64,000 nucleotides of DNA from NCBI GenBank assembly GCA_018648645.1, contig JABGQS010000009.1, positions 1-64,000 on the forward strand. The letters run 5' to 3'. Position numbers and translations under genes: made by a program. Shown one piece after another: positions 1 through 64,000 of the stretch. The DNA comes from Clostridia bacterium (GTDB lineage Bacteria; Bacillota; Clostridia; Christensenellales; SZUA-584). Each line of letters begins with the position of its first letter. Within the stretch, counting starts at the first letter, position 1. The notes beneath the pieces are model-generated. The model did not search any database, had not been told where the DNA came from, and worked only from the letters and a program-made list of their open reading frames with translations.

Positions 1-91
1 CAACAGATAGCTGCTAACCAATCAGCTGCTTAGATAAATGTAACCGAGGAATTTACACACTTATATGGACTTGACTTAACGGGGGTGCATT

Positions 92-1789
92 ATGAGTAAA
101 AAGCATATTAGTATACTATGGATTATTGTTCTTAGTTGTTTACTATTTTCCGCCTGCGCAGTACAGGAAGCGGCCGTAGTGCCGCACAATGAGGAACCCG
201 ATATCGTGCAAACACCGAAACCAACCGTCGAGCCGGAGCCCGAGATTGTCGTTGAATATGTTACGGCAGAGCTAACCTCATACGAGGTAAAGGTGCAGCC
301 AAACGCAAACCCCTATTCGATGAGCCAGCAAGGCCTCATAAACAGCGAGCTTAGAAGACTGGATTTAGACCGCGTGTTCAGCTTGGCCGACCCGTTCGTA
401 TGTATAGACCCATATCGCACAAGCCAGCTGGCGATGCTTATGACTTTCGATGATGTTCTCGGATACGCCTCGTATACAATTGCCAGCCCCTACGGCGACG
501 AGGTGTACACCAAGTCTTTTAAGGACGACGGTCTAACGAGCGCGTACGAGCTTCAGATATTCGGGCTTTTCCCAAACACAGAAAACAACATCATCGTGCG
601 CATTTATGACGCGGATGACAACCTGCTCAAACAAGCGGACTATACCATAGATGTCCCCTCAATGAAGTTCACCGACGAGAAGGAAGCCGAGCTTGCCGAC
701 GTCAACAACCCGGCTGACCTTAGTATCGTTGAGACTACAGGAGAAGCCAGCGATGGGTTGTACGCGCTAATCGGATGTATCAATCCGACGCATGCAAATC
801 AAAATATGTTTTTCTATGATAACAACGGATATCTTCGCGGCTTGATTTATACAGCTTTCAGATCTAACAATTTAATGATGGTTGAGGATGGATTTATCTA
901 TGCCAACGACAGAAAGCAAGTGATACATTCAAGCTTCATCGGTGAAACAATTGCCATTTATGAAACCGGCAGCCATTCAATTCACCACGACATCGTGCTC
1001 GATAAAGACGGCAACATCATCGCCCTGACGACTAACGATGATGACGCAACAGGTAACAAGGAAGACTGGATTATCGTTATCGACAAAGACACCGGCGAAA
1101 TCATCTACGAAATCGACTTCAAAGAATATTTTGGAGATATGGGTGACTACTACGGCAGAAATAACGGAGACTGGATGCACTTGAACTCAGTGGACTACAT
1201 CGACGCGAAGGGCGGCACCATTGTCATAAGCTCCAGAGAAATGGCGGCAATATTCAGCTTTACAGGCTTTGATACGCAAGAGCTGGCTCTCGAGTACGTA
1301 ATCAACGAGGGCATCAACGCTGAGATTTTTGGCATCACGGACGCCATCCTAGCGCCAGTCGGAGATGTGAATTACAACCTTGGGCAGCACAGCGTAAGAA
1401 TTATCCCGGGCGTTGACGACGAGCATTACCAGATTATCTACTATAACAATTTCTCTGCGGACAACAACTGGCGCACGTCAGACGAGTTCCCGGACAAAGA
1501 TATTATTGACTACTACCCGGACATCCCAACCGCCGGAGAATACTCATACGCAACGCTGCTCAACATAAACACCGCCGAAATGACGTTTGAGGAAGTCGGC
1601 ACGATAGAGCTGGCTCACTCGCGAAGAAGAAGCAGCGCACAGAAGTTTTTGGACAACTATATCGTGGCAAGCACCGAGGTGGGAGAAATCTTCGAGCTGG
1701 ACGCAGACTTCAACATCATAATCAAGTTTTTACTCGCCGGCGAAAAGAACGGTGTGTACAGATGCTTTAAATACAGCATTTATGATTGA
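92..1789 (+). CDS. Aryl-sulfate sulfotransferase family lipoprotein (paralogue 1)
   Basis: A 565-residue exported lipoprotein. The signal peptide ends in a lipobox (LFSAC, lipid-modified Cys22), followed by a Pro/Glu-rich linker. The rest matches the aryl-sulfate sulfotransferase (ASST) beta-propeller family, which transfers sulfate between phenols without PAPS. Positions expected for the catalytic set are visible: His298/His299 (HHD), His363 (DWMHLNSV), Arg382 (SSRE) and His433 (GQHS), with spacing like E. coli AssT. The ATG follows a G-rich ribosome site. The next gene is a paralogue and a hairpin terminator lies between them, so the two are probably transcribed separately. Family assignment is good; the substrate is unknown. 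Confidence 0.83.
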   Translation: MSKKHISILWIIVLSCLLFSACAVQEAAVVPHNEEPDIVQTPKPTVEPEPEIVVEYVTAELTSYEVKVQPNANPYSMSQQGLINSELRRLDLDRVFSLADPFVCIDPYRTSQLAMLMTFDDVLGYASYTIASPYGDEVYTKSFKDDGLTSAYELQIFGLFPNTENNIIVRIYDADDNLLKQADYTIDVPSMKFTDEKEAELADVNNPADLSIVETTGEASDGLYALIGCINPTHANQNMFFYDNNGYLRGLIYTAFRSNNLMMVEDGFIYANDRKQVIHSSFIGETIAIYETGSHSIHHDIVLDKDGNIIALTTNDDDATGNKEDWIIVIDKDTGEIIYEIDFKEYFGDMGDYYGRNNGDWMHLNSVDYIDAKGGTIVISSREMAAIFSFTGFDTQELALEYVINEGINAEIFGITDAILAPVGDVNYNLGQHSVRIIPGVDDEHYQIIYYNNFSADNNWRTSDEFPDKDIIDYYPDIPTAGEYSYATLLNINTAEMTFEEVGTIELAHSRRRSSAQKFLDNYIVASTEVGEIFELDADFNIIIKFLLAGEKNGVYRCFKYSIYD

Positions 1790-1814
1790 TTACATAAATA
1801 ATCTTTAACCAATC

Positions 1815-1843
1815 AAAGGCTGCCGTTAATATGGGCAGCCTTT
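1815..1843 (+). terminator. Hairpin terminator after the first ASST gene
   Basis: A perfect 10-bp stem (AAAGGCTGCC paired with GGCAGCCTTT) and a 9-base loop lie 25 bases after the stop codon. The downstream T tract is short because the Ts belong to the stem. Confidence 0.7.
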
Positions 1844-1881
1844 GTGGACACAATCGAGCAAAATTTGTTCAGGAGCGAATT

Positions 1882-3576
1882 ATGAAAAAAATACTGTTTG
1901 TAGCTTTAGCAGCTCTAGTTATGCTCGCGTTTATAGCGTGCACTGCTTCATCTCCCCCGACCGAGTCTGAGGCGCCTTCGGTAGAGACGGAAACGCCGAC
2001 CGAATCCCCGACTGTGTCCTCGACCGCATCCCCAGCTGCGCCCACTAGCCCGGAACCTTCGCCGACTGTAGAAACAGAGTATTACAGCGCAAACCTAACC
2101 ACATACCAAGTGACTGCGGCACAGCCGGACAACCCGTATGATATAGCATACCAAGAGAAAGTCGACAGCGAAATTTCTCTAAAGCTCGCAGGCAGTGATT
2201 ACAGCATCGAAGCTCCCTTTGCCGCGATAGACCCGTACGGCACCAGCGCCCTGTCCATGCTGCTCTACTTTGAGGACGAGCCGGGCTACGTTTCTTATAC
2301 CATACACAGCCCCAACTCAGACGCATCTTACACAAAAACTTTTGATGAAGTAAGCGTCAAACACTACATAGAAGTTTTTGGACTCTTTCCGAACATCACA
2401 AACGAAATAACGGTGCGTTTGTACGACGAGCCGGGTAACCTTTTGAAGGAGGCATCATATCTTATTGATGTGCCTTCAATAACCCTTGCCGGCGTGTCCG
2501 ATCCAAACAACCCGCTTGCCTTGTCTGTTGTTTCTTCGACCACCGGCGTGTCCGACGGGCTCTTTGCAATGATGGGCACAATCCAGTCCGGGCACGGATA
2601 CAAAAACGTATATTTTTACGACAACGAAGGGCTTTTGCGCGGAGTGCTGGATACACATTATCGCGCCGACACACTGCTTCAAATCGGTGAAGGGTTTTTG
2701 TATCCATACGACACAAGAACCATCGTGCACGTCTCTGCTCTCGGCAAAACAATTGCGCTATACCGTTTAAATGGCTACACCATGCACCACGACCTCGAGA
2801 TTGACAAGCACGGCAACATCATGGTTCTGGTGACAAAAAGCAGCTCCGGGTTCCAGGAAGATTACATGGTCACAATCGACAAAGACACAGGCGAGATTAT
2901 CGGCGAGCTCGATTTTAAAATACTGTTTGGAGACAACGCCGACTTTTTTAGGCTTAACGGCACAGACTGGCTTCACGCCAACTCCATCGACTATATCGAC
3001 CAAAAGGGCGGCAACCTGATTGTCAGCTCAAGAGAAGCGTCAATAATCTTCAGCGTAACCGGAGCAGACAGCGGCGAGTATGCCCTCGAGTACATTATCA
3101 ACGAAGGCACAAACGCGAGCAAGCTTGGTCTGAGTGATCTCAATCTCTCGCAGCAAGGCGAAGTGAACTATTGCCTAGGGCAGCATAGTGCATACTATAT
3201 CAGCGGCGATGACGAAAACCATTACCAAATCGTATATTACAACAACTTTTACTCCCGCAATAACAATCGCAGCTCGTCAAGTCACCCCACAAGCAACTTG
3301 GTTCCCTACGAGGATATTCCGGGCGTTGACGAGATGTCTTTCATGACGGTGCTGGAAATAGACACAACCTCCATGACCTTCAGTGAATCTCATACTATCA
3401 AGTTTGGGTTTAGCAGAATAAGAAGCTCGGCAATCAAATATCAAGACAACTATATCGCCAGCAGCACGCAGGTTCACGAGGTAGTCGAGGTCGATGCAGA
3501 CTTCAACATTGTGCTGAAACTCACTTTAAGAAAGAGCGGCGTTTACAGGTGCAATAAGTATAAAATATACGACTGA
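1882..3576 (+). CDS. Aryl-sulfate sulfotransferase family lipoprotein (paralogue 2)
   Basis: A 564-residue paralogue of the preceding gene, with the same architecture: signal peptide with lipobox (FIAC, Cys20), a low-complexity Thr/Ser/Pro/Glu linker, then an ASST-type propeller. Conserved catalytic-type residues are His302/His303, His365, Arg384 and His435. The start at 1882 is chosen because AGGAG lies 7 bases upstream and the signal peptide begins there; an upstream in-frame ATG at 1831 lies inside the terminator of the previous gene. A strong terminator follows the stop. Expected role: extracytoplasmic, membrane-anchored sulfate transfer between phenolic compounds; actual donor and acceptor unknown. 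Confidence 0.83.
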   Translation: MKKILFVALAALVMLAFIACTASSPPTESEAPSVETETPTESPTVSSTASPAAPTSPEPSPTVETEYYSANLTTYQVTAAQPDNPYDIAYQEKVDSEISLKLAGSDYSIEAPFAAIDPYGTSALSMLLYFEDEPGYVSYTIHSPNSDASYTKTFDEVSVKHYIEVFGLFPNITNEITVRLYDEPGNLLKEASYLIDVPSITLAGVSDPNNPLALSVVSSTTGVSDGLFAMMGTIQSGHGYKNVYFYDNEGLLRGVLDTHYRADTLLQIGEGFLYPYDTRTIVHVSALGKTIALYRLNGYTMHHDLEIDKHGNIMVLVTKSSSGFQEDYMVTIDKDTGEIIGELDFKILFGDNADFFRLNGTDWLHANSIDYIDQKGGNLIVSSREASIIFSVTGADSGEYALEYIINEGTNASKLGLSDLNLSQQGEVNYCLGQHSAYYISGDDENHYQIVYYNNFYSRNNNRSSSSHPTSNLVPYEDIPGVDEMSFMTVLEIDTTSMTFSESHTIKFGFSRIRSSAIKYQDNYIASSTQVHEVVEVDADFNIVLKLTLRKSGVYRCNKYKIYD

Positions 3577-3584
3577 TTCAGAAT

Positions 3585-3618
3585 AAAAAAGCTGTCTTGA
3601 TTATCAGGACAGCTTTTT
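3585..3618 (+). terminator. Rho-independent terminator after the second ASST gene
   Basis: AAAAAGCTGTC pairs with GACAGCTTTTT across an 11-base loop, followed by more Ts. It lies about 10 bases after the stop. Confidence 0.88.
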
Positions 3619-3631
3619 GTTTTGTGTTTTA

Positions 3632-3735
3632 TTAAAATGCTTTTATGTTTTGTGAACGATTTGAATGTTGAGTCAACCGTTCCGGCAGCGTACCGGCATA
3701 AATTTCAAACCGATGCTTTTCATAAAAAATATAGT
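3632..3735 (-). pseudogene. C-terminal remnant of a GNAT acetyltransferase
   Basis: Directly after the stop of the next gene (minus strand), a frame without start codon reads YIFYEKHRFEIYAG and continues to a TAA at 3634-3632. The FYEKxxFE signature is typical of the last strand and helix of GNAT N-acetyltransferases. No N-terminal acetyl-CoA domain precedes it, so it looks like the tail of a deleted gene. It is short, so a chance match is possible. Confidence 0.42.
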
Positions 3736-3738
3736 TGC

Positions 3739-4194
3739 TTACTCAATACCCAACACCTCGTGCATCATTTGACGCACAGCAGATACGTCCTCCACTTCAG
3801 GGACAGTGATTCTTTTACCCTGCTTGGTCACGATAACCAGCCTTCCATAGCTGAACTTCGGGCTGCTCGTAATCCCATACTTTCGCGTAACGTCCTTAAC
3901 CTGATCTGCGCCCATTTTAACGCGTCCCTTCACTATCAGCTCCCCCTCATGCAGCACAATCAGCTCACTTGGCAACAATAGAATCCTTGCCAGCAAAAAA
4001 CCATAATAAGCAAACGCGCCAAGGCTAAGAGCTATGATGGCCGTAAACGTAAATATCCTGGTTTCCGGTACCGTTTTAAACACATAAGTAATCAGATAGA
4101 ACACTAATGCAACGATAATAAACAGCGCTGTGCTCACGATATATCTGCTCAAGCTCTTCTTGCTTCTTTGCGCCAATACTAGTTTGTCTTCCAT
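3739..4194 (-). CDS. Small two-helix membrane protein with cytoplasmic C-terminal domain
   Basis: About 151 residues. Two adjacent hydrophobic helices occupy roughly residues 17-70 and a soluble, beta-rich C-terminal domain of about 80 residues follows, a layout seen in bacterial PH-like membrane proteins; no exact family is recognised. An upstream ATG at 4212 exists, but its own next bases (GGAGAG) make a good ribosome site for the ATG at 4194, and nothing useful precedes 4212, so 4194 is preferred. An extended -10 lies upstream at 4279-4287. Confidence 0.65.
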   Translation of the reverse strand: MEDKLVLAQRSKKSLSRYIVSTALFIIVALVFYLITYVFKTVPETRIFTFTAIIALSLGAFAYYGFLLARILLLPSELIVLHEGELIVKGRVKMGADQVKDVTRKYGITSSPKFSYGRLVIVTKQGKRITVPEVEDVSAVRQMMHEVLGIE

Positions 4195-4278
4195 TAAAAG
4201 AATACTCTCCATTACTTTTGTTAATACCTCACAGTATATAGTTACCTATTATGTAATTATTAATAAAGCTACTAAAAT

Positions 4279-4287
4279 ATTATATCA
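4279..4287 (-). promoter_or_regulatory. Extended -10 promoter for the 3739-4194 gene
   Basis: On the minus strand, TGATATAAT (a TGn extended -10) lies about 85 bases upstream of the membrane protein start. No good -35 box at ideal spacing. Confidence 0.45.
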
Positions 4288-4334
4288 CATAAGATTCGTG
4301 AGCAATGCTTCAATAAGCTATTATACGGTGCTCT

Positions 4335-4363
4335 TTGCAACCAAATATCAAAAATGATATACT
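4335..4363 (+). promoter_or_regulatory. Sigma-A type promoter for the 4399 gene
   Basis: TTGCAA, 17-bp spacer, TATACT; about 35 bases upstream of the ATG. The promoter diverges from the minus-strand one at 4279. Confidence 0.6.
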
Positions 4364-4398
4364 TTATTTGCTTTATAAAACAAATTAAAGGAAATATT

Positions 4399-4722
4399 AT
4401 GAGAATTGCTTTTAAAAGTATTATCGGAAAAACTATTTTAGTTGGTATGACTGAAGTAAATGAGGACAAAGAACCTTTAAGAAGGATGCAATTTTTTGGC
4501 GTAATATTAAAAGCAGATAATAAAAAAGGAATCAGCATCAAGGTTGAATCAGAAGGGTCAGAGGAGTTTAAAGTATATAACAATAAAGTTTTTATTTTGC
4601 CCCCAGATTTAAGGTCCATCTCCATTGCTGAAAAGGGAGTTTACAGTTTGAAATCTACTAATGAGCAAATTGAGGATCCCGATTTATTAACTAGCTTTAC
4701 AATTTATTATCACAAGCATTAA
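4399..4722 (+). CDS. Small conserved protein of unknown function, immunity-like
   Basis: A 107-residue soluble protein with its own promoter and a ribosome site (AAAGG) 8 bases before the ATG; the longer in-frame start at 4354 lacks one. It begins with a hydrophobic IGKTILVG strand, has an LPPDL motif near residue 73 and a YSLKST / DPDLLTSFTI ending. From memory, this pattern recurs in a widespread family of small uncharacterised proteins often found as single genes. AT-rich compared with neighbours. It overlaps the convergent next gene by 26 bases. Function not assigned. Confidence 0.7.
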   Translation: MRIAFKSIIGKTILVGMTEVNEDKEPLRRMQFFGVILKADNKKGISIKVESEGSEEFKVYNNKVFILPPDLRSISIAEKGVYSLKSTNEQIEDPDLLTSFTIYYHKH

Positions 4723-5155
4723 ACTCCATGCTCTCCAATATATCAATCGCATCATCAACCACCTTCGGGCAAACTTCCTTCACCTGTCTGTAAGCGGCTT
4801 TGTGCACCTGCTCATCGTCGCTAAACATGTCCTCGGTAATCAAATCCGCACACACAGCCGACTCATTTCGCTGCTTAAACTTCTCCATAAACTCGTGCAC
4901 CTTTTTCGTGCAATAGTTCTTCGTCTCAATCACATCGTCCGAATATCCGCTGCACTTGGCGCCAATCACCATCACCGCCGCCGCAACAGCTCCGCACGTT
5001 TCTCTGCTCTTAAACCCGCCGGCAATCCCCAGCGTCAGCTTCAAAGCCATCTGCTCATCCAGCCCAATATCCTCCGCAAACACAACAAGCACCGTCTGCG
5101 CACAGTTGTTTTTATAATAAAATATCTCTTTAGCTCTCTGCCTTTTTTCTGTCAT
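4697..5155 (-). CDS. C_GCAxxG_C_C family protein
   Basis: 152 residues. The layout fits the C_GCAxxG_C_C redox-type family (Pfam PF09719): an N-terminal NCAQ segment, an ETCGAV segment near the middle followed by further cysteines (AKC, NYC, VC), and a helical C-terminus. These proteins are thought to be redox or metal-associated, but no reaction is established. The start at 5155 is set by AAGGAGG nine bases upstream; a longer frame to 5182 would run through that site. Confidence 0.8.
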   Translation of the reverse strand: MTEKRQRAKEIFYYKNNCAQTVLVVFAEDIGLDEQMALKLTLGIAGGFKSRETCGAVAAAVMVIGAKCSGYSDDVIETKNYCTKKVHEFMEKFKQRNESAVCADLITEDMFSDDEQVHKAAYRQVKEVCPKVVDDAIDILESMEFNACDNKL

Positions 5156-5197
5156 TGGTATGCCCTCCTTGTTGTGAAGCATCGAAACCCAACAGCC

Positions 5198-5728
5198 TTA
5201 CAGTTCGTCCTCAACAGTATTCAAATACGGCGACTCAAACTCTTCCACAAACAATCCCGACTCCTCAATTTGCTTAATGGCGTTATCGCATTTCTGTTTT
5301 GAGCCAATATACATGTAATAATCCCAACCAAAATGCACAAACATATCATCTTCATATAAAAGATTACAATTTAGCAAGGCACGCAAATTCAAACGAATGA
5401 TATCAAGTAAATCTGAAGCACCAATAATATCATTTTCCTTAACTTTCTTATATAATTTCTTCATATTCTTACTTGGCTTAATTTTCTGATTTCTAAATCT
5501 AAATCTTCCAACATCAGATGCGGTAAATTTATCTATATTATTGCATTTCTGAAACTCCAAAACAGCACCAATGTATAAATCCTCTACCCTTAAATACTCA
5601 TCTATACTTAATATTTCCCCATTAATATCCTTTCCAATGTCACGCATCATAATCCATTCATCTTTTCCATAATACCCATGTTCATCTCTGATTTCAGGAT
5701 TATATTTTGTTATTCTCCAACTATACAT
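5198..5728 (-). CDS. Uncharacterised soluble protein (MY-WRITKYNP type)
   Basis: 176 residues, AT-rich, no signal peptide or membrane helix. It opens with YSWRITKYNP, then DEWIMMRDIGK and a hydrophilic helical body with Lys-rich segments, and ends with an acidic tail. Proteins with this N-terminal signature occur as lone genes in many Firmicutes; I do not know a function. The start is fixed by GGGGAGG 5 bases upstream of ATG 5728. A longer in-frame reading into the hairpin cluster upstream is not believable. Confidence 0.72.
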   Translation of the reverse strand: MYSWRITKYNPEIRDEHGYYGKDEWIMMRDIGKDINGEILSIDEYLRVEDLYIGAVLEFQKCNNIDKFTASDVGRFRFRNQKIKPSKNMKKLYKKVKENDIIGASDLLDIIRLNLRALLNCNLLYEDDMFVHFGWDYYMYIGSKQKCDNAIKQIEESGLFVEEFESPYLNTVEDEL

Positions 5729-5737
5729 ATATCCTCC

Positions 5738-5877
5738 CCATACCGCGCAGCGGTATGGCATGCTTTTTTTCCTTCTTTTTTTGAAAAAAAGAAGCGGGTG
5801 CTCGAGGGCAGTGCCCTCGTCTCGCACCATCAGGTGCGTACTAGCTCCAGCGCCCTCGTAACGCATCGTCAGATGCG
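5738..5877. repeat. Cluster of five perfect hairpins
   Basis: Five inverted repeats follow each other in 140 bases: a 9-bp stem at 5738-5758, an 11-bp CTTC(T)n stem with one-base loop at 5772-5794, a 7-bp stem at 5803-5819 (CGAGGGC/GCCCTCG), and two 6-bp stems with RTCA tetraloops at 5823-5838 and 5862-5877. The last two hairpins differ by paired changes (CGCACC/GGTGCG versus CGCATC/GATGCG), so structure is being kept. On the minus strand they lie downstream of the psuK-like gene and upstream of the 5198-5728 gene; the second hairpin with its T run could act as a terminator. Confidence 0.7.
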
Positions 5878-5889
5878 CAATCCTTATAC

Positions 5890-6747
5890 CTAAACAGCGC
5901 CTTTTCGCGCGACAACCTCTGCCGCAAACTCAACGCCTTTTTTCAGCCACGTCTGCGGCGGATCTCCGCTTACCATCGAAGCGATAAACGCTGCGTTAAA
6001 CGCATCGCCCGCGCCGGTGGTATCCACGGCGTCCACCTCGTTTGCAGGCCGGCTGTACTCCGCAATGTCAAACATCATCTTTGCCCCGCGGCTTCCCATC
6101 TTCACCGCAACGCACGGCACCGATACCTTACCGACCATTTGCGTAATTGTATTTAGTTCACTTTCGTTTGGCAGAAGAACGTCAGTTAATGCCAACACTT
6201 TTTTCAACACCGTTTTGCCCACGCTGCCCACAACCGGCGTCGGGTCAAGCGCGACCGGCGTACCTCCCGCTTTGGCTTCCTTTGCAATCTCCAGCACAAA
6301 CGCCGCCTGACTTTTCTCGGTCAACATATATCCACTCAGCAGCACCATCGACACTTTTTTAATCCTGCCCGCCAGCGCCTGTGTCACCTTCATCGTGCTT
6401 GCACTTGCGCCGCGGTACGAGAGCATCGTACGCTCGCCGCTGTTGTCTACCATAGTTACGGTAAATCCCGTTTTGCCGCTTTGACGCACAAGCGAAGTAT
6501 CCACATCGCCCTTCTTAAAATTTTCAATAAACGTCTGCCCGTCCGCGTCTGCGCCGACGCTACAGCAAAAATACGTCTTTACACCACACTTGCTGAGCAC
6601 AATCGCCGCGTTTGCCGCGCTTCCGCCCGTGCTTTTGCTAAAATCGACAATCTTAACATCCTGCCCCGCTTTCGGCAGCGCCTCCACATAATACTGGTTG
6701 TCCATAATTGCGTCACCAACGACCAAAACTGAATTTGCATTACTCAT
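5890..6747 (-). CDS. psuK: PfkB-family sugar kinase, probable pseudouridine kinase
   Basis: 285 residues, PfkB/ribokinase fold. Seen: N-terminal VGD-D substrate strand, GGSAANAA near residue 40, DPTP, LLPNESEL, and the C-terminal DTTGAGDAFNAAF anion-hole motif with the catalytic Asp. It directly follows psuG with an ATGA-type overlap, which points to pseudouridine phosphorylation to pseudouridine 5-phosphate. The start at 6747 is used because GGAGG lies 9 bases before it; the ATG at 6753 is only 3 bases from that site. The kinase class is certain; the substrate is inferred from context. Confidence 0.82.
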   Translation of the reverse strand: MSNANSVLVVGDAIMDNQYYVEALPKAGQDVKIVDFSKSTGGSAANAAIVLSKCGVKTYFCCSVGADADGQTFIENFKKGDVDTSLVRQSGKTGFTVTMVDNSGERTMLSYRGASASTMKVTQALAGRIKKVSMVLLSGYMLTEKSQAAFVLEIAKEAKAGGTPVALDPTPVVGSVGKTVLKKVLALTDVLLPNESELNTITQMVGKVSVPCVAVKMGSRGAKMMFDIAEYSRPANEVDAVDTTGAGDAFNAAFIASMVSGDPPQTWLKKGVEFAAEVVARKGAV

Positions 6748-7654
6748 TTGCATACGCCTCCGCTATTTTTGCTGCCAGCTGTGCGTTACTCATCACGAGC
6801 TGTATGTTCGAAAACAAGCTGTTCCCGCCCGTAATCTTCTGTATCTTGTCGAGCAGAAACGGCGTAATCTCCTTGCCTTTCACGCCTTTGTCCTCCGCCT
6901 CACTTATCGCTTTATCAATCATCCCATCGATATACTCTTTGTCCATCGAATACTCGACAGGTATCGGGTTCGCAATCAGCATCCCACCGCCAACATTCAT
7001 GTCCACCTTGGCTTTCAGTATCGTGGCAATCTCGCCCGGCGTGTCAATTTTGTAATCCACATTGAACCCGCTTTTGCGCGTATAAAACGCAGGCAGCTCG
7101 CTCGTCTGGTAGCCAATCACAGGCACACCTTTGGTCTCCAAATACTCGAGCGTCAATCCAATATCGAGTATCGACTTCGCGCCCGCGCACACCACCGCAA
7201 CCGGCGTCACCGCCAGCTCTTCGAGGTCGGCCGACACGTCCATGCTCGTTTGCGCGCCCCTGTGCACACCGCCGATACCGCCCGTGCAAAACACATGTAT
7301 CCCGGCCAAGTGTGCGATAATCATAGTCGCCGCCACCGTCGTCGCACCGTCCTGTTTCTTGGCAATCAACACCGCTAAATCGCGTCGGCTCGCTTTGCTG
7401 ACCTCCAGGCCTTTTTTGCCAAGATACTCAATCTCGTCGTGGCTAAGCCCCGCTTTCAGTTTGCCGCCAATCACCGCAATCGTCGCAGGCACTGCGCCAT
7501 TATCGCGTACCACCTGCTCAACCTCCAGCGCCGTCTGCACGTTCTTCGGGTACGGCATCCCGTGCGATATAATCGTAGACTCCAGCGCCACAACAGGCTT
7601 GCCCTGTGCCAGCGCCTCCGCTACCTCCTGCGATATTTCAAGAAAATTTTTCAT
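6740..7654 (-). CDS. psuG: Pseudouridine-5'-phosphate glycosidase
   Basis: 304 residues, full length for the PsuG/YeiN family, which splits pseudouridine 5-phosphate to uracil and ribose 5-phosphate with Mn2+. Family hallmarks are visible: VALESTIISHGMPYP near the N-terminus, FCTGGIGGVHRG, the AGAKSILDIGLTLEYLET region with the catalytic Lys, then GVPVIGYQT. AAAGG lies 8 bases before ATG 7654. It forms a two-gene operon with the kinase, completing salvage of pseudouridine from RNA turnover. Confidence 0.94.
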   Translation of the reverse strand: MKNFLEISQEVAEALAQGKPVVALESTIISHGMPYPKNVQTALEVEQVVRDNGAVPATIAVIGGKLKAGLSHDEIEYLGKKGLEVSKASRRDLAVLIAKKQDGATTVAATMIIAHLAGIHVFCTGGIGGVHRGAQTSMDVSADLEELAVTPVAVVCAGAKSILDIGLTLEYLETKGVPVIGYQTSELPAFYTRKSGFNVDYKIDTPGEIATILKAKVDMNVGGGMLIANPIPVEYSMDKEYIDGMIDKAISEAEDKGVKGKEITPFLLDKIQKITGGNSLFSNIQLVMSNAQLAAKIAEAYANE

Positions 7655-7688
7655 TGGTTGTTCCTTTCAAGTAATCTTATAAAGAAAA

Positions 7689-8306
7689 CTATTCCACGTC
7701 ACTAATCAGCGAAGGATCAATAATAATTTCTCTTCTAAAATCAGATTCAATACCATGGATTGTTGTATACGCACAAAAGTCTAAATAGATGGGTTCTTTC
7801 TTTAATAATTTCCCATTTACATCGATTACTTTCCCTCCGCCTAATATATTGTGTTTATAAAATCCATAATTAACTTTTCTTTCATATCTGGTAAGTGGTT
7901 GGAAACCAACTGTATAGCAAGTGCCATTTCTCCACAAACCGTCCCCAAACATCATTGGCCCAATAAGTATATTATCCTTTGTAAGTTTTGTAGGGTAATT
8001 ATCTAAGCTCCTTGAGCCATGACGGAAGAAAAAAACCACAAAAAAGCTTTTATCAATATTAGGAAGGTTATGGTTTAAACATATTACTTTGCCGAAGAAA
8101 AATACATCTTCCGGTAGCTTTACAGCAAATATAGTTCCTTCATGAATCTCCGGCTTTCTCTTTCTCTTGATTGGTTTTAGATATATCTTATCTTTCGGCA
8201 GTTTATCTATATTTTCTATTTGCTTCTGTTTCTCTTCTGGTAGAGAGTTATATCTGGTAACAATTCTTCTCCTGCATGGGTTTATATATTCTTCAACAGT
8301 ATTCAT
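7689..8306 (-). CDS. Uncharacterised protein with Imm26-like segment
   Basis: 205 residues, AT-rich, soluble. The middle (GTIFAVKLPEDVFFFGKVI) resembles the start of immunity protein 26-type domains, where a short strand is followed by a FG-R/K-V strand. The N-terminus is basic and charged. It stands alone between psuG and serS, with AGAAGG as ribosome site 7 bases before the ATG. No toxin gene is near. The Imm26 link is a weak visual one; call it hypothetical. Confidence 0.65.
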   Translation of the reverse strand: MNTVEEYINPCRRRIVTRYNSLPEEKQKQIENIDKLPKDKIYLKPIKRKRKPEIHEGTIFAVKLPEDVFFFGKVICLNHNLPNIDKSFFVVFFFRHGSRSLDNYPTKLTKDNILIGPMMFGDGLWRNGTCYTVGFQPLTRYERKVNYGFYKHNILGGGKVIDVNGKLLKKEPIYLDFCAYTTIHGIESDFRREIIIDPSLISDVE

Positions 8307-8335
8307 TTCTGCACCTTCTTCTTATACAATTAAGC

Positions 8336-9598
8336 CTACCCAATCCGATCCACCTTCATATACTCCCTAAGCGCCTCGGGCACATCCACGCTGCCGCCTG
8401 CCCTCTGATAGTTCTCAAGTATCGCCGCCGTTGTGCGCCCCACAGCAAGCCCGCTTCCGTTCAGCGTGTGCACAAACTGCGGCTTTGCGCCCTTTTCGCT
8501 GCGATATTTGATGTTCGCGCGCCGTGCCTGAAAGTCCATAAAGTTCGAGCACGAGCTAATCTCGACGTACTTGCCGTAGCTCGGCATCCACACTTCGATG
8601 TCATACGTTTTCGCTGCCGAGAACCCTAAATCCCCCGTGCACAGTGTCACCACTCTGTACGGTAATCCTAGTTTCTGCAGCACCTTCTCCGCATCCGCGA
8701 CGAGACTTTCCAGCTCCTCCGCCGAAGTTTCGGGCTCCACGAACTTCACCATCTCCACCTTGTTGAACTGGTGCTGACGAATCAGTCCTCGCGTGTCTCG
8801 CCCTGCACTGCCCGCTTCGCTCCTAAAGCACGCGCTGTACGCCGTATATTTCTTTGGCAGCTCGGTCATGATGCTGTCCTTATACATATTCGTCACAGGC
8901 ACTTCTGCCGTCGGCACCAGGAAATAGTCCGTGCCGCTTAGGCTAAACGCGTCCTCTTCAAACTTTGGAAGCTGTCCTGTGCCTTGCATCGAGTTTCGAT
9001 TGACGATAAACGGCGGAAACACCTCTTCGTACTCGCCTTCCAATGTGTGCGTGTCTATCATAAAGCTGATAAGCGATCGCTCCAGCCTGCTGCCTAGGCC
9101 CTTATAAAACGTGAACCTCGCGCCCGTCACTTTCGCCGCAGTCTCAAAATCGAGCACACCAAGGTTCGTGCCGATGTCCCAGTGCGCTTGCGGCTCGAAA
9201 TCAAACTTGCGCGGCTCGCCCCACTTGCGCTGCTCAATGTTGTCGTCTTCGCTGTCGCCAACCGGCACATCCGCGTGCGGCAAATTCGGCGTAGACAGCA
9301 ATAGCGTGTTCAGCTCGCTGTCCAGCACAGCCAAGTCCGCGTCAATCGCTTTCACGTCATCGCTGACTTGCTTCATTTCGTTCAGCAACTCATCAACGTT
9401 CTCGCCCGCCCGCTTCATCACAGGTATCTGCTTGCTTACCTCGTTGCGCTTGGCTTTCAGCGTCTCGGTCTTGACGATAAGCTCCCTGCGCTCCTCGTCA
9501 ATCTGCTTCATCTTCTCCACAACGCCGGTGATTCCGCGCTTAGCAAGCCCCGCAATCACTTCATCCGCATTCGTCCTGATTCTCTTAATATCCAGCAT
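8336..9598 (-). CDS. serS: Seryl-tRNA synthetase
   Basis: 420 residues, normal length. The N-terminal coiled-coil arm that grips tRNA-Ser covers about residues 30-100. Class II motifs follow: [21 protein letters not shown], the motif 2 [21 protein letters not shown] and the C-terminal motif 3 with [25 protein letters not shown] precedes the ATG. No T-box leader is visible in the 113 bases upstream, where only the end of the preceding gene and AT-rich DNA are found. Confidence 0.97.
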
Positions 9599-9711
9599 AT
9601 CTACCCCACCTATATTTCATTTGATAACATTATCCCACATCTTGAGTTTCTAGGCAACAAAAAAGCGACCATTATATAACAGCCACCTTTGAAAACCTGC
9701 AATTTGAAACA

Positions 9712-10272
9712 TTACGATCCAATAAATATATTTAGTTCATCAGCTATATCATAACAAATCTCTTGCACAGCTTCAATCGCTTTTCTTTCGTCTTCCCCTA
9801 CTATTACTTCCGTCTTCGAGTCGTTTACTGTATTTTTAAATAATTCTTCTAATTTATCACATTTATTTTCAAGTGATTCATACCAGTCGAAAAGTTTAGG
9901 TTCCTCGATAGATAGTATTTCTCTATTAATTGAAACTCTCTTTCTCATTTTAAACGCTTCGACCCGCATTTCTTTTTCTATCTTTAATGCATATGCTATT
10001 CCCGAAATACTCATATTTACACTTGTCACCAATTGCCCTAACTCTCTTTTGCTTGTATTTAATTGATATTCTCGTTCTCTTGATTTCCCAAAATATATGA
10101 AAAACGCGGTAATAACAGTACCTACAGCAAGATTCATAAATAGATATGAAAGCCATTCTAATAATTGTGTTTCTTCTGACTTGAACAAAAACGATAAAAT
10201 AGAAGCAGCTAACAATAAAACTACAATTATTGATGTCCATATGTAAAACTTCTTTCTCTTTTTTTTCCCCAT
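9712..10272 (-). CDS. Two-helix membrane protein with coiled-coil cytoplasmic domain
   Basis: 186 residues. A basic N-terminus is followed by two membrane helices (about residues 10-29 and 40-62), then a long charged, largely helical domain with Glu/Lys heptad-like stretches. It sits between argS and serS on the same strand, 23 bases after argS. AT-rich. No family recognised; the layout (two N-terminal helices and a helical cytoplasmic part) also occurs in small accessory effector proteins, but nothing here shows such a role. Confidence 0.68.
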   Translation of the reverse strand: MGKKKRKKFYIWTSIIVVLLLAASILSFLFKSEETQLLEWLSYLFMNLAVGTVITAFFIYFGKSREREYQLNTSKRELGQLVTSVNMSISGIAYALKIEKEMRVEAFKMRKRVSINREILSIEEPKLFDWYESLENKCDKLEELFKNTVNDSKTEVIVGEDERKAIEAVQEICYDIADELNIFIGS

Positions 10273-10295
10273 ACGGATTCTTATCCTTCCTTTAT

Positions 10296-11990
10296 CTACA
10301 TACGCTCTGGTGCACCCACGCCAAGCAACCCCAGCCCCATCTTGATCACACCAGACACGCAGTCGGCGACCATCAGCCGCGCCGCCGTTGCCGCTTTGTC
10401 GTCGCTGATGATCCTGTGCTCAAAGTAGAACCGGTTCATCGCTTTGGCTATCTCGATGATGTGCTTTGTGACAAGGTACGGCTCGCTTTTCTCGCACGCG
10501 CGCTGCACCGTCTCGCCAAACCCAAGCAACAGCTTGGCTATCGCAAACGCCTCTTTGTTGTCAATCGCGCTGTAGTCTTTCTCGTGATTCTTATAATCAA
10601 AATCGGCACGACGCAGCAGACTCTTGCACCGCGCATGCGTATACTGCACATACGGCCCCGTCTCTCCGTCAAAGTTCAGCACCCGCTCAAAGCTGAATGT
10701 CGAGTCCTTTATGCGCGCTGTGCTAAGCGCGTCAAACACCACCGCACCCACGCCCACAACCTTTGCGACGTCGTCCTTGTTCTGCAGGTCGGGTGACTTC
10801 TCGTCAATAATCGCGCGTGTTTTCTCCACGGCCTTTTCCAGCACATCCTGCAAGAAAACCACGTTGCCCTTTCTTGTGGACAGCGTAGCGCCCTCCAGCG
10901 AAACCATGCCAAACGACACGTGCTCAAGGTCCTTCGCCCACTCATACCCCATCAGCTCTACCACCTTAAACCACTGTTTAAAGTGCAAATCCTGCTGATA
11001 CGCCACGACATATAGACACTTGTAGAAATCGTACGTTTTCTTGCGATAAAACGCCGCCGCCAAATCGCGTGTAGAGTACAGCGTCGCACCGTCCGTTTTT
11101 AGTATAATACACGGCGGAATCTCCTCGCCAAGGCGCACAACGTAAGCGCCGTCGCTTTCCTCCAGCATATCCTTGTCTCTTAGCTCGTCAATAATCGGCT
11201 GCATCTTATTGTTATAAAAACTCTCGCCGTCATAGCTGTCAAACTCCACACCCAGCATGTCATAGATGACCTTGACTTCCTTGAGCGTCACTTCCTTAAA
11301 CCAATTGAAAATCTCAAGCGCTTCGGCGTCGCCGTCCTCTATTTTCTTGAACCATTCGCGCGCGGTGTCGTTCAGGCTTTCGTCCTTCTCCGCCTCATCG
11401 TGAAAGCGCACATACAGCGCCAACATCGCAGATATCGAATTGTCCTCGATGTCTTGTCGCCTGCCCCACATTTTATACGCAGTAATCAGCTTGCCAAACT
11501 GCGTGCCCCAGTCGCCTAGGTGGTTTATACCAATCGGGTTATATCCCAAAAACTTGTATATCTTGTAAAGCGAGCTGCCGATAACCGTTGTCGACAAATG
11601 CCCGATATGAAACGGCTTGGCGATGTTGATAGACGAGTAATCGATACACACGTTTCGCCCGTGCCCAATATCGACGCTGCCGAAGGCTTCGCCTTTCTCT
11701 GTCACGTCCACTAATACATCCCTGATTATTCGCGCGTTATCGAGGTAAAAGTTGATATACGCGCCCACAACTTTCGCTTCCTTAACGCATTCGGGCAGCT
11801 CCAGTTTCTCTGCTATTCCCGCAGCAATCATCGGCGGTGCTTTGCGAAACTCTTTGGCCAACCTAAAGCAAGGGAACGCATAATCCCCCATCGCGCTGTC
11901 TGTCGGAACCTCAATCATAGGCTCTATCTGCTCAGCGGGCATATCAGCGGCGTTAGCTAACGCCTGTGCAATTTTTTCTTTATAGTCCAT
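10296..11990 (-). CDS. argS: Arginyl-tRNA synthetase
   Basis: 564 residues, normal for class I ArgRS. N-terminal additional domain, then NIAKPFHIGHLSTTVIG with the HIGH signature, NHLGDWGTQFGKLI, the substitute KMSKS loop STRKGNVVFLQD, and the anticodon-binding C-terminus ending LGVGAPERM, typical of ArgS. AAAAGG precedes the ATG by 6 bases. It heads a short run of minus-strand genes including the small membrane protein and serS. Confidence 0.97.
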   Translation of the reverse strand: MDYKEKIAQALANAADMPAEQIEPMIEVPTDSAMGDYAFPCFRLAKEFRKAPPMIAAGIAEKLELPECVKEAKVVGAYINFYLDNARIIRDVLVDVTEKGEAFGSVDIGHGRNVCIDYSSINIAKPFHIGHLSTTVIGSSLYKIYKFLGYNPIGINHLGDWGTQFGKLITAYKMWGRRQDIEDNSISAMLALYVRFHDEAEKDESLNDTAREWFKKIEDGDAEALEIFNWFKEVTLKEVKVIYDMLGVEFDSYDGESFYNNKMQPIIDELRDKDMLEESDGAYVVRLGEEIPPCIILKTDGATLYSTRDLAAAFYRKKTYDFYKCLYVVAYQQDLHFKQWFKVVELMGYEWAKDLEHVSFGMVSLEGATLSTRKGNVVFLQDVLEKAVEKTRAIIDEKSPDLQNKDDVAKVVGVGAVVFDALSTARIKDSTFSFERVLNFDGETGPYVQYTHARCKSLLRRADFDYKNHEKDYSAIDNKEAFAIAKLLLGFGETVQRACEKSEPYLVTKHIIEIAKAMNRFYFEHRIISDDKAATAARLMVADCVSGVIKMGLGLLGVGAPERM

Positions 11991-12072
11991 TACATTTCCT
12001 TTTCTCTTTTAGTCTCTAAAAATATATCACAACACATCGTTTATATCAACGAATTTGATACTCCCGGTGTTT

Positions 12073-13176
12073 TTATTCCTCGCGCTGCAGCGCTTGCTGC
12101 ATCAACACCGCCGCAATATACTTCGCATCTTCCCACACAATATCGTCAAACAACGCGTTGTCGTGCGGCGTGCTCGTCCCGTCACCCGGCGTAAGCTCAA
12201 CCAGCAGTCCCGGTCGGCTATACTCCTGCCGAAACCAGTTTTCAAACCCTGCGCCATACACTTCCGGCTCCTTTGACGGCGACACATTTGCATACCCGGA
12301 CACCTTTGCCACCGCGTCAGCAACCCGCTGCGCGCTCGGTATGTTGCCCATGCTGCCGCTGTCCGCCCAATAAATAATCTCGCCCTTTGTATGAAACGAC
12401 ACCGCAATTGCAAACTCGTTATTTTCGCACAGTGCCATCAGCGCTATAACTTCCGGCTCGCTCGCGCTGCTGTATCCTTTAAACAGCTCGCTGGCGGGCT
12501 CTCTAATATCGCTCGCCTTCTCTTCCCAAAAACACGGATACTGGCGATTGAGATCCACGCCATTGATATTCGCCTTCCACTCCGCAAAGTCGCTTTTCAC
12601 CATCAACATACTTTTCACAACCTCGCTGCCAATCACGCTGTCAATACCATTGATGACGAGGTTCACACCGTCCGGGTTAATCATCGGCACAATGTACACC
12701 GTTACCGCGCTAAGCAGCGCATCGATGTCATATCCGCCAAACTCCTCGCCCCTCGCCGCCGCGTATAAATACTTGTCAATCGTGTTCATCAAATACGTGC
12801 TGCTGATATATTCTCTCGCATGATGCGCGCCAACAAGCAGCAGTTTCTTTTCGCCGCTGCCCATCTTTATCAGCGTCAAATCTCTTCGCTCAACCGAGCT
12901 TCCGATGCTATCAATCTGCAAATACTGCGGATACATCTGCGCCAGCTCATGCGCATCGCTCACCATCATCTCGTGCGTATACGGCTGATACGGGTCCACC
13001 ACAATTGCGGGTGTTCTCGTTACAGTCGGCGTTTGTCTACCATCCGTCTGCGTTACCGTTTGCGTCGGAGTCTGCGCAATTGCCTGCGCTGCAACAGCTT
13101 CCCTAGTCTCTGCCGCACACCCTGCCCCAAGTATTAAAATAAGCGCAAATAAAAACGCTGTGGCTCGTTTTCCCAT
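12073..13176 (-). CDS. M14 family zinc carboxypeptidase, lipoprotein
   Basis: 367 residues. Signal peptide with lipobox LGAGC (Cys20), Thr/Pro-rich linker, then a metallocarboxypeptidase domain. Zinc ligands: His119 and Glu122 in GAHHAREY, and the His of SFHTKGEIIYW; substrate-binding VDLNRQYP and the catalytic Glu in LLVELTPGDG are present. It likely trims peptides or cell-wall stem peptides outside the cell. No ribosome site precedes the ATG, and a plausible promoter lies so close that the mRNA may be leaderless. Confidence 0.9.
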   Translation of the reverse strand: MGKRATAFLFALILILGAGCAAETREAVAAQAIAQTPTQTVTQTDGRQTPTVTRTPAIVVDPYQPYTHEMMVSDAHELAQMYPQYLQIDSIGSSVERRDLTLIKMGSGEKKLLLVGAHHAREYISSTYLMNTIDKYLYAAARGEEFGGYDIDALLSAVTVYIVPMINPDGVNLVINGIDSVIGSEVVKSMLMVKSDFAEWKANINGVDLNRQYPCFWEEKASDIREPASELFKGYSSASEPEVIALMALCENNEFAIAVSFHTKGEIIYWADSGSMGNIPSAQRVADAVAKVSGYANVSPSKEPEVYGAGFENWFRQEYSRPGLLVELTPGDGTSTPHDNALFDDIVWEDAKYIAAVLMQQALQREE

Positions 13177-13182
13177 AGCGTT

Positions 13183-13211
13183 ATACTATCATTAATAGTG
13201 CTTGCTTTCAA
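13183..13211 (-). promoter_or_regulatory. Promoter of the M14 carboxypeptidase gene
   Basis: On the minus strand TTGAAA, 17-bp spacer, TAGTAT. The expected transcription start falls at or within a few bases of ATG 13176. Confidence 0.5.
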
Positions 13212-13214
13212 TTA

Positions 13215-13655
13215 TTAATCTGCACCATACCTCAGAGCGTCACCCATCCATTCACTTTTGTCTCGCCATTTCAAGCCTTTTGCAGCTATCCACAGTATTT
13301 CATCATTGTTAGGGTCTTTTATATCCCAATCTCTTTCATCGGCCCAGTAAAACACTCCGTCCTCATATTTTAACGTTGCATGAGAAATCTCTGGGAATGA
13401 CCCTTCAGGTATTTGCACCATATTAATCTTTTGAACATCTGTAAATAACAACTCCACAGCCCCAATGCCATGATGCTTGCTACATTGGATCAAGACTTTT
13501 GCTTTCAGTCCAAATAATGCAGAATAATGCGCAGTATCATTTATATAACTACCACTCCAGACATGCAACTCCCTAAAGCATCCATCATGGAAATGACCCA
13601 CCTTATTCAGCAGCTTTTCTGCATCTTCCTGCGTTTTTATCTCTTCCCACAGCAT
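13215..13655 (-). CDS. Uncharacterised FHDG-motif protein
   Basis: 146 residues, soluble, rich in Trp and His. It contains GHFHDGCFRELHVWSGSY near residue 20, a signature I remember from scattered small proteins found as single genes, some near polymorphic toxin loci. It follows folA with no gap, so it is probably co-transcribed with thyA-folA. The ATG at 13655 follows AGGTGAG; a GTG at 13664 is the alternative. Lower GC than folA. Function unknown. Confidence 0.68.
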   Translation of the reverse strand: MLWEEIKTQEDAEKLLNKVGHFHDGCFRELHVWSGSYINDTAHYSALFGLKAKVLIQCSKHHGIGAVELLFTDVQKINMVQIPEGSFPEISHATLKYEDGVFYWADERDWDIKDPNNDEILWIAAKGLKWRDKSEWMGDALRYGAD

Positions 13656-13664
13656 ACTTCTCAC

Positions 13665-14147
13665 CTACTCCACCAAGCAAATATTCTCATAAGTACAATA
13701 GCTCGTACCCTGCCCAAACTTACCGTCCTGCACCTCCACACACTGCCAGCACGGACGCTCGTCAAGATCGGGGAAATACGTGTCCACCTCATACTCGCCG
13801 TCAATCTTGGTCACATACGCATACTTGCAGTACGGCAAAAGCAAATTGTATATCGACTGCCCGCCGCACACAAAAATCTGCCCAAGCTCATCGCGCATAT
13901 CCATAAACTGAGCGAGCGAGCTTACCACATCTACACCTTCAATCGGCTCGTCCTTGTCATAAAACACAACGTTGCGGCGCTCCTTCAGCGGACCCTTTGG
14001 CAGCGATACAAAAGTGGTATAGCCCATCACCACCGTGTTGCCGGTTGTCACCCTGTTAAAGTTTCTTAAATCCTCTTTGTTAAACTTCATCTGAGCTCCG
14101 CCGATGCCGATGCCCCAGTTTTCGTCCACCAACACAATCGCGTTCAT
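13665..14147 (-). CDS. folA: Dihydrofolate reductase
   Basis: 160 residues. Seen: N-terminal NAIVLVDENWGIG (Met20-loop region), the acidic active-site position in KEDLRNF, VVMGYTTFVSLP for NADPH binding, and FVCGGQSIYNLLLPYC. It reduces dihydrofolate produced by ThyA, whose gene lies 14 bases upstream in the same operon. GGGAGG lies 7 bases before the ATG. The proline-tryptophan-leucine loop of common DHFRs is replaced by GGAQMKF, so it is a divergent member. Confidence 0.92.
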   Translation of the reverse strand: MNAIVLVDENWGIGIGGAQMKFNKEDLRNFNRVTTGNTVVMGYTTFVSLPKGPLKERRNVVFYDKDEPIEGVDVVSSLAQFMDMRDELGQIFVCGGQSIYNLLLPYCKYAYVTKIDGEYEVDTYFPDLDERPCWQCVEVQDGKFGQGTSYCTYENICLVE

Positions 14148-14161
14148 CCCATATCCTCCCG

Positions 14162-14989
14162 TTAAATCGAGACTTCCAGCTCATAGTCAAAGCTGTTATA
14201 CTCATAGTTCGCAAGCTTCACGCTGTCCGGCGTAAACTTGTAAAAGTCGCTCACCGTTTTGTCCATCGTCATCTTGGGCGCGCCGTATCGTTTGTTTTCA
14301 ATAATTTTGCGCACAATTGGTATATGCCGATCGTATATATGCGCATCAGCGATCACGTGCACAAGCTCGCCTGGCTCCAGCCCGCTAACCTGCGCAAACA
14401 TGTGCACAAGCACCGCGTACTGACACACGTTCCAGTTGTTCGCCACCAGCATATCCTGCGAGCGCTGATTAAGAATCGCGTTCAGTTTATTTCCATCCAC
14501 GATAAACGTCATGCTATATGCGCACGGCTGCAAATTCATGTCCTTTAAATCCGCGTGGTTGAACATGCTGCATATAATTCGCCGGCTGTTCGTGCTGCTG
14601 CTCAGCAGATGCAGCGCATAGTCCACCTGATCGAATCTGCCTTCGGCAAAGTCATACTTCTTACCAAGCTGATACCCATACGCCTTGCCAATGCTGCCAC
14701 TTTCGTCAGCCCATGCGTTCCAAATCTTGCCATTAAAGTCGTTCACGTTGCTGCTCTTTTTCTGCCATATCCAAAGCAGCTCGTCCACAGCGCTCTTTAA
14801 ATACGTGCGTCTTATCGTAAGTATTGGAAACTCGCGGCTAAGGTCATACCTGTTCACAATGCCAAACTTTTTAATGGTATAGGCCGGTGTCCCGTCCTCC
14901 CATTTTGGACGCACCGCCGCGCTTCTATCAACTTCGCCTGCTAAAATATCTTTGCAATTTTCAATAAATATCTGATCAGCTCTGCTCAT
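14162..14989 (-). CDS. thyA: Thymidylate synthase
   Basis: 275 residues, full length. It methylates dUMP to dTMP using methylene-tetrahydrofolate. Visible: the catalytic Cys in LQPCAYSMTF, the phosphate-binding Arg pair in NSRRIICSMFN, QRSQD, and HVIADAHIYDRH with the His and Tyr that bind the dUMP ribose. The usual LGxPFN segment reads VANNWN and the His after the catalytic Cys is Ala; these look like lineage features. GAGG precedes the ATG. First gene of thyA-folA. Confidence 0.94.
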   Translation of the reverse strand: MSRADQIFIENCKDILAGEVDRSAAVRPKWEDGTPAYTIKKFGIVNRYDLSREFPILTIRRTYLKSAVDELLWIWQKKSSNVNDFNGKIWNAWADESGSIGKAYGYQLGKKYDFAEGRFDQVDYALHLLSSSTNSRRIICSMFNHADLKDMNLQPCAYSMTFIVDGNKLNAILNQRSQDMLVANNWNVCQYAVLVHMFAQVSGLEPGELVHVIADAHIYDRHIPIVRKIIENKRYGAPKMTMDKTVSDFYKFTPDSVKLANYEYNSFDYELEVSI

Positions 14990-15062
14990 AAATTTCCTCT
15001 TCGCTTCGAGTCGGTTTAGTCAAATTCTCTTTTTCAATCATACCACACGGCATCACCTGCCG

Positions 15063-15869
15063 CTAGTTCATCTGGAACAAAAACGTGTTGACAATCGTCA
15101 GAAACTCGCGCATATAGCTCGTCACCTTAACAAGCAGCGGCGTCACACACGGCAACCCGTATCCCGTTATCCCGCGGTTTTTCGCCACCGCCAACGAGCG
15201 AAATATGTGAAAATCATTCGTCACAATCACAGCCGTTTTCTCTAAATCCGCGTCATACTCCTTCATAACCAGAGCAGACAGCGTCATATTGTCGTGCGTG
15301 CTGAACGAGTTCGCCTCCGTCAATATTCGGCTTTGCGCAATCCCCTGCGATATCAAATAATCGCGCATGGCATACGCTTCTGCCACCGGCTCGGTGTCGC
15401 CCTGCCCGCCGCTCACAATGCAAATCACGTCCTCATGCTCCTCCAGGTACTCCACCGCGTTATCGAGCCTTATCTTCAGCGACAAGCTCATCCTCCCGTC
15501 CGGGAAGATTCCAGCGCCGAGTACAATACAATAATTCACGTCCTCGTCAGGCGGCGGAATATTTGCATACGTGATGATGATTCCTTCAATCACAACAAAC
15601 AGCGCAACGCCGAGGCACACAATCACCGTCACGACAACCCTAAGCCACTTATACGGAATCAGCTTTCGCTTGCGCTTCAGCTTAACCCACCCGTACGCGA
15701 TAAATATCACCCCGACCATCGCAGGAAACACCGTCCCCAGCGTTATGCTCGTAGACACGGGCAGCGCAACAACGGTTGCCAGCACCCCGAGGCACCCCAG
15801 CACCAGCACAGCGATAAAAAATACTCTCTTCCACTTATCAACTTTTACCTTATTTTTCATATCTGCCAT
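15063..15869 (-). CDS. YdcF/SanA-like DUF218 membrane protein
   Basis: About 268 residues. Three hydrophobic helices occupy the first third (about residues 12-95), then a DUF218 domain: YCIVLGAGIFPDGRMS, SGGQGDTEPVAEAYAM, NSFSTHDNMTLS and TNDFHIFRSLAVAKNRG, the usual order for YdcF/SanA/ElyC proteins. Related proteins affect envelope integrity, but the reaction is unknown. The start is uncertain: no strong ribosome site is seen before ATG 15869 or ATG 15860, and the frame stays open up to 15953 through an inverted repeat. Confidence 0.82.
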   Translation of the reverse strand: MADMKNKVKVDKWKRVFFIAVLVLGCLGVLATVVALPVSTSITLGTVFPAMVGVIFIAYGWVKLKRKRKLIPYKWLRVVVTVIVCLGVALFVVIEGIIITYANIPPPDEDVNYCIVLGAGIFPDGRMSLSLKIRLDNAVEYLEEHEDVICIVSGGQGDTEPVAEAYAMRDYLISQGIAQSRILTEANSFSTHDNMTLSALVMKEYDADLEKTAVIVTNDFHIFRSLAVAKNRGITGYGLPCVTPLLVKVTSYMREFLTIVNTFLFQMN

Positions 15870-15919
15870 TCTATCATCTATACCGCGCAATATCAAACCC
15901 CGTTCATCGCATTTAGTAG

Positions 15920-15938
15920 GGGCGATCATTGATCGCCC
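15920..15938. repeat. Perfect palindrome GGGCGATCA-T-TGATCGCCC
   Basis: A 9-bp perfect inverted repeat with a single central base, preceded by GTAGG and followed by GCC. Similar flanked palindromes are common dispersed repeats in bacterial genomes; only one copy is present in this window. Confidence 0.55.
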
Positions 15939-16013
15939 GCCAAAACTCGCCAAATACGTTCACATAAAAAAAGCCCTAGTGCAATCGCACAAGAACTCAT
16001 CGCGCCACCTCGC

Positions 16014-16766
16014 CTATTTCATAAACTCCGCATCATCATAGTAAACCTGCTTCATGGTCAGACCTCTCGCCGGCGCTGTCGGGCTTGCCATACTCCTGTC
16101 CTTCGCGGCTATTATATCCTTCACGGCGCTTACACTCAGCTTGCCCCTGCCCACGTCCAGCAGCGTCCCTGCAATAATGCGCACCATGTTATACAAAAAA
16201 CCGCTGCCCGTGACTTCGATTTTGATAAACGGCTCATCGCGCGTTACGTCCAGGCTGTACACCGTTCTCACCGTTGTGTCCACTTCGCCGCCGCTTGCGC
16301 AAAAGCTTGCAAAATCGTGCGTGCCGACAATATGCTTTGTCGCCTGCTGCATCGCGCTTGTATCAACATCTCCCCGAATGTGCGCTGTGGTGTTTCTATG
16401 TATTGCCGACGGATGTTGCGTGTTTATGTACGTATACACATACGTCTTCGCCTTTGCGCCATACCGCGCATGAAACTCGTCACTCACAGCTGCTGAGCTT
16501 ACTACTCTTATATCACTCGGCAATTGCGCGTTCATCGCATAGCTAATTTTCTCGGGCGGAATGCTCGTTTCAGTATCCAGATGCGCGACCTGTCCGCGCG
16601 CATGCACACCTGCGTCTGTTCTCCCCGCGCTGTACAAAACGGCTTTGCTCCCGCTCGCTTTCTCAAACGCTTCCTCGACCACCTGCTGCACCGAAAGCCC
16701 GTTTGTCTGCCGCTGCCATCCCACGTAATTCGTGCCGTCATATTCGATTATCAGCTTAATCCGCAT
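16014..16766 (-). CDS. truA: tRNA pseudouridine(38-40) synthase
   Basis: About 250 residues. TruA hallmarks: IIEYDGTNYVGWQRQ near the N-terminus, SAGRTDAGVHARGQVAHLDT with the catalytic Asp, and FLYNMVRIIAGTLLDVGRG. It modifies the anticodon arm of tRNAs. GGAG lies 6 bases before ATG 16766, which is 11 bases after the ecfT stop, so translation is probably coupled. truA after ecfT is the usual Firmicutes arrangement downstream of the ribosomal cluster; the rplM-rpsI pair that often follows is absent here. Confidence 0.95.
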   Translation of the reverse strand: MRIKLIIEYDGTNYVGWQRQTNGLSVQQVVEEAFEKASGSKAVLYSAGRTDAGVHARGQVAHLDTETSIPPEKISYAMNAQLPSDIRVVSSAAVSDEFHARYGAKAKTYVYTYINTQHPSAIHRNTTAHIRGDVDTSAMQQATKHIVGTHDFASFCASGGEVDTTVRTVYSLDVTRDEPFIKIEVTGSGFLYNMVRIIAGTLLDVGRGKLSVSAVKDIIAAKDRSMASPTAPARGLTMKQVYYDDAEFMK

Positions 16767-16777
16767 AGACCGCTCCA

Positions 16778-17572
16778 TCAATATCCAAACGCTAAAAATA
16801 CAATCAGCCCGGCAACAACCGCCGCCGATATAAAATCGCGATAGTGGAAACGCAGCACTTTCATGCGCGTTCTGCCCTCACCGCCGTTATAACACCTCGA
16901 CTCCATAGCAAACGCAAGCTCATCCGCGCGCCGAAACGCGCTCACAAACAACGGCACCAAAAGCGGCACCATTCCTTTTGCCCGCTTTAATACGTTGCCG
17001 CTGTCAAACTCCGCGCCCCTAGCCGTCTGCGCTTTCATAATCTTGTCCGTTTCTTCAAGCAGCGTTGGTATAAAACGCATCGCAATCGTCATCATCATCG
17101 CCAGCTCGTGCACAGGAAACCGTATCAGCTTCAATGGCTTCATCAACCGCTCCATGCCGTCCGTCAATGCAATTGGTGACGTCGTCAGCGTCAATATTGT
17201 CGTTGCCGTGATTAAAAACACCAGCCTCACCGCAAGCCGTATCGCGTTATAAAGCCCCTCCTGCGATATTTTGAATATCCACCATGACGCAATTATATTG
17301 CCCTCTGCATAAAAGAACGTATTCAAAACAAACGTTAATACGATGATAAACCAAAGCGGCTTTAACCCCCGTGCCACAAACTTTAAGCTAACGCGCGATA
17401 TAATAATCGTGAATGTCAAGAACCCGAATATCGCAACGTACCCGATCCACGTGTTTGCCAAGAATATCGCAACAATCGCCGCGATTACCAGCAGCAGCTT
17501 CATGCGCGGGTCGATTTTGTGAACCACCGAGTTTCCTGGGAAATACTGCCCTATCGTTACGTTTTTAATCAT
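16778..17572 (-). CDS. ecfT: Energy-coupling factor transporter transmembrane protein
   Basis: About 264 residues with five or so membrane helices. [12 protein letters not shown] near the N-terminus, and two cytoplasmic coupling motifs, QTARGAEF and [14 protein letters not shown], that dock to the ATPases. With the fused ATPase gene it forms the shared ECF module that powers vitamin and metal S-components encoded elsewhere. ATG 17572 follows AGGTGAG and overlaps the end of the ATPase gene; GTG at 17581 is an alternative. Confidence 0.93.
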
Positions 17573-19328
17573 CACGCTCACCTGCCTTGCTTATTGGCTT
17601 GCGTTTGTCCATCATATATTTAAGCGTTGAAAACAGCTCATCGAGTGTAATCACGCTCTCATCAATCTCGTATCCGTCCTTTTTTAACCTGCCGACTATC
17701 TTCTTTACACACGGCACATCCAGCCCCGAGTTCTGCAGCTCGTCCGCTCTGCCAAACACCCTGCTCGGCAGGTCGTCCATCATAATCTGCGCTTCATTCA
17801 TCACCAATACTCTATGCGCGTTCTCCGCAAGGTCATCCATAGAATGCGTAATCATGACAATCGTTTTGCCTTCGCTGTTCAGATGGTTAATCAGCTTCAT
17901 CAAGTGCCGCCTGCCCTGCGGATCAAGCCCTGCAACAGGCTCGTCGAGTATCAGCACTTCGGGCTCAAGAGCAATCACTCCGGCAATCGCGACCCTTCTT
18001 TTCTGCCCGCCCGAAAGCTCGAACGGCGAAAGGTCCTTCAGCTCCTCATAATCTATTTCCATCAGCTCCATCGCGTGACGCACTCTCTTTTCGGTCTCCT
18101 GCTCGTCTATCCCCGCTTTTTTCGGTCCGAATGCAATATCTTTATACACCGTCTCTTCAAACAGCTGGTGCTCAGGGTACTGGAAAACCACGCCAACGTG
18201 GCGCCTTAATTCTTTCCTGTTATACTTCTTCTCGTTTATATCCTTACCGTCCACCAGCACTTGCCCGGATGTCGGTTTAAGTAATCCAGCAATCAGCCCA
18301 ATCAGCGTGGTCTTGCCGCTGCCTGTGTGTCCAATGATACCGATAAACTCACCAACGTCAATTTTGACACCAACGTTACTGAGCGCAACCGCCTCAAATG
18401 GCGAGCCCGGCATATACGTGTAGTTAAGCCCGCTAACCTCAATCGACATATCGCTGATTTTCGGCTTTGTCCAGCTCGCAGCTTTCACTGCTTTAGGCTT
18501 TCTTGATATCTTCAAATTGTCCACAAGCTCGTCTACGCTCATAGGACATCTGCCCACATCAAACCCATCGTTTTTCAGCCGATGATACAGCTCGATATGC
18601 GGCGGCGGTGCAAGCCCCGCTTCTTTCAGCACCTTTTGGTCATCGAATATTTCGCACGGGCTTCCGCTGGCAAGAATCGTCCCGGCCGTCATAACAAACA
18701 CTCTGTCCGCTTCGAGCGCCTCTTCCATATAGTGCGTGATGAACACAATCGTTTTGCCCTGCTCGTTCAGCATCTTCGCCGTGTCCATAACCTCGGCGCG
18801 CCCCTCGGGGTCCAGCATCGCTGTCGGCTCGTCAAACACAATAATCTCCGGCTTCATCGCAAGCACGCCCGCAATCGCGACACGCTGCTTTTGTCCGCCC
18901 GAAAGCATATGCGGCGCTCGCGTCTTATACTCGCTCATGTCAACTATCTCCAGCGCTTCGTCCACACGCTGTCTTATTTCCTTAGGCGGCACACCGATAT
19001 TCTCGGGACCGAACGCAACGTCCTCTTCCACAATCGTCGCCACCATCTGGTTGTCGGGGTTTTGGAACACCATGCCGGCTTTACGCCTTATCTCCCAAAC
19101 GTTCTTCTCGTCCGCCGTGTCCATGCCGTCAACAACCACTTTACCGTCCTCGGGTAAAAACAGCGCGTTAATATGCTTGGCAAGCGTAGATTTACCGCTG
19201 CCGTTGTGCCCGATAATCGCAACGAACTCGCCCTTTTTGACGCTCATCGTAACACCCGTCAATGCAAATGTAATTTTTTCTTCACCAACGTAGCTGTACT
19301 TTACGTCTGATGCCATGATAATATCCAT
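17565..19328 (-). CDS. ecfA: Fused ECF transporter ATPase (EcfA1-EcfA2 in one chain)
   Basis: 587 residues containing two complete ABC ATPase domains. Domain 1 (about 5-240): Walker [10 protein letters not shown], signature LSGGQKQR, Walker [10 protein letters not shown]-loop FITHY. A linker near 250-290 is followed by domain 2 (about 292-560): Walker [31 protein letters not shown]. In most Firmicutes EcfA1 and EcfA2 are separate adjacent genes in this position, so this is a gene fusion; the reading frame is uninterrupted. It energises the ECF module with EcfT. Confidence 0.93.
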
Positions 19329-19380
19329 CTATGTCTCCATAATCGGTGATTGTTATGTCTCATCCCACTTTTTTGACCAA

Positions 19381-19486
19381 GTCAGGGGTTCATATTCGAG
19401 GCGGCAAGCTTGCGCAAGGCAGGAGCGTATTTTAATACGTGACTGTCACAGCAAAGGCGAAGCTAAGCAGAAAACGAGCTCCTGAC
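19381..19486. other. Structured intergenic element between rplQ and ecfA
   Basis: Ends pair over 11 positions with two mismatches (GTCAGGGGTTC with GAGCTCCTGAC). Inside are overlapping palindromes GCAAGCTTGC and CTTGCGCAAG (19404-19418) and CGTATT-TT-AATACG near 19435. No plausible protein. It lies after the rplQ terminator on the minus strand and before ecfA, so it could be a 5' leader, a processed RNA, or a dispersed repeat. Confidence 0.5.
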
Positions 19487-19502
19487 GCAGCGTCAAAACA
19501 CT

Positions 19503-19536
19503 AAAAGGCTTCGAAAATGTTACTTCCAAAGCCTTT
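19503..19536 (-). terminator. Terminator of the ribosomal protein cluster
   Basis: On the minus strand AAAGGCTT pairs with AAGCCTTT and is followed by TAGTGTTTT, about 30 bases after the rplQ stop. Confidence 0.75.
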
Positions 19537-19567
19537 CTGTTTATATTTACTATGAATACGCAACTGT

Positions 19568-20077
19568 CTAGACCAGCTCTAGAATAGCCATTTCTGTTGC
19601 GTCACCGCGCCGCGGTCCTTTTTTGATGATACGCGTATATCCGCCACCCGTTCCAAGATCTTTGGCACGCTCGCGATATTTCGGTCCGATTTCACGGAAC
19701 ATCTTCTCAACGAGCGGGTGCTTGCTTTCTTTTGTACGCGCTCGGTAGTTAAACTTGCTTTCGCCCTCTTCCTTTAGCTCCTGCACATCATAAAGATAGC
19801 TCATCATCTTACGTCGCGCCGCCAGCTTGCTCGGTGCGTCGTTAACAACTTCTCGGTTAAACTTATCGCCGTCTTCAGCGATTACTTTTTTTACAGTTAC
19901 GGTGCTGTCATACTCGCGTGCCGCAAGCGTAATCAGCTTTTCCGCAATGCTTCTTGCTTCCTTAGCTCTTGCAAGCGTCGTCTCAACTTTGCCGTGCCAC
20001 AATAGACCCGTAACGATACTTCTAAGCATCGCCTTTCTTTGATCCGACGGTTTGTTCAGCTTTCTATATCCAGCCAT
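19568..20077 (-). CDS. rplQ: 50S ribosomal protein L17
   Basis: 169 residues. N-terminal [19 protein letters not shown] is the standard L17 start. It is about 50 residues longer than B. subtilis L17 through a central/C-terminal insertion (about 70-130), a form known in some Clostridia. Last gene of the alpha operon, 103 bases after rpoA, followed by a terminator. GGAGG precedes the ATG. Confidence 0.96.
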
Positions 20078-20180
20078 GTTTTCCTCCTATTCACTGCCGT
20101 TTGAGGTGACCCGCACCCGCCTTTAAGGCAATGCGTCCTCCCCCTGTTCAGTGAAAATTTTAAGTGCTACTCTCTTTTAC

Positions 20181-21125
20181 CTATTCGTCCACGCGCAGTG
20201 CCAACCCAAGTGCCGCGAGCTTATGCTCAACTTCTTCAAGCGACTTTCTGCCGAGATTGCGAACCTTCATCATTTCGTCTTCGTTACGTTTAATCAGCTC
20301 TTCAACCGTGTTGATACCGGCGCGCTTGAGGCAGTTATAACTTCTCACGCTAAGGTCAAGCTCTTCAATCGTAATCTCGAGAACCTTTTCCTTCTTGTCT
20401 TCTTCCGGTTCAACCATAATCTCAACGTGCTGCACGTGTTCTGTCAAGTTCACAAACTGCGCCATGTGCTCACTGATTATCTTTGCAGCCAAGGACACCG
20501 CCTCGTCGGGCGATATTGTGCCGTTTGTCCACAGCTCGAGCGACAGCTTGTCAAAGTCAGTAATCTGACCGACACGCGTGTTCTCAACTGTAAAGTTGAC
20601 TTTTCTCACCGGCGTAAACAACGAGTCAACAGGAATCACGCCAATCGGCATGTCGTCGCTCTTGTTCTTGTCGGCAAGCACATATCCTCTGCCTTTTTGC
20701 ACACTAATCTCCATGTATATGCTCGAGTGTTTATCGAGCGTTGCGATATGCATATCGGGATTAAGTATCTCGATATCCGAGTCTTCCGCTATATCGCTCG
20801 CAACTACTTCCTTTGGTCCGCTAGCCTCAAGAATCAGCGTTTTCGCTTCTTCTGTGTGCATCTTTACAGCAAGACCTTTAAGGTTAATCACCATGTTAAC
20901 CACGTCTTCGCTTACGCCTTCCATAGTGGAAAACTCATGCAAAACGCCGTCAATCTTGACTCTTGTTACTGCCGCACCCGGCAAACAAGATAATAATACT
21001 CTGCGCAAAGAATTACCCATCGTCGATCCAAAACCGCGCTCCAGCGGCTCCATCACAAACTTAGCGTATTTGTTGTCACTTGACTTCTCAACACATTCAA
21101 TATTTGGCTTTTCTATTTCTAACAT
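20181..21125 (-). CDS. rpoA: DNA-directed RNA polymerase subunit alpha
   Basis: 314 residues, normal length. N-terminal assembly domain with [16 protein letters not shown], then a C-terminal domain ending [14 protein letters not shown] ... [13 protein letters not shown], the helix-hairpin-helix that touches UP elements and activators. It lies between rpsD (81 bases upstream) and rplQ in standard alpha-operon order. GGGAGG precedes the ATG. Confidence 0.98.
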
Positions 21126-21206
21126 ATATAACCCTCCCGTTATAAACTTCGAGTTCGAAGGGCAACCGCTTATTGCCTAATACCACTTAACATCAGCAGC
21201 GCAATA

Positions 21207-21836
21207 CTACTTAGAGTAATGCTCAACAATCAAGTGCTCTTCTATCGTCAGGTCAATATCTTCTCTAACCGGTGCGCTAAGCACTCTGCCAACAAGGTTT
21301 GCATTGTCCATGCTAAGCCAGCTTGGCATTGGGCGTGCTTCACTCTCTCTAAGCTCTTTAAATCTTTCCATCTCTGTGCTCTTCTTGCGCAGCGTAATCT
21401 CGTCGCCTTCGCTGACAAAGAAAGAAGCAATGTCTACTTTTTTACCGTTTACAAGGATGTGACCGTGCAGCACAAACTGACGCGCCTGCGCACGAGAATC
21501 TCCAAATCCCAAACGGAACACAACATTGTCAAGACGCGATTCGAGAAGCTGCAACAGGTTTACGCCTGTCTTGCCCTTCATACGCTCAGCAATATTGTAA
21601 TATTTCTCAAACTGCGACTCCATCATTCCGTAAGCGCGCTTAACTTTCTGCTTCTCACGGAGCTGCAAGCCATATTCGCTCACTTTACTGCGTCTGCCGC
21701 TCTTCTTCTGCTCTCCCGGCGGTGATGGGCGCTTAACAAACGCGCATTTTCCGCTGTAGCATCTGTCGCCTTTAAGAAAAAGCTTACAGCCTTCTCTTCG
21801 GCACAGACGGCATACGGATCCTGTATATCTAGCCAT
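21207..21836 (-). CDS. rpsD: 30S ribosomal protein S4
   Basis: 209 residues. N-terminal zinc-binding Cys set ([17 protein letters not shown]) marks the C-plus paralogue type. S4 RNA-binding domain with [14 protein letters not shown]4 nucleates 30S assembly and is often the autoregulator of the alpha operon. The start at 21836 follows GGGAGG; a longer frame to 21887 runs into rpsK. Confidence 0.97.
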
Positions 21837-21852
21837 ATCTAAGTTTCCTCCC

Positions 21853-22245
21853 TTATACTCTTCTGCGCTTTGGCGGACGGCAGCCATTATGCGGTATCGG
21901 CGTAACGTCCTTTATCAGGCTCACTTCAAGACCTGCGGTCTGAAGGGCACGAATCGCAGCTTCTCTTCCGCTGCCCGGTCCCTTAACGTAAACATCTACG
22001 AACCTAAGACCGTGTTCCATCGCAGCCTTTGCAGCCTTTTCCGCTGCAACCTGCGCTGCAAACGGCGTGCTTTTCTTGCTGCCTCTAAAGCCCATTCCGC
22101 CGGCGCTTGCCCAGCTTAGGGCGTTGCCTGCAGTGTCCGTCATTGTGATAAGCGTATTGTTAAAGGAAGCACGGATATGTGCCTGTCCACGCTCAATATT
22201 CTTCTTTTCGCGGCGTTTTCTTCCCGCTTGCTTTGGATTAGCCAT
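21853..22245 (-). CDS. rpsK: 30S ribosomal protein S11
   Basis: 130 residues, standard. Central [20 protein letters not shown] and C-terminal [16 protein letters not shown] are diagnostic. It sits in the platform of the 30S subunit. 9 bases after rpsM and 16 before rpsD. Confidence 0.98.
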
Positions 22246-22254
22246 TTACTACCC

Positions 22255-22623
22255 CTACCTTTTCTTTCCGCCCGCACTGCGTTTAGGACCTTTTCTTGTG
22301 CGTGCATTTTGCTTGCTGCTCTGCCCACGTACAGGCAAACCTCTTCTGTGACGAATGCCTCTATAGCATCCAATCTCAATAAGACGCTTGATATTCATCG
22401 TCGTTTCGCGCCTAAGGTCACCTTCAACCTTTAAGCTCTTTTCAATGTATTCTCTTAACTTGCTGACATCCGATTCGGTCAAATCTTTGACTCTAATATC
22501 GGAGTCAACTCCAGTTGACGCTAATATGTCTTTTGAAGTTTTCAGCCCAATTCCAAATATATATGTCAGGCCAATTTCTACCCGTTTATCGTTCGGTAGA
22601 TCAACACCAGCTATACGTGCCAC
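22255..22623 (-). CDS. rpsM: 30S ribosomal protein S13
   Basis: 122 residues. [21 protein letters not shown] start, helix-two-turn-helix, and basic tail [16 protein letters not shown] that reaches the P site. 95 bases after rpmJ, a gap holding no other gene. Confidence 0.98.
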
Positions 22624-22718
22624 TTATTTAACACCTCCGAAAATTTTTCTTTCTTTATAAAAGCCATACGGAATGAAGACTAGCTTCACAGCCGCTCCGT
22701 TTGGACCAATTATCCTGC

Positions 22719-23076
<358 letters not shown>

Positions 23077-23090
23077 ACCAGTTCCTCCTT

Positions 23091-23375
23091 TTAAACGTCG
23101 CTACCACTCTGCAAAGACCTAATCGCACTGCGAATCTCTGCATCAAACACCTTTGTACCTTCTTTCAGCTTATCGGCAATGCTATCTAAAACATTCTCGC
23201 TCAGCTTCAAGTGCTTGAGTTTCTTCTTCTTTGGACGATCCATCTTTCGCAAATCTCCGTCCACTATATATACATAATAAGTATCAATTACCTGCTTGAT
23301 AACAAACACTCTACCAGTATCTCTGCCTGCTTTCGATACGGCTATCCTGCCAACCTGCACCGGATACGATACCAT
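23091..23375 (-). CDS. KOW-domain RNA-binding protein (L14e/L6e-like)
   Basis: 94 residues. The N-terminal KOW-type barrel reads [19 protein letters not shown] and [19 protein letters not shown], resembling eukaryotic L14e/L27e; a helical tail follows. This gene is a regular member between map and infA in Firmicutes, and is presumed to bind the ribosome or rRNA. GGGGTGAG precedes the ATG, which is 6 bases after map. Confidence 0.9.
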
Positions 23376-23381
23376 ATCTTC

Positions 23382-24128
23382 TCACCCCTTCGTTAATATC
23401 TCGGGTCCGTTTTCAGTAAGCGCTACTGTGTGCTCAAAGTGCGATGACATGCTTTTATCGCTCGTGCACACTGTCCAACCATCGCTTAGCGTATAAGTTT
23501 CCTTGCCGCCCATGTTGATCATCGGCTCGATGGCAAGCACCATTCCTACTCTCAATCGCGGTCCCTTGTTGCCTGTCACAAAGTTCGGCACGTTTGGCTC
23601 CTCGTGCAATTGCTGACCAATACCATGTCCAACCAGCTCTCTGACCACGCTAAACCCGGCATTCTCTGCCGTTTCCTGCACTGCCGCCGATATGCTCTGC
23701 AGCCTGCTGCCCGTCTCAAATGCGTCCATCCCTGCGTAAAACGCCTGCTCTGTCACATCTATCAAACGCTGCGCATCTTTGCTTATCTGTCCTACAGCGT
23801 ATGTCTTTGCGTTATCACCGTGATACCCTTTGTATATTGCACCAAGGTCTATGCTCACAATGTCGCCGCTCATTAGCACTCTGCTGCCCGGTATCCCGTG
23901 CACAACCTGCTCGTTCACCGACGCGCATATCGTTGCCGGATACCCTCCGTACCCTAGGAACGAAGGCACTGCGCCGCTTTTCTCGATAAACCTTTTTGCT
24001 ATCGCGTCAAGCTCGCCCGTTGTGATTCCGACCCGCACCGCTTCTCCTACGAGACCCAGTGCCTGCGCCGATATTTTCCCGGCGTCCTTCATCATCTCGA
24101 TCTCACGCCGCGACTTTAAGATGGTCAT
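23382..24128 (-). CDS. map: Methionine aminopeptidase, type I
   Basis: 248 residues. Pita-bread fold with the metal ligands in VSIDLGAIYKGYHGDNAKTY (two Asp), GHGIGQQLHEEP (His) and the Glu residues of AIEPM and FEHTV. It removes initiator Met. Its ATG overlaps the adk stop (ATGA), so the pair is translationally coupled. Confidence 0.97.
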   Translation of the reverse strand: MTILKSRREIEMMKDAGKISAQALGLVGEAVRVGITTGELDAIAKRFIEKSGAVPSFLGYGGYPATICASVNEQVVHGIPGSRVLMSGDIVSIDLGAIYKGYHGDNAKTYAVGQISKDAQRLIDVTEQAFYAGMDAFETGSRLQSISAAVQETAENAGFSVVRELVGHGIGQQLHEEPNVPNFVTGNKGPRLRVGMVLAIEPMINMGGKETYTLSDGWTVCTSDKSMSSHFEHTVALTENGPEILTKG

Positions 24129-24754
24129 CCCTGTCCTTCCAAAACGGACAGTATCGTCTGCGTTATGGTATCAATTCCGCCGCTGCCCACTACATCGCGC
24201 AATATGCCTTTATCGGTATAGTACTGAATTAGTGGCTGCGTGCTTTCCTTGTACACTTTCAATCGCTCAATCACAATTTCTTCTGCGTCATCGTCCCGCA
24301 AATACAGATTCCCACCGCATTTTGGGCACGTCTTTAGATCAGACAACATGGACACATGGTACGTTGCGCTGCAACTGTCGCATACGCGTCTTCCCGTCAT
24401 TCTGTGCACCAGCTTGTTGTCAGGCACAAACACGTTGATTACCATATCGAGCTTTGTAATCTTGTCAAGCGCCTCTGCTTGTGCCGCAGTTCGCGGAAAC
24501 CCGTCCAGCAGAAAGCCTTTTTGCGCATCTGCTTCTTTGATACGCTTCCCAATCATCGCAACAATCACGTCGTCGGGAACAAGATGCCCTTCATCTATAT
24601 ACTTCTTGGCAGCAATTCCAAGCTCGCTGCCTTTTCTCATCTGCGCTCTAAGCATATCGCCCGATGAGATATGGGGTATGTCATATTTCTGCGCAACTCT
24701 CGTCGCCTGCGTTCCTTTGCCCGCACCCGGCGGACCAACAAACATCAATTTCAT
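24125..24754 (-). CDS. adk: Adenylate kinase
   Basis: 209 residues. P-loop GPPGAGKGT at residues 7-15, DGFPRT, and a zinc-binding lid with CDSC near 129 and CPKC near 149. The Cys4 lid is the Gram-positive form. It interconverts AMP, ADP and ATP. 11 bases after secY. Confidence 0.98.
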   Translation of the reverse strand: MKLMFVGPPGAGKGTQATRVAQKYDIPHISSGDMLRAQMRKGSELGIAAKKYIDEGHLVPDDVIVAMIGKRIKEADAQKGFLLDGFPRTAAQAEALDKITKLDMVINVFVPDNKLVHRMTGRRVCDSCSATYHVSMLSDLKTCPKCGGNLYLRDDDAEEIVIERLKVYKESTQPLIQYYTDKGILRDVVGSGGIDTITQTILSVLEGQG

Positions 24755-24765
24755 ATTTCTACCCT

Positions 24766-26043
24766 CTATTTCAAGAACCCCTTATAATGTCTCATCATCA
24801 TTTGAGATTCAAGCTGTCTTGTAGTCTCCAGCGAAACGCTAACCATAATCAGCAAGCTCGTTGGACCAAACGCAGAGTCAAAACCTGCAATCGCGGCAAG
24901 TCCTGTCGGAATAGTCGCTACCAATGCCAGGAACAATGCTCCAAACAACGTGATCCGCACGAGTATCTTCGCCAGATAATCGGATGTCGGCTTTCCTGCT
25001 CTGATGCCAGGTATAAACCCACCGTTCTGCTGCATGTTCTTTGCCACATCCGGCGGATTAAACGTCGCCTGTGAATAGAAGAATGTGAAGAAGAATATCA
25101 GCAGCGCGAATACAGCGAGATACAGTATCTTGTCCGGTCCCATGACCGCCTTATATCCTTCCGGGTCAGCACCCGTCAACTGCATAATAATCGTAGGGAA
25201 CTGTACCAACGTCAACGCAAATATGAGTGGCAACACGCCCGACTGGTTAATCTTCATCGGTATGTGCGTACTTTGCCCGCCGTACATTTTACGCCCAACA
25301 ACGCGCTTTGCGTACTGCACGGGGATTCTACGCTCCCCCAGGTCAACAAACGTAATGCCGACAATAATCGCCACCGCAGCAATCAGCACAACGAATATCG
25401 TTATGATCGAGGTGTTTGTAACGTTCACATCAAATCCGTTCTGCACCAATTTGATTGCCTCAGGACCAAGCCTGCTGACAATGCTGATAAAGATAATCAG
25501 CGATATTCCGTTACCAACGCCGTTCTCGGTGATATGCTCACCAATCCACATAATCAGCGCCGTACCTGCCGTCAAGCAAAGTATCATTGTGATATATGTA
25601 AGTGCTACCGGTATTCCGCCCATGTCCAATATAAAGTCTTGAAAGCTAAGCAGTATCGCAACTGCCTGAACCAACCCAAGTCCTACTGCCGCATAACGCG
25701 TAATCGATGCTATTTTCTTTCTTCCTTCGGGGCCTTCCTTACTCATACGCTCAAGCGGCGGAAGTGCCATGGTCAAAAGGTTCATAATAATCGACGCTGT
25801 AATGTATGGTGTTATGCCAAGCGCAAACAACGAAAATCTAGACAACGCGCCGCCGGCAAACAAGTCCATAAATCCGGCAAGCAGATTGTTTCCGCCACTA
25901 ACTGCTTCAGAAAGTTGGGCAACATCCATGCCCGGCACGGGTACGTGCGCTCCAATTCTATAAACAAAGAGCATCATCAGCGTATAAAGTATTTTCTTTC
26001 TTATATCTGGAACTTTCCATGCGTTACGGAGCGTACTAAACAT
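24766..26043 (-). CDS. secY: Preprotein translocase subunit SecY
   Basis: 425 residues with ten membrane helices. N-terminal [21 protein letters not shown], plug region near GGALSRFSLFALGITPYI, and the C-terminal loop RAGKPTSDYLAKI. Forms the protein-conducting channel. Its start shares one base with the rplO stop (TAATG). Confidence 0.98.
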   Translation of the reverse strand: MFSTLRNAWKVPDIRKKILYTLMMLFVYRIGAHVPVPGMDVAQLSEAVSGGNNLLAGFMDLFAGGALSRFSLFALGITPYITASIIMNLLTMALPPLERMSKEGPEGRKKIASITRYAAVGLGLVQAVAILLSFQDFILDMGGIPVALTYITMILCLTAGTALIMWIGEHITENGVGNGISLIIFISIVSRLGPEAIKLVQNGFDVNVTNTSIITIFVVLIAAVAIIVGITFVDLGERRIPVQYAKRVVGRKMYGGQSTHIPMKINQSGVLPLIFALTLVQFPTIIMQLTGADPEGYKAVMGPDKILYLAVFALLIFFFTFFYSQATFNPPDVAKNMQQNGGFIPGIRAGKPTSDYLAKILVRITLFGALFLALVATIPTGLAAIAGFDSAFGPTSLLIMVSVSLETTRQLESQMMMRHYKGFLK

Positions 26044-26483
26044 TATACCACCTCTGCTGTGCCACCTGCAGCCACAATTTTTTCACTGGCCGACTTGGTG
26101 AACTTAGTTGCTTTAACGGTAAGCTTCTTGGTAATCTCTCCGTTTCCAAGAACTTTAAGTCCGTCGTTAAGCTTGCGAATCAGTCTTTCCTGCTTCAACA
26201 ATTCTGCTGTAACCTCAGTGCCGTCTTCAAAACGATTGAGGTCGCCAATATTGACGATACTATACGTCTTAGCGAATATATTGGTAAACCCGCGCTTCGG
26301 CAAACGTCTTGCCAGCGGCATTTGACCACCTTCGAACCCAGGACGTACTCCACCGCCACTTCTAGAGTTCTGACCGTCCTGACCACGAGTAGCTGTTTTA
26401 CCCATTCCTGAACCAGCGCCTCTGCCAACACGTTTTCTTTTTCTTTTTGTGCCCGGAGTAGGCTTCAATTCGTTAATTCTCAC
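26043..26483 (-). CDS. rplO: 50S ribosomal protein L15
   Basis: 146 residues. Basic N-terminal extension with [22 protein letters not shown] and [18 protein letters not shown] are diagnostic. Located between rpmD and secY; TAATG coupling to secY. Confidence 0.98.
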
Positions 26484-26501
26484 GACGTGCCCTCCCTTTT
26501 G

Positions 26502-26696
26502 TTATGCGTCAAGCACCTTTACAAGATGCGTCACTTTTCTTATCATACCACGTATACATTCATTGTCATCATGTTCAACAATTGAATTCATTCTACCAAG
26601 TCCAAGAGCCACTACAGTTGCTTTTTGATCTTTGGCATAGCCTATCGGACTTTTTACAAGCTGAACCTTGATTTTTTTTGCCTTTGCTTTAGCCAT
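26502..26696 (-). CDS. rpmD: 50S ribosomal protein L30
   Basis: 64 residues. [19 protein letters not shown] and [14 protein letters not shown] match L30. Standard place between rpsE (12 bases) and rplO (18 bases). Confidence 0.97.
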
Positions 26697-26708
26697 GATT
26701 TGTCTCCT

Positions 26709-27269
26709 TTATCTAAGCTGGTCTACACTAATGCCTCTGGCTTTAGCATACTGCTCTGCTGTTTTGAGCATTTTTAGACCTTCTATAGTAGCTTTCACAC
26801 AGTTTGCAGGCGTGTTGCTGCCCTGCGACTTCGTCTTGATGTCTTTGATTCCCGCAAGCTCAAGCACTGCACGCGCCGGTCCTCCGGCAATAACGCCGGT
26901 ACCTTCAACCGCCGGAAGAAGCAAAACTTGTCCTGCTCCAAACCGTCCGATAACCTTGTGCGGTATCGTTGTTCCGACCATAGGCACACGGATCAGATTG
27001 CGCTTTGCTTTTTGCACCGCTTTGCTGATTGCGTCCGGAATCTCGGCTGCTTTGCCGAGCCCTGCGCCGACCTGCCCTTTTTCGTCTCCCACAACAACAA
27101 GCGCTGTAAAGCGGAAGTTTCTGCCGCCCTTAACAACCTTTGAAACACGGTTTACGAAAACGAGTTTCTCTTTAAACTCTTTGTCTTCTTCTTTTTTAAA
27201 GTTGCGTCGTCCCCTGTTAGGTCCTCTGCCACCATCTTTATTGCCTTTAAAAGCATCGTTTCTTTGCAC
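26709..27269 (-). CDS. rpsE: 30S ribosomal protein S5
   Basis: 186 residues, about 20 more than B. subtilis S5 because of a charged N-terminal extension (Asn/Gly/Arg/Lys-rich). Double-stranded RNA-binding fold with [22 protein letters not shown], the fidelity-linked loop, and [13 protein letters not shown]. Confidence 0.97.
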
Positions 27270-27284
27270 CAGATATTCCTCCTT

Positions 27285-27653
27285 TTAAAACTTGAGTCCG
27301 GCTTTTCTAGCGCCGTCTGCCAATTGCTCTACTCTTCCTGTATAAAGGTATCCGCCTCTGTCAAACACGACTTCCTTGATACCCTTTGCCATCGCCTGCT
27401 TTGCCACAGCAGCGCCAACTATGCTCGCTGCCTGCTTCTTGTCCTTGCCGGCCAACTGTTCTTTTATGTCTTTCACCAACGTAGAGCTGCTCGCAAGCGT
27501 TACTCCGGCCGTGTCATCGATCACCTGAGCATAGATATGCCCGGTGCTGCGATATACGTTAAGCCTTGGCTTTGCAGCCGTTCCGCTAACTTTGTTACGC
27601 ACTCTGTAGTGGCGTCCTTTTCTAACTTTGTTCTTATCTTTCTTGTTAATCAA
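27285..27653 (-). CDS. rplR: 50S ribosomal protein L18
   Basis: 122 residues. [18 protein letters not shown] and [20 protein letters not shown] are typical. Binds 5S rRNA with L5. 15 bases before rpsE. Confidence 0.97.
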
Positions 27654-27667
27654 TTTAAGCCACCTCT

Positions 27668-28204
27668 CTACATTCCGGTCTTGCCGACTTTGCGCTGCAC
27701 ATGTTCGCCCTGATATCGAATGCCTTTGCCCTTATACGGCTCCGGCGGACGAATCTTACGAATTTCAGCAGCCACTTGTCCGACGACCTGTTTGGATATA
27801 CCCGAAATTTTTATGATATTCTGTCCTTCAACGTCAAACGTTACACCGACTTCCGGCACTTCAACCGGATGCGAGAATCCAACGTTTACGATGAGCTTCT
27901 TACCACTCTTTTGCACTCTGTAACCAACACCGACAACTTCCAGCGTTTTGCTGAACCCATCAGTCAAACCAATTACCATGTTGGCAATCAGTGCACGAGA
28001 CAAACCATGCATCGCTCTGTCATTCTTGCTATCAGAGCCGCGCTTCACTTCAACAACACCATCGCCGATATCCACTTTGATAACCGCAGGAATGGTTTCC
28101 GTGAGCTCTCCCTTGTTGCTTTTTACCCGCACTACATTTGCGCCTTCCAGTGTAACAGTTACACCGGCCGGAATCACTACGGGCATTTTACCTATTCTGC
28201 TCAT
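27668..28204 (-). CDS. rplF: 50S ribosomal protein L6
   Basis: 178 residues from the ATG preceded by [21 protein letters not shown] and the C-terminal [19 protein letters not shown] are diagnostic. A 101-base gap separates it from rpsH, the longest inside the spc part. Confidence 0.97.
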
Positions 28205-28305
28205 TTTTCTCTCCTTTACACTCTCAATGTTTCGTTGTTCTTGGCACACTGCATTTTTACAAACGCACCGGCCTCACACCGTTTCTTGACGAATGCTTAG
28301 CTTCT

Positions 28306-28704
28306 CTACCAAACGAATGCAATCACTTCTCCGCCAACATCGTTGCTTCTTGCATCCCTGTCTGTCATGATGCCTTTTGACGTAGATATAATCGCAACTC
28401 CAAGTCCGCCGAGCACCTTCGGGACATCGTCCTTCTTGGCATATACTCTTAGCCCTGGTTTGCTAATTCTCTTTAGTCCATTGATTACAGACTCCTCTTT
28501 CGCACCATACTTCAATGAAATACGAATGATACCCTGAGGACCTTCCTCTTTATACTCATACCCTTTTATAAAACCTTCTTTAAGAAGAATTCCGGCTACG
28601 GCTTTCTTCATCTTAGAAGCGGGCATATTGACGCTTTCATGTTTTGCTCCAAGAGCATTACGAATACGTGTAAGCATATCCGCTACAGGATCAGTTACAG
28701 GCAT
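28306..28704 (-). CDS. rpsH: 30S ribosomal protein S8
   Basis: 132 residues. [17 protein letters not shown] start and C-terminal [20 protein letters not shown] (a G in the usual place) match S8. It is the common autoregulator of spc operons. Confidence 0.98.
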
Positions 28705-28736
28705 TTTTCTACCTCCTTATATTATCAAGTCGCAGC

Positions 28737-28922
28737 CTACCAGCTTGCTTTTCTCACACCGGGTATCTCGCCTTTGTACGCGAGCTCCCTGAAACATATA
28801 CGACACACACCATACTTTCGAAGAACGCTGTGCGGTCTTCCGCAGATACTGCATCTTGTGTAGTTTCTTGTCGAGAACTTAGAGCCTTTTTGCTGTTTGT
28901 TAATCATCGCTTTTTTAGCCAC
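28737..28922 (-). CDS. rpsZ: 30S ribosomal protein S14, zinc-binding type
   Basis: 61 residues. Short S14 with two zinc-binding CxxC pairs: [20 protein letters not shown]. 19 bases after rplE. Confidence 0.97.
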
Positions 28923-28941
28923 TTTATTTCCTCCAGTCCAC

Positions 28942-29487
28942 TTAACTCAATTGCGCAAACGGCATTCCGAGAAATCCAAGAAGCTCTTTTGCCTCTTCAT
29001 CGCTCTTTGCCGTTGTAACAATTATAATATCCATACCGCGGATTTTGTCCACGTTATCATATACGATTTCAGGGAACACTAGCTGTTCCTTTAGCCCCAT
29101 CGCAAAGTTTCCTCTTCCGTCAAACGAAGTTGGGGAAATTCCTCTAAAGTCTCGCACTCTTGGCAACGCAACGTTCATCAATCTGTCCGCAAACTCATAC
29201 ATGCGCTTGCCACGCAATGTCGCTTTCGCACCAATCTTCATACCTTCACGCACTTTAAAGTTAGCAACAGATTTCTTTGCTACCGTAACAACCGGCTTTT
29301 GTGCTGCAATAATCGTCAGATCATCCACAGCGGACTCCAAGCCTTTTGCGTTTTCCTTAACATCTCCAAGCCCCATGTTAATCACTATCTTCTCTAGCTT
29401 TGGCACTTGGTTCACGTTTTTATAGCCGAACTTTTTCATCATAGCGGGGATAACCTCGCTACTATAAGTATCTTTTAACCTTGGCAT
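28942..29487 (-). CDS. rplE: 50S ribosomal protein L5
   Basis: 181 residues. [15 protein letters not shown] and [21 protein letters not shown] match L5, which holds 5S rRNA in the central protuberance. 13 bases after rplX. Confidence 0.98.
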
Positions 29488-29500
29488 CTAAACTTCCTCC

Positions 29501-29824
29501 TTACTTGTCAAACGTCTCGCCGCATTTTTTGCACACACGCACTTTGCCGCCGTCTTCAAGAACCTTGAACCCGAGGCGCGTCGCCTTGCCGCACTTTGCG
29601 CAAACAAGCATTACTTTGCTGGCATACATCGGTGCTTCGCTGTGTATGATTCCGCCCGGTTTACCCTGTCCTTTGGGCTTCTCGTGCTTTGTAACCATGT
29701 TGAGTTTTTCAACAATCAGCTTTCCTGACTTTGGTTCAACCAGCAGTACTTTGCCGGTTTTGCCTTTGTCCTTGCCGGAGATTACAACCACTTTGTCGTC
29801 TCTTTTAATATGCAAATTCGCCAT
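29501..29824 (-). CDS. rplX: 50S ribosomal protein L24
   Basis: 107 residues. KOW motif VVVISGKDKGKTGKVL near the start, then a zinc-finger-like C-terminus (VCAKC, VCKKC). Start 29824 (MANLH) has CAGGA 6 bases upstream; ATG at 29830 is equally possible. Confidence 0.96.
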   Translation of the reverse strand: MANLHIKRDDKVVVISGKDKGKTGKVLLVEPKSGKLIVEKLNMVTKHEKPKGQGKPGGIIHSEAPMYASKVMLVCAKCGKATRLGFKVLEDGGKVRVCKKCGETFDK

Positions 29825-29840
29825 ATTCATTCCTGCCTTC

Positions 29841-30209
29841 CTATAACACCTCAGGTGCAAGAGAAATTATCTTCATATAATCTTTCTCTCTTAGTTCTCT
29901 AGCAACCGGTCCAAAGATACGCGTACCCATTGGCTGTTTGTTCTCGTCAATTATAACGGCTGCATTATCATCAAATCTTATGTGCGAACCGTCTGTGCGC
30001 TTCACGCCGTAAACGGTGCGAACGACAACAGCTCTGACCACTTCTTTTTTCTTTACAACGCCACCCGGTGCTGCTGTTTTCACAGTTGCGACTATAACAT
30101 CACCGATGCTGGCAGAAACTCTTTTTGAACCGCCGAGAACCTTTATGCACAGGATCTCTTTTGCTCCCGAGTTGTCCGCAACTTTTAAGCGTGTTTCGGA
30201 TTGTATCAT
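29841..30209 (-). CDS. rplN: 50S ribosomal protein L14
   Basis: 122 residues. [19 protein letters not shown] and the C-terminal [26 protein letters not shown] are diagnostic. 27 bases after rpsQ. Confidence 0.98.
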
Positions 30210-30236
30210 ATCTGCTGGCCTCCCTTGTTTTAATGG

Positions 30237-30494
30237 CTACTTAGCGGCTTTAACAACCTCTACAAGTCTCCATCTCTTATCTTTACTTATCGGGCGCGTT
30301 TCGGTAATTAAAACCATATCGCCCTGTTTTGCTGTGTTTTCCTCATCGTGCGCCTTATACTTCTTGCTGGATTTCACCATCTTGCCATAACGCGGATGTT
30401 TCCACTTACGCACGATTAACACTACAATCGTCTTGTCCATCTTATCGCTCACGACAACGCCTGTTCTCGTTTTGCGCAATCCTCTTGTCGTCAT
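30237..30494 (-). CDS. rpsQ: 30S ribosomal protein S17
   Basis: 85 residues. [19 protein letters not shown] and [18 protein letters not shown] match S17, an early 30S assembly protein. Confidence 0.98.
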
Positions 30495-30505
30495 ATCAAC
30501 TCTCC

Positions 30506-30712
30506 TTAACTTTGCACTGCTGCTTTGAGCTCGCGCTCACGAAGCACAGTCTTGACTCTCGCAATGTCTTTTTTCGTGCTGTCCACAACCATTACGTTTC
30601 CAAGCTGCCCTGTGGCATTCTGGAACCGCAGATTGAAAAGCTCTTGCTTAAGATCAGTAAGTTTTCCCATCAATTCATCATTAGTCATTTCTTGCAGTTT
30701 GCTAGCTTTCAT
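30506..30712 (-). CDS. rpmC: 50S ribosomal protein L29
   Basis: 68 residues, two-helix protein: [20 protein letters not shown] and [15 protein letters not shown]. The start ATG 30712 lies inside the end of rplP (11-base overlap), which means the unusual L16 tail is translated right up to it. Confidence 0.96.
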
Positions 30713-31247
30713 CCTGCTCACCACCTGTTTCTTCTTCGCCCTCGACCAGCTCTTCGCCTTCAACCTCTTCTACTTCTTCTTCTTCAATGTCTTCAATGAT
30801 AACCTTAAAGTTGATCTTAGAAAACGCCTCATAATCGAAGTCATCATTTTTAGCAATCTTGCACTTGATTGGCAGCTTATGCGCACCAAGCCTCAGTGCC
30901 TTCTTAGCTTCTTCTTCGGTTACGCCGGCAATCTCGAACATAACTCTGCCCGGCTTAATCACAGCTACCCAATACTCAGGAGAACCTTTGCCGCTTCCCA
31001 TTCTGGTTTCGGCCGGCTTCTCTGTTACAGGCTTATGCGGGAAAATTTTTATCCACACATGTCCGCCTCTTTTGATAGATCTTGTCATGGCAACACGAGC
31101 CGCTTCAATCTGATTGCTCGTTATCCAGCACGGCTGAGTTGCAACTAAACCATACTCCCCGTAATTAACGGTGTTGCCGCGCAGTGCCTTGCCTTTCATT
31201 CTGCCACGAAAAACTCTTCTTCGTTTAACCCTTTTTGGCATTAACAT
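30702..31247 (-). CDS. rplP: 50S ribosomal protein L16 with acidic C-terminal extension
   Basis: 181 residues; L16 is normally about 137-147. The normal body ([19 protein letters not shown] to [10 protein letters not shown]) ends near residue 140. It is followed by about 40 extra residues, the last 30 of which are mostly Glu with some Asp and Gly ([15 protein letters not shown]...). The frame is open and ends overlapping rpmC. GGAGG lies 8 bases before ATG 31247, which overlaps rpsC. The tail is highly negative in an otherwise basic protein. Confidence 0.95.
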
Positions 31248-31920
31248 TTTTGCTGCCTCCTTCTGACGTATTAAACTTGTCTCTCAGAGGATTTCCAAGT
31301 ATTTCGCCTTTATATATCCATACTTTGCAGCCTATCTTGCCATATGTAGTGTTTGCTTCCGCAAAACCATAATCGATGTCTGCTCTAATTGTCTGACACG
31401 GAATGCTGCCTTCGTGATACTTCTCGTTACGCGCAATCTCAGCTCCGCCAAGACGTCCGCTGCAAAGTGTTTTGATACCAAGCGCTCCGCCTTTCATCGC
31501 TCTGCCCATGCACTGTTTCATTGCACGACGGAAACTAATACGACGCTCGAGTTGACTTGCGATGTTCTCTGCAACAAGCTGTGCGTCTATATCAGGGCGC
31601 TTCACTTCCATGATGTTGAGCACGATGCTTCTTCCGGTCTGCTTGGCAAGCTGCTTCTTTAGCACCTCAACGCCTTGTCCGCCTTTACCGATAACGATAC
31701 CCGGCTTAGCAGTATGAACAGTAACGGTCAGCTTGTTCGCTGCACGTTCTGTCTCAATCTTAGAAACGCCGGCAGCATAAAGCTGCTTTTTCAGCTGTTT
31801 TCTAATCACATTGTCTTCTTTAAGGTATGCAGCAAATTCGCCTTTTCTTGCAAACCAACGTGCATTCCAATCTTTTATCACGCCTACGCGCAATCCATGA
31901 GGATTAACCTTCTGACCCAT
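31225..31920 (-). CDS. rpsC: 30S ribosomal protein S3
   Basis: 231 residues. [19 protein letters not shown] start, KH domain with [15 protein letters not shown], and [20 protein letters not shown]. Its stop lies 23 bases inside rplP, so the two are coupled. Confidence 0.98.
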
Positions 31921-32319
31921 TTATGCTTCCTCCTTAACTGCACTATCCAGTATAATTGTGATATGGCTCGTTCTTTTGCGAATTCGCGATGCACGCCCCT
32001 GCGCTCTTGGCCTAAACCTTTTAAGCGTCGGACCCTGATCCGCAAACACTTCTGCGACGAACAAGTCATCTCGAAGCAATCCCTTGGTGCTCTCTGCGTT
32101 TGCAATTGCCGAGTTTAGCAATTTCTCTATCACAGGGCTTGCTGCCTTTTGCGTGTTTTTCAGTATCGCTATCGCTTCGGCGACGTTCTTGCCGCGGATC
32201 AAGTCGATTACGAGCTTAACCTTGCTAGAGCTGATACGAATGTACTTCACTTTCGCAGAAGGTCTCTTATCTTTGTTTTCTTGTCTTGCTTGTGCTTTTT
32301 CTCTTTGACGAGTTGCCAT
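31921..32319 (-). CDS. rplV: 50S ribosomal protein L22
   Basis: 132 residues from ATG 32319 (GGGGAGG upstream). [19 protein letters not shown] and [21 protein letters not shown] are diagnostic; the latter loop lines the exit tunnel. A basic N-terminal extension of about 20 residues precedes the usual start. Confidence 0.97.
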
Positions 32320-32338
32320 AAATATTCCTCCCCTTCCG

Positions 32339-32617
32339 CTACTTGACGATAGTCGATCTAGCGCCTGAATGTCCACGGAAAGTCCTAGTCGGTGCAAATT
32401 CACCAAGCTTATGACCAACCATATCTTCTGTCATATATACCGGCACAAACTTCCTGCCATCGTGCACAGCCAAAGTGTGTCCAACCATGTCAGGGAAAAT
32501 AGTTGACGCCCTGCTCCAAGTCTTTACCACTTGCTTTTCATTGTTTTCGTTCATCTGCTGCATCTTTGCCAGCAGCTTTTCATCAACGAATGGACCCTTT
32601 TTTACCGATCTACTCAT
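32339..32617 (-). CDS. rpsS: 30S ribosomal protein S19
   Basis: 92 residues. [18 protein letters not shown] and [19 protein letters not shown] match S19. 13 bases after rplB. Confidence 0.98.
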
Positions 32618-32630
32618 ATTCCACTACTCC

Positions 32631-33461
32631 TTATTTGGTTCTGCGTCTTACAATATATTTGTCAGTTGGGTTCTTTTTCTTCCTTGTCTTATATCCAAGC
32701 GTCGGCTTGCCCCAAGGTGTTACAGGACCCGGTTTTCCGATAGGTGACTTACCTTCACCACCACCGTGCGGATGGTCGTTCGGGTTCATAACGCTGCCAC
32801 GTACCGTCGGACGGAATCCCATGTGACGCTTTCTTCCTGCTTTGCCGATGTTGATATTGTTCGAGTCTATGTTGCCGACCTGACCAATCGTCGCTTTGGC
32901 TTCAAGCAGTATCATTCTAACTTCGCTTGACGGCAGTCTTACCTGCGCGTACTTGCCTTCTTTGGCCATCAGCTGCGCACTGTTTCCTGCGCTTCGTACA
33001 AGCTGTCCGCCTTTTCCGGGTTTCAGCTCGATGTTGTGTATCAACGTTCCCATAGGAATGTCTTTGAGCATCAGCGAGTTGCCGGGCTTAATGTCTGCTC
33101 CCTGTCCCGAAAGCACGCTGTCTCCAACTTCAAGACCAAATGGTGCCAATATGTATCTCTTCTCGCCGTCTGCATAGTGCAGCAGCGCGATGTTTGCTGT
33201 TCTGTTCGGATCGTACTCAATCGTAGCCACTTTTGCCGGGATACCGTCTTTGTTTCTCTTAAAGTCGATAATCCTATACTTTCTCTTGGCTCCGCCGCCT
33301 CTGTGACGCACGGTGATTCGCCCGTTCACGTTTCTGCCGGCTTTACGTGTTCTAACGTCCAGCAGCGACTTTTCGGGAGTTGTGCATGTAATCTCTTCAA
33401 ATGTGCTGACCGTCATGCCACGTCTGCCCGGTGTTGTTGGTTTATACTTTTTAATCGCCAT
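32631..33461 (-). CDS. rplB: 50S ribosomal protein L2
   Basis: 276 residues. [15 protein letters not shown] start, and the conserved C-terminal [17 protein letters not shown] containing the His near the peptidyl transferase centre. Standard S10 order. Confidence 0.98.
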
Positions 33462-33474
33462 GAAAAATTCCTCC

Positions 33475-33768
33475 CTACTGTGCCAACGAATCGAAGAAAT
33501 CGATTGTCTTGCTATCGCTGGTCAGTGTAACAAACGCTTTTTTTGTTTCAGGTCTTCTACCGCTTGTATAACCCTGCCGTTTTACTTTACCGATTTGACG
33601 CAGTGTGTTCACTTTTCTCACCTTAACACCAAAAATCTCTTCAATAGCCTCTTTGATCTGCGTTTTGTTCGCTTTGATGCTCACGACAAACGTATACTTC
33701 TTAACGGTGATGTCGTCATAACTTTTCTCGGTCAATACCGGCTTCAAAATAATATCTCTAGCTTCCAT
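33475..33768 (-). CDS. rplW: 50S ribosomal protein L23
   Basis: 97 residues. [16 protein letters not shown] and the [16 protein letters not shown] loop match L23, the docking site for trigger factor and SRP. Its start abuts the rplD stop. Confidence 0.98.
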
Positions 33769-34386
33769 TTAAGCAAAAACCTCCTCGACCTTTTTAACAG
33801 CCTTTTTCGTGATGACGAGCTTGTCATAGTTAATCAAGTCGTACACATTCACGCTTTGTGCGCTGCAGGTTTTAACACCCTGCAAGTTGTTCGATGCGCG
33901 CACTACGTTATCGTCTTTGTTTTCCGTCACGATAAGCGCCTTGCTCGCTTCAAAGCTTTTCAGCACATTTGCCATCGTCTTGGTCTTTGCGTCAATCTTC
34001 AAATCCTCAAGAACGATGATCTCTTTATCCGCAACCTTCATAGAAAGCGCGCTCTGTATTGCTGCTTTTTTGACTTTTTTGTTTACCTTTTGGCTATAGT
34101 CCCTAGGCTTCATGGCAAACGTTACGCCACCCTTAATCCATATAGGCGATCTCGTTGTACCGTGACGCGCTCTGCCTGTTCCCTTTTGTCTCCAAGGCTT
34201 TGCTCCGCCGCCTCTAACTTCGCTTCTGGATAAAACACTTTGTGTACCCTGACGTCTGTTCGCAAGCTGTGCCACGACTACCTGATGCATAATCGATTCG
34301 TTAACCTTTGCTCCAAAGACGTTTTCTTTTAGTGTCATGCTGCCGGCCTCTGTGCCGTCTTTCTTATATACCGATACTTTAGGCAT
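33769..34386 (-). CDS. rplD: 50S ribosomal protein L4
   Basis: 205 residues from ATG 34386 (AGGAAG 8 bases before). QGTQSVLSRSEVRGGGAKPW and QKGTGRARHGTTRSPIW form the tunnel loop. L4 represses the S10 operon in some bacteria; no direct sign of that here. Confidence 0.97.
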   Translation of the reverse strand: MPKVSVYKKDGTEAGSMTLKENVFGAKVNESIMHQVVVAQLANRRQGTQSVLSRSEVRGGGAKPWRQKGTGRARHGTTRSPIWIKGGVTFAMKPRDYSQKVNKKVKKAAIQSALSMKVADKEIIVLEDLKIDAKTKTMANVLKSFEASKALIVTENKDDNVVRASNNLQGVKTCSAQSVNVYDLINYDKLVITKKAVKKVEEVFA

Positions 34387-34428
34387 TTGTTTCACTTCCT
34401 TTTCTGTAACCGTAAGAGCATTACGCTC

Positions 34429-35064
34429 CTAGGCGTGCTGCTTAATCGCTTTTGTAATAGATACGAGTCCGCCTTTTGCTCCAGGGACCGCTCCCTTAAC
34501 GAGCAGCACGTTCTTGTCTACATCCACGCCGACAACCTGTACGTTCTGCACAGTAACCGTCTTTGCTCCGCCGTGTCCAGGCATCTTCTTGCCTTTAAAA
34601 ACTTTGGCAGGGTCTGCACACGCGCTTATTGAGCCCGGGCTTCTGTGATGATGCGAGCCATGACTCATTGGGCCTCTTGCAAATCCGTGCCGTGCGATAA
34701 CGCCCTGAAAGCCTTTGCCCTTGCTTGTGCCCTGGATGTCAACAACGTCTCCCGTTTCAAACACGTCCGCTTTAATCTCTTGTCCCAGCTCATAAGCGTT
34801 TGCGTCGTCCACGTGATATTCCTTTAATGTACGCTTTAGCGGCGCTCCGGCTTTTGCGATATGTCCTGCAACAGGTTTGGTGACAAGCTTTTCTCTCGTG
34901 TCGCCGTATCCAACCTGAATTGCGTTATATCCGTCCGTCTCTTTGGTTTTCTTCTGAGTAACAACGCACGGACCCGCCTCTACAACCGTAACAGATACCA
35001 CTGTGCCGTCTTCGAGGAAAATCTGCGTCATTCCAAGTTTTGTTCCCATAATTGATTTTGTCAT
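34429..35064 (-). CDS. rplC: 50S ribosomal protein L3
   Basis: 211 residues. [39 protein letters not shown] (shortened here to its key parts: FQG, GPMSHGS) and [14 protein letters not shown] are typical. ATG 35064 follows a G-rich site; GTG at 35073 is an alternative. Confidence 0.97.
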
Positions 35065-35077
35065 ATTCGCCACCCCC

Positions 35078-35386
35078 CTAGAGCTTGATCTCTATGTCAA
35101 CGCCGGAAGGTAAATCAAGCCTCATCAAAGCGTCTGTCGTCTTCGATGTTGCTTCAAGTATGTCGATTAACCTTTTGTGCGTCTTGATCTCAAACTGTTC
35201 TCTGCTATCTTTATACTTATGTGGCGCACGCAAGATCGTGATGATCTCTTTTTGCGTTGGTAGTGGGATAGGCCCTGCTACCTTAGCACCTGTGCGCTTA
35301 GCGGTTTCCACAATCTTTCCTGCCGACTGGTCGATCAGGTTGTAGTCATACGCCTTTAGTTTGATTCTAATCTTTTGGCTTGCCAT
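35078..35386 (-). CDS. rpsJ: 30S ribosomal protein S10
   Basis: 102 residues. [20 protein letters not shown] and [14 protein letters not shown] are diagnostic. First gene of the ribosomal cluster, behind a leader of about 215 nt. GGAGGAG precedes the ATG. S10 is also NusE in antitermination. Confidence 0.98.
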
Positions 35387-35602
35387 TCTTTCTCCTCCTT
35401 AGCTTGCGTTCCATATACACGCTGCCGTGTGTGTCGTATATTTTTTCTCACGGCATTTTCTGCCGCTTGTCTGAACGCCGCCCCTATTCCGGGACTTGCG
35501 GTTTGCAACACTCGGTCGCAACTGTGAGAACTACCCGGAAAGCATTTCTTCCGGCAACCTAACACATTTTCCCGCTAAAAATCGCGCCCCTTTGAGCGCA
35601 AC
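35387..35602 (-). promoter_or_regulatory. 5' leader of the S10 operon
   Basis: About 215 nt between the predicted start of transcription near 35602 and rpsJ. It contains a perfect hairpin CCGGAA/TTCCGG at 35535-35554 and smaller inverted repeats around 35415-35440. No leader peptide or known riboswitch is recognised. A ribosomal-protein binding leader is plausible for this position. Confidence 0.45.
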
Positions 35603-35608
35603 GGGAGT

Positions 35609-35637
35609 ATTATATAACAAAGCATCTCCAAAAGCAA
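35609..35637 (-). promoter_or_regulatory. Promoter of the S10-spc-alpha cluster
   Basis: Minus strand TTGCTT, 17-bp spacer, TATAAT. It is the only strong promoter seen upstream of rpsJ and faces the whole ribosomal cluster. Bases 35640-35890 further upstream hold no gene. Confidence 0.75.
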
Positions 35638-35911
35638 GTGTTTTTTTGCTTTTTTTCCGCGCAATTCAAAGCCGCCCATAACCCGCTATTTGCCCCTGTT
35701 TCCCTTCCTATTATATAGAAGAAAAGAGACACCGCACAAGCCATCATATATAGTATAGAAGGTTTAATCGCACTACCATATAGCCTTTTACAGCACGCAT
35801 TCGCCAAGTTTGATATAGTTTTCCTGTCTTCCTATCGCGGCAAACGATATAATATGATATAATTTCGCAAAGGCTTTCTCAGCCTATATATAAGGAAAGG
35901 AAAACACCGCT

Positions 35912-36469
35912 ATCGAAATTATCGCAATCATTTGGCTGTGCATTGGCAACAGACACCGCGCATTAAGCCGCGACAAAAGCGGAACCAACGCCATCATATA
36001 CACGCTTGTGCTGTGGATTGGGCTCGAGGCGATCGGCGCAACTATCGGCGTGCTCGCTTTCGGCATCAGCGTTGCCGCATATATCATCGCGCTGCTTTTC
36101 GGCGCGCTCGGCGGGGTAATATCCATGGCTCTTTCCGTAAGAGGTCTGCGCAAAGTCGCGTCGCTTCCACCCTCGGTCAAGCTAGCTTCCCCCTGCACAG
36201 TTCAGCTCTATCGGGACGATTCTGATGTCGAGCGCAGTCAATCGCGCTACTTTTCACTCAACAACGATTACATCGGTGCTCTGGATAACGACGCTATGCT
36301 TCAGACCGCCACATCACGCAGCCAAAACCTACTAACGTCACGCAGCGGTTATGAAGCCTCCAACGAAGCCTCACTCGCATTCGAAGCACCAAGCGGTGGT
36401 ACAGTCGAGATTCACATAGCGGGCGGCGTGTTTGCTGAAGACAAAACCAAAGTGGTTGAACCTGATTGA
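35912..36469 (+). CDS. Two-helix membrane protein with apparent ATC start
   Basis: The frame encodes EIIAIIWLCIGNRHRALSRD..., then a second hydrophobic stretch (about residues 35-75) and a soluble tail of about 110 residues. The N-terminus EIIAIIWLCIGN continues smoothly upstream of the first usable GTG (36008), and AAGGAAAGG at 35892-35900 is a good ribosome site, but no ATG, GTG or TTG follows it. The codon in the right place is ATC (35912). Either ATC is used, a later GTG is used and the first helix is lost, or the start was mutated. Function unknown. Confidence 0.55.
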   Translation: MEIIAIIWLCIGNRHRALSRDKSGTNAIIYTLVLWIGLEAIGATIGVLAFGISVAAYIIALLFGALGGVISMALSVRGLRKVASLPPSVKLASPCTVQLYRDDSDVERSQSRYFSLNNDYIGALDNDAMLQTATSRSQNLLTSRSGYEASNEASLAFEAPSGGTVEIHIAGGVFAEDKTKVVEPD

Positions 36470-36509
36470 TACGTTGTATTTTATAAGAATAGATATTTAA
36501 GGGGATAGT

Positions 36510-37754
36510 ATGAAAAAAATTATTGTAATAAGTTTAGTTGTAATATTGTCATGTATTTTTGTAAGCTGCAATTTAAGTAAGGACATCACAACAGATATTG
36601 CAGAGATTCTGAGAATGCAAGACAAATCTGAGCTTGAGGAATCAGACAGTTGGACTTTACCTGATTTGTCAGGCTGGAGCTGTGCAGAGGTTTCTCAAGT
36701 ACTTGACGATATAGGACAGGAATATGAGATAACATTTACATATGATGCACAGGATATGAATGTTAATACCATTATTGATCAGAGTCCGGTTAGTGGTGTG
36801 AACATTCAAAAGGATGAGGTTTTGCAGCTAATGGTAAATAATTATTGTTCCAATCACTATGCAAAGAATAAGTTATACTTTCCTGTAAGTGTATTGTCGG
36901 AAATGGGGAAATGGAAGTACTTTACAGATGGGCGAGGAATATATAGAAGCAATAATGATTTTAAGGATGTAGAAACAATATACAGCCACGAAAATGATTC
37001 AGAGCAGGTCGTATCGATTGTGCCGAGAAGTGATAAAATCTACTTTGTGACAGAAGATGATGAATTAGATTGCATGTTATATTCTGTCAGCATAAGCAGC
37101 AAGGAATTTAAAAGAGTTGCCAAAATTCCCGCATGTCCGACTTTCTTTGTTACTGGAGATACCCTAAATCTAAGTTATGAGTTTTTGCAATACGATATTA
37201 ATGAGAATAGGCTATATGAAATGCAGTATAGTTCCACGTACACTAGTTATAACCAATACATATACTATTCAACCGTTTCGGGATTAGCCAGAAAAAACCT
37301 GAGTAACATGCAGGAAGAAATATTGATAGAAACGGAAGGTTCCATTTTTTCGTTTTGCTTATATGATGACGTGTTATATTACGTATATGTTGAAGATGAT
37401 ACGGAATGGTTGTATAAATTTGATATAGAAACAAAGGAGAATGTGGCTATAATAGAGGTAACAACAAAGCTAAATTATAACTATTCTAATAAATTATATA
37501 TTTGGAACGAGCACGTAATAGTTGTAAATACTGACAGGATAATAAAAGTAGACATAAAAACAAATAGAGCTAAGGAAATAAAAATAAGGATTCCAGATAA
37601 ATCGATATTTACTGTATCAAGCATAATTTGCGGGAATTACATCTATGTATTCGATGAAAGTGTCGAGGAGCACGTGATTGTACTATTGGACGGTAGGTAC
37701 AATCTTTTGACTGAGGAGTATGAGGAATTTGATTGGGATGAAGTAATCGAGTAG
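36510..37754 (+). CDS. Lipoprotein with PASTA-like domain and C-terminal propeller-like region
   Basis: 414 residues, AT-rich. Signal peptide with lipobox FVSC (Cys20). Residues about 49-112 look like a PASTA domain (LPDLSGWSCAEVSQVL, IIDQSPVSGV, VLQLMVN), a fold that binds peptidoglycan or muropeptides in kinases and PBPs. The remainder has repeated hydrophobic/aromatic strands with short YY motifs, like DUF5050-type propellers. AGGGGA precedes the ATG. A bidirectional terminator follows. Presumably an envelope sensor or scaffold; not established. Confidence 0.75.
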   Translation: MKKIIVISLVVILSCIFVSCNLSKDITTDIAEILRMQDKSELEESDSWTLPDLSGWSCAEVSQVLDDIGQEYEITFTYDAQDMNVNTIIDQSPVSGVNIQKDEVLQLMVNNYCSNHYAKNKLYFPVSVLSEMGKWKYFTDGRGIYRSNNDFKDVETIYSHENDSEQVVSIVPRSDKIYFVTEDDELDCMLYSVSISSKEFKRVAKIPACPTFFVTGDTLNLSYEFLQYDINENRLYEMQYSSTYTSYNQYIYYSTVSGLARKNLSNMQEEILIETEGSIFSFCLYDDVLYYVYVEDDTEWLYKFDIETKENVAIIEVTTKLNYNYSNKLYIWNEHVIVVNTDRIIKVDIKTNRAKEIKIRIPDKSIFTVSSIICGNYIYVFDESVEEHVIVLLDGRYNLLTEEYEEFDWDEVIE

Positions 37755-37787
37755 TTTGTAGTGTGTGATGAGGAACTCGTAGCTAAC

Positions 37788-37820
37788 AAAAAGCCCCGCA
37801 TATTATATGTAGGGCTTTTT
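37788..37820. terminator. Bidirectional terminator
   Basis: AAAAAGCCC pairs with GGGCTTTTT, with T runs on both strands, between the convergent PASTA lipoprotein and GNAT genes. Confidence 0.88.
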
Positions 37821-37831
37821 CCAACCTATTT

Positions 37832-38362
37832 CTACACCTTTTGGTTAATCACAAACTCCAAATACGGCTCGCCGTCATTGACGAGCTTCTTATAAAACAC
37901 GCCGCCGTTCTTCAGAATAGTTTTTTTACTTCCGATGTTGTCCTCAAGGCACCCAACATGCACCTCGCTTATACCCAGCTCCCTGCACTTAGCCAGCGCC
38001 AGCTCCAAAATCTTGGTCGCATAACCTTTGCGCCGCTCGCTCGGGCGGATGCCATATCCGATATGTCCATAGCCGTGTTCAATCAAAAACGCATTCTGCT
38101 CGTGCCGTATGTTCGTCATCCCGACAATCAGCTCATCTTGCGCTCTGATAAGGAAATACTCGGATGAGCGCACCCAGCCCTCGGGCAGATTGGCTCCCTC
38201 GTGATAATCGCTCATCATAGCAAGCCACTTATCGAAACTCTCTGCCTCGTTAAGATCGCCCATACCGTTGATTTCAGATTTGCTTTCTATAAACTCGCGC
38301 AAATACGCCATCGCGTCCTGCTCTCTTTTCTTGCTGGGGAACTCCAAATACACTTCGCTCAA
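37832..38362 (-). CDS. GNAT family N-acetyltransferase
   Basis: About 176 residues. The acetyl-CoA site reads GYGIRPSERRKGYATKILELAL (core RRKGYAT), followed by LEDNIGSKKTILKNGGVF, a typical ending for YjdJ/GCN5-related acetyltransferases. The longest frame starts with ATG 38380, but its sequence ATGGCGGAGG contains a perfect ribosome site 8 bases before TTG 38362, so TTG is the likelier start. Substrate unknown. Confidence 0.85.
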   Translation of the reverse strand: MSEVYLEFPSKKREQDAMAYLREFIESKSEINGMGDLNEAESFDKWLAMMSDYHEGANLPEGWVRSSEYFLIRAQDELIVGMTNIRHEQNAFLIEHGYGHIGYGIRPSERRKGYATKILELALAKCRELGISEVHVGCLEDNIGSKKTILKNGGVFYKKLVNDGEPYLEFVINQKV

Positions 38363-38509
38363 TTGCGCTGCCTCCGCCATCTAATTTTGCTGTATTATAT
38401 CACAAAACCACCCTTGCAGACGACTATTTTTATTTGCCGCGTTGCGCAAAACACATTCACGTCTTTTTTGTGAACATTGAATGCCGCCTGTGCATAATTT
38501 TTATGGTTA

Positions 38510-38518
38510 TGTTATAAT
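38510..38518 (+). promoter_or_regulatory. Extended -10 promoter of the nfeD-floA operon
   Basis: TGTTATAAT (TGn plus TATAAT) 50 bases upstream of nfeD; the -35 region is poor, as allowed for extended -10 promoters. Confidence 0.5.
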
Positions 38519-38566
38519 ACGTATATCAAGAAACATCATTTACTGTACACAACAGGAGGAATCTTT

Positions 38567-39067
38567 ATGGAAGGTTTATTCGAAACAATCAGCATCGTAT
38601 CTATCATATTGTTCTTTGTTGGTCTTGGGTTAATTACGGTAGAGCTTTTCATCCCCGGCATCGGTATATTCGGCGGGCTCGGCTTAGTCGCGCTCATATT
38701 GGCGATCGTTTTTCAGGCACAGACCTTCCTGCAAGGGCTCGTTCTCTTCCTTATAATCGCGGCAATCGTTGCTGTGCTCGCATTGATTATTTTGCGCAGT
38801 TTTAGAAAGGGCAGACTTTTCAAAAGCTCCCTTGTGCTAAAAAACCGCGCCGCAAAAGAAGAGGGTTACGTTAGTAACGACGACAACACTTCGCTCGTCG
38901 GCAAAACCGGCACCGCTCTTTCCATACTTCGCCCGGCAGGCAGAGCCGACATAGACGGCACTATCTGCGACGTTGTCACAGGCGGCGAATTCATTGAGCG
39001 CGGCGAGAGAGTCATCGTGGTCGAAGCGGTAGGGCGGCGCATCCTCGTCAAGAAAGAAGAGGAGTAG
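38567..39067 (+). CDS. NfeD family membrane protein
   Basis: 166 residues. Membrane helices near residues 8-28, 33-50 and 55-75, then a soluble OB-fold NfeD C-domain (LVGKTGTALSILRPAGRADIDG, ERVIVVEAVGRRILV). Short NfeD proteins are genetically tied to flotillin-like proteins, as here with floA downstream. AGGAGG precedes the ATG. The stop TAG touches the next ATG. Confidence 0.9.
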   Translation: MEGLFETISIVSIILFFVGLGLITVELFIPGIGIFGGLGLVALILAIVFQAQTFLQGLVLFLIIAAIVAVLALIILRSFRKGRLFKSSLVLKNRAAKEEGYVSNDDNTSLVGKTGTALSILRPAGRADIDGTICDVVTGGEFIERGERVIVVEAVGRRILVKKEEE

Positions 39068-39271
39068 ATGAAGTACTGCCCCGTATGCAAAATAGAATAT
39101 TCCGACAAAGCAGACTTCTGCAAAAAGTGCGAAGCGCATCTGCAGCAAAAAGAAGATGTGCCAAAAAAAATAAAGCCCGACTATAAGCGACTGATTAAAA
39201 TGTGTCTGTACACCGGCGCTTTTATAGTGTTTATAATGATTCTTTACTACATTTACAGCTTATTTCTATAA
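39068..39271 (+). CDS. Zinc-ribbon, single-helix small membrane protein
   Basis: 67 residues. N-terminal zinc ribbon YCPVCKIEYSDKADFCKKC (two CxxC pairs) and a C-terminal membrane helix (about 46-66). It is coupled to nfeD and precedes floA, so it probably belongs to the same membrane assembly. It shares the zinc-ribbon-plus-helix idea with the larger family at 58-60 kb. Not a recognised part of nfeD-floA operons. Confidence 0.8.
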   Translation: MKYCPVCKIEYSDKADFCKKCEAHLQQKEDVPKKIKPDYKRLIKMCLYTGAFIVFIMILYYIYSLFL

Positions 39272-39326
39272 TAGACCGTATATATTTTTACGGTATATAT
39301 AAAAAAGTAAAAAGGAGAATATTATT

Positions 39327-40331
39327 ATGACTACAGGTTTAGAGTGGTGGGCGATTGTTATTATCGCAGTTGCCGCGTTTATCTTCATCGTTATTTTCTT
39401 CAGCTTCGTCCCTGTTCGTTTGTGGATTGCCACAAGAGCATCCGGCGTAAAGCTGAAAATCATCTCTCTCATCGGAATGCGTCTTAGAAAGATTCCACCG
39501 GCACGTATCGCAAATCCGCTTATCAAAGCGGTCAAGGCCGGTATCGAGATGAACACAGACATGCTGGAGCAGCACTACCTCGCGGGCGGTAACGTCGACA
39601 GAGTTGTTGATGCTTTGATTGCGGCACAAAAGGCCGACATTCCGCTCGACTTCAAGCGCGCAACAGCGATTGACCTTGCCGGTCGTGACGTTTTAACCGC
39701 GGTCAAGATGAGCGTTAACCCAAAAGTTATCGAAACTCCCATCGTTGCGGCAATCGCAAAAGACGGTATCGAGCTTCGTGCAAAGGCAAAGGTTACTGTA
39801 CGCGCAAACATCGACAGGCTTGTCGGCGGCGCGGGCGAAGAAACAATCATCGCGCGTGTTGGCGAAGGTATCGTCACCACCGTCGGTAGCTCGGTCACGC
39901 ACAAGCAAGTGCTCGAAAATCCGGACCTCATCTCAAAAACGGTGCTGTCCAAAGGACTTGACAGCGGCACAGCGTACGAGATTCTCTCCATCGACATAGC
40001 GGACGTTGACGTCGGGCGTAACATCGGCGCACAGCTGCAAATCGACCAAGCTCAGGCCGACAAGAAAATTGCTCAGGCCAAGGCGGAAGAAAGACGTGCA
40101 ATGGCTGTTGCTAAAGAGCAGGAGATGCAGGCCGCAGTGCAAGAGATGCGCGCAAAGGTTGTCGAGGCAGAGGCAGAAATTCCAAAGGCTATGGCCGAAG
40201 CTTTCAGAGAAGGAAATCTTGGGATTATGGACTATTACAACATGAAAAACGTTATGGCAGACACCAAAATGCGTGACAGCATCGCGGGTGCGGCCGATCC
40301 TAAGGACGAAAGCAACCCGGCTCAAGAATAG
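39327..40331 (+). CDS. floA: Flotillin-like protein FloA
   Basis: 334 residues, normal for FloA/YqfA. N-terminal membrane anchor (about 8-28), SPFH domain with [15 protein letters not shown] and [19 protein letters not shown], and a C-terminal Ala/Glu-rich coiled coil ([19 protein letters not shown]). It organises functional membrane microdomains. AAAGGAG precedes the ATG. Between a zinc-ribbon protein and a repeat-containing membrane protein in one operon. Confidence 0.96.
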
Positions 40332-40339
40332 AGGGCGCT

Positions 40340-41008
40340 ATGGATTTAACAACTATAATCATAATTGGCACAGTGCTCTTTGTCGTCATCGGCATATTTA
40401 GATCTGTTGCTAAAAGCAGAAAAAAGGCGCAGGCACGGCGGGAAGCGATGGATTCCAGAGATGGGTCAGAGCAGCCGTCCGAGCAGGCGCAGCAGCAACA
40501 GCCGATGCGTGCAGCCGCAATGAGCGATATTCAGCGAGCTTTTGCGATGATGGCAGAGGAAGAGAACCCGAAGCCACCCCCGGCTAAGCCGGCTCCGCCT
40601 AGACCAATTCCCGCAAGAGCGCCTGCAGCGTACGCTTCTGTGCAAGGCAAGTCAACTTTCGCAAGTGGCATGCAGCCTCACGAGGGTGTTGTCGGCAAAA
40701 CCGAGGGCAGAGCAACCACGCACGAAGGCAAAGTCGGTAAAACCGAAGGCAGGGCAACCACGCACGAAGGCAAAGCCGGCAAAACTGAAGGCAGCGAGTT
40801 TCACGGCGTGGGCGCGCACAATATGCCAAACCCGTACGAGAGCGTCAATATAAGCACCATTACTTTTGACGAGACCGAAGACGACTTTGGCAACGCAATC
40901 GGTGATGTGAATGCAAAGCCTAAGCCACAGCTAACGCTGTTCGAAAAGCAAAGCGACTACGTGAAAGCCATAATCTTCTCAGAGATTCTGCCGAGAAGAA
41001 ATCGCTAA
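40340..41008 (+). CDS. Membrane-anchored repeat protein of the floA operon
   Basis: 222 residues. One N-terminal membrane helix (about 4-22), a basic patch, a Gln/Pro/Ala-rich linker, three tandem 14-residue units (HEGxxGKTEGRATT), and a conserved-looking C-terminus ending AIIFSEILPRRNR. It starts 8 bases after floA and ends before a strong terminator, so it is the last gene of the operon. A partner of the flotillin scaffold is likely by position; no family name known. Confidence 0.8.
   Translation: MDLTTIIIIGTVLFVVIGIFRSVAKSRKKAQARREAMDSRDGSEQPSEQAQQQQPMRAAAMSDIQRAFAMMAEEENPKPPPAKPAPPRPIPARAPAAYASVQGKSTFASGMQPHEGVVGKTEGRATTHEGKVGKTEGRATTHEGKAGKTEGSEFHGVGAHNMPNPYESVNISTITFDETEDDFGNAIGDVNAKPKPQLTLFEKQSDYVKAIIFSEILPRRNR
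40679..40798 (+). repeat. Tandem 42-bp repeat (2.9 copies)
   Basis: Units at 40679-40720, 40721-40762 and 40763-40798, each starting CACGARGG and coding for HEG..GKTEGRATT. The first unit differs most, the second and third are near identical. Confidence 0.88.
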
Positions 41009-41019
41009 AGTAAATCATC

Positions 41020-41052
41020 AAAACCTCCTGCAAATCTGCGGGAGGTTTTTTT
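41020..41052 (+). terminator. Terminator of the nfeD-floA operon
   Basis: AAAACCTCCTGC pairs with GCGGGAGGTTTT (one mismatch), followed by more Ts. Confidence 0.88.
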
Positions 41053-41136
41053 ATACGCCTTTTTCCGCGAATATTAACACCCATGCCTCAAAAAACTGCG
41101 CTCGCGCTATAACGACTTTGGCGACATTTTTGTATA

Positions 41137-41172
41137 ATAAAAAGGAATCCTCTTCGCTCCAAGAATTCCTTT
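41137..41172 (-). terminator. Terminator after the DUF5808-like gene
   Basis: On the minus strand AAAGGAAT... pairs with ATTCCTTT and is followed by TTATT. Confidence 0.7.
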
Positions 41173-41211
41173 CAAAAACACTCATATTCGTTTCTTTTTT
41201 AGGCGCTCTCG

Positions 41212-41445
41212 TTATAGAACAACTACCAGCACAACCAGCGCGATAATCGCCGCCGCCAGCAATACAAGCCCAATCTTCACAGCAGTGTGCGCATAGTTAA
41301 ACGCAAACCCAACGCCGAACCGGCTGCCAACAATAGCGCTCCTGTCCTCTTTGTTGTAGTAAAACACTTCAAACTTCCAAAACGCAGGGTTTTTTCTATT
41401 GATAATTTCCGTCTGCTTTTTTGACTGCCTATCAAATATACTCAT
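41212..41445 (-). CDS. Small DUF5808-like membrane protein
   Basis: 77 residues. A polar N-terminus, then NPAFWKFEVFYYN, VGSRFGVGFAFNYAHT (RFGxGxxxNxAxxxA, as in DUF5808) and one C-terminal membrane helix. GGAGAAAAG precedes ATG 41445; the longer TTG start would consume it. Located after serA on the same strand, 20 bases downstream of nothing else; its own terminator follows. Role unknown. Confidence 0.72.
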   Translation of the reverse strand: MSIFDRQSKKQTEIINRKNPAFWKFEVFYYNKEDRSAIVGSRFGVGFAFNYAHTAVKIGLVLLAAAIIALVVLVVVL

Positions 41446-41465
41446 TCTTTTCTCCAAGCCCCTGT

Positions 41466-42635
41466 CTACTTCACGAACGTCTTAACCTTAATCACACCGT
41501 CCATTTCACCTATGCTGCCCGCCACATTATCCGCAACCTTTTCGTCAAGGTTAATCACGGTATACGCAATATCCCCGCGCGACTTGTTCATCATGTCGGT
41601 TATGTTTGCACCAAGCTCTGCCAGCATTGCGGTCATCTTGCCAACCATGCCCGAAGTATTCTCGTGAATCACAGCTATACGATACTGTCCGGTAAACGCA
41701 AGCGTGCACTCGGGCATATTCACAGAGTTGACAATTCTGCCTTCCTCCAAGTAATTGCGCAGCTGTTTTGCCGCCATCTTCGCGCAGTTTTCTTCCGATT
41801 CCGGCGTAGACGCCCCAAGGTGCGGTATGCTGATCACGTTATCATGCTCAAGCAGTCGCTCGTTCGGGAAATCGGTTACGTATCTGCCGATTTTATTATT
41901 ATCAAGTGCATCGAACAACGGCTCATAGTCAAGCAGACCGTTTCGCGCAAAGTTTAGAATAACTACGTTGCTCTTCATCTTGGCAAACTCTTCTTTACCG
42001 ATAAACTTCTTGGTCTTGTCCATCAGCGGTATATGCAGCGTGATATAATCGGATTTAGCTATCAGCTCGTCCAAATCGTGCGCACGGCTGACATCCTGCG
42101 AAAGTCCCCACGCCGACTCGATGGAAATGTACGGGTCGTATCCGATTACCTTCATGTCCAGCGAATGCGCCGCGTTTGCGACCATCACGCCAATCGCGCC
42201 AAGCCCAATCACGCCAAGCGTTTTGCCGGCCAGCTCCGGCCCCACAAACTGGCTCTTGCCCTTTTCGACCAACGGCAAAACCTCATCGCCCTTGCCGATC
42301 AGCGTCTTCGCCCAGCTCGTAGCTTCAAGTATATTTCGGCTTGCGATAAACATAGCCGCCAGCACAAGCTCTTTCACACCGTTGGCATTGGCTCCGGGTG
42401 TGTTAAACACCACGATACCGTCTTTCGTGCACCGCTCAATCGGTATGTTGTTGACACCCGCGCCCGCCCGCGCTATTGCTTCCAAGCTCTGCGGAAACTC
42501 CATGTCATGGCACTTTGCACTTCGCACCAATATCGCGTCATACTCCTGCGTGTCTTTGCTCACCGTGTACTTGTCTTGCTTCAAATACTTATATATCGCA
42601 TCCGATATCGGGTTTAGCTGTTTTACGTTAAACAT
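41466..42635 (-). CDS. serA: D-3-phosphoglycerate dehydrogenase, short form
   Basis: 389 residues. NAD-binding GLGAIGVMVANAAHSLDMKVIGYDP, catalytic Arg in NFARNGLLDYE, and His in IPHLGASTPESEE, plus a C-terminal ACT domain (RIAVIHENTSGMVGKMTAMLAE). It lacks the long intervening domain of large SerA. First committed step of serine synthesis; acts with SerC, whose gene is 14 bases upstream. GAGGAGAG precedes the ATG. Serine feedback through the ACT domain is probable from family knowledge. Confidence 0.95.
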   Translation of the reverse strand: MFNVKQLNPISDAIYKYLKQDKYTVSKDTQEYDAILVRSAKCHDMEFPQSLEAIARAGAGVNNIPIERCTKDGIVVFNTPGANANGVKELVLAAMFIASRNILEATSWAKTLIGKGDEVLPLVEKGKSQFVGPELAGKTLGVIGLGAIGVMVANAAHSLDMKVIGYDPYISIESAWGLSQDVSRAHDLDELIAKSDYITLHIPLMDKTKKFIGKEEFAKMKSNVVILNFARNGLLDYEPLFDALDNNKIGRYVTDFPNERLLEHDNVISIPHLGASTPESEENCAKMAAKQLRNYLEEGRIVNSVNMPECTLAFTGQYRIAVIHENTSGMVGKMTAMLAELGANITDMMNKSRGDIAYTVINLDEKVADNVAGSIGEMDGVIKVKTFVK

Positions 42636-42649
42636 TCATCTCTCCTCAT

Positions 42650-43726
42650 CTAAGCTTTCGTCTCAAACTCTTCCATGAAAGCAATCAGCGCGTCCACGCC
42701 CTCTGGCGGCATCGCGTTGTATATGCTCGCTCTCATTCCACCAACACTTCTGTGTCCCTTAATGTTGACGATTCCTCTTTCTTTCGCCTGCGCAATAAAC
42801 TTCTTGTCCAGCTCCGCATCGCCCGTCACAAACGGTACGTTCATCAGCGACCTGTCCTGCTCGTCCACAGTCCCGCTGAACAAGCTGGAGTTGTCAAGGA
42901 AGTGATACAGCTTTGCCGCCTTTTGAATATTGATACGGTTCATCGCCGCCACGCCGCCGTTCTCCAGCAGATAATCGAACACCAGCCCAGCCATGTATAT
43001 ACCGTATGTCGGGGGAGTGTTAAACATCGAAGACGCGTCCGCTTGTGTTTTATAATTCAGCATCGTCGGTACGCTGTCCGCAGCATTGCCAATCAAGTCC
43101 TCGCGTATAATCACGATGGTCAGTCCAGCCGGTCCAATGTTCTTCTGCGCCCCGGCGTATATGATGCCGTAGTCGCTAACGTCAATCTCTTCTGACAATA
43201 TGCAAGACGACATGTCCGACACAAGCACTTTGTCGCCAATCTCAGGCAGTTTGTTAAACTTCGTGCCGTATATCGTATTGTTCTGTGTAATGTGCACATA
43301 ATCCGCGTCGCCCGCAAACATTGCCGCGTCAGTCTTTGGTATGTACGCAAAGTTTCTGTCTTCGCTGCTCGCCGCAACAATCACTTCGCCACTCTTCTTC
43401 GCTTCTGCTATCGCTTTTTTGCTCCACGCGCCCGTGTTGATGAATATCGCTTTTTTGTGCTGCGTCATCAAGTTAAGCGGCACCATCGCAAACTGCATGG
43501 ACGCCCCGCCCTGCAAAAACAGCACCTTATAATTCTCGGGTATCCCCATCAATGTACGAAGGTCACCCTCTGCCTTATCAGCAATCGCTTGAAAATCTGC
43601 CGATCTATGGCTCATCTCCATCACGGACATGCCGCTTTCCTTGTACGTCAAAAGCTGGTTCCTAGCTTTTTTCAGCACGTCTTCAGGTAGCACTGCCGGT
43701 CCCGCAGAAAAATTAATTACTCTCAT
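42650..43726 (-). CDS. serC: Phosphoserine aminotransferase
   Basis: 358 residues, PLP class V. NFSAGPAVLPEDVLKKA start, SHRSADF, LFLQGGASMQFAMVPLN, and the PLP Lys in GIIYAGAQKNIGPAGLT. It converts phosphohydroxypyruvate to phosphoserine. AGGAGG 5 bases before the ATG. Promoter TTGCAA-17-TATAAT lies upstream; no T-box or serine riboswitch-like leader is visible. Confidence 0.96.
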   Translation of the reverse strand: MRVINFSAGPAVLPEDVLKKARNQLLTYKESGMSVMEMSHRSADFQAIADKAEGDLRTLMGIPENYKVLFLQGGASMQFAMVPLNLMTQHKKAIFINTGAWSKKAIAEAKKSGEVIVAASSEDRNFAYIPKTDAAMFAGDADYVHITQNNTIYGTKFNKLPEIGDKVLVSDMSSCILSEEIDVSDYGIIYAGAQKNIGPAGLTIVIIREDLIGNAADSVPTMLNYKTQADASSMFNTPPTYGIYMAGLVFDYLLENGGVAAMNRINIQKAAKLYHFLDNSSLFSGTVDEQDRSLMNVPFVTGDAELDKKFIAQAKERGIVNIKGHRSVGGMRASIYNAMPPEGVDALIAFMEEFETKA

Positions 43727-43793
43727 AACCGCCTCCTGTGTAGAATTAAATTTATTATTTTAAATCAATAATATTCGTATTAATATGCAAGTT

Positions 43794-43822
43794 ATTATAT
43801 GATAATTTTTTAACAATTGCAA
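43794..43822 (-). promoter_or_regulatory. Promoter of serC-serA
   Basis: Minus strand TTGCAA, 17-bp spacer, TATAAT in an AT-rich region, giving a 5' UTR of about 60 bases. Confidence 0.7.
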
Positions 43823-43850
43823 GACGCATTACCGCCGCTATAGGTAAAAC

Positions 43851-44930
43851 TTACGATTCTTTTTTCACATTACCGCCGCCAACCGTATATATGCTGCCAA
43901 TTTTGCTTTTTATAGGCACGGCCGTTGTGATAAAGCACTGCACCCCATCGGCGTACTCCAGAAGCGCCCTTTGCCGCGCGTGGTCAAGCTCGCTAAACAC
44001 ATCGTCCAGCAGCAGCACCGGCAGCTCATCAAAGTCGGCCTTCGCTATCCCAAGCGTCGCCAGTTTCAACGACAGCATCGCCGTTCGTATCTGCCCCTGC
44101 GACGAATACGCCTTAATCTCGTCTCCGTCTATCGACACCGCAATGTCCTCTCTGTGTGGCCCATGCAAGCAAAACCCCTGCTCAATCTCCGAGTTCAGCG
44201 CGGATGTCAACTTCTCGTACAGCGCGGTTTTCACATCGTCCGCGCTAACGCTGCTCCGATACTTAAGCGACAGCTTTTCACCGCCCGACAAATGCTCGTG
44301 CACCTTTGCGCTTTGCTTATCCAGCCGCTTTAAAAACGCTTTGCGCGCCGCGATGATCTTCTCGCCGTGCGTGGCTAGCTGTTCGTTATACACATCAGCC
44401 AGCTTTCGTATCTCGTCAATACTCATTCGCGACTTTAGCAGCGCATTCTTTTGCGCAAGCGCTTTGTTATACTCCTGCAACTCAAAAAAATACGTGGGTT
44501 TCAGTTTGCTTATCTCCATATCGATAAACCGACGCCTCAGCGACGGCGATTCCTTCAACACCTTCAAGTCCTCGGGCGAGAACACCACCGCGATAAAGTT
44601 GCCAAACAGCTCGCCCATCCTTCGCGCAGGCTCGCCATTCACCTTCAAGCTTTTTTTGCCGTCCCGCATAAACACCGACTCCACGCTCAGCTCGCCTTGC
44701 TTTTTGCCTATCGTGCCTTTTATATACGCCGTGTCCTCTCCTTGTTTTATACAGTCTACATCCTTTTGCGTCCTAAACGACTTGCCGAAACTGAGGAACC
44801 CAATCGCCTCCAACACATTGGTTTTGCCCGCAGCGTTTTCTCCCTGCAATATATTTATACCGTCATCAAACTTAACGCTCAAGCGCTCATAGCTTCTGTA
44901 GTTTTTTATCACCAAACTACTTAAATACAT
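43851..44930 (-). CDS. recF: DNA replication and repair protein RecF
   Basis: 359 residues. N-terminal YLSSLVIKNYRSYERL, Walker A GENAAGKTN near residue 31, SPSLRRRFID, signature SQGQIRTAMLSLKLA, Walker B VLLLDDVFSELD. An SMC-like ATPase that loads RecA at gaps. It is not next to dnaA/dnaN, its usual neighbour. GGGAG precedes the ATG. A long open frame on the other strand is only its shadow. Confidence 0.95.
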   Translation of the reverse strand: MYLSSLVIKNYRSYERLSVKFDDGINILQGENAAGKTNVLEAIGFLSFGKSFRTQKDVDCIKQGEDTAYIKGTIGKKQGELSVESVFMRDGKKSLKVNGEPARRMGELFGNFIAVVFSPEDLKVLKESPSLRRRFIDMEISKLKPTYFFELQEYNKALAQKNALLKSRMSIDEIRKLADVYNEQLATHGEKIIAARKAFLKRLDKQSAKVHEHLSGGEKLSLKYRSSVSADDVKTALYEKLTSALNSEIEQGFCLHGPHREDIAVSIDGDEIKAYSSQGQIRTAMLSLKLATLGIAKADFDELPVLLLDDVFSELDHARQRALLEYADGVQCFITTAVPIKSKIGSIYTVGGGNVKKES

Positions 44931-44969
44931 AACTTCTCCCTACTCAAATGTGTAAATCAGAATTTTGCC

Positions 44970-46166
44970 CTACGCGATTGTGTAAAACCAAGCTGCGCCG
45001 TACAAGTTGATGATAATCCCCACCGCCGCCAACGCTATCGGCAGTATGGGCATCTTGTCATCAAGGCTTCGCCGCGCCAGCGTCCTGTCGCCCATAATCA
45101 TCACCGCCATGAACGGTATCATGTCCACCAAATACCTGCTGCCAAACTGCCAACCGCCCATTGTTTTGTGCGACAGCATCAGCAACATATGCGCAATCAA
45201 ACATAATAAATATATCAGCTGCTTTGCGCCAAACTTCTGTCGTATCATGCTGACCACCAAAAGTATATACACCGGGTTGACGAGGAAAAACAGCGTTCCG
45301 TTAAACATCGGCGGCATTAGCTCGCCATCAATAATTCTCGGCAGCTTCAATATCTCCATAAAATTCGTGCCGATATACTTCAAACTAAACTGCGGCTCGC
45401 TGGCAAACTCAGGCAGATAGTTGTGCCCAAACTCTATGAAGCTTTCAAACCTTATATAATTATACACCGCGACTGCAGCTCCTACCAGCACCAACGGCAA
45501 AACATACTTGATGCAAGCCGCCAGCGTTTTGACCGCGCCTCTGCCTTCGCTTATATTCCTATACAGCAAGTATAGCGCCAGCGGAAAATACACAATTTGA
45601 AACGGTCTGCACGCAAACGCGATCCCCAGGCTGAGAAACGCAAAATACCACGCGACCTTTTTCTTGCTAAATAACAAATACACACACAGTGCGCTAAAGA
45701 AGAATCCCTGCACTTGCGCGCTAAACCACACCCACCCCGTTACCGACAAATAGAAAACGTTGCTGCCCAGCACAAAGAGCAGTGCCAACACCGCCGCAGT
45801 AACTCCACTAAATTTGTTTCGCACAAACGTAAAGAATATCAGCACCAGCGCGCCAACCGCGAACAATGTGTTGATTAGGTTGTCCGGCACGTCCATGCCA
45901 AATATGGGATACAGCGCAAACTGCACTACGCTTGGGAACGGCGGAAAGCTTATAAAATATTGTCCTTCATACCGTGCAATCTCCAGCCACGGCACAAATT
46001 CGGGCAAGTTCGCCTGCCCGCTGTGCCACGCTGCCGCTTGACGCGTATACGAGTCATAATCGCTATGCGAAAAAAAGCCTTGTCCAATTACCAAATACAA
46101 AGCTGTAAATGCGATTATTAGTATTGCTATCGCCCAAATAATATGGAAGTTCTGTTTACTTTTCAT
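44970..46166 (-). CDS. Polytopic membrane protein, glycosyltransferase-C/PMT-like
   Basis: 398 residues with about ten membrane helices. After the first helix lies SHSDYDSYTRQAA, and near the end GGWQFGSRYLVDMIPFMAV; an acidic residue in the first loop and this Arg-Tyr segment are typical of GT-C/PMT-like integral glycosyltransferases using lipid-linked sugars. No known exact family. Starts 4 bases after the kinase-like gene, so it belongs to the 47.7-45 kb gene string. Confidence 0.68.
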   Translation of the reverse strand: MKSKQNFHIIWAIAILIIAFTALYLVIGQGFFSHSDYDSYTRQAAAWHSGQANLPEFVPWLEIARYEGQYFISFPPFPSVVQFALYPIFGMDVPDNLINTLFAVGALVLIFFTFVRNKFSGVTAAVLALLFVLGSNVFYLSVTGWVWFSAQVQGFFFSALCVYLLFSKKKVAWYFAFLSLGIAFACRPFQIVYFPLALYLLYRNISEGRGAVKTLAACIKYVLPLVLVGAAVAVYNYIRFESFIEFGHNYLPEFASEPQFSLKYIGTNFMEILKLPRIIDGELMPPMFNGTLFFLVNPVYILLVVSMIRQKFGAKQLIYLLCLIAHMLLMLSHKTMGGWQFGSRYLVDMIPFMAVMIMGDRTLARRSLDDKMPILPIALAAVGIIINLYGAAWFYTIA

Positions 46167-46170
46167 GTCG

Positions 46171-46998
46171 CTATTTTAAATAGATGTGCGTGCTGACCGC
46201 TTTGCCCGATACTATATCGTCAATGCGGTTTTCCGCGCTGCTAATATAAACGTGCGTGCCCATTTTTGCAGGACCCAACGAATACTTCAGCTTGGCGCCC
46301 GCACCGTTAGCACCCGGTCGCGAAGCACCTTTGCAGTATTCGATCGCTTTGTTCACGTTTTGCTCAAGCTCCTTTGGCGTGCTTCCCGACACCTCGCGTA
46401 TCAAAGTAGACGCATCACCGCGCACCTTGTATATACCGCTCACCGACGTTAATATCACAAGCTGCCTTGCTTTGACCAGCATCGATATAATCGCCGCCGT
46501 TTCGTCATTGTCCACGCTCTCGATAATAGCCCTGCCGCCGCTGCCCATCGCCTTTAGCTCCATCTTGCGGTTTTCTTCGCTAGACACCGGGTCGTTATAA
46601 TTGACAATAGGTATAGCGTCCTGCTCCGGCGCTCTAAGCAGAAACTTTAATATATGCTCTCTTTTCTCGCTGTCGTTAAAATGGCTGTGCTCCACAAGCA
46701 TCTGCCGCACAGAATATGACGGGTTAATAAACCGCCGATAGTTCTTCAGCAGAATCATCTGCCCCTGCGCTGCATAATCGGTTTTCACGTCCTCAACATC
46801 GCCTTCAATCTCGCTGCCGTGCCGGCTAAGGTAATCCAGCCGTCCAATCTCGGTAGCGCCCGAGCTTACAAGCAGCATTCCCGGTTTCAGCGCTTTGCCG
46901 AGTCGGCTGAATATATTATAATCAAGGTCTCCGTCCTCGTTATGTATAAGTGCCATCGACCCTATTTTTACAACAATATCATAAACACTGTTTAACAT
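46171..46998 (-). CDS. Amino acid kinase family protein, glutamate 5-kinase-like
   Basis: 275 residues. Motifs in ProB order: VVKIGSMAL at the N-terminus, LLVSSGATEIGR, VNYNDPVSSEE, VILTSVSGIYKVRGDAS and GANGAGAKL. It has no PUA domain and no proA partner nearby, and the GTGGM nucleotide motif is modified, so glutamate may not be the substrate. GGGGAA precedes the ATG. Next to membrane protein genes on both sides. Confidence 0.72.
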   Translation of the reverse strand: MLNSVYDIVVKIGSMALIHNEDGDLDYNIFSRLGKALKPGMLLVSSGATEIGRLDYLSRHGSEIEGDVEDVKTDYAAQGQMILLKNYRRFINPSYSVRQMLVEHSHFNDSEKREHILKFLLRAPEQDAIPIVNYNDPVSSEENRKMELKAMGSGGRAIIESVDNDETAAIISMLVKARQLVILTSVSGIYKVRGDASTLIREVSGSTPKELEQNVNKAIEYCKGASRPGANGAGAKLKYSLGPAKMGTHVYISSAENRIDDIVSGKAVSTHIYLK

Positions 46999-46999
46999 T

Positions 47000-47692
47000 C
47001 TAATTCCCCGTTTTTATCTTAAATAATTTTCTCTTTGGCTTGCGTTTCTCAAAACGTATCGTTGCCCGCTTGTTCAGCACTTGGCTAAACCCGGTAAATT
47101 TCATTTGCACGAATATCCCCAGCGCAGTGACAACCACAGCAGCAATCAGGAATATATACGCGTTGTCCCTGATAATCGTGTATACTACGTTAAGTACTGA
47201 CTCGTCTACGCCCACATTTGCACCGCCGCTAAATATCAAAAACAGCACAACACCGCTCGCCAAACTTCCACCAAGCAGCGATGAAGCCGCAATTACTCCC
47301 GTTCGCTCGTACGCCGCGCTCAGCAGCCCCACCAAAATACAAAGTGCCAAATATGCGGGAACAACATACGGCATGTGCTCCAGTCCAAACGCATATACGA
47401 AATACACAAAAAACAGCGCTGCGCCCATAATCCCGGTTATGAATCCCGACAAACGCAATATAAAGAAAAGTACAATATAAAGTACAATTGCGCTGCCGCC
47501 ATAAAACAGCGCGACATAAATATCGTCCCCAATTATTGTTTCGGACACAAACAAATATATCGCTACCTCTAATACGAGCACACAGCACACCGGCAGCAGA
47601 AACCGCGCGTATTTATATCCAAACACGCAGTAAACTAGCCCAAGTGCCGCGAATCCTATTAAGCTGATTTGTGAATAAATCGATAATAACAC
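47000..47692 (-). CDS. Seven-helix membrane protein, TMEM198/DUF4203-like
   Basis: 230 residues, about seven membrane helices followed by a basic tail (FEKRKPKRKLFKIK). The helix pattern with Gly-rich inner helices resembles DUF4203/TMEM198 proteins; this is by appearance only. Starts with GTG 47692, with GAGGG 9 bases before. First gene of the string that continues with the kinase-like and GT-C-like genes. Confidence 0.62.
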   Translation of the reverse strand: MLLSIYSQISLIGFAALGLVYCVFGYKYARFLLPVCCVLVLEVAIYLFVSETIIGDDIYVALFYGGSAIVLYIVLFFILRLSGFITGIMGAALFFVYFVYAFGLEHMPYVVPAYLALCILVGLLSAAYERTGVIAASSLLGGSLASGVVLFLIFSGGANVGVDESVLNVVYTIIRDNAYIFLIAAVVVTALGIFVQMKFTGFSQVLNKRATIRFEKRKPKRKLFKIKTGN

Positions 47693-47815
47693 GAATACTT
47701 ACCCTCACTCTTGTCGCTTGAATGTGCTCGTTTACTTATTATACCTTAAAGGGAACGCTATTTCAAATATACCACATATATTTACTCTTTTTGGTTTTCT
47801 CGCAGCTTTGCTATA

Positions 47816-47849
47816 AAAACAAATGGATAGCCAAACAAGCTGACTACCC
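47816..47849 (-). terminator. Terminator of the first NanA-like gene
   Basis: Minus strand GGGTAGTC pairs with GGCTATCC (two G-T pairs), followed by ATTTGTTTTT. Confidence 0.65.
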
Positions 47850-47876
47850 ACTATTTTGCACTTAATTGCCCGTGTC

Positions 47877-48767
47877 CTAAATCTGCAGCCCCGCCGCTAT
47901 AATCTCTTTTTTAACCTGCTGCATTTGCTCTGCGTTAAACGGGCGCTGCGGTGCTACGGGATACCCAATGTCAAAGCCCATCATCTCAAGAACCGCTTTG
48001 CCTGTTCTTACAACGCCGTATTTCAGCATAACCGAAATAACTTTGTTGACCGCATACTGCGCTTGCTGCGCCGCTTCGATGTCTCCGGCTCTAAAGTAGT
48101 TGTATATATCGCAGTACTTGTCGCTCATAATGTTGTACGTGCCGCCAATGCCGCCGTCCGCACCCATCATCAGCCCGCAAATCAAAGTCTCGTCCGGACC
48201 ATTGAGCATGTTGATGTCGCCGCCGTTCAGCTCTTTTAATTTTCTGAACAGATAATAGTCGCTCAAAGTATACTTCGCGCCTATTACGTTTGGAATCTCC
48301 ATCAGCTTCCCTAAAACGTCCGTCAAGTCCATACCCGCAAACGATCCCTTTGCATAAACGATCACCGGCAAATCCGTATTATCCGCGATAATTTTATAGT
48401 AGTTCACAAACTCGTCCGCGTCGTACGCATAAAAATGCGAAGGTGGCAGCGAGCTCACAGCGTCTGCGCCGGTCTTTGTCGCGTGCTTTGTCAGCTCAAT
48501 CGTGTCACCAATATTCGCCGCGCCAATGTGGTCGATAATCACGCCTTTTCCCTTGGCGTTGTCTACAGCAACTTCCGCCATGCGCATGCGTGTTTCCTTT
48601 GGAAGTGCCAATCCTTCGCCCATAGCGCCGCAGATATAAAACCCTGCCGAGCCATTATCAAAGTGCCAGTCCATCATTTTGCTCACTGTCTTTTCTTTCA
48701 ACTTCTGGTTTTCGTCAAACGGAGTCGCGATTGCAGGCATTATGCCCGTGAACTTAACATTGCTCAT
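47877..48767 (-). CDS. NanA/DapA family aldolase (paralogue 1)
   Basis: 296 residues, TIM barrel. Schiff-base Lys165 (IGAKYT) and Tyr138 (VIVY) match E. coli N-acetylneuraminate lyase numbering closely; ADGGIGGTYNIM is also NanA-like. However the GSTGE (NanA) or GTTGE (DapA) motif reads GAMGE at 47-51, and NanA Ser208 is Gly. So a lyase acting on a 2-oxo acid is likely, but sialic acid is not assured. No nan transport or epimerase genes are close. GGAG precedes the ATG. Confidence 0.86.
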   Translation of the reverse strand: MSNVKFTGIMPAIATPFDENQKLKEKTVSKMMDWHFDNGSAGFYICGAMGEGLALPKETRMRMAEVAVDNAKGKGVIIDHIGAANIGDTIELTKHATKTGADAVSSLPPSHFYAYDADEFVNYYKIIADNTDLPVIVYAKGSFAGMDLTDVLGKLMEIPNVIGAKYTLSDYYLFRKLKELNGGDINMLNGPDETLICGLMMGADGGIGGTYNIMSDKYCDIYNYFRAGDIEAAQQAQYAVNKVISVMLKYGVVRTGKAVLEMMGFDIGYPVAPQRPFNAEQMQQVKKEIIAAGLQI

Positions 48768-48990
48768 AAACTTCTCCTTGCATTATTGCAATAGTTTTGT
48801 ACCTTCGCATTAGCAAAAGTCAAACTGATTGTACTCCAGTTTACCTCATAAAGCAATCGGAATTTCATATTTTTATCCATATTATTTTCATCCGCTTTAT
48901 CTCGTTAAAACCTACTGCTCAATTGGTTTGTTTTATCGCCCATTTCTCACTTGTTTTACGAGCACTGTCAACCTTAAACCACCACTATTT

Positions 48991-49770
48991 CTACTGTATC
49001 ATAACCCACTTGTCTATCGACTCAAACCCCAGCTTGTGATACACGCTGCCCGCTTTTGGGTTGTCATAAAACAGACAAAGCGTTTTGCCTTCACTGAGCA
49101 CATCCGCGCAGAGTTTTGACAAACACACTCTCATCAGCCCGCGATTTCGGTACGCCTTTGCGGTCGCCACACCGACAATCATGGCGGATCTACTGTTCTC
49201 CGCCGTGGTCTGCGAAACGCTCATCATCTGCCCGTCGCTGTCCTCCATATAATAAATCCTGCCCGACTTATCGCTTATCCTTTCCTCTATTTCCTTTTGA
49301 GTGGTCGGTCTGTCGAACTCCTCGATGGTCTCCAGCAGCGCCTGAATGCGCGCGGCATCGCTAACCTTCGCGGTTTTTATATCAGCGCTGTTTTCCTTCA
49401 GCAACTCTTTGCTCGTCAGCTCGCAGAAATACATCCGCTTCACCTTTTTGTCCGGCAAAAGGTTTACATAATTGTTGATGATACTCTCTTTACCCGAAAT
49501 CATGGTGTCGTCTTCAAAAGCGCTTATTATCTTCTTAAACTCGGCGTCATCAAAATCCGCTTCCTTATAATAAGGTATAAAGTTGTCGTTGTATCGCAGC
49601 AGCACGCCGTTCAACTCGCCCCGCTCGTCAAAGCTGCCCCAAACGTCCTGAAACTCCTTGTCGAACCCAAACAGCTCAATGTCCCCCAGCGCAAACAGAT
49701 TGATGGACGGCTCATACGCCAAATACTCCATCGTTATTTTTCTGTCCTTCTCTTCCAGCTTTCTAACCAT
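48991..49770 (-). CDS. GNAT acetyltransferase, two-domain type
   Basis: 259 residues. The C-terminal half is a GNAT domain (IVGVATAKAYRNRGLMRVCLSKL, then FYDNPKAGSVYHKLGFE); the N-terminal half is a degenerate GNAT-like region without the acetyl-CoA motif (starts EEKDRKITMEYL, EPSINLFALGDIE). This build matches predicted acetyltransferases of the Firmicutes. Substrate unknown. GAGGGAAG precedes the ATG. The 223 bases upstream of the neighbouring aldolase contain no gene. Confidence 0.82.
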   Translation of the reverse strand: MVRKLEEKDRKITMEYLAYEPSINLFALGDIELFGFDKEFQDVWGSFDERGELNGVLLRYNDNFIPYYKEADFDDAEFKKIISAFEDDTMISGKESIINNYVNLLPDKKVKRMYFCELTSKELLKENSADIKTAKVSDAARIQALLETIEEFDRPTTQKEIEERISDKSGRIYYMEDSDGQMMSVSQTTAENSRSAMIVGVATAKAYRNRGLMRVCLSKLCADVLSEGKTLCLFYDNPKAGSVYHKLGFESIDKWVMIQ

Positions 49771-49826
49771 ATAACTTCCCTCTCTGTCTTATCAGCGCTC
49801 CTTGTTGCCAATCACATATTATATTC

Positions 49827-50897
49827 TCAGTATACTCGATTCCTATAATTCTTTCCATGCTTTTTGATGTCCCTCGCATACTTGCTTATCTGCTTTCCTT
49901 TTTCCCTCTTACCTTTGATAAACTCACTTTTCTCTTCTATATACTTGTTTTCCCGCATCAGCTTCAAATAGCTGTCCCATCGCTCCTGCGATATTTGACC
50001 ACTTTCCAGTGCTCGCTGCACAGCGCATCCCGGTTCGCCCATGTGCGAACAGTCGCCAAATTTGCAGTCCTCAAAATACGCTTCAATATCGCTGAACGTT
50101 TGCACAACGCCCTCCGCTGCATCCCACATCCCAAGCTCGCGCATGCCCGGTGTATCGATAACCATCGCGCCGCAACTCAGCATAACAAGCTGCCTGTGCG
50201 TTGTTGTGTGCCTGCCTTTGCTGTCGTCCTCGCGAATGTCGTTGACCGCCATCACCGTCTGCCCTTCAAGGCTGTTCACCAAGCTCGATTTGCCTACGCC
50301 GCTGCTGCCAAGAAACACAACGGTACTCCCGCGCTGCAAATACTTTTCAAGCGCATCAATGCCCTCGCCCGTCTTCGCGCTTATAGCTACAACATCCACT
50401 CCCGGCGCCATTTCGCTCGTTTCATTGACCGCCTCTTGCCAGTCCTGCGCAAGGTCGGCCTTGTTTAGCAGTATTACCGGCGTCGCACCGCTTTGCCACG
50501 CCAGCGCCAAATACCTGTCCAGCCGCTTATAGTTCAAATCGTTGTTCAGCGATGACATGATAAACACGTAATCGAAATTCGCTGCCACCACCTGCTCCAA
50601 CGGCGCTGATGGATCAGGGTCTTTTCTGACAAAGCACGACTTGCGCTTCCCCGTTTTCACAATTTGGCTGTCTCCGTGTTCGTTTAATACAACCAGCACA
50701 AAATCGCCCGCCGTCGGGAACATCTGCTCCGTCTCGTTATAATACACCCCCGGTTTCAGCTTCGCGTGCCCTGTGCCGTTCTCACTTACAATCTCAAACC
50801 TTTCTCTGTGCACCGCCGTTACTCTTGCCGGCACCGCTCCGTCAATCTCTTCCTCAAAATAGTTTGCCTTATATCCATATGCCTCAATATTACTCAT
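49827..50897 (-). CDS. rsgA: Ribosome small subunit-dependent GTPase A
   Basis: 356 residues. OB fold, then circularly permuted GTPase: NKAD (G4) before SAKTG (G5), then GSSGVGKSSL (G1) and DTPGMRE (G3), and a C-terminal zinc site with C...C-H...C (FEDCKFGDCSHMGEPGC). It proofreads late 30S maturation. TAGGAG 9 bases before the ATG. A TTGACA-like box lies just upstream, but spacing leaves little room for a leader. Confidence 0.96.
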   Translation of the reverse strand: MSNIEAYGYKANYFEEEIDGAVPARVTAVHRERFEIVSENGTGHAKLKPGVYYNETEQMFPTAGDFVLVVLNEHGDSQIVKTGKRKSCFVRKDPDPSAPLEQVVAANFDYVFIMSSLNNDLNYKRLDRYLALAWQSGATPVILLNKADLAQDWQEAVNETSEMAPGVDVVAISAKTGEGIDALEKYLQRGSTVVFLGSSGVGKSSLVNSLEGQTVMAVNDIREDDSKGRHTTTHRQLVMLSCGAMVIDTPGMRELGMWDAAEGVVQTFSDIEAYFEDCKFGDCSHMGEPGCAVQRALESGQISQERWDSYLKLMRENKYIEEKSEFIKGKREKGKQISKYARDIKKHGKNYRNRVY

Positions 50898-51056
50898 TTA
50901 TATTCTCCTATATCGTTTCGTTTACACATCTGTCAAAGTTTGCTCGCCAAACATCCATGCAAACATTTACACATTTGTTTCCTTTGCTCCATCAGCAAAG
51001 CCTATAAAGGATATCCGCGCAAATCATCTTTAATCAGCTAACAATACGATATATAC

Positions 51057-51083
51057 AAAAAGCACGGCATTCCCGCCATGCTT
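51057..51083 (-). terminator. Terminator of the 51-kb small RNA
   Basis: Minus strand AAGCATGGC pairs with GCCGTGCTT (one G-T pair), loop of 6, followed by TTTTGT. Confidence 0.85.
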
Positions 51084-51245
51084 GTCACATTATAAATATA
51101 AATGCTAATCGCAAATTGATTTTTGGGTAATGTCTTTATGCGTACACAAATTTGCTCTTGCAAACCCATGCACAGGCTTTATTAAGTTGTCAGAACTCCC
51201 ACATAGGCCACTGTTAACATAAAACACTACCTCCGTTCATTTATT
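51057..51245 (-). ncRNA. Candidate structured small RNA of about 190 nt
   Basis: Bounded by a near-perfect promoter (51252-51281) and an intrinsic terminator. The transcript folds: a long stem pairs 51218-51231 with 51126-51140 (GGTAGTGTTTTATG against CATAAAGACATTACC, one bulge and one G-T pair); inside are CCTATGT/GCATGGG enclosing an AGTT/AACT hairpin, and TTTGC-AAGA-GCAAA. It matches no riboswitch I recognise; size, own promoter and terminal pairing recall 6S-type RNA, but the sequence is not clearly 6S. An alternative is a 12-codon peptide, MLTVAYVGVLTT, starting at 51220 behind a good GGAGG. rsgA follows downstream, so a leader of rsgA is possible too. Confidence 0.6.
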
Positions 51246-51251
51246 GCCAAG

Positions 51252-51281
51252 ATTATAACACAACCACATTTGTAGTGTCAA
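51252..51281 (-). promoter_or_regulatory. Consensus promoter of the 51-kb small RNA
   Basis: Minus strand TTGACA, 18-bp spacer, TATAAT: both boxes are exact consensus. The -35 overlaps the stop of the GNAT gene at 51278, so it serves the RNA, not that gene. Confidence 0.82.
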
Positions 51282-51724
51282 TCAATTATCTTTATCGAAT
51301 GAGTTGCTTTATCCTCATCAATTCGTACAAACCCAATCGACTCATAAAACCGCGCCGCCTGCTGATTGTCGGTATACAACCTCACCTTTTCAAAATACGG
51401 CTTTGCATGCTTCAAAACCGTTTGAACCAACGCTTTGCCAATGCCCTTTCTTTGATGGCCGGGCAAGACATACAGACGTCTCAATCTCCCTGTCGTGCAG
51501 CCCGGCGCATAAGGGTCAATGTTCAATCCACAAATCGCAATACACTTTTCGTTTTCAAACACACCAAGCAAAGCTTCTCCGCTCATGTCAAAGACGTTTA
51601 CTTTGCTTGCCCAATCATCAATAGCTCGTTGCACAAGCAAATGCCCGTGCTCACTTGCGTCCGCCGCCAATTGCTTTATTTTATAAATGTCTTTGTCAGC
51701 TACTTCTCTAATGGTTAATTTCAA
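51278..51724 (-). CDS. GNAT family N-acetyltransferase
   Basis: 148 residues. Acetyl-CoA motif LPGHQRKGIGKALVQ and the typical DNQQAARFYESIGFVR. The start is a TTG at 51724 with GGAGAA about 8 bases upstream; no ATG in frame fits. Its 3' end carries the -35 box of the downstream small RNA promoter. Substrate unknown. Confidence 0.85.
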   Translation of the reverse strand: MKLTIREVADKDIYKIKQLAADASEHGHLLVQRAIDDWASKVNVFDMSGEALLGVFENEKCIAICGLNIDPYAPGCTTGRLRRLYVLPGHQRKGIGKALVQTVLKHAKPYFEKVRLYTDNQQAARFYESIGFVRIDEDKATHSIKIID

Positions 51725-51860
51725 ATCATATTCTCCGGATTATCAATGGTTTTTTTCACTATCCTTTTTTATTCCGTCTTTCCTTACACACCGCAAGCAA
51801 ATACGCCTTGACAAAACATAGCCAAAGTTACGCATATATCGCCCATTCAATCGGTCTTGC

Positions 51861-52922
51861 CTAGTCCGCAAAGAAGTCCCTTAGCTTTTGCCGTGCCTGC
51901 TCAATGTCAAGCACCATAACCCAGCTCATTTCGCCTTCTTCCAATTCGTACCCGTCCGCTTCGTCCGGCATCCGTACAACCTGCGCGTCGTTATCAAGGC
52001 ACATCTGCAAAATTTCCGCAATGTCGCCATACTCCTCTTCACTAAACGAGCTATACATATTCGGCGCAATTTTTTTCATCAACGCAACCATATCATCCGT
52101 GCTTAAGTCCTTCAGCTTTTCAGTAAAATCGATCACCCACATTTTAGACATGCCGTCAATGAACGAGTTTACGGCCCGAATCATACCTTCCGTTCCGCCC
52201 GAAGCTTTTGAAACTCTGTTTGGCGTTGTCAGTATCATCGCTAATACCTGAGCACCGCTGAGTGTCTTTTCACCCGGCGAATCCAGCTTATCGGGAGTCG
52301 GCACTCCGGGTATAAAATACTGAAGATTGTCAATCGATTGATTGTAGCTGCCGTCGTCGATTACCTCCTGCGATATATCCGCGTCAACCCCGCCCATTCC
52401 GTCAAAAAAGTCCAGCATACCTGTGAAGTTGATGACAATCGTATGCGTAAACTCGAGGTCAAGTATTCGCGCAACCTCTGCCGGCAATGCTGCAGGGCCA
52501 AACCTGTCGCCCATCATCATGTTGGCAATTGTCTCATCCTCGCTTATCTGCATCCCCATCAGCCACGCCATATCGACAATCTTGATGGTCGAATCATTCG
52601 GATCAAACTCAACAATAGCGTCAAAATTGTTATAGTCAAAACCCTTTTCCTCAATCGGCAGCGTGCAGTCCCTGCCGCCCATAACAGAAACATATACCAA
52701 CAGCTTTGGCAGCATCGGCTTTTCCGTTTCCTCAATCGGCTTTTCCGTCAGTTTCTCAGCAACATCCTCTGCTTCGGATTGCTGAGCATCGGTGTCAGTC
52801 GAGCTGTCATTTGGCACAGCCGGTTTACACGAAGCAACTGACAATATTAAAACCAGCACAATAACAACAATAAAGATGCTTTTTGCAATAGACTTGCGTG
52901 CTTGCTTATCAAATATAAACAT
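51861..52922 (-). CDS. Degenerate LCP (LytR-CpsA-Psr) domain lipoprotein
   Basis: 353 residues. Signal helix with lipobox VASC (Cys32), acidic linker, then an LCP-like domain: FDAIVEFDPNDSTIKIVDM aligns with the LCP strand before the active site, and FDGMGGVDADIS and LSGAQVLAMIL match later LCP blocks. But the Arg/Asp catalytic PRDT and the RxRRQQ motif of active LCP transferases are replaced (VDMAWLMG; TTPNRVSK). It is therefore probably not a working wall-polymer ligase and may be a regulator or binding protein. Confidence 0.7.
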   Translation of the reverse strand: MFIFDKQARKSIAKSIFIVVIVLVLILSVASCKPAVPNDSSTDTDAQQSEAEDVAEKLTEKPIEETEKPMLPKLLVYVSVMGGRDCTLPIEEKGFDYNNFDAIVEFDPNDSTIKIVDMAWLMGMQISEDETIANMMMGDRFGPAALPAEVARILDLEFTHTIVINFTGMLDFFDGMGGVDADISQEVIDDGSYNQSIDNLQYFIPGVPTPDKLDSPGEKTLSGAQVLAMILTTPNRVSKASGGTEGMIRAVNSFIDGMSKMWVIDFTEKLKDLSTDDMVALMKKIAPNMYSSFSEEEYGDIAEILQMCLDNDAQVVRMPDEADGYELEEGEMSWVMVLDIEQARQKLRDFFAD

Positions 52923-53035
52923 AACATCACCTCAAAAAATATTCTTTTTTCACGTCCGGCAATAGTCTGAAATGTACACTAATTATATCATATTTGACTG
53001 GCTGTCACAAATTCACCACAAACGATTACAATAAA

Positions 53036-53075
53036 AAATGAGCCGCTCGTTATTAAGTAACTAATCGGCTCATTT
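53036..53075 (-). terminator. Second terminator-like hairpin after the nanA-like operon
   Basis: AAATGAGCCG pairs with CGGCTCATTT across 20 bases; on the minus strand it is followed by TTTTATT. Just before it on that strand a short frame ends, with no start codon. Confidence 0.65.
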
Positions 53076-53157
53076 ATCGTCGGTTTTCGGCGTGAATCCT
53101 ACTACCACTTCACAAACCAACGTATCACGTGCTATGTCGTCGATTAACCGCAAAAAT

Positions 53158-53182
53158 AATAAAAGACTCGTTCGCAGTCTTT
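53158..53182 (-). terminator. Terminator of the second NanA-like operon
   Basis: Minus strand AAAGACT pairs with AGTCTTT, loop CGAACG-like, followed by TATTATTTTT, about 32 bases after the stop. Confidence 0.72.
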
Positions 53183-53213
53183 CAGAAATATATCACTAAA
53201 TTCTTACACTTTG

Positions 53214-54098
53214 CTAAATCTGCAGACCACACGCAATAACCTTCTTCTTTAATATTTTCAGATGCTCTTGCGAAAGGCTCTTCCCCGGAAAAACATAGCT
53301 TCCGACATCAAAGCCCATCATTTCAAGCACCGGCTTAATCGCTTTCATGCCACCAAAATCTATTAGCACTTTAATAACTCTATTTATTTTATACTGTAGA
53401 TTTTGTGCCTCGTTAATGTCACCTTTTCTATATGAATCATATAACTGACAGAACCAAGCCGCCATAATGTTGTAGGACGCACCAATTCCTCCATCCGCTC
53501 CCATAACAAGACCGCATATCAAAGTATTATCCTGCCCGTCAAAAATAAGACTCCCTTCAATCTCCTTAAGCTGCCTAAAAACATGGTAGTCATTCATAGT
53601 AAACTTCATTCCGATAACGTTAGGTATTTTCATAAGCTTTTTTGACAGCCTCACAACATCAACCCCACAAAACAATGATGTTGCATAAACGATTACCGGC
53701 AAGCTGGTATTATCAGCGATAATTTTATAATACTTGAATATTTCATCTTCACAATAAGCATAAAAGTGCGACGGAGCGAGCGAGGCAACTGCGTCGACAC
53801 CAATTTCTTCTGAGTGCCGGGTCAGCTCTAGTGTTTCTTCAATATTCGCAGCGCCAATGTGATTTATAATCTTACATTTGCCTTTAGCTTTACTAACAGC
53901 AACCTCGGCCATTTGCATTCGAATACTTTTTGGCAAAGCAAGCCCTTCTCCCATACCGCCGCAAATATAAAAACCATGAACGCCCCCCGCCATCTGCATA
54001 TCCATAAGCTCGTTGGTCACGCTTTCCTTCAGCTTTTGATTGCTGTCAAAAGGCGTTGCAATCGCTGATATAATGCCACTTAATGCTAAAGAACTCAT
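53214..54098 (-). CDS. NanA/DapA family aldolase (paralogue 2)
   Basis: 294 residues, alignable without gaps to the copy at 47877-48767 for most of its length, including the AxGLQI tail. Lys165 (IGMKFT) and Tyr138 are kept. The carboxylate motif reads GGMGE, and the NanA Asp-Glu pair DE (positions near 190) reads DN. Lower GC than paralogue 1. It starts 10 bases after the unrecognised 54109 gene, so both act together, probably on one 2-oxo acid or its derivative. Confidence 0.85.
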   Translation of the reverse strand: MSSLALSGIISAIATPFDSNQKLKESVTNELMDMQMAGGVHGFYICGGMGEGLALPKSIRMQMAEVAVSKAKGKCKIINHIGAANIEETLELTRHSEEIGVDAVASLAPSHFYAYCEDEIFKYYKIIADNTSLPVIVYATSLFCGVDVVRLSKKLMKIPNVIGMKFTMNDYHVFRQLKEIEGSLIFDGQDNTLICGLVMGADGGIGASYNIMAAWFCQLYDSYRKGDINEAQNLQYKINRVIKVLIDFGGMKAIKPVLEMMGFDVGSYVFPGKSLSQEHLKILKKKVIACGLQI

Positions 54099-54108
54099 AA
54101 AACCACTC

Positions 54109-54987
54109 CTACTTTTTCACAAACCACCGCATCGCCTTGTTTTCAAACGTCCTGCTCGTCTTCAGCGTCTGAGGGTCATACCACAGCCCGGCAACGTGCC
54201 CGTCCGTCCGCGCAATCACCCAGCCAAAGTCCCAGTTGCCGCTGCCGTATCGCATCGGAATATTCGGCTGCACCCGCACAAACGGATGGCTCTCGGTCAG
54301 CATGTAGTTCGTTTCGGTATAGAAATACATCGGACCCGTCTGTATCATCAGCTCATGCTTAATTGGCTCGCGCTCGCACAGCGCGTCACACATCCCGCTT
54401 ATCGCTACCTTAATCTCGGCCCCGTCGCTTGCGGCATCCGTCAGCGCTTTTAGAGACCCGCTAACAGCGTTGCCTTTCTCGTCCGCCGCATACACCTCAC
54501 TAAAACACTCGTTGGTGTAGAATTTATAGCTGTAGAAATCGTACACAAAGTTGGTGGACGGCGCCGTTGTGTCTAGGTCATATCTGCCCATATCATGAAA
54601 CAAACTCTCTGTGCAGCCGACCTCGGCGTTTTGTTTTTCGGGACCGCCGCCGTCAAGGAAAGGCCGCGCAATCGCCTGCGTTCCATCCATATTATACATA
54701 AAGAACGACATGGAAGCCCTGGGTCCAAACGCACCCGGAAGCGATGCGGGCTGGCGGAGCGTCATAATGCCCGCACACCATTTGTCCTCAATCAAGTAAG
54801 TCGCACGAAACTCCGACACTTCCTTGATAAGCTCGTTGTTACCCGAAGTAGTGTCGATATGCTCGTTATGCCTAAACTCGGTATATATCCGCAGGTCTGC
54901 GCCGCTCTTAATACTTTGCACTAGGTTTTCTCTGCTTCCACTTAGAATTTCCCGCTGCTGGCTCAGCTCCAGAACACTCTTAAACAT
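54109..54987 (-). CDS. Unrecognised protein paired with a NanA-like aldolase
   Basis: 292 residues, soluble, no signal peptide, no P-loop, Rossmann or zinc motif seen. Features: EFRHNEHIDTTSGNNELI near residue 37, GAFGPRASMSFFMYNMDGTQ near 85, and MYFYTETNYMLTESHPFVR with aromatic-rich strands in the second half; a mainly beta structure is likely. AGGAGG lies 7 bases before ATG 54987. It is the first gene of a two-gene operon with the aldolase, so it may provide or use the aldolase's substrate (for example as an epimerase or hydrolase). Not assigned. Confidence 0.72.
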   Translation of the reverse strand: MFKSVLELSQQREILSGSRENLVQSIKSGADLRIYTEFRHNEHIDTTSGNNELIKEVSEFRATYLIEDKWCAGIMTLRQPASLPGAFGPRASMSFFMYNMDGTQAIARPFLDGGGPEKQNAEVGCTESLFHDMGRYDLDTTAPSTNFVYDFYSYKFYTNECFSEVYAADEKGNAVSGSLKALTDAASDGAEIKVAISGMCDALCEREPIKHELMIQTGPMYFYTETNYMLTESHPFVRVQPNIPMRYGSGNWDFGWVIARTDGHVAGLWYDPQTLKTSRTFENKAMRWFVKK

Positions 54988-55209
54988 ACTCACTCCTCCT
55001 AAAATTTTATACTATTTTATTGTCGTTTTCGCAGACATACTACCACACATTTATCGCCTTGTATACTATTATTTGCATGACGCTATTTAACCATATTTTT
55101 ACCCCTTCTCGGCTGCTTTTCAGTACCTTTTTGGCTTAAAAACATCTATTGCGCCATTTACGCGTTATAGAACACATGCCACAGATTTTGACATTCAAAA
55201 ACAATCGGG

Positions 55210-55238
55210 TTGAAATATTTCTCAATATGTATTATAGT
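55210..55238 (+). promoter_or_regulatory. Promoter of the mreB-LCP operon
   Basis: TTGAAA, 17-bp spacer, TATAGT, with the ATG 58 bases further. The remaining 54988-55209 stretch holds no gene or evident structure. Confidence 0.65.
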
Positions 55239-55295
55239 ATATGTTAGTCTGCGTATGCGCAGAGTGGTGGAAATAATATTTAGGGGAAAGAAATA

Positions 55296-56339
55296 ATGGG
55301 TTTGTTTGAGTTTAATGATATAGGAATTGATCTGGGGACAGCTAGTGTTCTCGTATATGTAAAAGGAAAAGGAATCGTACTTCGTGAGCCTAGCGTTGTC
55401 GCGGTAAACAGAAACACAGGCGAAATGTTGGCAATTGGCGAGGACGCACGCATCATGCTTGGTCGTACACCCGGCAACATCGTGGCAGTTCGGCCACTGC
55501 GAAACGGCGTAATCTCCAACTTTCACGACACAGAAAGAATGCTGAGATACTTTATGCGTAAAGTTGTCGGCAGAAAGCTGTTTTTCAAACCGAGAGTAAT
55601 CGTTTGTGTCCCCTCAGGCGTCACAGAAGTCGAGCGCAGAAGCGTTATCGAAGCAACGGAAGAAGCGGGCGCACGCCACACAGGTCTTATCGAGGAGCCA
55701 ATGGCAGCAGCAATCGGTGCAGGCATCGATGTGTCCGCACCGTTTGGCAACATGGTCATCGACATCGGTGGCGGCACAACAGACATCGCGGTCATCTCGC
55801 TTGGCGGCATAGTAATCAGCGACTCGGTGAAGGTCGCGGGCGACAAGTTTGACGAAGCGATTATTCGCTATATGAAAAAGAAGCACAACATACTGATAGG
55901 AGAGCGCACGGCCGAGGAGATCAAAGTAAACATCGGTTCCGCGTTCCCAAGAAAAGAACAAATACACATGGAAGTCGCAGGTCGAAACCTCATTTCGGGT
56001 CTGCCAAAAATGGTTACGCTAAGCTCTAACGAGATGATCGAAGCGCTTTCCGAACCACTCAACGCTATGATGGAAACGCTGCACAGCGTGCTAGAGCGCA
56101 TCCCGCCCGAGCTTTCCAGCGACATCGCAGAAAACGGCATTTGCATGACCGGCGGCGGATCGCTGCTGTTTGGGCTCGACCGTCTGCTCAGCGAAAAGAC
56201 AGGCATTCCGTGCTACGTTGCAGACGACGCAATCTCGTGCGTGGCAATCGGCACAGGCATGGCTCTCGACAATGTAGAGCTATACACCAACGGCACGGTA
56301 TATGACTATCGGCGCGGAGACTATTACGAAAATTACTAG
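55296..56339 (+). CDS. MreB/Mbl family rod-shape actin homologue
   Basis: 347 residues. IGIDLGTASVLVYVKGKGIV (phosphate 1), VPSGVTEVERRSV, IEEPMAAAIGAGIDV, MVIDIGGGTTDIAVISLGG (phosphate 2) and ICMTGGGSLLFGLD (adenosine). It builds filaments that guide cell-wall synthesis. Followed by an LCP gene after 21 bases, not by mreC-mreD, so it is a Mbl/MreBH-type copy. GGGGAAAG precedes the ATG. Confidence 0.94.
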   Translation: MGLFEFNDIGIDLGTASVLVYVKGKGIVLREPSVVAVNRNTGEMLAIGEDARIMLGRTPGNIVAVRPLRNGVISNFHDTERMLRYFMRKVVGRKLFFKPRVIVCVPSGVTEVERRSVIEATEEAGARHTGLIEEPMAAAIGAGIDVSAPFGNMVIDIGGGTTDIAVISLGGIVISDSVKVAGDKFDEAIIRYMKKKHNILIGERTAEEIKVNIGSAFPRKEQIHMEVAGRNLISGLPKMVTLSSNEMIEALSEPLNAMMETLHSVLERIPPELSSDIAENGICMTGGGSLLFGLDRLLSEKTGIPCYVADDAISCVAIGTGMALDNVELYTNGTVYDYRRGDYYENY

Positions 56340-56360
56340 ACCTTAACGGAGAAATATACT

Positions 56361-57503
56361 TTGGACAATCAAACTCTTAAACGCAGCAACAAACCAAAGA
56401 ATAGTAACCATAAGTTATTAAAAATATTGCTCGGCGTCTTTTGTATCTTAATAATAGGCGCCGGCATTTGTGTTTACGCTATTTACGGCATCATCACAGA
56501 CGACGATACGTCGTCTCTTTTCGAAGAGAGCTCGCCTATCATCGTATCAAATGACGAGAAGCCAATCGCAACCGATGCTGCACAGCCGGCTGCACAAACC
56601 GACAGTGCAGGGAAAGAGCCGGCTGTTGTATTGCAAAACAGCATTACACACAACGGCATCACCTATGTCAAAAACGAAAACGTCGTCAACATCTTATTTC
56701 TTGGAATCGATACAAATTCAGACCGAAAAGTCAACATGATGGGCTATCGCAGCGATATGGTAATGGTGTGTGCTGTCGATGTCGAGTTAAAAACAGCAAC
56801 TCTCATAAGTATTCCTCGCGACACCCGCACAACCGTGCTCAAGGTAGACGAGGACACCGGCGTTGTGACGGAAACTCTAGACTGGAAAATCAACACCGCA
56901 TACTCATACGGCGGCGGTGCAAAAAAATACTCATATCCAAACGCAATGGTATGCGTGCAAATGTTTCTAGAGCGCAACATCACACTTGATACTCCTCTCG
57001 ATTTTTCACTCGATGTTCCCGTATACCTTTACGCAGGTATAGACATGGATGGCATTCCGCACGTCGCGTCGTCTGTCGGCGGCGTGCCAATCACGCTAGA
57101 AAAGAGCATCCCCGGCGTCGGCAGCACTGGGCAAACCGTGAACCTAAAATACGACAACTCGGTTTTGTATCTGACCAACCGTCACGAGACCGGGGGAGAC
57201 CTTGACCGCGCACGGCGCCAGCAAAAGTTCATGCTCTCCCTTGCAACCAAAATCAAGGGTATGGACGCGCCGCAAATCATCATCAGTCTCTACGACGACC
57301 TAAACCGATACGTCAACACCAACTTAAATGCAGACCAAATGCTCGACCTCGCAAAAATCCTCATGCAGGTCGATATAGACACCATCAACTTAATCACCAT
57401 CCCCGGAGAGGGCAAAAAAATCGATGGTACATACTTCATACTTCACGACGAGGAAGCAACGCTGCAAATACTGCTCGACGTCTACTACACCAAAACCAAT
57501 TAG
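56361..57503 (+). CDS. LytR-CpsA-Psr family wall-polymer transferase
   Basis: 380 residues. N-terminal cytoplasmic stub, one membrane helix (about 20-42), linker, then an intact LCP domain: FLGIDTNSDRK, active-site IPRDTR (Arg153, Asp154), GLD-like blocks, and GGDLDRARRQQ (Arg283). It ligates lipid-linked wall polymers (teichoic-type or capsule) to peptidoglycan. Starts with TTG 56361 behind GGAGA. Operon with the MreB homologue, consistent with wall assembly. Confidence 0.92.
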   Translation: MDNQTLKRSNKPKNSNHKLLKILLGVFCILIIGAGICVYAIYGIITDDDTSSLFEESSPIIVSNDEKPIATDAAQPAAQTDSAGKEPAVVLQNSITHNGITYVKNENVVNILFLGIDTNSDRKVNMMGYRSDMVMVCAVDVELKTATLISIPRDTRTTVLKVDEDTGVVTETLDWKINTAYSYGGGAKKYSYPNAMVCVQMFLERNITLDTPLDFSLDVPVYLYAGIDMDGIPHVASSVGGVPITLEKSIPGVGSTGQTVNLKYDNSVLYLTNRHETGGDLDRARRQQKFMLSLATKIKGMDAPQIIISLYDDLNRYVNTNLNADQMLDLAKILMQVDIDTINLITIPGEGKKIDGTYFILHDEEATLQILLDVYYTKTN

Positions 57504-57682
57504 ATCATTGCAATTATGCAAATCCCGCTAAGTAAACCAACTCTATATTTCACGCACATCCATGTAATAATGTGCTGTTTATATTACGTTTTTGTTATTT
57601 AATGATTATCAACTTGAAAGATACATTTTATTGATATATTCTTGTTTTGTACTAATAAAATAAATTTGCAGGAGGTAACACT

Positions 57683-58075
57683 ATGGAAACGTACAAGACG
57701 GAAAAAGTACTTAGCTTAGTCGGTGCAATCATTGGTGCCGTAGCGTTTGTTGTAATCTTGATAGTAGGACTCGTATTTGGGGCTCTAGGCGCTATGGGTG
57801 GCAGTGGCGGACTCGTCGCATCAGCCGTAGTAGCGATTATCTTTGCCCTGGTCTCTTTTATACTGGGGTTTGTCGCAACCGGTAAGCTTAAGAAAGGCGA
57901 GAAAAGCGGTGGTATAATTGCAATCATAGCAGCAGTGCTTGCCCTTATTGCCTGCATTGTTGGCTTTATATTTGCAGCAGGATGGACACTAATCGCTAGC
58001 TTTGCTCTCTATTTGACAGCAGGAATTATGGTTCTTGCCAAGAAAGCACCCGCGCAAGCACCACCGACAGAATAA
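57683..58075 (+). CDS. DUF4064-like four-helix membrane protein
   Basis: 130 residues with four hydrophobic, Gly/Ala-rich helices and a short KLKKGEKSGG loop before helix 3. Same helix layout as the C-terminal halves of the zinc-ribbon proteins that follow, and of the gene at 61970. AGGAGG lies 7 bases before the ATG. TTGATA with an AT-rich -10 precedes it. Terminator follows. Function unknown. Confidence 0.75.
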   Translation: METYKTEKVLSLVGAIIGAVAFVVILIVGLVFGALGAMGGSGGLVASAVVAIIFALVSFILGFVATGKLKKGEKSGGIIAIIAAVLALIACIVGFIFAAGWTLIASFALYLTAGIMVLAKKAPAQAPPTE

Positions 58076-58087
58076 AACAACATAAAA

Positions 58088-58116
58088 GAAGCCTGCTGCT
58101 TAAAGCAGGCTTTTTT
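58088..58116 (+). terminator. Terminator of the 57683 gene
   Basis: GCCTGCT pairs with AGCAGGC across a 6-base loop, followed by TTTTTT. Confidence 0.9.
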
Positions 58117-58131
58117 ATTTGCATTAAACAC

Positions 58132-58160
58132 TTGCCTGCGCTGGGTAATTGCGATAAACT
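58132..58160 (+). promoter_or_regulatory. Promoter of the 58193 gene
   Basis: TTGCCT, 17-bp spacer, TAAACT. Same spacing and -10 as the promoters before 59366 and 60088. Confidence 0.5.
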
Positions 58161-58192
58161 AAACACAGAAATTTTGTTTGCGAGGTTTATCT

Positions 58193-59206
58193 ATGATATG
58201 TCCAAAATGCGGCAGGCTGCATAACGAGGAAGACTCATACTGTGAGCTGTGCAGAACACAGCTGATAAGAGAAACGATCACTTGTCCAAGATGTGGAGAG
58301 AAGACGGATAAGTACAGCAGGGTCTGCACAAGCTGCTTATTTAATATTAGCAAAACTGTTGAATACATTGATTGCCCAAAGTGTGGAGAAAAAACGGGCG
58401 GAAATCTTGATATTTGTTCCGTTTGCCTGTCTCGTATTGCAGGGCGGTCTGGTACACCTCTTGCCAACAAAAAATACAATAAAACCAAAAACGAAAACTC
58501 CTCAATCGCTTCAGCGCAGCCTATTAAATGCCCGAAATGCGGCAAAGTAAATGATGTTGAAAATACATACTGCGATAGCTGCAGAGCAGAGCTAAGAGGC
58601 GAGGTAGCTCCACGCATTCAAACGAGGCCTTCCTCAATATATTGCTACAAATGCGGCGCACAAAACGAGGGTGCAAATAGATTTTGCTCCGCCTGCGGTG
58701 TCGCACTAATTAGATTTTCCCAAGCGCAGCCTGCGACAGAGCACGTTTCGCCTCGCATTCAACCACGTCGCGCAACAGGGCACGTTCCGCCCCCGGTTCC
58801 GCCGCGGCCAAAGCCTGTATTACCTCCGTATATAACGGAATATGTGCTTGGACTCATCGGCTCAATGACAGGTACGATCATCTTTCTGATTCTTCTCATT
58901 ACCGGTATATATAAAGCATTGAGTTCCTATACCTTTGCCTACACAAACAGTATATATATTTTTATCTGCGCCCTGCTTGTGCTGGCGTCGTTCATTCTAG
59001 GCTACATCGGCATCTGCATGCTCAAGAGAGGCAACGGTATCGGTGGTGTACATCTGGTGATTGGCGGCGCTCTATCAATTGCCGCAATTGTTGTCGCTCC
59101 AAGTTTCGGCTGGCTAACTGTTTTATCCTTCCCTCTTCTACTAACGGGCGGTATAGTCGCGCTTGCAAGAAGGAAAACCGTTGAAGGAAACGCTGCTCAA
59201 CGCTGA
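58193..59206 (+). CDS. Multi-zinc-ribbon membrane protein
   Basis: 337 residues. At least five CxxC-CxxC units: MICPKCGRLHNEEDSYCELC, TCPRCGEKTDKYSRVCTSC, DCPKCGEKTGGNLDICSVC, KCPKCGKVNDVENTYCDSC and CYKCGAQNEGANRFCSAC. Then a Pro/Arg-rich linker and a four-helix membrane region similar to DUF4064. ATG 58193 follows GAGG by 7 bases; a TTG at 58178 would destroy it. Paralogue of the next two genes with extra ribbons. Probably a cytoplasmic sensor or scaffold at the membrane; role unknown. Confidence 0.85.
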   Translation: MICPKCGRLHNEEDSYCELCRTQLIRETITCPRCGEKTDKYSRVCTSCLFNISKTVEYIDCPKCGEKTGGNLDICSVCLSRIAGRSGTPLANKKYNKTKNENSSIASAQPIKCPKCGKVNDVENTYCDSCRAELRGEVAPRIQTRPSSIYCYKCGAQNEGANRFCSACGVALIRFSQAQPATEHVSPRIQPRRATGHVPPPVPPRPKPVLPPYITEYVLGLIGSMTGTIIFLILLITGIYKALSSYTFAYTNSIYIFICALLVLASFILGYIGICMLKRGNGIGGVHLVIGGALSIAAIVVAPSFGWLTVLSFPLLLTGGIVALARRKTVEGNAAQR

Positions 59207-59284
59207 TTCTGCTCTTCCAAAAGTGCAACGTTTACTTTTGCGATTCGCACGCTTTTCCAGCAGACCTAAGTTTATTACTAAGAA

Positions 59285-59314
59285 AATGCAAACTTCCATA
59301 TTTGTTTGCATTTA
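59285..59314 (+). terminator. Terminator-like hairpin after the 58193 gene
   Basis: A perfect 10-bp stem AAATGCAAAC/GTTTGCATTT, 10-base loop, T-poor tail. It overlaps the -35 of the next promoter. Confidence 0.55.
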
Positions 59315-59335
59315 TACATTAATTAGCGTAAACTA
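59307..59335 (+). promoter_or_regulatory. Promoter of the 59366 gene
   Basis: TTGCAT, 17-bp spacer containing AGCG, TAAACT. The bases AGCGTAAA after it recur before 60088. Confidence 0.5.
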
Positions 59336-59365
59336 TATGATATAAACGAAAAGGAGATTTGTCTT

Positions 59366-59920
59366 ATGTACTGTCCTAATTGCGGCACACCAAACGATGA
59401 CAACGGCACATTCTGTACTTCTTGCGGCTCGGCTTTTCGCAATCTAGAAGCACCGCGGCAAAACCCTGCCGAGGCACCGCCAATGCGAGCTCCATCGCAG
59501 CAGCCGATGCAGCATTCGTCAAATCAACGACCAATCACCATCGATAATAAACCCTACAAAACTGAGTTTATACTGGGTCTTATCGGCTCTATACTTGGTA
59601 TTGCAATGTTCCAAATTCTTTTTATCGGCGGAATTGTCGAGGAAACTGACTGGGGCGGCGGTGCCGCCATTATCGTCAGTAGTCTTCTTGTGCTGGCTGC
59701 GTTCATACTCGGCTTTGTCGGGGTCTCTGCGCTAAACAAAGGCAAGGGCAGCGGCGGCGTGCTGTTGGTTGTCGGCGGCGGTCTTGGTTTCATCGCCATG
59801 TTCTTTGAGATATGGATTACTTGGTCAACGCTTTTCTTCTTCCCGCTTCTGTTGGCCGGCGGTATCATGGCACTCTCAAGAAGAAAAATTGTCGAAAGAG
59901 ACTATCCACACACCTACTAA
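59366..59920 (+). CDS. Zinc-ribbon DUF4064-like membrane protein
   Basis: 184 residues. One zinc ribbon at the N-terminus (YCPNCGTPNDDNGTFCTSCG), a Pro/Gln-rich linker, and four membrane helices with KGKGSGGVLLVVGGGLGF before the last pair. Very close to the gene at 60088 in both coding and upstream sequence. AAAGGAG precedes the ATG. Own promoter and terminator. Confidence 0.85.
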   Translation: MYCPNCGTPNDDNGTFCTSCGSAFRNLEAPRQNPAEAPPMRAPSQQPMQHSSNQRPITIDNKPYKTEFILGLIGSILGIAMFQILFIGGIVEETDWGGGAAIIVSSLLVLAAFILGFVGVSALNKGKGSGGVLLVVGGGLGFIAMFFEIWITWSTLFFFPLLLAGGIMALSRRKIVERDYPHTY

Positions 59921-59944
59921 TCACAGCATATCAATGGTGACGAC

Positions 59945-59982
59945 AAGCCCGCAAGGCGATATACATTTTGCGGGCTTTTTTT
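59945..59982 (+). terminator. Terminator of the 59366 gene
   Basis: AAGCCCGCAA pairs with TTGCGGGCTT, then TTTTT. Confidence 0.9.
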
Positions 59983-60020
59983 GATTGAGTTCAACCGAAC
60001 GGCTCGCTTCTAAATTCCTG

Positions 60021-60049
60021 TTGATTTTATCCGCGAATAAGCGTAAAAT
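60021..60049 (+). promoter_or_regulatory. Promoter of the 60088 gene
   Basis: TTGATT, 17-bp spacer with AAGCG, TAAAAT; same layout as the two preceding paralogue promoters. Confidence 0.5.
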
Positions 60050-60087
60050 ATAACATATAAGAAAATAAATAAAAGGAGATTACTCTT

Positions 60088-60570
60088 ATGAATTGTCCTA
60101 ATTGCGGTACAGCAAACGAAGGTGGCGGTACTTTTTGTACATCTTGCGGAACCGAGTTTCACAACCTGGAAGCACCCGCTGCCGGCTCAGCACCTGCGGC
60201 AACCACCAAGCCTTATAAAGCAGAGGTTATCATGGGTCTCATCGGTTCAATTGTCGGTGTTGTAATTTTTCTCGTAATGCTTATTTCCGGAATTGTTCGA
60301 CTTGGCGCCTTCTACTCTTTCGGGGGCGGTCTTGCAATAACCGGCAGCATGTTCGTACTGGCTGCGTTTATCCTCGGCTTCATCGGCACCGGGCAACTTA
60401 ACAAAGGCTTAGGCAAGGGCGGTATATTGCTCACTATCGGCGGCGGTCTTGGTTTCATCGCATCGTTCATCGGCATTTGGGTAGGCTGGTCGGCGTGGTT
60501 CTTCTTCCCGCTTCTACTGGCAGCCGGCATCATGGCACTCGCCAGAAAGAGATCCGTAGAGCAAAGTTGA
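60088..60570 (+). CDS. Zinc-ribbon DUF4064-like membrane protein (paralogue)
   Basis: 160 residues. N-terminal zinc ribbon NCPNCGTANEGGGTFCTSCG, short Ala/Pro linker, then four helices (QLNKGLGKGGILLTIGGGLG). A near duplicate of the 59366 gene by eye. AAAGGAG 8 bases before the ATG. Followed by a strong terminator and an iron permease gene. Confidence 0.85.
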   Translation: MNCPNCGTANEGGGTFCTSCGTEFHNLEAPAAGSAPAATTKPYKAEVIMGLIGSIVGVVIFLVMLISGIVRLGAFYSFGGGLAITGSMFVLAAFILGFIGTGQLNKGLGKGGILLTIGGGLGFIASFIGIWVGWSAWFFFPLLLAAGIMALARKRSVEQS

Positions 60571-60610
60571 CGCAAGAACAACGCACAAAGCACATACTCT
60601 ATTAGTCAAA

Positions 60611-60648
60611 CATCACCCGTGCAGCAACAAAGCTGCGCGGGTGTTTTG
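60611..60648 (+). terminator. Terminator of the 60088 gene
   Basis: CACCCGTGCAGC pairs with GCTGCGCGGGTG (one mismatch), then TTTT. Confidence 0.88.
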
Positions 60649-60799
60649 TCTCCTGCCGATATAGTCCATTTATAATCATATTGCTATTGCGCACATTTAT
60701 CATACTTTGAACAATTTTTTACAGGACGCGATTGCAAATGCGTGGTATCTTTGCATTGTTAGCCAAAGCTAACTAATATATAAAAGGAAATTGTACGTT

Positions 60800-61636
60800 A
60801 TGGATACAGCATCATTATTACAAGGAGCCATTATCGGGTTTAGAGAGGGTCTCGAAGCCTTTCTTATCATCGCGATAATGCTTGAATACTTAAACAAGAC
60901 AAAGCAGCCGCTTTTCAAAAGAAACGTTAAGCAAGGTCTCGTAATCGGTCTGCTTGTCTCAGTCTTGTTCGGAGTCGCGCTGTTCTTTATCGCGGCGGCA
61001 ATCGGTCAAAACACCGATACTTTGGCAAAGGCTTGGGAGTCGGTTGTCAGCCTGCTTGCCATGTTACTAATCACAACCTTCATCGTTTGGATGATCAAAC
61101 ACGGTCGGCATATGGTAAGCAATATCGAACAGTCTACGCAATCCAACCTTAGCCGAAAAGGTCTCATCATACTGGCTACCGTTATGGTTGCCAGAGAGGG
61201 GGCAGAGGTCGTACTCTTCATGGTTGCCTCAACCGACAAAACATCGTATGTTCTCGGAATCGCCATCGGTTTGATAATCTCCGCAGCATTAGCGTTCTTG
61301 ATTTACAAGTCGCTGATCAAGGTCAATCTGAAGATAATCTTCAATATAACGCTTGCATACCTGATATTGCAGGCGGGTTTCCTGCTCGGATACGCCGTGC
61401 ACGAAGGTCTCTCTTTCCTAAAATCGACAGGCGTTATGCTAGAGTCAAATGCAGCGTTTACAAAGCTGTACGACTTGAAAGACACGCTGCTGGATCACAA
61501 AACGGGGCCAATCGGATTACCGCTGTACGTATTATTCGGATGGTATTCTCGTCCTGAATGGATACAGTTTGCGCTGCAATACCTATACACCTTCAGCCTT
61601 TTCGCTGTTTGGCTCAGGTACGCAAGGAAGAAATAG
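60800..61636 (+). CDS. FTR1 family iron permease
   Basis: 278 residues with about seven membrane helices. Two iron-binding REGxE motifs: REGLE at 15-19 and REGAE at 132-136, the mark of FTR1/EfeU permeases. Short form without the extracytoplasmic domains of EfeU partners. AGGAAA precedes ATG 60800; a TTG at 60791 is less likely. No efeO/efeB genes nearby. Upstream bases 60649-60799 contain no clear Fur box. Confidence 0.92.
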   Translation: MDTASLLQGAIIGFREGLEAFLIIAIMLEYLNKTKQPLFKRNVKQGLVIGLLVSVLFGVALFFIAAAIGQNTDTLAKAWESVVSLLAMLLITTFIVWMIKHGRHMVSNIEQSTQSNLSRKGLIILATVMVAREGAEVVLFMVASTDKTSYVLGIAIGLIISAALAFLIYKSLIKVNLKIIFNITLAYLILQAGFLLGYAVHEGLSFLKSTGVMLESNAAFTKLYDLKDTLLDHKTGPIGLPLYVLFGWYSRPEWIQFALQYLYTFSLFAVWLRYARKK

Positions 61637-61652
61637 CGCCCAATATGCACAT

Positions 61653-61687
61653 CAAAGCCTGCGAGCTTACATTCGCAGGCTTTTTTT
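61653..61687 (+). terminator. Terminator of the FTR1 gene
   Basis: AAGCCTGCGA pairs with TCGCAGGCTT, followed by TTTTTT. Confidence 0.92.
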
Positions 61688-61969
61688 ACTTCGCGAGCGC
61701 ATATATACCGCGCCTCACGTTCTGTCCCGACGACCAAGCTGTTTTGCCCCCTTCTACTGGTATAGACCGGTAGTTTACATACTAAATGTCCGATTCTACT
61801 CGTATTCCACGGCGCACAATCACACATACACAAATCACTTTTGCGCACATAACCCCCAACAACAACCCCTTCCCATGCCGGTATAGACCAATTTGTTTCC
61901 ACACCCACCGCTATGTTTGGCTTTGCCACTTCGGTGGTATAAATAGCTATAACGCAGAGGGAGGCAGCC
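61688..61969. other. Non-coding stretch with repeated decamer
   Basis: No gene seen. GGTATAGACC occurs twice (61759-61768 and 61880-61889), the first inside a weak hairpin. Otherwise low-complexity ACA-rich sequence; possibly decayed DNA. Confidence 0.4.
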
Positions 61970-62374
61970 ATGTACAAGCAATACAAACTCGAATTCGGTC
62001 TCGGTCTCGGCGGTGCAATCGCCGGCATACTGGCGTTCACCTACACTCTTTTGTTCACGTTTCTTTTTCTTTTTGAGTCTTCGATTGCCACAATCCCCAT
62101 CATAATCGGGCTCACCTTCATGCTCGCCGCTTTCATACTCGCATTCATCGGCGCAGCCAAGCTAAACCAAAACCAAAAAAGCGGCGGCGTATTCCTGCTT
62201 ATCTCCGCAGCCCTAACCATCGCATCCGTTGTGCTCAGCTTCGATACCGCGTGGTTTGGTCTGTTGATTATCCCACTAACGCTTGTAGCGGGTCTGCTTG
62301 CGCTCCTAAAAAAGGTTAAAACGCCCAAGGACAACACTCCCACATACGTCAACACCTTCGACGGTTTGCAATAA
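61970..62374 (+). CDS. DUF4064-like four-helix membrane protein without zinc ribbon
   Basis: 134 residues, four helices with KLNQNQKSGGVFLLISA between helices 2 and 3, like the other family members, but with no zinc ribbon; N-terminus YKQYKLEFGLGLGG. GGGAGG lies 8 bases before the ATG. Ends just before a shared terminator opposite nadE. Confidence 0.78.
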   Translation: MYKQYKLEFGLGLGGAIAGILAFTYTLLFTFLFLFESSIATIPIIIGLTFMLAAFILAFIGAAKLNQNQKSGGVFLLISAALTIASVVLSFDTAWFGLLIIPLTLVAGLLALLKKVKTPKDNTPTYVNTFDGLQ

Positions 62375-62420
62375 AAAAGCGCCGACACACGATAATTTCG
62401 TTTGTCGACGCTTATTGTTT
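62373..62420. terminator. Bidirectional terminator of nadE and the 61970 gene
   Basis: AAGCGcCGACA pairs with TGTCGaCGCTT (one mismatch); T run on the minus strand, fewer on the plus. Confidence 0.8.
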
Positions 62421-62430
62421 TATCTGTTGC

Positions 62431-63999
62431 CTACTCATCCAAACTCTCTATCCACATATCAGCCTGCGCGTCCGACGGCATCCGCCAATCGCCCCTCGGC
62501 GATAATGATACACTCCCGACCTTCGGACCATCCGGCATGCACGATCGCTTAAACTGCGACGCGAAAAACCGCTTGTAGAACTTCTTTAGCTGCTCGCGTA
62601 GCTGATTCTTGCTATATTCACCGTATGCCGTCTGCGCCAACAGCAATATCTTTTTCGGTGACATCTCAAACCGCAGCACATAATACATGAAAAAGTCGTT
62701 GAGGTCGTATTTGCCGATATGCTTTTGCGTGTCCTGCCGCTCGTCCGTCTCATTTGGCGGCACCAGCTCCGGCGATGGCGGAATGGCGACAATCTCTTTG
62801 GCAATGCCGTGCAGCTTCTCGCTGTGCTCCGACACATACAGCACCATCTCTTTTATCAGCGTTTTTGCAACGCCCGAGTTCACGCCATACATCGATATCT
62901 GGTCGCCCGCATACGTGCAGAACCCAAGCGCCAGCTCGCTCAAATCGCCCGTGCCCACGACAAATCCATGCTCCTGATTCGCCAAATCCATCAACACCTG
63001 CGTTCGTTCTCTTGCCTGCGCGTTTTCATACGTTATATCCGGCTCTCCGCTGTGCCCGAGGTCTTTTAAGTGCGCTCTGGCCGCGTTCACAATGCTAATC
63101 TCTTTCAATTCAGCGCCCGTAGCTTTCGTCAAGCGCCTGCCCAAATCTTGCGTTTCGTCCGTGCTGCCAAAGCCCGGCATAACCACTCCGAGCACCGCGC
63201 TCTTTTTCAGCCCCGCTCTTTGCGCAGCCTCCACCGCCACCATCAACGCCAGCGCAGAATCAAGCCCGCCCGACACGCCGATAATCAACCGCTTGGTGTG
63301 CGTGTGTCTTATGCGCCGCTCCAGCGCGGTCACTTGTATATTGAAAACCTCATCGCACCGCGCGTCTCGCTGCTCTTTGTCTCCTGGCACAAACGGAAGC
63401 CGCTCAATCTCTCTGTACTTCGGCACCGTCTGCTGCGCGTCAAACTTGCGCCTCCGATATGTCCTCACCGGGTCTTGTGCAACAAACGTGTTTTTGAGAA
63501 TCCTGTCGTGGCTAAGTCTGTGCAAATCAAACTCGGTTATGCTCATCTGCGCCTCAAACGAGAATCGCTCCGAGCTGGCAAGCAAATTGCCGTTTTCGGC
63601 CAACACCGCGTGTCCGCCAAAAACCGTGTCCGTTGTCGACTCGCCCGGGCCCGCAGAAACGTACACAAACCCGCTGACGTATCTGCTGCTCTGCTGCTTT
63701 ATCATCTCTTGCCGATACTCGCGCTTTCCCGCAAGCTCGTTGCTCGCCGATATGTTTACAAACAGCGTTGCTCCCGCCATCGCTTGATACGCGTGCGGCG
63801 GAAACGGTACCCACAAATCTTCGCACAACTCTACTCCCAGCACCAGCTCACTTATCTGCTTACACTCAAACAATATATCGGTGCCAAACGGCACACTTTG
63901 TCCTGCTAAAGTTACGTTTTCTCCCGTCACGTCAATGCCTGAAGCAAACCACCGCTGCTCATAATACTCGCTGTAGTTCGGAATATACGCCTTTGGCAC
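62431..63999 (-). CDS. nadE: Glutamine-dependent NAD synthetase (N-terminus beyond window)
   Basis: 522 residues visible; the frame runs off the window edge. Nitrilase (glutaminase) domain with the catalytic Lys in PKAYIPNYSEYYE and Cys in VELCEDLWVP, then the synthetase domain with GVSGGLDSALALMV and SDL/ALGF blocks. The N-terminal catalytic Glu part (about 110 residues) is missing. It makes NAD from deamido-NAD using glutamine nitrogen. Full-length family members of this type are about 630 residues. Confidence 0.95.
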   Translation of the reverse strand: MPKAYIPNYSEYYEQRWFASGIDVTGENVTLAGQSVPFGTDILFECKQISELVLGVELCEDLWVPFPPHAYQAMAGATLFVNISASNELAGKREYRQEMIKQQSSRYVSGFVYVSAGPGESTTDTVFGGHAVLAENGNLLASSERFSFEAQMSITEFDLHRLSHDRILKNTFVAQDPVRTYRRRKFDAQQTVPKYREIERLPFVPGDKEQRDARCDEVFNIQVTALERRIRHTHTKRLIIGVSGGLDSALALMVAVEAAQRAGLKKSAVLGVVMPGFGSTDETQDLGRRLTKATGAELKEISIVNAARAHLKDLGHSGEPDITYENAQARERTQVLMDLANQEHGFVVGTGDLSELALGFCTYAGDQISMYGVNSGVAKTLIKEMVLYVSEHSEKLHGIAKEIVAIPPSPELVPPNETDERQDTQKHIGKYDLNDFFMYYVLRFEMSPKKILLLAQTAYGEYSKNQLREQLKKFYKRFFASQFKRSCMPDGPKVGSVSLSPRGDWRMPSDAQADMWIESLDE

Positions 64000-64000
64000 A

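Follow-up and report, generated by a model that had tools for sequence, protein, structure and literature searches.

Anatomy and position of the hairpin block

Five perfect hairpins crowd into 140 bases (5738-5877) of the 64-kb stretch of clostridial DNA analysed here, which we call the window, and they raise the question of what such a block is and how its stems have stayed paired. As the original prediction had placed it, the block occupies the space between a psuK-like gene and an ORF of 176 aa, both on the - strand.

4697-5182: gene for a putative C_GCAxxG_C_C redox protein; lies downstream of the 176-aa ORF
5198..5728, - strand: ORF of 176 aa, following the block; 5728 picked as its start for the GGAGG at 5733-5737
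5738..5758, no strand assigned: hairpin 1, CCATACCGC-GCA-GCGGTATGG, 9 bp, perfect
5765..5821, + strand: element core, made up of palindrome, YGGG spacer and GGGC hairpin; scores 75.7 bits with covariance model R1, this core being one of the 21 sequences used to build the model
5772..5794, no strand assigned: hairpin 2, the A/T palindrome CTTCTTTTTTTGAAAAAAAGAAG, 11 bp, perfect
5803..5819, no strand assigned: hairpin 3 (GGGC hairpin), CGAGGGCA-G-TGCCCTCG, 8 bp, perfect
5809..5838, + strand: tandem duplication unit 1, made of hairpin 4 and the right part of hairpin 3
5823..5838, no strand assigned: hairpin 4, CGCACC-ATCA-GGTGCG, 6 bp, perfect
5848..5877, + strand: tandem duplication unit 2, 80% identical to unit 1, left arm of the GGGC hairpin not retained
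5862..5877, no strand assigned: hairpin 5, CGCATC-GTCA-GATGCG, 6 bp, with a paired change relative to hairpin 4
5890..6753, - strand: PfkB-family kinase gene (psuK-like), upstream of the block, same strand as the ORF
6740..7654, - strand: indigoidine synthase A-like gene (psuG-like)

On the + strand the order is hairpin 1, a T-run, the A/T palindrome, the spacer CGGGTGCT that joins hairpin 2 to hairpin 3, the GGGC hairpin and the two 6-bp hairpins. All five hairpins described by the original prediction are present. Counting stems of 6 bp or longer, there are 85 non-overlapping perfect hairpins in the window, and its densest 140 bases, with five of them, start at 5738; when the whole window was shuffled 20 times with dinucleotides preserved, the richest 140 bases contained 2 to 4. 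Of the six hairpins in the window whose stems reach 8 bp, three fall in the block. RNA folding of 5700-5900 gives z-scores of -5.65 on the + strand and -4.52 on the - strand (0 of 200 shuffles folded equally well).

The two 16-nt hairpins had been said to differ only by a paired substitution. The stem change, C-G to T-A, is indeed paired, but the loops also differ (A to G). Both hairpins sit in 30-nt copies that are 80% identical and lie 39 bases apart, so this part of the block is a diverged tandem duplication. The 16-nt pattern GCRYCNTCAGRYGC occurs at three sites in the genome, two of which are the block itself; with one site beyond the block, the 16-nt hairpin looks local, and we rejected it as a genome-wide repeat.

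On the - strand, hairpin 1 lies immediately 5' of the ribosome site that belongs to the downstream ORF. We chose the ORF start at 5728 because of the GGAGG ribosome site at 5733-5737, and, judged from the sequence, an ATG start there is more likely than one at 5866. The longest version of the ORF (5198-5866, 222 aa) starts inside the hairpins, and its residues LLFFKKR are encoded by the palindrome, a warning for annotation, since an ORF call may run into a block of this kind. The 176-aa ORF has no Pfam match. Beyond the window genome, a psuK match at E 1e-40 was found in only 1 of 60 relatives.

Copies in the genome and in relatives

The core of the block recurs elsewhere, which bears out the suggestion that it is a genomic repeat block. 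A DNA query matches two other places in the 2.67-Mb genome, at 93% over 59 bases and 84% over 55 bases. The A/T palindrome, allowing up to two mismatches, is found at 11 sites (none for a reversed control pattern), which lie outside genes as far as they were read; two of the 11 carry the paired change CTACTTTT..AAAAGTAG.

Relatives carry it as well; absence from them was one outcome that the original prediction had named as speaking against it. The block DNA query matches in 5 of 61 genomes, counting the window genome and its relatives. With at most one mismatch, the palindrome is present in 5 of 297 genomes of the order, one of which (G005) has 20, and in 3 of 391 genomes of the class, the two samples overlapping in genomes. 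A strict pattern scan matched one viral contig and one genome contig. Using the covariance model built from 21 copies at a threshold of E 1e-4, with E-values that are rough, we obtained matches in 23 of the 297 and 21 of the 391 genomes. All five genomes of the window's family (the window genome and the other four) are among the 23 carriers.

Among the matches listed, many copies occur in G005, G130, G220, G433, G446 and G354; the per-genome counts are counts among those listed, and some palindromes are counted on both strands. Matches beyond the family were found by the covariance model, and any common descent of the distant sets is conjectural; they share the folded plan. Stem letters in G130 and in G433 and its congener G649 differ from the window's. 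That plan consists of a T-rich/A-rich palindrome, a YGGG spacer, a GGGC hairpin with a purine-first loop and often a further hairpin. The repeat is multi-copy and intergenic, and its copies share a secondary structure with covariation, as is general for extragenic stem-loop repeats. We consider it very likely that the block belongs to a dispersed repeat of this kind.

A search of phage and plasmid collections gave no DNA match to 5700-5900, and a search of the open PMC library found no published account of the repeat. Rfam 15 gave no match at E 1 in 4500-8400; across eight related loci it gave three at E 0.1, all of them outside the element cores. One related locus (L070) has a group II intron match at 36-118 (55.1 bits, above the gathering score), and this 3-kb locus also holds an element copy of G446.

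Paired changes across copies

The copies keep their base pairing through changes on both sides of the stems. In an alignment made without structure (A2; 21 copies from the window genome, G002, G003 and G005), 98.9% of cells are paired and 7 of 17 pairs show two-sided change, while controls with slid partners fall to 53-68% pairing. Set aside from A2 were reverse-strand readings of the same palindromes, nine copies of the window genome without the GGGC hairpin, and a single copy of G130. Two further sets behave alike. Sixteen of the 17 matches listed for G130 (A6) are 93.3% paired, with two-sided change in 3 of 16 pairs. The G433/G649 set (A7; 14 rows, 13 distinct) is 100% paired, with two-sided change in 5 of 16 pairs; it comprises 12 places in G433 (10 of the 12 listed and two found separately) and two of seven in G649. 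The covariance that the original prediction had proposed looking for is seen in three sets, relatives included. In shuffle controls, which ignore relatedness, the number of two-sided pairs was matched in 36 of 500 cases for G130 and in 6 of 500 for G433/G649; better evidence comes from the slid controls and from the fact that the sets are three and separate.

The distal hairpin was aligned on its own (A4; eight copies from the window genome, hairpin 1 among them), and here 95% of cells are paired, with two-sided change in 4 of 10 pairs. Shuffles equalled the pair count in 108 of 500 cases and never the cells or the score. The members of A4 follow an A/T palindrome or palindrome-like unit. They are the distal hairpins of 7 of the 11 palindrome sites plus that of a third tandem unit, on contig C14, which the pattern missed; three copies with unrelated distal hairpins (L031, L035 and L037) and the second copy on contig C11 are left out. 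A model-fitted alignment (A5) was excluded from all counts, as it leans to structure and has reverse-strand duplicates.

Across A2, A6 and A7, 798 of 836 cells are Watson-Crick pairs, and the 17 G-T and 10 A-C cells show no clear strand bias. The loop of the GGGC hairpin starts with A or G in 48 of the 51 rows. Paired changes are thus frequent across copies, in keeping with the either/or that the original prediction had put forward, selection or copying with correction; between selection and template-switch copying, sequence alone cannot tell. The many diverged copies would allow the two to be tested against each other as sources of the paired changes.

Turnover in phages

The repeat also occurs in phage DNA, where related loci can be compared. 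A capsid gene in a prophage-like region of G005 has relatives in three viral contigs. The comparison covers two of these, whose capsid genes are 78% alike in DNA; the first (L099) was compared via L018, the G005 locus that it repeats, and the third (L101, 51% protein identity) lay outside the model search. Behind the capsid gene, a copy is present in one contig; the other has a short gap there, with no model match. In the next gene gap both have copies, in opposite orientation. At the same gene gaps, two related phages therefore differ in whether copies are there and which way they point, which indicates that the repeat turns over. The repeat is probably, or was at some time, mobile.

Alternative explanations

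One alternative is that the hairpins form a terminator or 3'-end array that ends the psuGK transcript and protects its 3' end, the 11 copies of the window genome being gene-end elements. Read by hand, the sites examined in that genome do follow closely on a gene and point the same way as it does, and a hairpin with a T-run stands behind some of them (L035, L036). The automatic count for tandem gaps agrees there, with 3 of 3 copies oriented with the genes, but orientation is mixed in G005 (9 of 17), G130 (5 of 9) and G433 (5 of 9). Over the 56 copies of these four genomes, 22 in tandem gaps share the direction of the genes and 16 oppose it; convergent gaps contain 14, divergent gaps 2, and 2 are unclassed. 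The excess of convergent over divergent gaps speaks for gene ends; these counts come from a crude ORF caller that reads some elements into ORFs and wrongly called the window's own gap convergent, and several copies share one gap. A one-way terminator as a general rule was rejected: it fits the window genome by hand and failed in the other three. At the locus itself, no terminator-like site (a GC-rich hairpin followed directly by a T-run) is found on the - strand between 5000 and 7700, the strand of psuK. The sole such site there is 5738-5758 plus its T-run, on the + strand, where it opposes the genes, against a chance mean of 2.6. The termination or anti-termination array that the original prediction had offered is therefore weakly placed, and we regard a terminator or 3'-end array as unlikely.

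The paired changes could instead arise at the level of DNA, if template switching in replication kept the palindromes perfect by copying one arm from the other, with no selected role for an RNA. Template switching can create and maintain hairpins, as described in the part of PMC8794818 that we consulted, and the near-complete Watson-Crick pairing without clear strand bias is what this explanation favors. An inverted loop is one mark of the process, and the GGGC loop keeps its polarity, purine first. This argues mildly against template switching as the sole cause; the point is weak, since inverted loops are rare in that paper's data too. As a full account of the block, template switching seems to us improbable; as a rival or as a partner it may bear on how pairing is kept.

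Small stem-loop repeats have been studied most closely in Proteobacteria, and their spread there is attributed to a domesticated transposase. The repeat described here would share much with a classical REP/REPIN, the kind mobilized by a REP-associated tyrosine transposase (RAYT). REPs of that kind and the REP/BIME families (E. coli PU-BIME; the GTAG/CGTC super-families) are short extragenic palindromes in many copies, often clustered and with alternative paired stem letters, as far as the consulted parts of PMC3733652 and PMC2267715 describe them. However, our repeat is a longer modular unit with a fixed order of two unlike hairpins, and the Y1 transposase (Y1_Tnp, PF01797) is absent from 12 of the 13 carrier genomes tested, the window genome (assembly completeness 95) and G005 among them, yet it does occur in relatives that have few copies, G002 and G003 for example. 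The repeat thus shows the traits common to extragenic stem-loop repeats but fails the REP transposase test. RAYT mobilization was rejected for the genomes tested, and a classical REP/REPIN is very improbable. Apart from PF01797 in one of the 13 carriers, no candidate mobilizing gene was found. In the portion of PMC3733652 consulted, GTAG/CGTC repeats, named for a tag at the hairpin foot, are listed for Proteobacteria, Cyanobacteria, Chloroflexi, PVC and others; the main text of that paper never uses the word Firmicutes.

Other known families offer partial likenesses. The Firmicutes families Clop-1, Clot-1, RUP and BOX are likewise repeated stem-loops, mostly intergenic and in tens of copies; according to the consulted part of PMC2267715 they were delimited genome by genome in a set of 40, and we set them against our repeat by description. 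MITEs resemble it as short non-autonomous repeats whose presence varies between close relatives; they are recognized by terminal inverted repeats and a target-site duplication, and the likeness here rests on the other traits.

A proposed origin and role

Our own explanation, to which we give an even chance, is that the block represents one copy of an extragenic stem-loop repeat, short and modular, which spreads as a non-autonomous element and settles between genes. Such a repeat would be mobile DNA moved in trans by some enzyme, and it might be tolerated, or useful, because it folds in the mRNA between cistrons, in this case psuK and the 176-aa ORF of the - strand. REP repeats of E. coli are held to slow decay from the 3' side and to separate cistrons. 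By analogy, the block could be a passive structure at the 3' end of psuK that slows 3'-side decay and separates the two cistrons. That it acts as a structure in the psuK-ORF messenger is conceivable, and we put it slightly below an even chance.

A bolder extension would join all the sets into one clan of mobile elements, each with several hairpins, that spans the class Clostridia and its phages. In such a clan stem letters would drift freely while the plan stays fixed, because the mover, not a Y1 transposase, would recognize the folded strand and not its sequence. We regard this as speculative and rather unlikely. A structure-conserved set in Clostridia and phage without a Y1 transposase would call for another way of spreading.

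Longer arrangements of the units were also seen. On contig C14 of the window genome (about 11840-12140; L036, about 1360-1665), three element-like units stand in tandem, separated by runs of a GGGGAAC-type heptamer that also precede other copies in this genome. In G220 (C22:49280-50167, L138), element matches form a regular array about 167 bases apart. The G433/G649 unit seems to be about 200 bases long (L092, L072 and L094, around 1350-1800) and includes further hairpins, for example around the core CCCTGCAAGAGAGGG, likewise with paired differences.

Follow-up and report, generated by a model that had tools for sequence, protein, structure and literature searches.

A probable uORF-dependent attenuator leader upstream of a second rsgA gene in a Clostridia bacterium

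The minus strand of a 64,000-nt stretch of DNA from a Clostridia bacterium (the window) carries at 51057-51281 an element that raises a simple question: does it encode a free-standing RNA, or is it the leader of the rsgA gene that follows? The preliminary description had favored a standalone structured RNA, while likening it also to 6S RNA and to a structured leader of rsgA. The anatomy that it reported was borne out. The promoter is an exact TTGACA/TATAAT pair with an 18-nt spacer (51281-51252; TTGACA at 51281-51276, TATAAT at 51257-51252) and a TG upstream of the -10 element, of the sigma-70 type. Scanning spacers of 16 to 19 nt, we observed no other 12/12 match in the 64-kb window. A GNAT gene upstream ends at 51278, so that the promoter overlaps the end of that gene. 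At the far end lies an intrinsic terminator (51057-51083) with a 10-bp stem (hairpin 51083-51060), a tetraloop and a U-run; its z-score is -3.7, and a terminator scan found one such site against 0.2 expected.

Between these signals, approximately 190 nt fold, as described, into a long end-pairing stem enclosing inner stems. The fold of 51057-51245 has a z-score of -2.9, with 0 of 200 shuffles equally stable, and extending the leader through to rsgA gives -3.8 (0 of 100). Its strongest part is P1, a 14-bp hairpin with an AAGA loop at 51142-51173 (z = -4.1); for P1 alone and for the terminator alone, 0 of 200 shuffles were as stable. The other inner stem is weak. The long stem joins a 5' arm at 51217-51231, which covers the end of a Shine-Dalgarno (SD) sequence and a start codon, to a 3' arm at 51126-51141, the anti-SD segment GCATAAAGACATTACC. 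Taken alone this stem is unexceptional: when the downstream region was shuffled, 39 of 200 versions formed an equally strong duplex with the SD region, in a test that allowed long interior loops.

Perhaps the element is a product of chance, or a functionless relic of a decayed gene or leader? A relic would fit the lack of DNA-level conservation of the window leader in relatives, where we found short chance matches only; nor did the genomes searched contain a close relative of it. Against this stand the exact promoter, an intact SD and open reading frame, and the z-scores of -3.7 to -4.1 for P1 and the terminator. We regard a relic as highly improbable; judged from its sequence, the leader looks real and functional.

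The 12-codon peptide frame noted in the preliminary description is present, with an intact SD (GGAGG, 51230-51234) and an ATG, and is well placed. This upstream open reading frame (uORF; 51182-51220) encodes MLTVAYVGVLTT and ends in the codons GTG GGA GTT CTG ACA ACT TAA, where the sole SD-like stretch is GGGAG, about 15 nt before the stop. The rsgA gene itself (49827-50897, minus strand) starts 160 nt past the terminator and is presumably the controlled gene. Its 356-aa product scores 180.9 bits against the RsgA_GTPase family PF03193, for which the Pfam cut-off is 30, and is the second RsgA of this genome, which encodes a 298-aa RsgA elsewhere. Between the terminator and rsgA we found no promoter-like site, the one at 51281-51252 being the sole such site before the gene. 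That interval does hold a possible second short frame, MCKCLHGCLASKL (50933-50974, minus strand), in which we place low confidence. In the wider surroundings, two DHDPS-family paralogues flank the rsgA region (47877-48767 and 53214-54098, minus strand), and 58178-62374 on the plus strand encodes a series of small membrane proteins that resemble one another, some of which have zinc-ribbon N termini (58178, 59366, 60088 and 61970).

These features bear directly on whether the RNA stands alone. A trans-acting small RNA, separate from an independently transcribed rsgA, would suit the exact promoter of its own, the strong terminator, the length of about 190 nt and the stable fold. However, no promoter-like site lies between the terminator and the gene; a good SD-ATG uORF lies within the RNA; its position and order equal those of uORF leaders before rsgA homologues (below); and no Rfam small-RNA family matches it. 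We consider such an RNA unlikely. The Rfam search gave no family at the cut-off, in keeping with the earlier failure to recognize one. Weak matches to MicC and STnc50 were judged to be chance, since they come largely from the terminator and the AU-rich flank. The length and the long closing stem do recall 6S RNA, but there is no Rfam 6S match, either at gathering level or with E up to 10, the stem contains an SD and start codon, and the terminator hairpin is separate; a 6S-type RNA is hardly credible here. The idea of a structured RNA that has a promoter and a terminator of its own is supported; the word standalone is not. The element is most likely the 5' leader of the rsgA mRNA, a suggestion also made at the outset and supported both by the anatomy and by homologous loci. 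Even as a leader, it should yield a terminated product of about 190 nt visible on a Northern blot.

A homologue search with the window RsgA gave 80 loci, mostly in Clostridia with some in Paenibacillaceae, and most of them carry an upstream leader of the same anatomy. The order is a strong promoter, an SD, a uORF of 9 to 13 codons, P1, an SD-pairing segment, one or two terminators, and rsgA. A representative uORF reads MTVFYEVIEP; its stop is followed by an AACtGAATA motif, then P1, then AAGTAACCTTTCGTGAATACTGTA. The succession of SD, uORF, P1, anti-SD segment and terminator was found in at least 58 leaders located by motif before rsgA homologues, and in more located with R1, which together with R2 is a covariance model of this rsgA-type uORF leader class defined in the present analysis. 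In most genomes the class motif occurs in a single copy, at rsgA. Class leaders also occur in the window's own taxonomic order, where two diverged forms, L139 and L141, are found about 1 kb upstream of rsgA. Neither the window leader nor a class leader nor the motif had a match in phages or plasmids. At gathering level, Rfam placed no leader family on 14 related loci, and within the part of the literature covered we found no paper describing the class, though RNA surveys across microbiomes, such as PMC8040213, may include it in their supplements. Many loci (L017 and L024, for example) have a second short frame between terminator 2 and rsgA that overlaps the rsgA start; its SD (GAAAGGAG) is identical to that of the first uORF, so that one anti-SD segment could choose between both.

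What is conserved in these leaders? In an alignment of 42 of them, all 8 of the 8 P1 pairs show changes on both sides. For P1 and the SD pairing taken together, the paired cells, the cells with changes on both sides and the covariation score exceeded those in 500 of 500 shuffles, which ignore relatedness, and were far above those in all slid controls, which do not. Counted position by position, the SD pairing GAAAGG/CCUUUC reaches 485 paired positions, whereas 5000 shuffles gave no more than 483. It is mostly invariant, with a few compensations such as AAAAGG/CCUUUU and AUGAAAGG/CCUUUCAU, and its covariation is therefore weak. The covariation proposed as a check of the stems is thus found in the related leaders clearly for P1 and faintly for the SD pairing. 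RNAalifold, run on our own alignment, returned no consensus.

The uORF is constrained in an unusual way. In all 73 leaders compared, the third base of the fifth codon before its stop is G; GAG stands there in 50 and GAA in none, though GAG makes up 47% of the Glu codons in the rsgA genes. This bias (p = 4e-17) and the GTG/GTA bias at the next codon (p = 4e-10) carry optimistic p-values, as related sequences are not independent. The amino acid at the fifth codon varies (E, M, K, V, G, A, T or R) while the third base is fixed, which places the constraint on the nucleotides and not on the peptide. The preliminary description had taken conservation confined to the peptide codons as a sign against a structured RNA; related leaders show the opposite, conserving third bases and P1 but not the peptide. 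The inner, SD-like uORF stretch GAGGUGAU is complementary to the 3' end of 16S rRNA. In constrained folding of some leaders (L010 and L011), this stretch pairs with the anti-SD segment when a ribosome covers the SD.

Does the window leader belong to this class? It has the class anatomy of a strong promoter, an SD and a uORF of suitable length upstream of an rsgA paralogue, and its P1 lies between the uORF and the anti-SD segment, as in the class. The stretch from SD to AUG falls in the top 0.6% of 346 gene starts when scored with the class profile. Related leaders carry AACNNAATA on or directly after the uORF stop in 66 of 86 cases; the window leader has AACTTAATA at its own stop, within the matching stretch ACAACTTAATA at 51178-51190; the motif occurs 15 times in the 128 kb of the two window strands, which sets the chance rate. 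We also aligned the window leader with class member L196, in register over 80 nt: GGTAGTGTTTTATGT is common to both, followed by TTAATAAA and GCAT.GGT, and 0 of 500 shuffles did as well. L196 is the best of 86 leaders, and with a max-statistic for the best of 86 the count was 0 of 300. An alignment with the leader of a nearer rsgA homologue, L139, was not significant (80 of 500 shuffles).

The sequence signatures of the class are another matter. The window leader has no recognizable GGUGAU in its uORF, no GGCA/UGCC in its P1 and no ACCUUUCGUGAAUAC; its uORF lacks the GGTGAT-like pattern (xxG GTR) that would begin at the fifth codon before the stop, and its PSSM score is below those of all 58 leaders. 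R1 and R2 gave it 3.5 and 3.0 bits, against chance matches of up to 18.8 bits elsewhere in the window, though the match was the best in a 701-base region and in the correct register. The top R2 match in the window, at 60070-60153 (plus strand), is a false positive, being the ribosome-binding site of a protein gene. The covariance models thus leave membership unproven, and the window leader could be either a diverged member or an analogue. In common with the class it has the gene, the promoter, the uORF with its SD, P1, a predicted SD-pairing segment, a terminator and the motif at the uORF stop; it differs in lacking the sequence signatures, scoring 3 bits, and having one terminator to the class's two. 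We lean toward descent from the conserved class over analogy, but do not count the window leader as a member.

Which genes do such leaders precede? A model search of 391 genomes of the taxonomic class gave 21 leaders with E no higher than 1e-4, and rsgA follows 15 of these. By Pfam, the genes behind the rest, and behind matches in the window's order, encode GNAT acetyltransferases, a GNAT/beta-lactamase-like fusion, an RNHCP protein, an ABC ATPase and an APH-family phosphotransferase. At L173, L174, L177, L179 and L194 the leader stands before a GNAT gene, several of them fused to a beta-lactamase-like serine hydrolase domain; these look like drug-modifying genes under the same control. In a Paenibacillaceae genome (L137:1351-1525), a second leader copy is followed by a remnant resembling the RsgA C terminus and then by an APH-family phosphotransferase gene. 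A weak model match (L180, G036:C1:644633-644759; E = 0.0036) lies before an RNHCP-domain protein. The product at L188 appeared phosphotransferase-like by eye, but the 120 residues tested had no Pfam match; that at L193 had a HAD match only, below threshold. Each of the 27 genomes examined encodes two or more RsgA proteins; one has about 300 aa, another is longer, and it is the gene for the longer protein that carries the leader.

As a set, the genes behind the leaders suggest that the response is to ribosome-targeting drugs, and we infer the antibiotic link with the acetyltransferases and phosphotransferase as putative drug modifiers. The translation genes that tetracycline raises in Streptomyces include SCO6149, an RsgA paralogue activated by WblC (PMC7157823), and in Escherichia coli loss of rsgA raises gentamicin sensitivity (PMC10295648). 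The drug-response reading fits both observations, as well as the precedent of HflXr, whose leader in Listeria monocytogenes, rli80, is a short-uORF transcription attenuator (Duval et al. 2018, PMC6310831). The occurrence of uORF leaders before GNAT, phosphotransferase and other genes points to an inducible, translation-sensing attenuator analogous to the HflXr leaders.

We conclude that the window element is probably a uORF-dependent attenuator leader of the mRNA for a second RsgA, a 30S-assembly GTPase. The strong promoter would be constitutive, with transcription from near 51245 normally giving an RNA of about 190 nt that ends at the terminator at 51057. The downstream anti-SD segment could close the SD and start codon of the uORF, enclosing P1. 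Which helices form would depend on the state of ribosomes on the uORF: whether they are free, are initiating or have been stalled by a ribosome-targeting drug, or whether functional 30S subunits are in short supply. Under translation stress the altered choice would let polymerase read on into rsgA. We infer uORF translation, translation stress as the signal and the terminator-passing step alike. In folds with a ribosome placed on the uORF start, midway along it or on its stop codon, the terminator always formed (P = 0.95 for the window leader), so that no antiterminator is predicted. Passage of the terminator might instead depend on kinetic effects, on ribosome read-through of the stop codon or on an added translational layer.

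A ribosome on the uORF might also act on rsgA translation, by freeing or hiding the rsgA ribosome-binding site. A leader of another type, without a terminator, precedes rsgA at L112 (in a genome of the same family) and at L155, L160 and L165 (in the same order). There the uORF has an SD-like end, and an anti-SD hairpin (ACGGAGGTATG/CATACCTCCGT) seems to compete for the rsgA SD as a translational switch; the kind of uORF device that acts on rsgA seems to vary between lineages. When the entire window leader is folded, a second long helix adjoins the rsgA SD, which would suit a translational attenuator. Yet the window leader has a strong terminator, absent from those four relatives, and no clear anti-SD for the rsgA SD. 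A translational attenuator is accordingly a slim prospect, slightly more so than a trans-acting RNA.

The attenuator that we favor has known counterparts. Like rli80 (PMC6310831), it puts a short uORF into the leader of a ribosome-associated GTPase homologue; rli80, however, has a 14-aa frame containing an RLR motif, an antiterminator that was both predicted and tested, and a response to 50S drugs, whereas the window leader showed no antiterminator, its gene product is RsgA (30S), and its peptide MLTVAYVGVLTT lacks the RLR motif of hflXr-type macrolide leaders. The vmlR and ermB leaders (PMC9226507, PMC8274638) are likewise drug-responsive uORF leaders that work by transcription attenuation, translation attenuation or both; their genes and leader peptides differ from those of the window element. 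SCO6149 (PMC7157823) is likewise a second RsgA gene in an antibiotic-responsive translation gene set, but it is controlled by a transcription factor (WblC/WhiB7), whereas an RNA leader is proposed for the window rsgA.

While uORF attenuators are already known as a kind, the leader class itself is absent from Rfam. A bolder reading, which we offer tentatively and hold to be doubtful as yet, is that it is a widespread undescribed class in which the 16S anti-SD and its mimic in the leader compete for the uORF SD and the inner GAGGUGAU. Shortage or poisoning of 30S subunits would then be read directly, driving the second RsgA and drug-modifying enzymes, and the class would be an RNA-based counterpart of the WblC regulon with the window leader as a strongly diverged member. 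The known cases of resistance genes under uORF attenuators mainly concern drugs that act on the large subunit. A class placed before an extra 30S-assembly GTPase, and elsewhere before acetyltransferases and a phosphotransferase, would indicate that Clostridia of gut and soil have a stress or drug response directed at the 30S subunit. If this is true, the second RsgA may be a protection factor, like HflXr.
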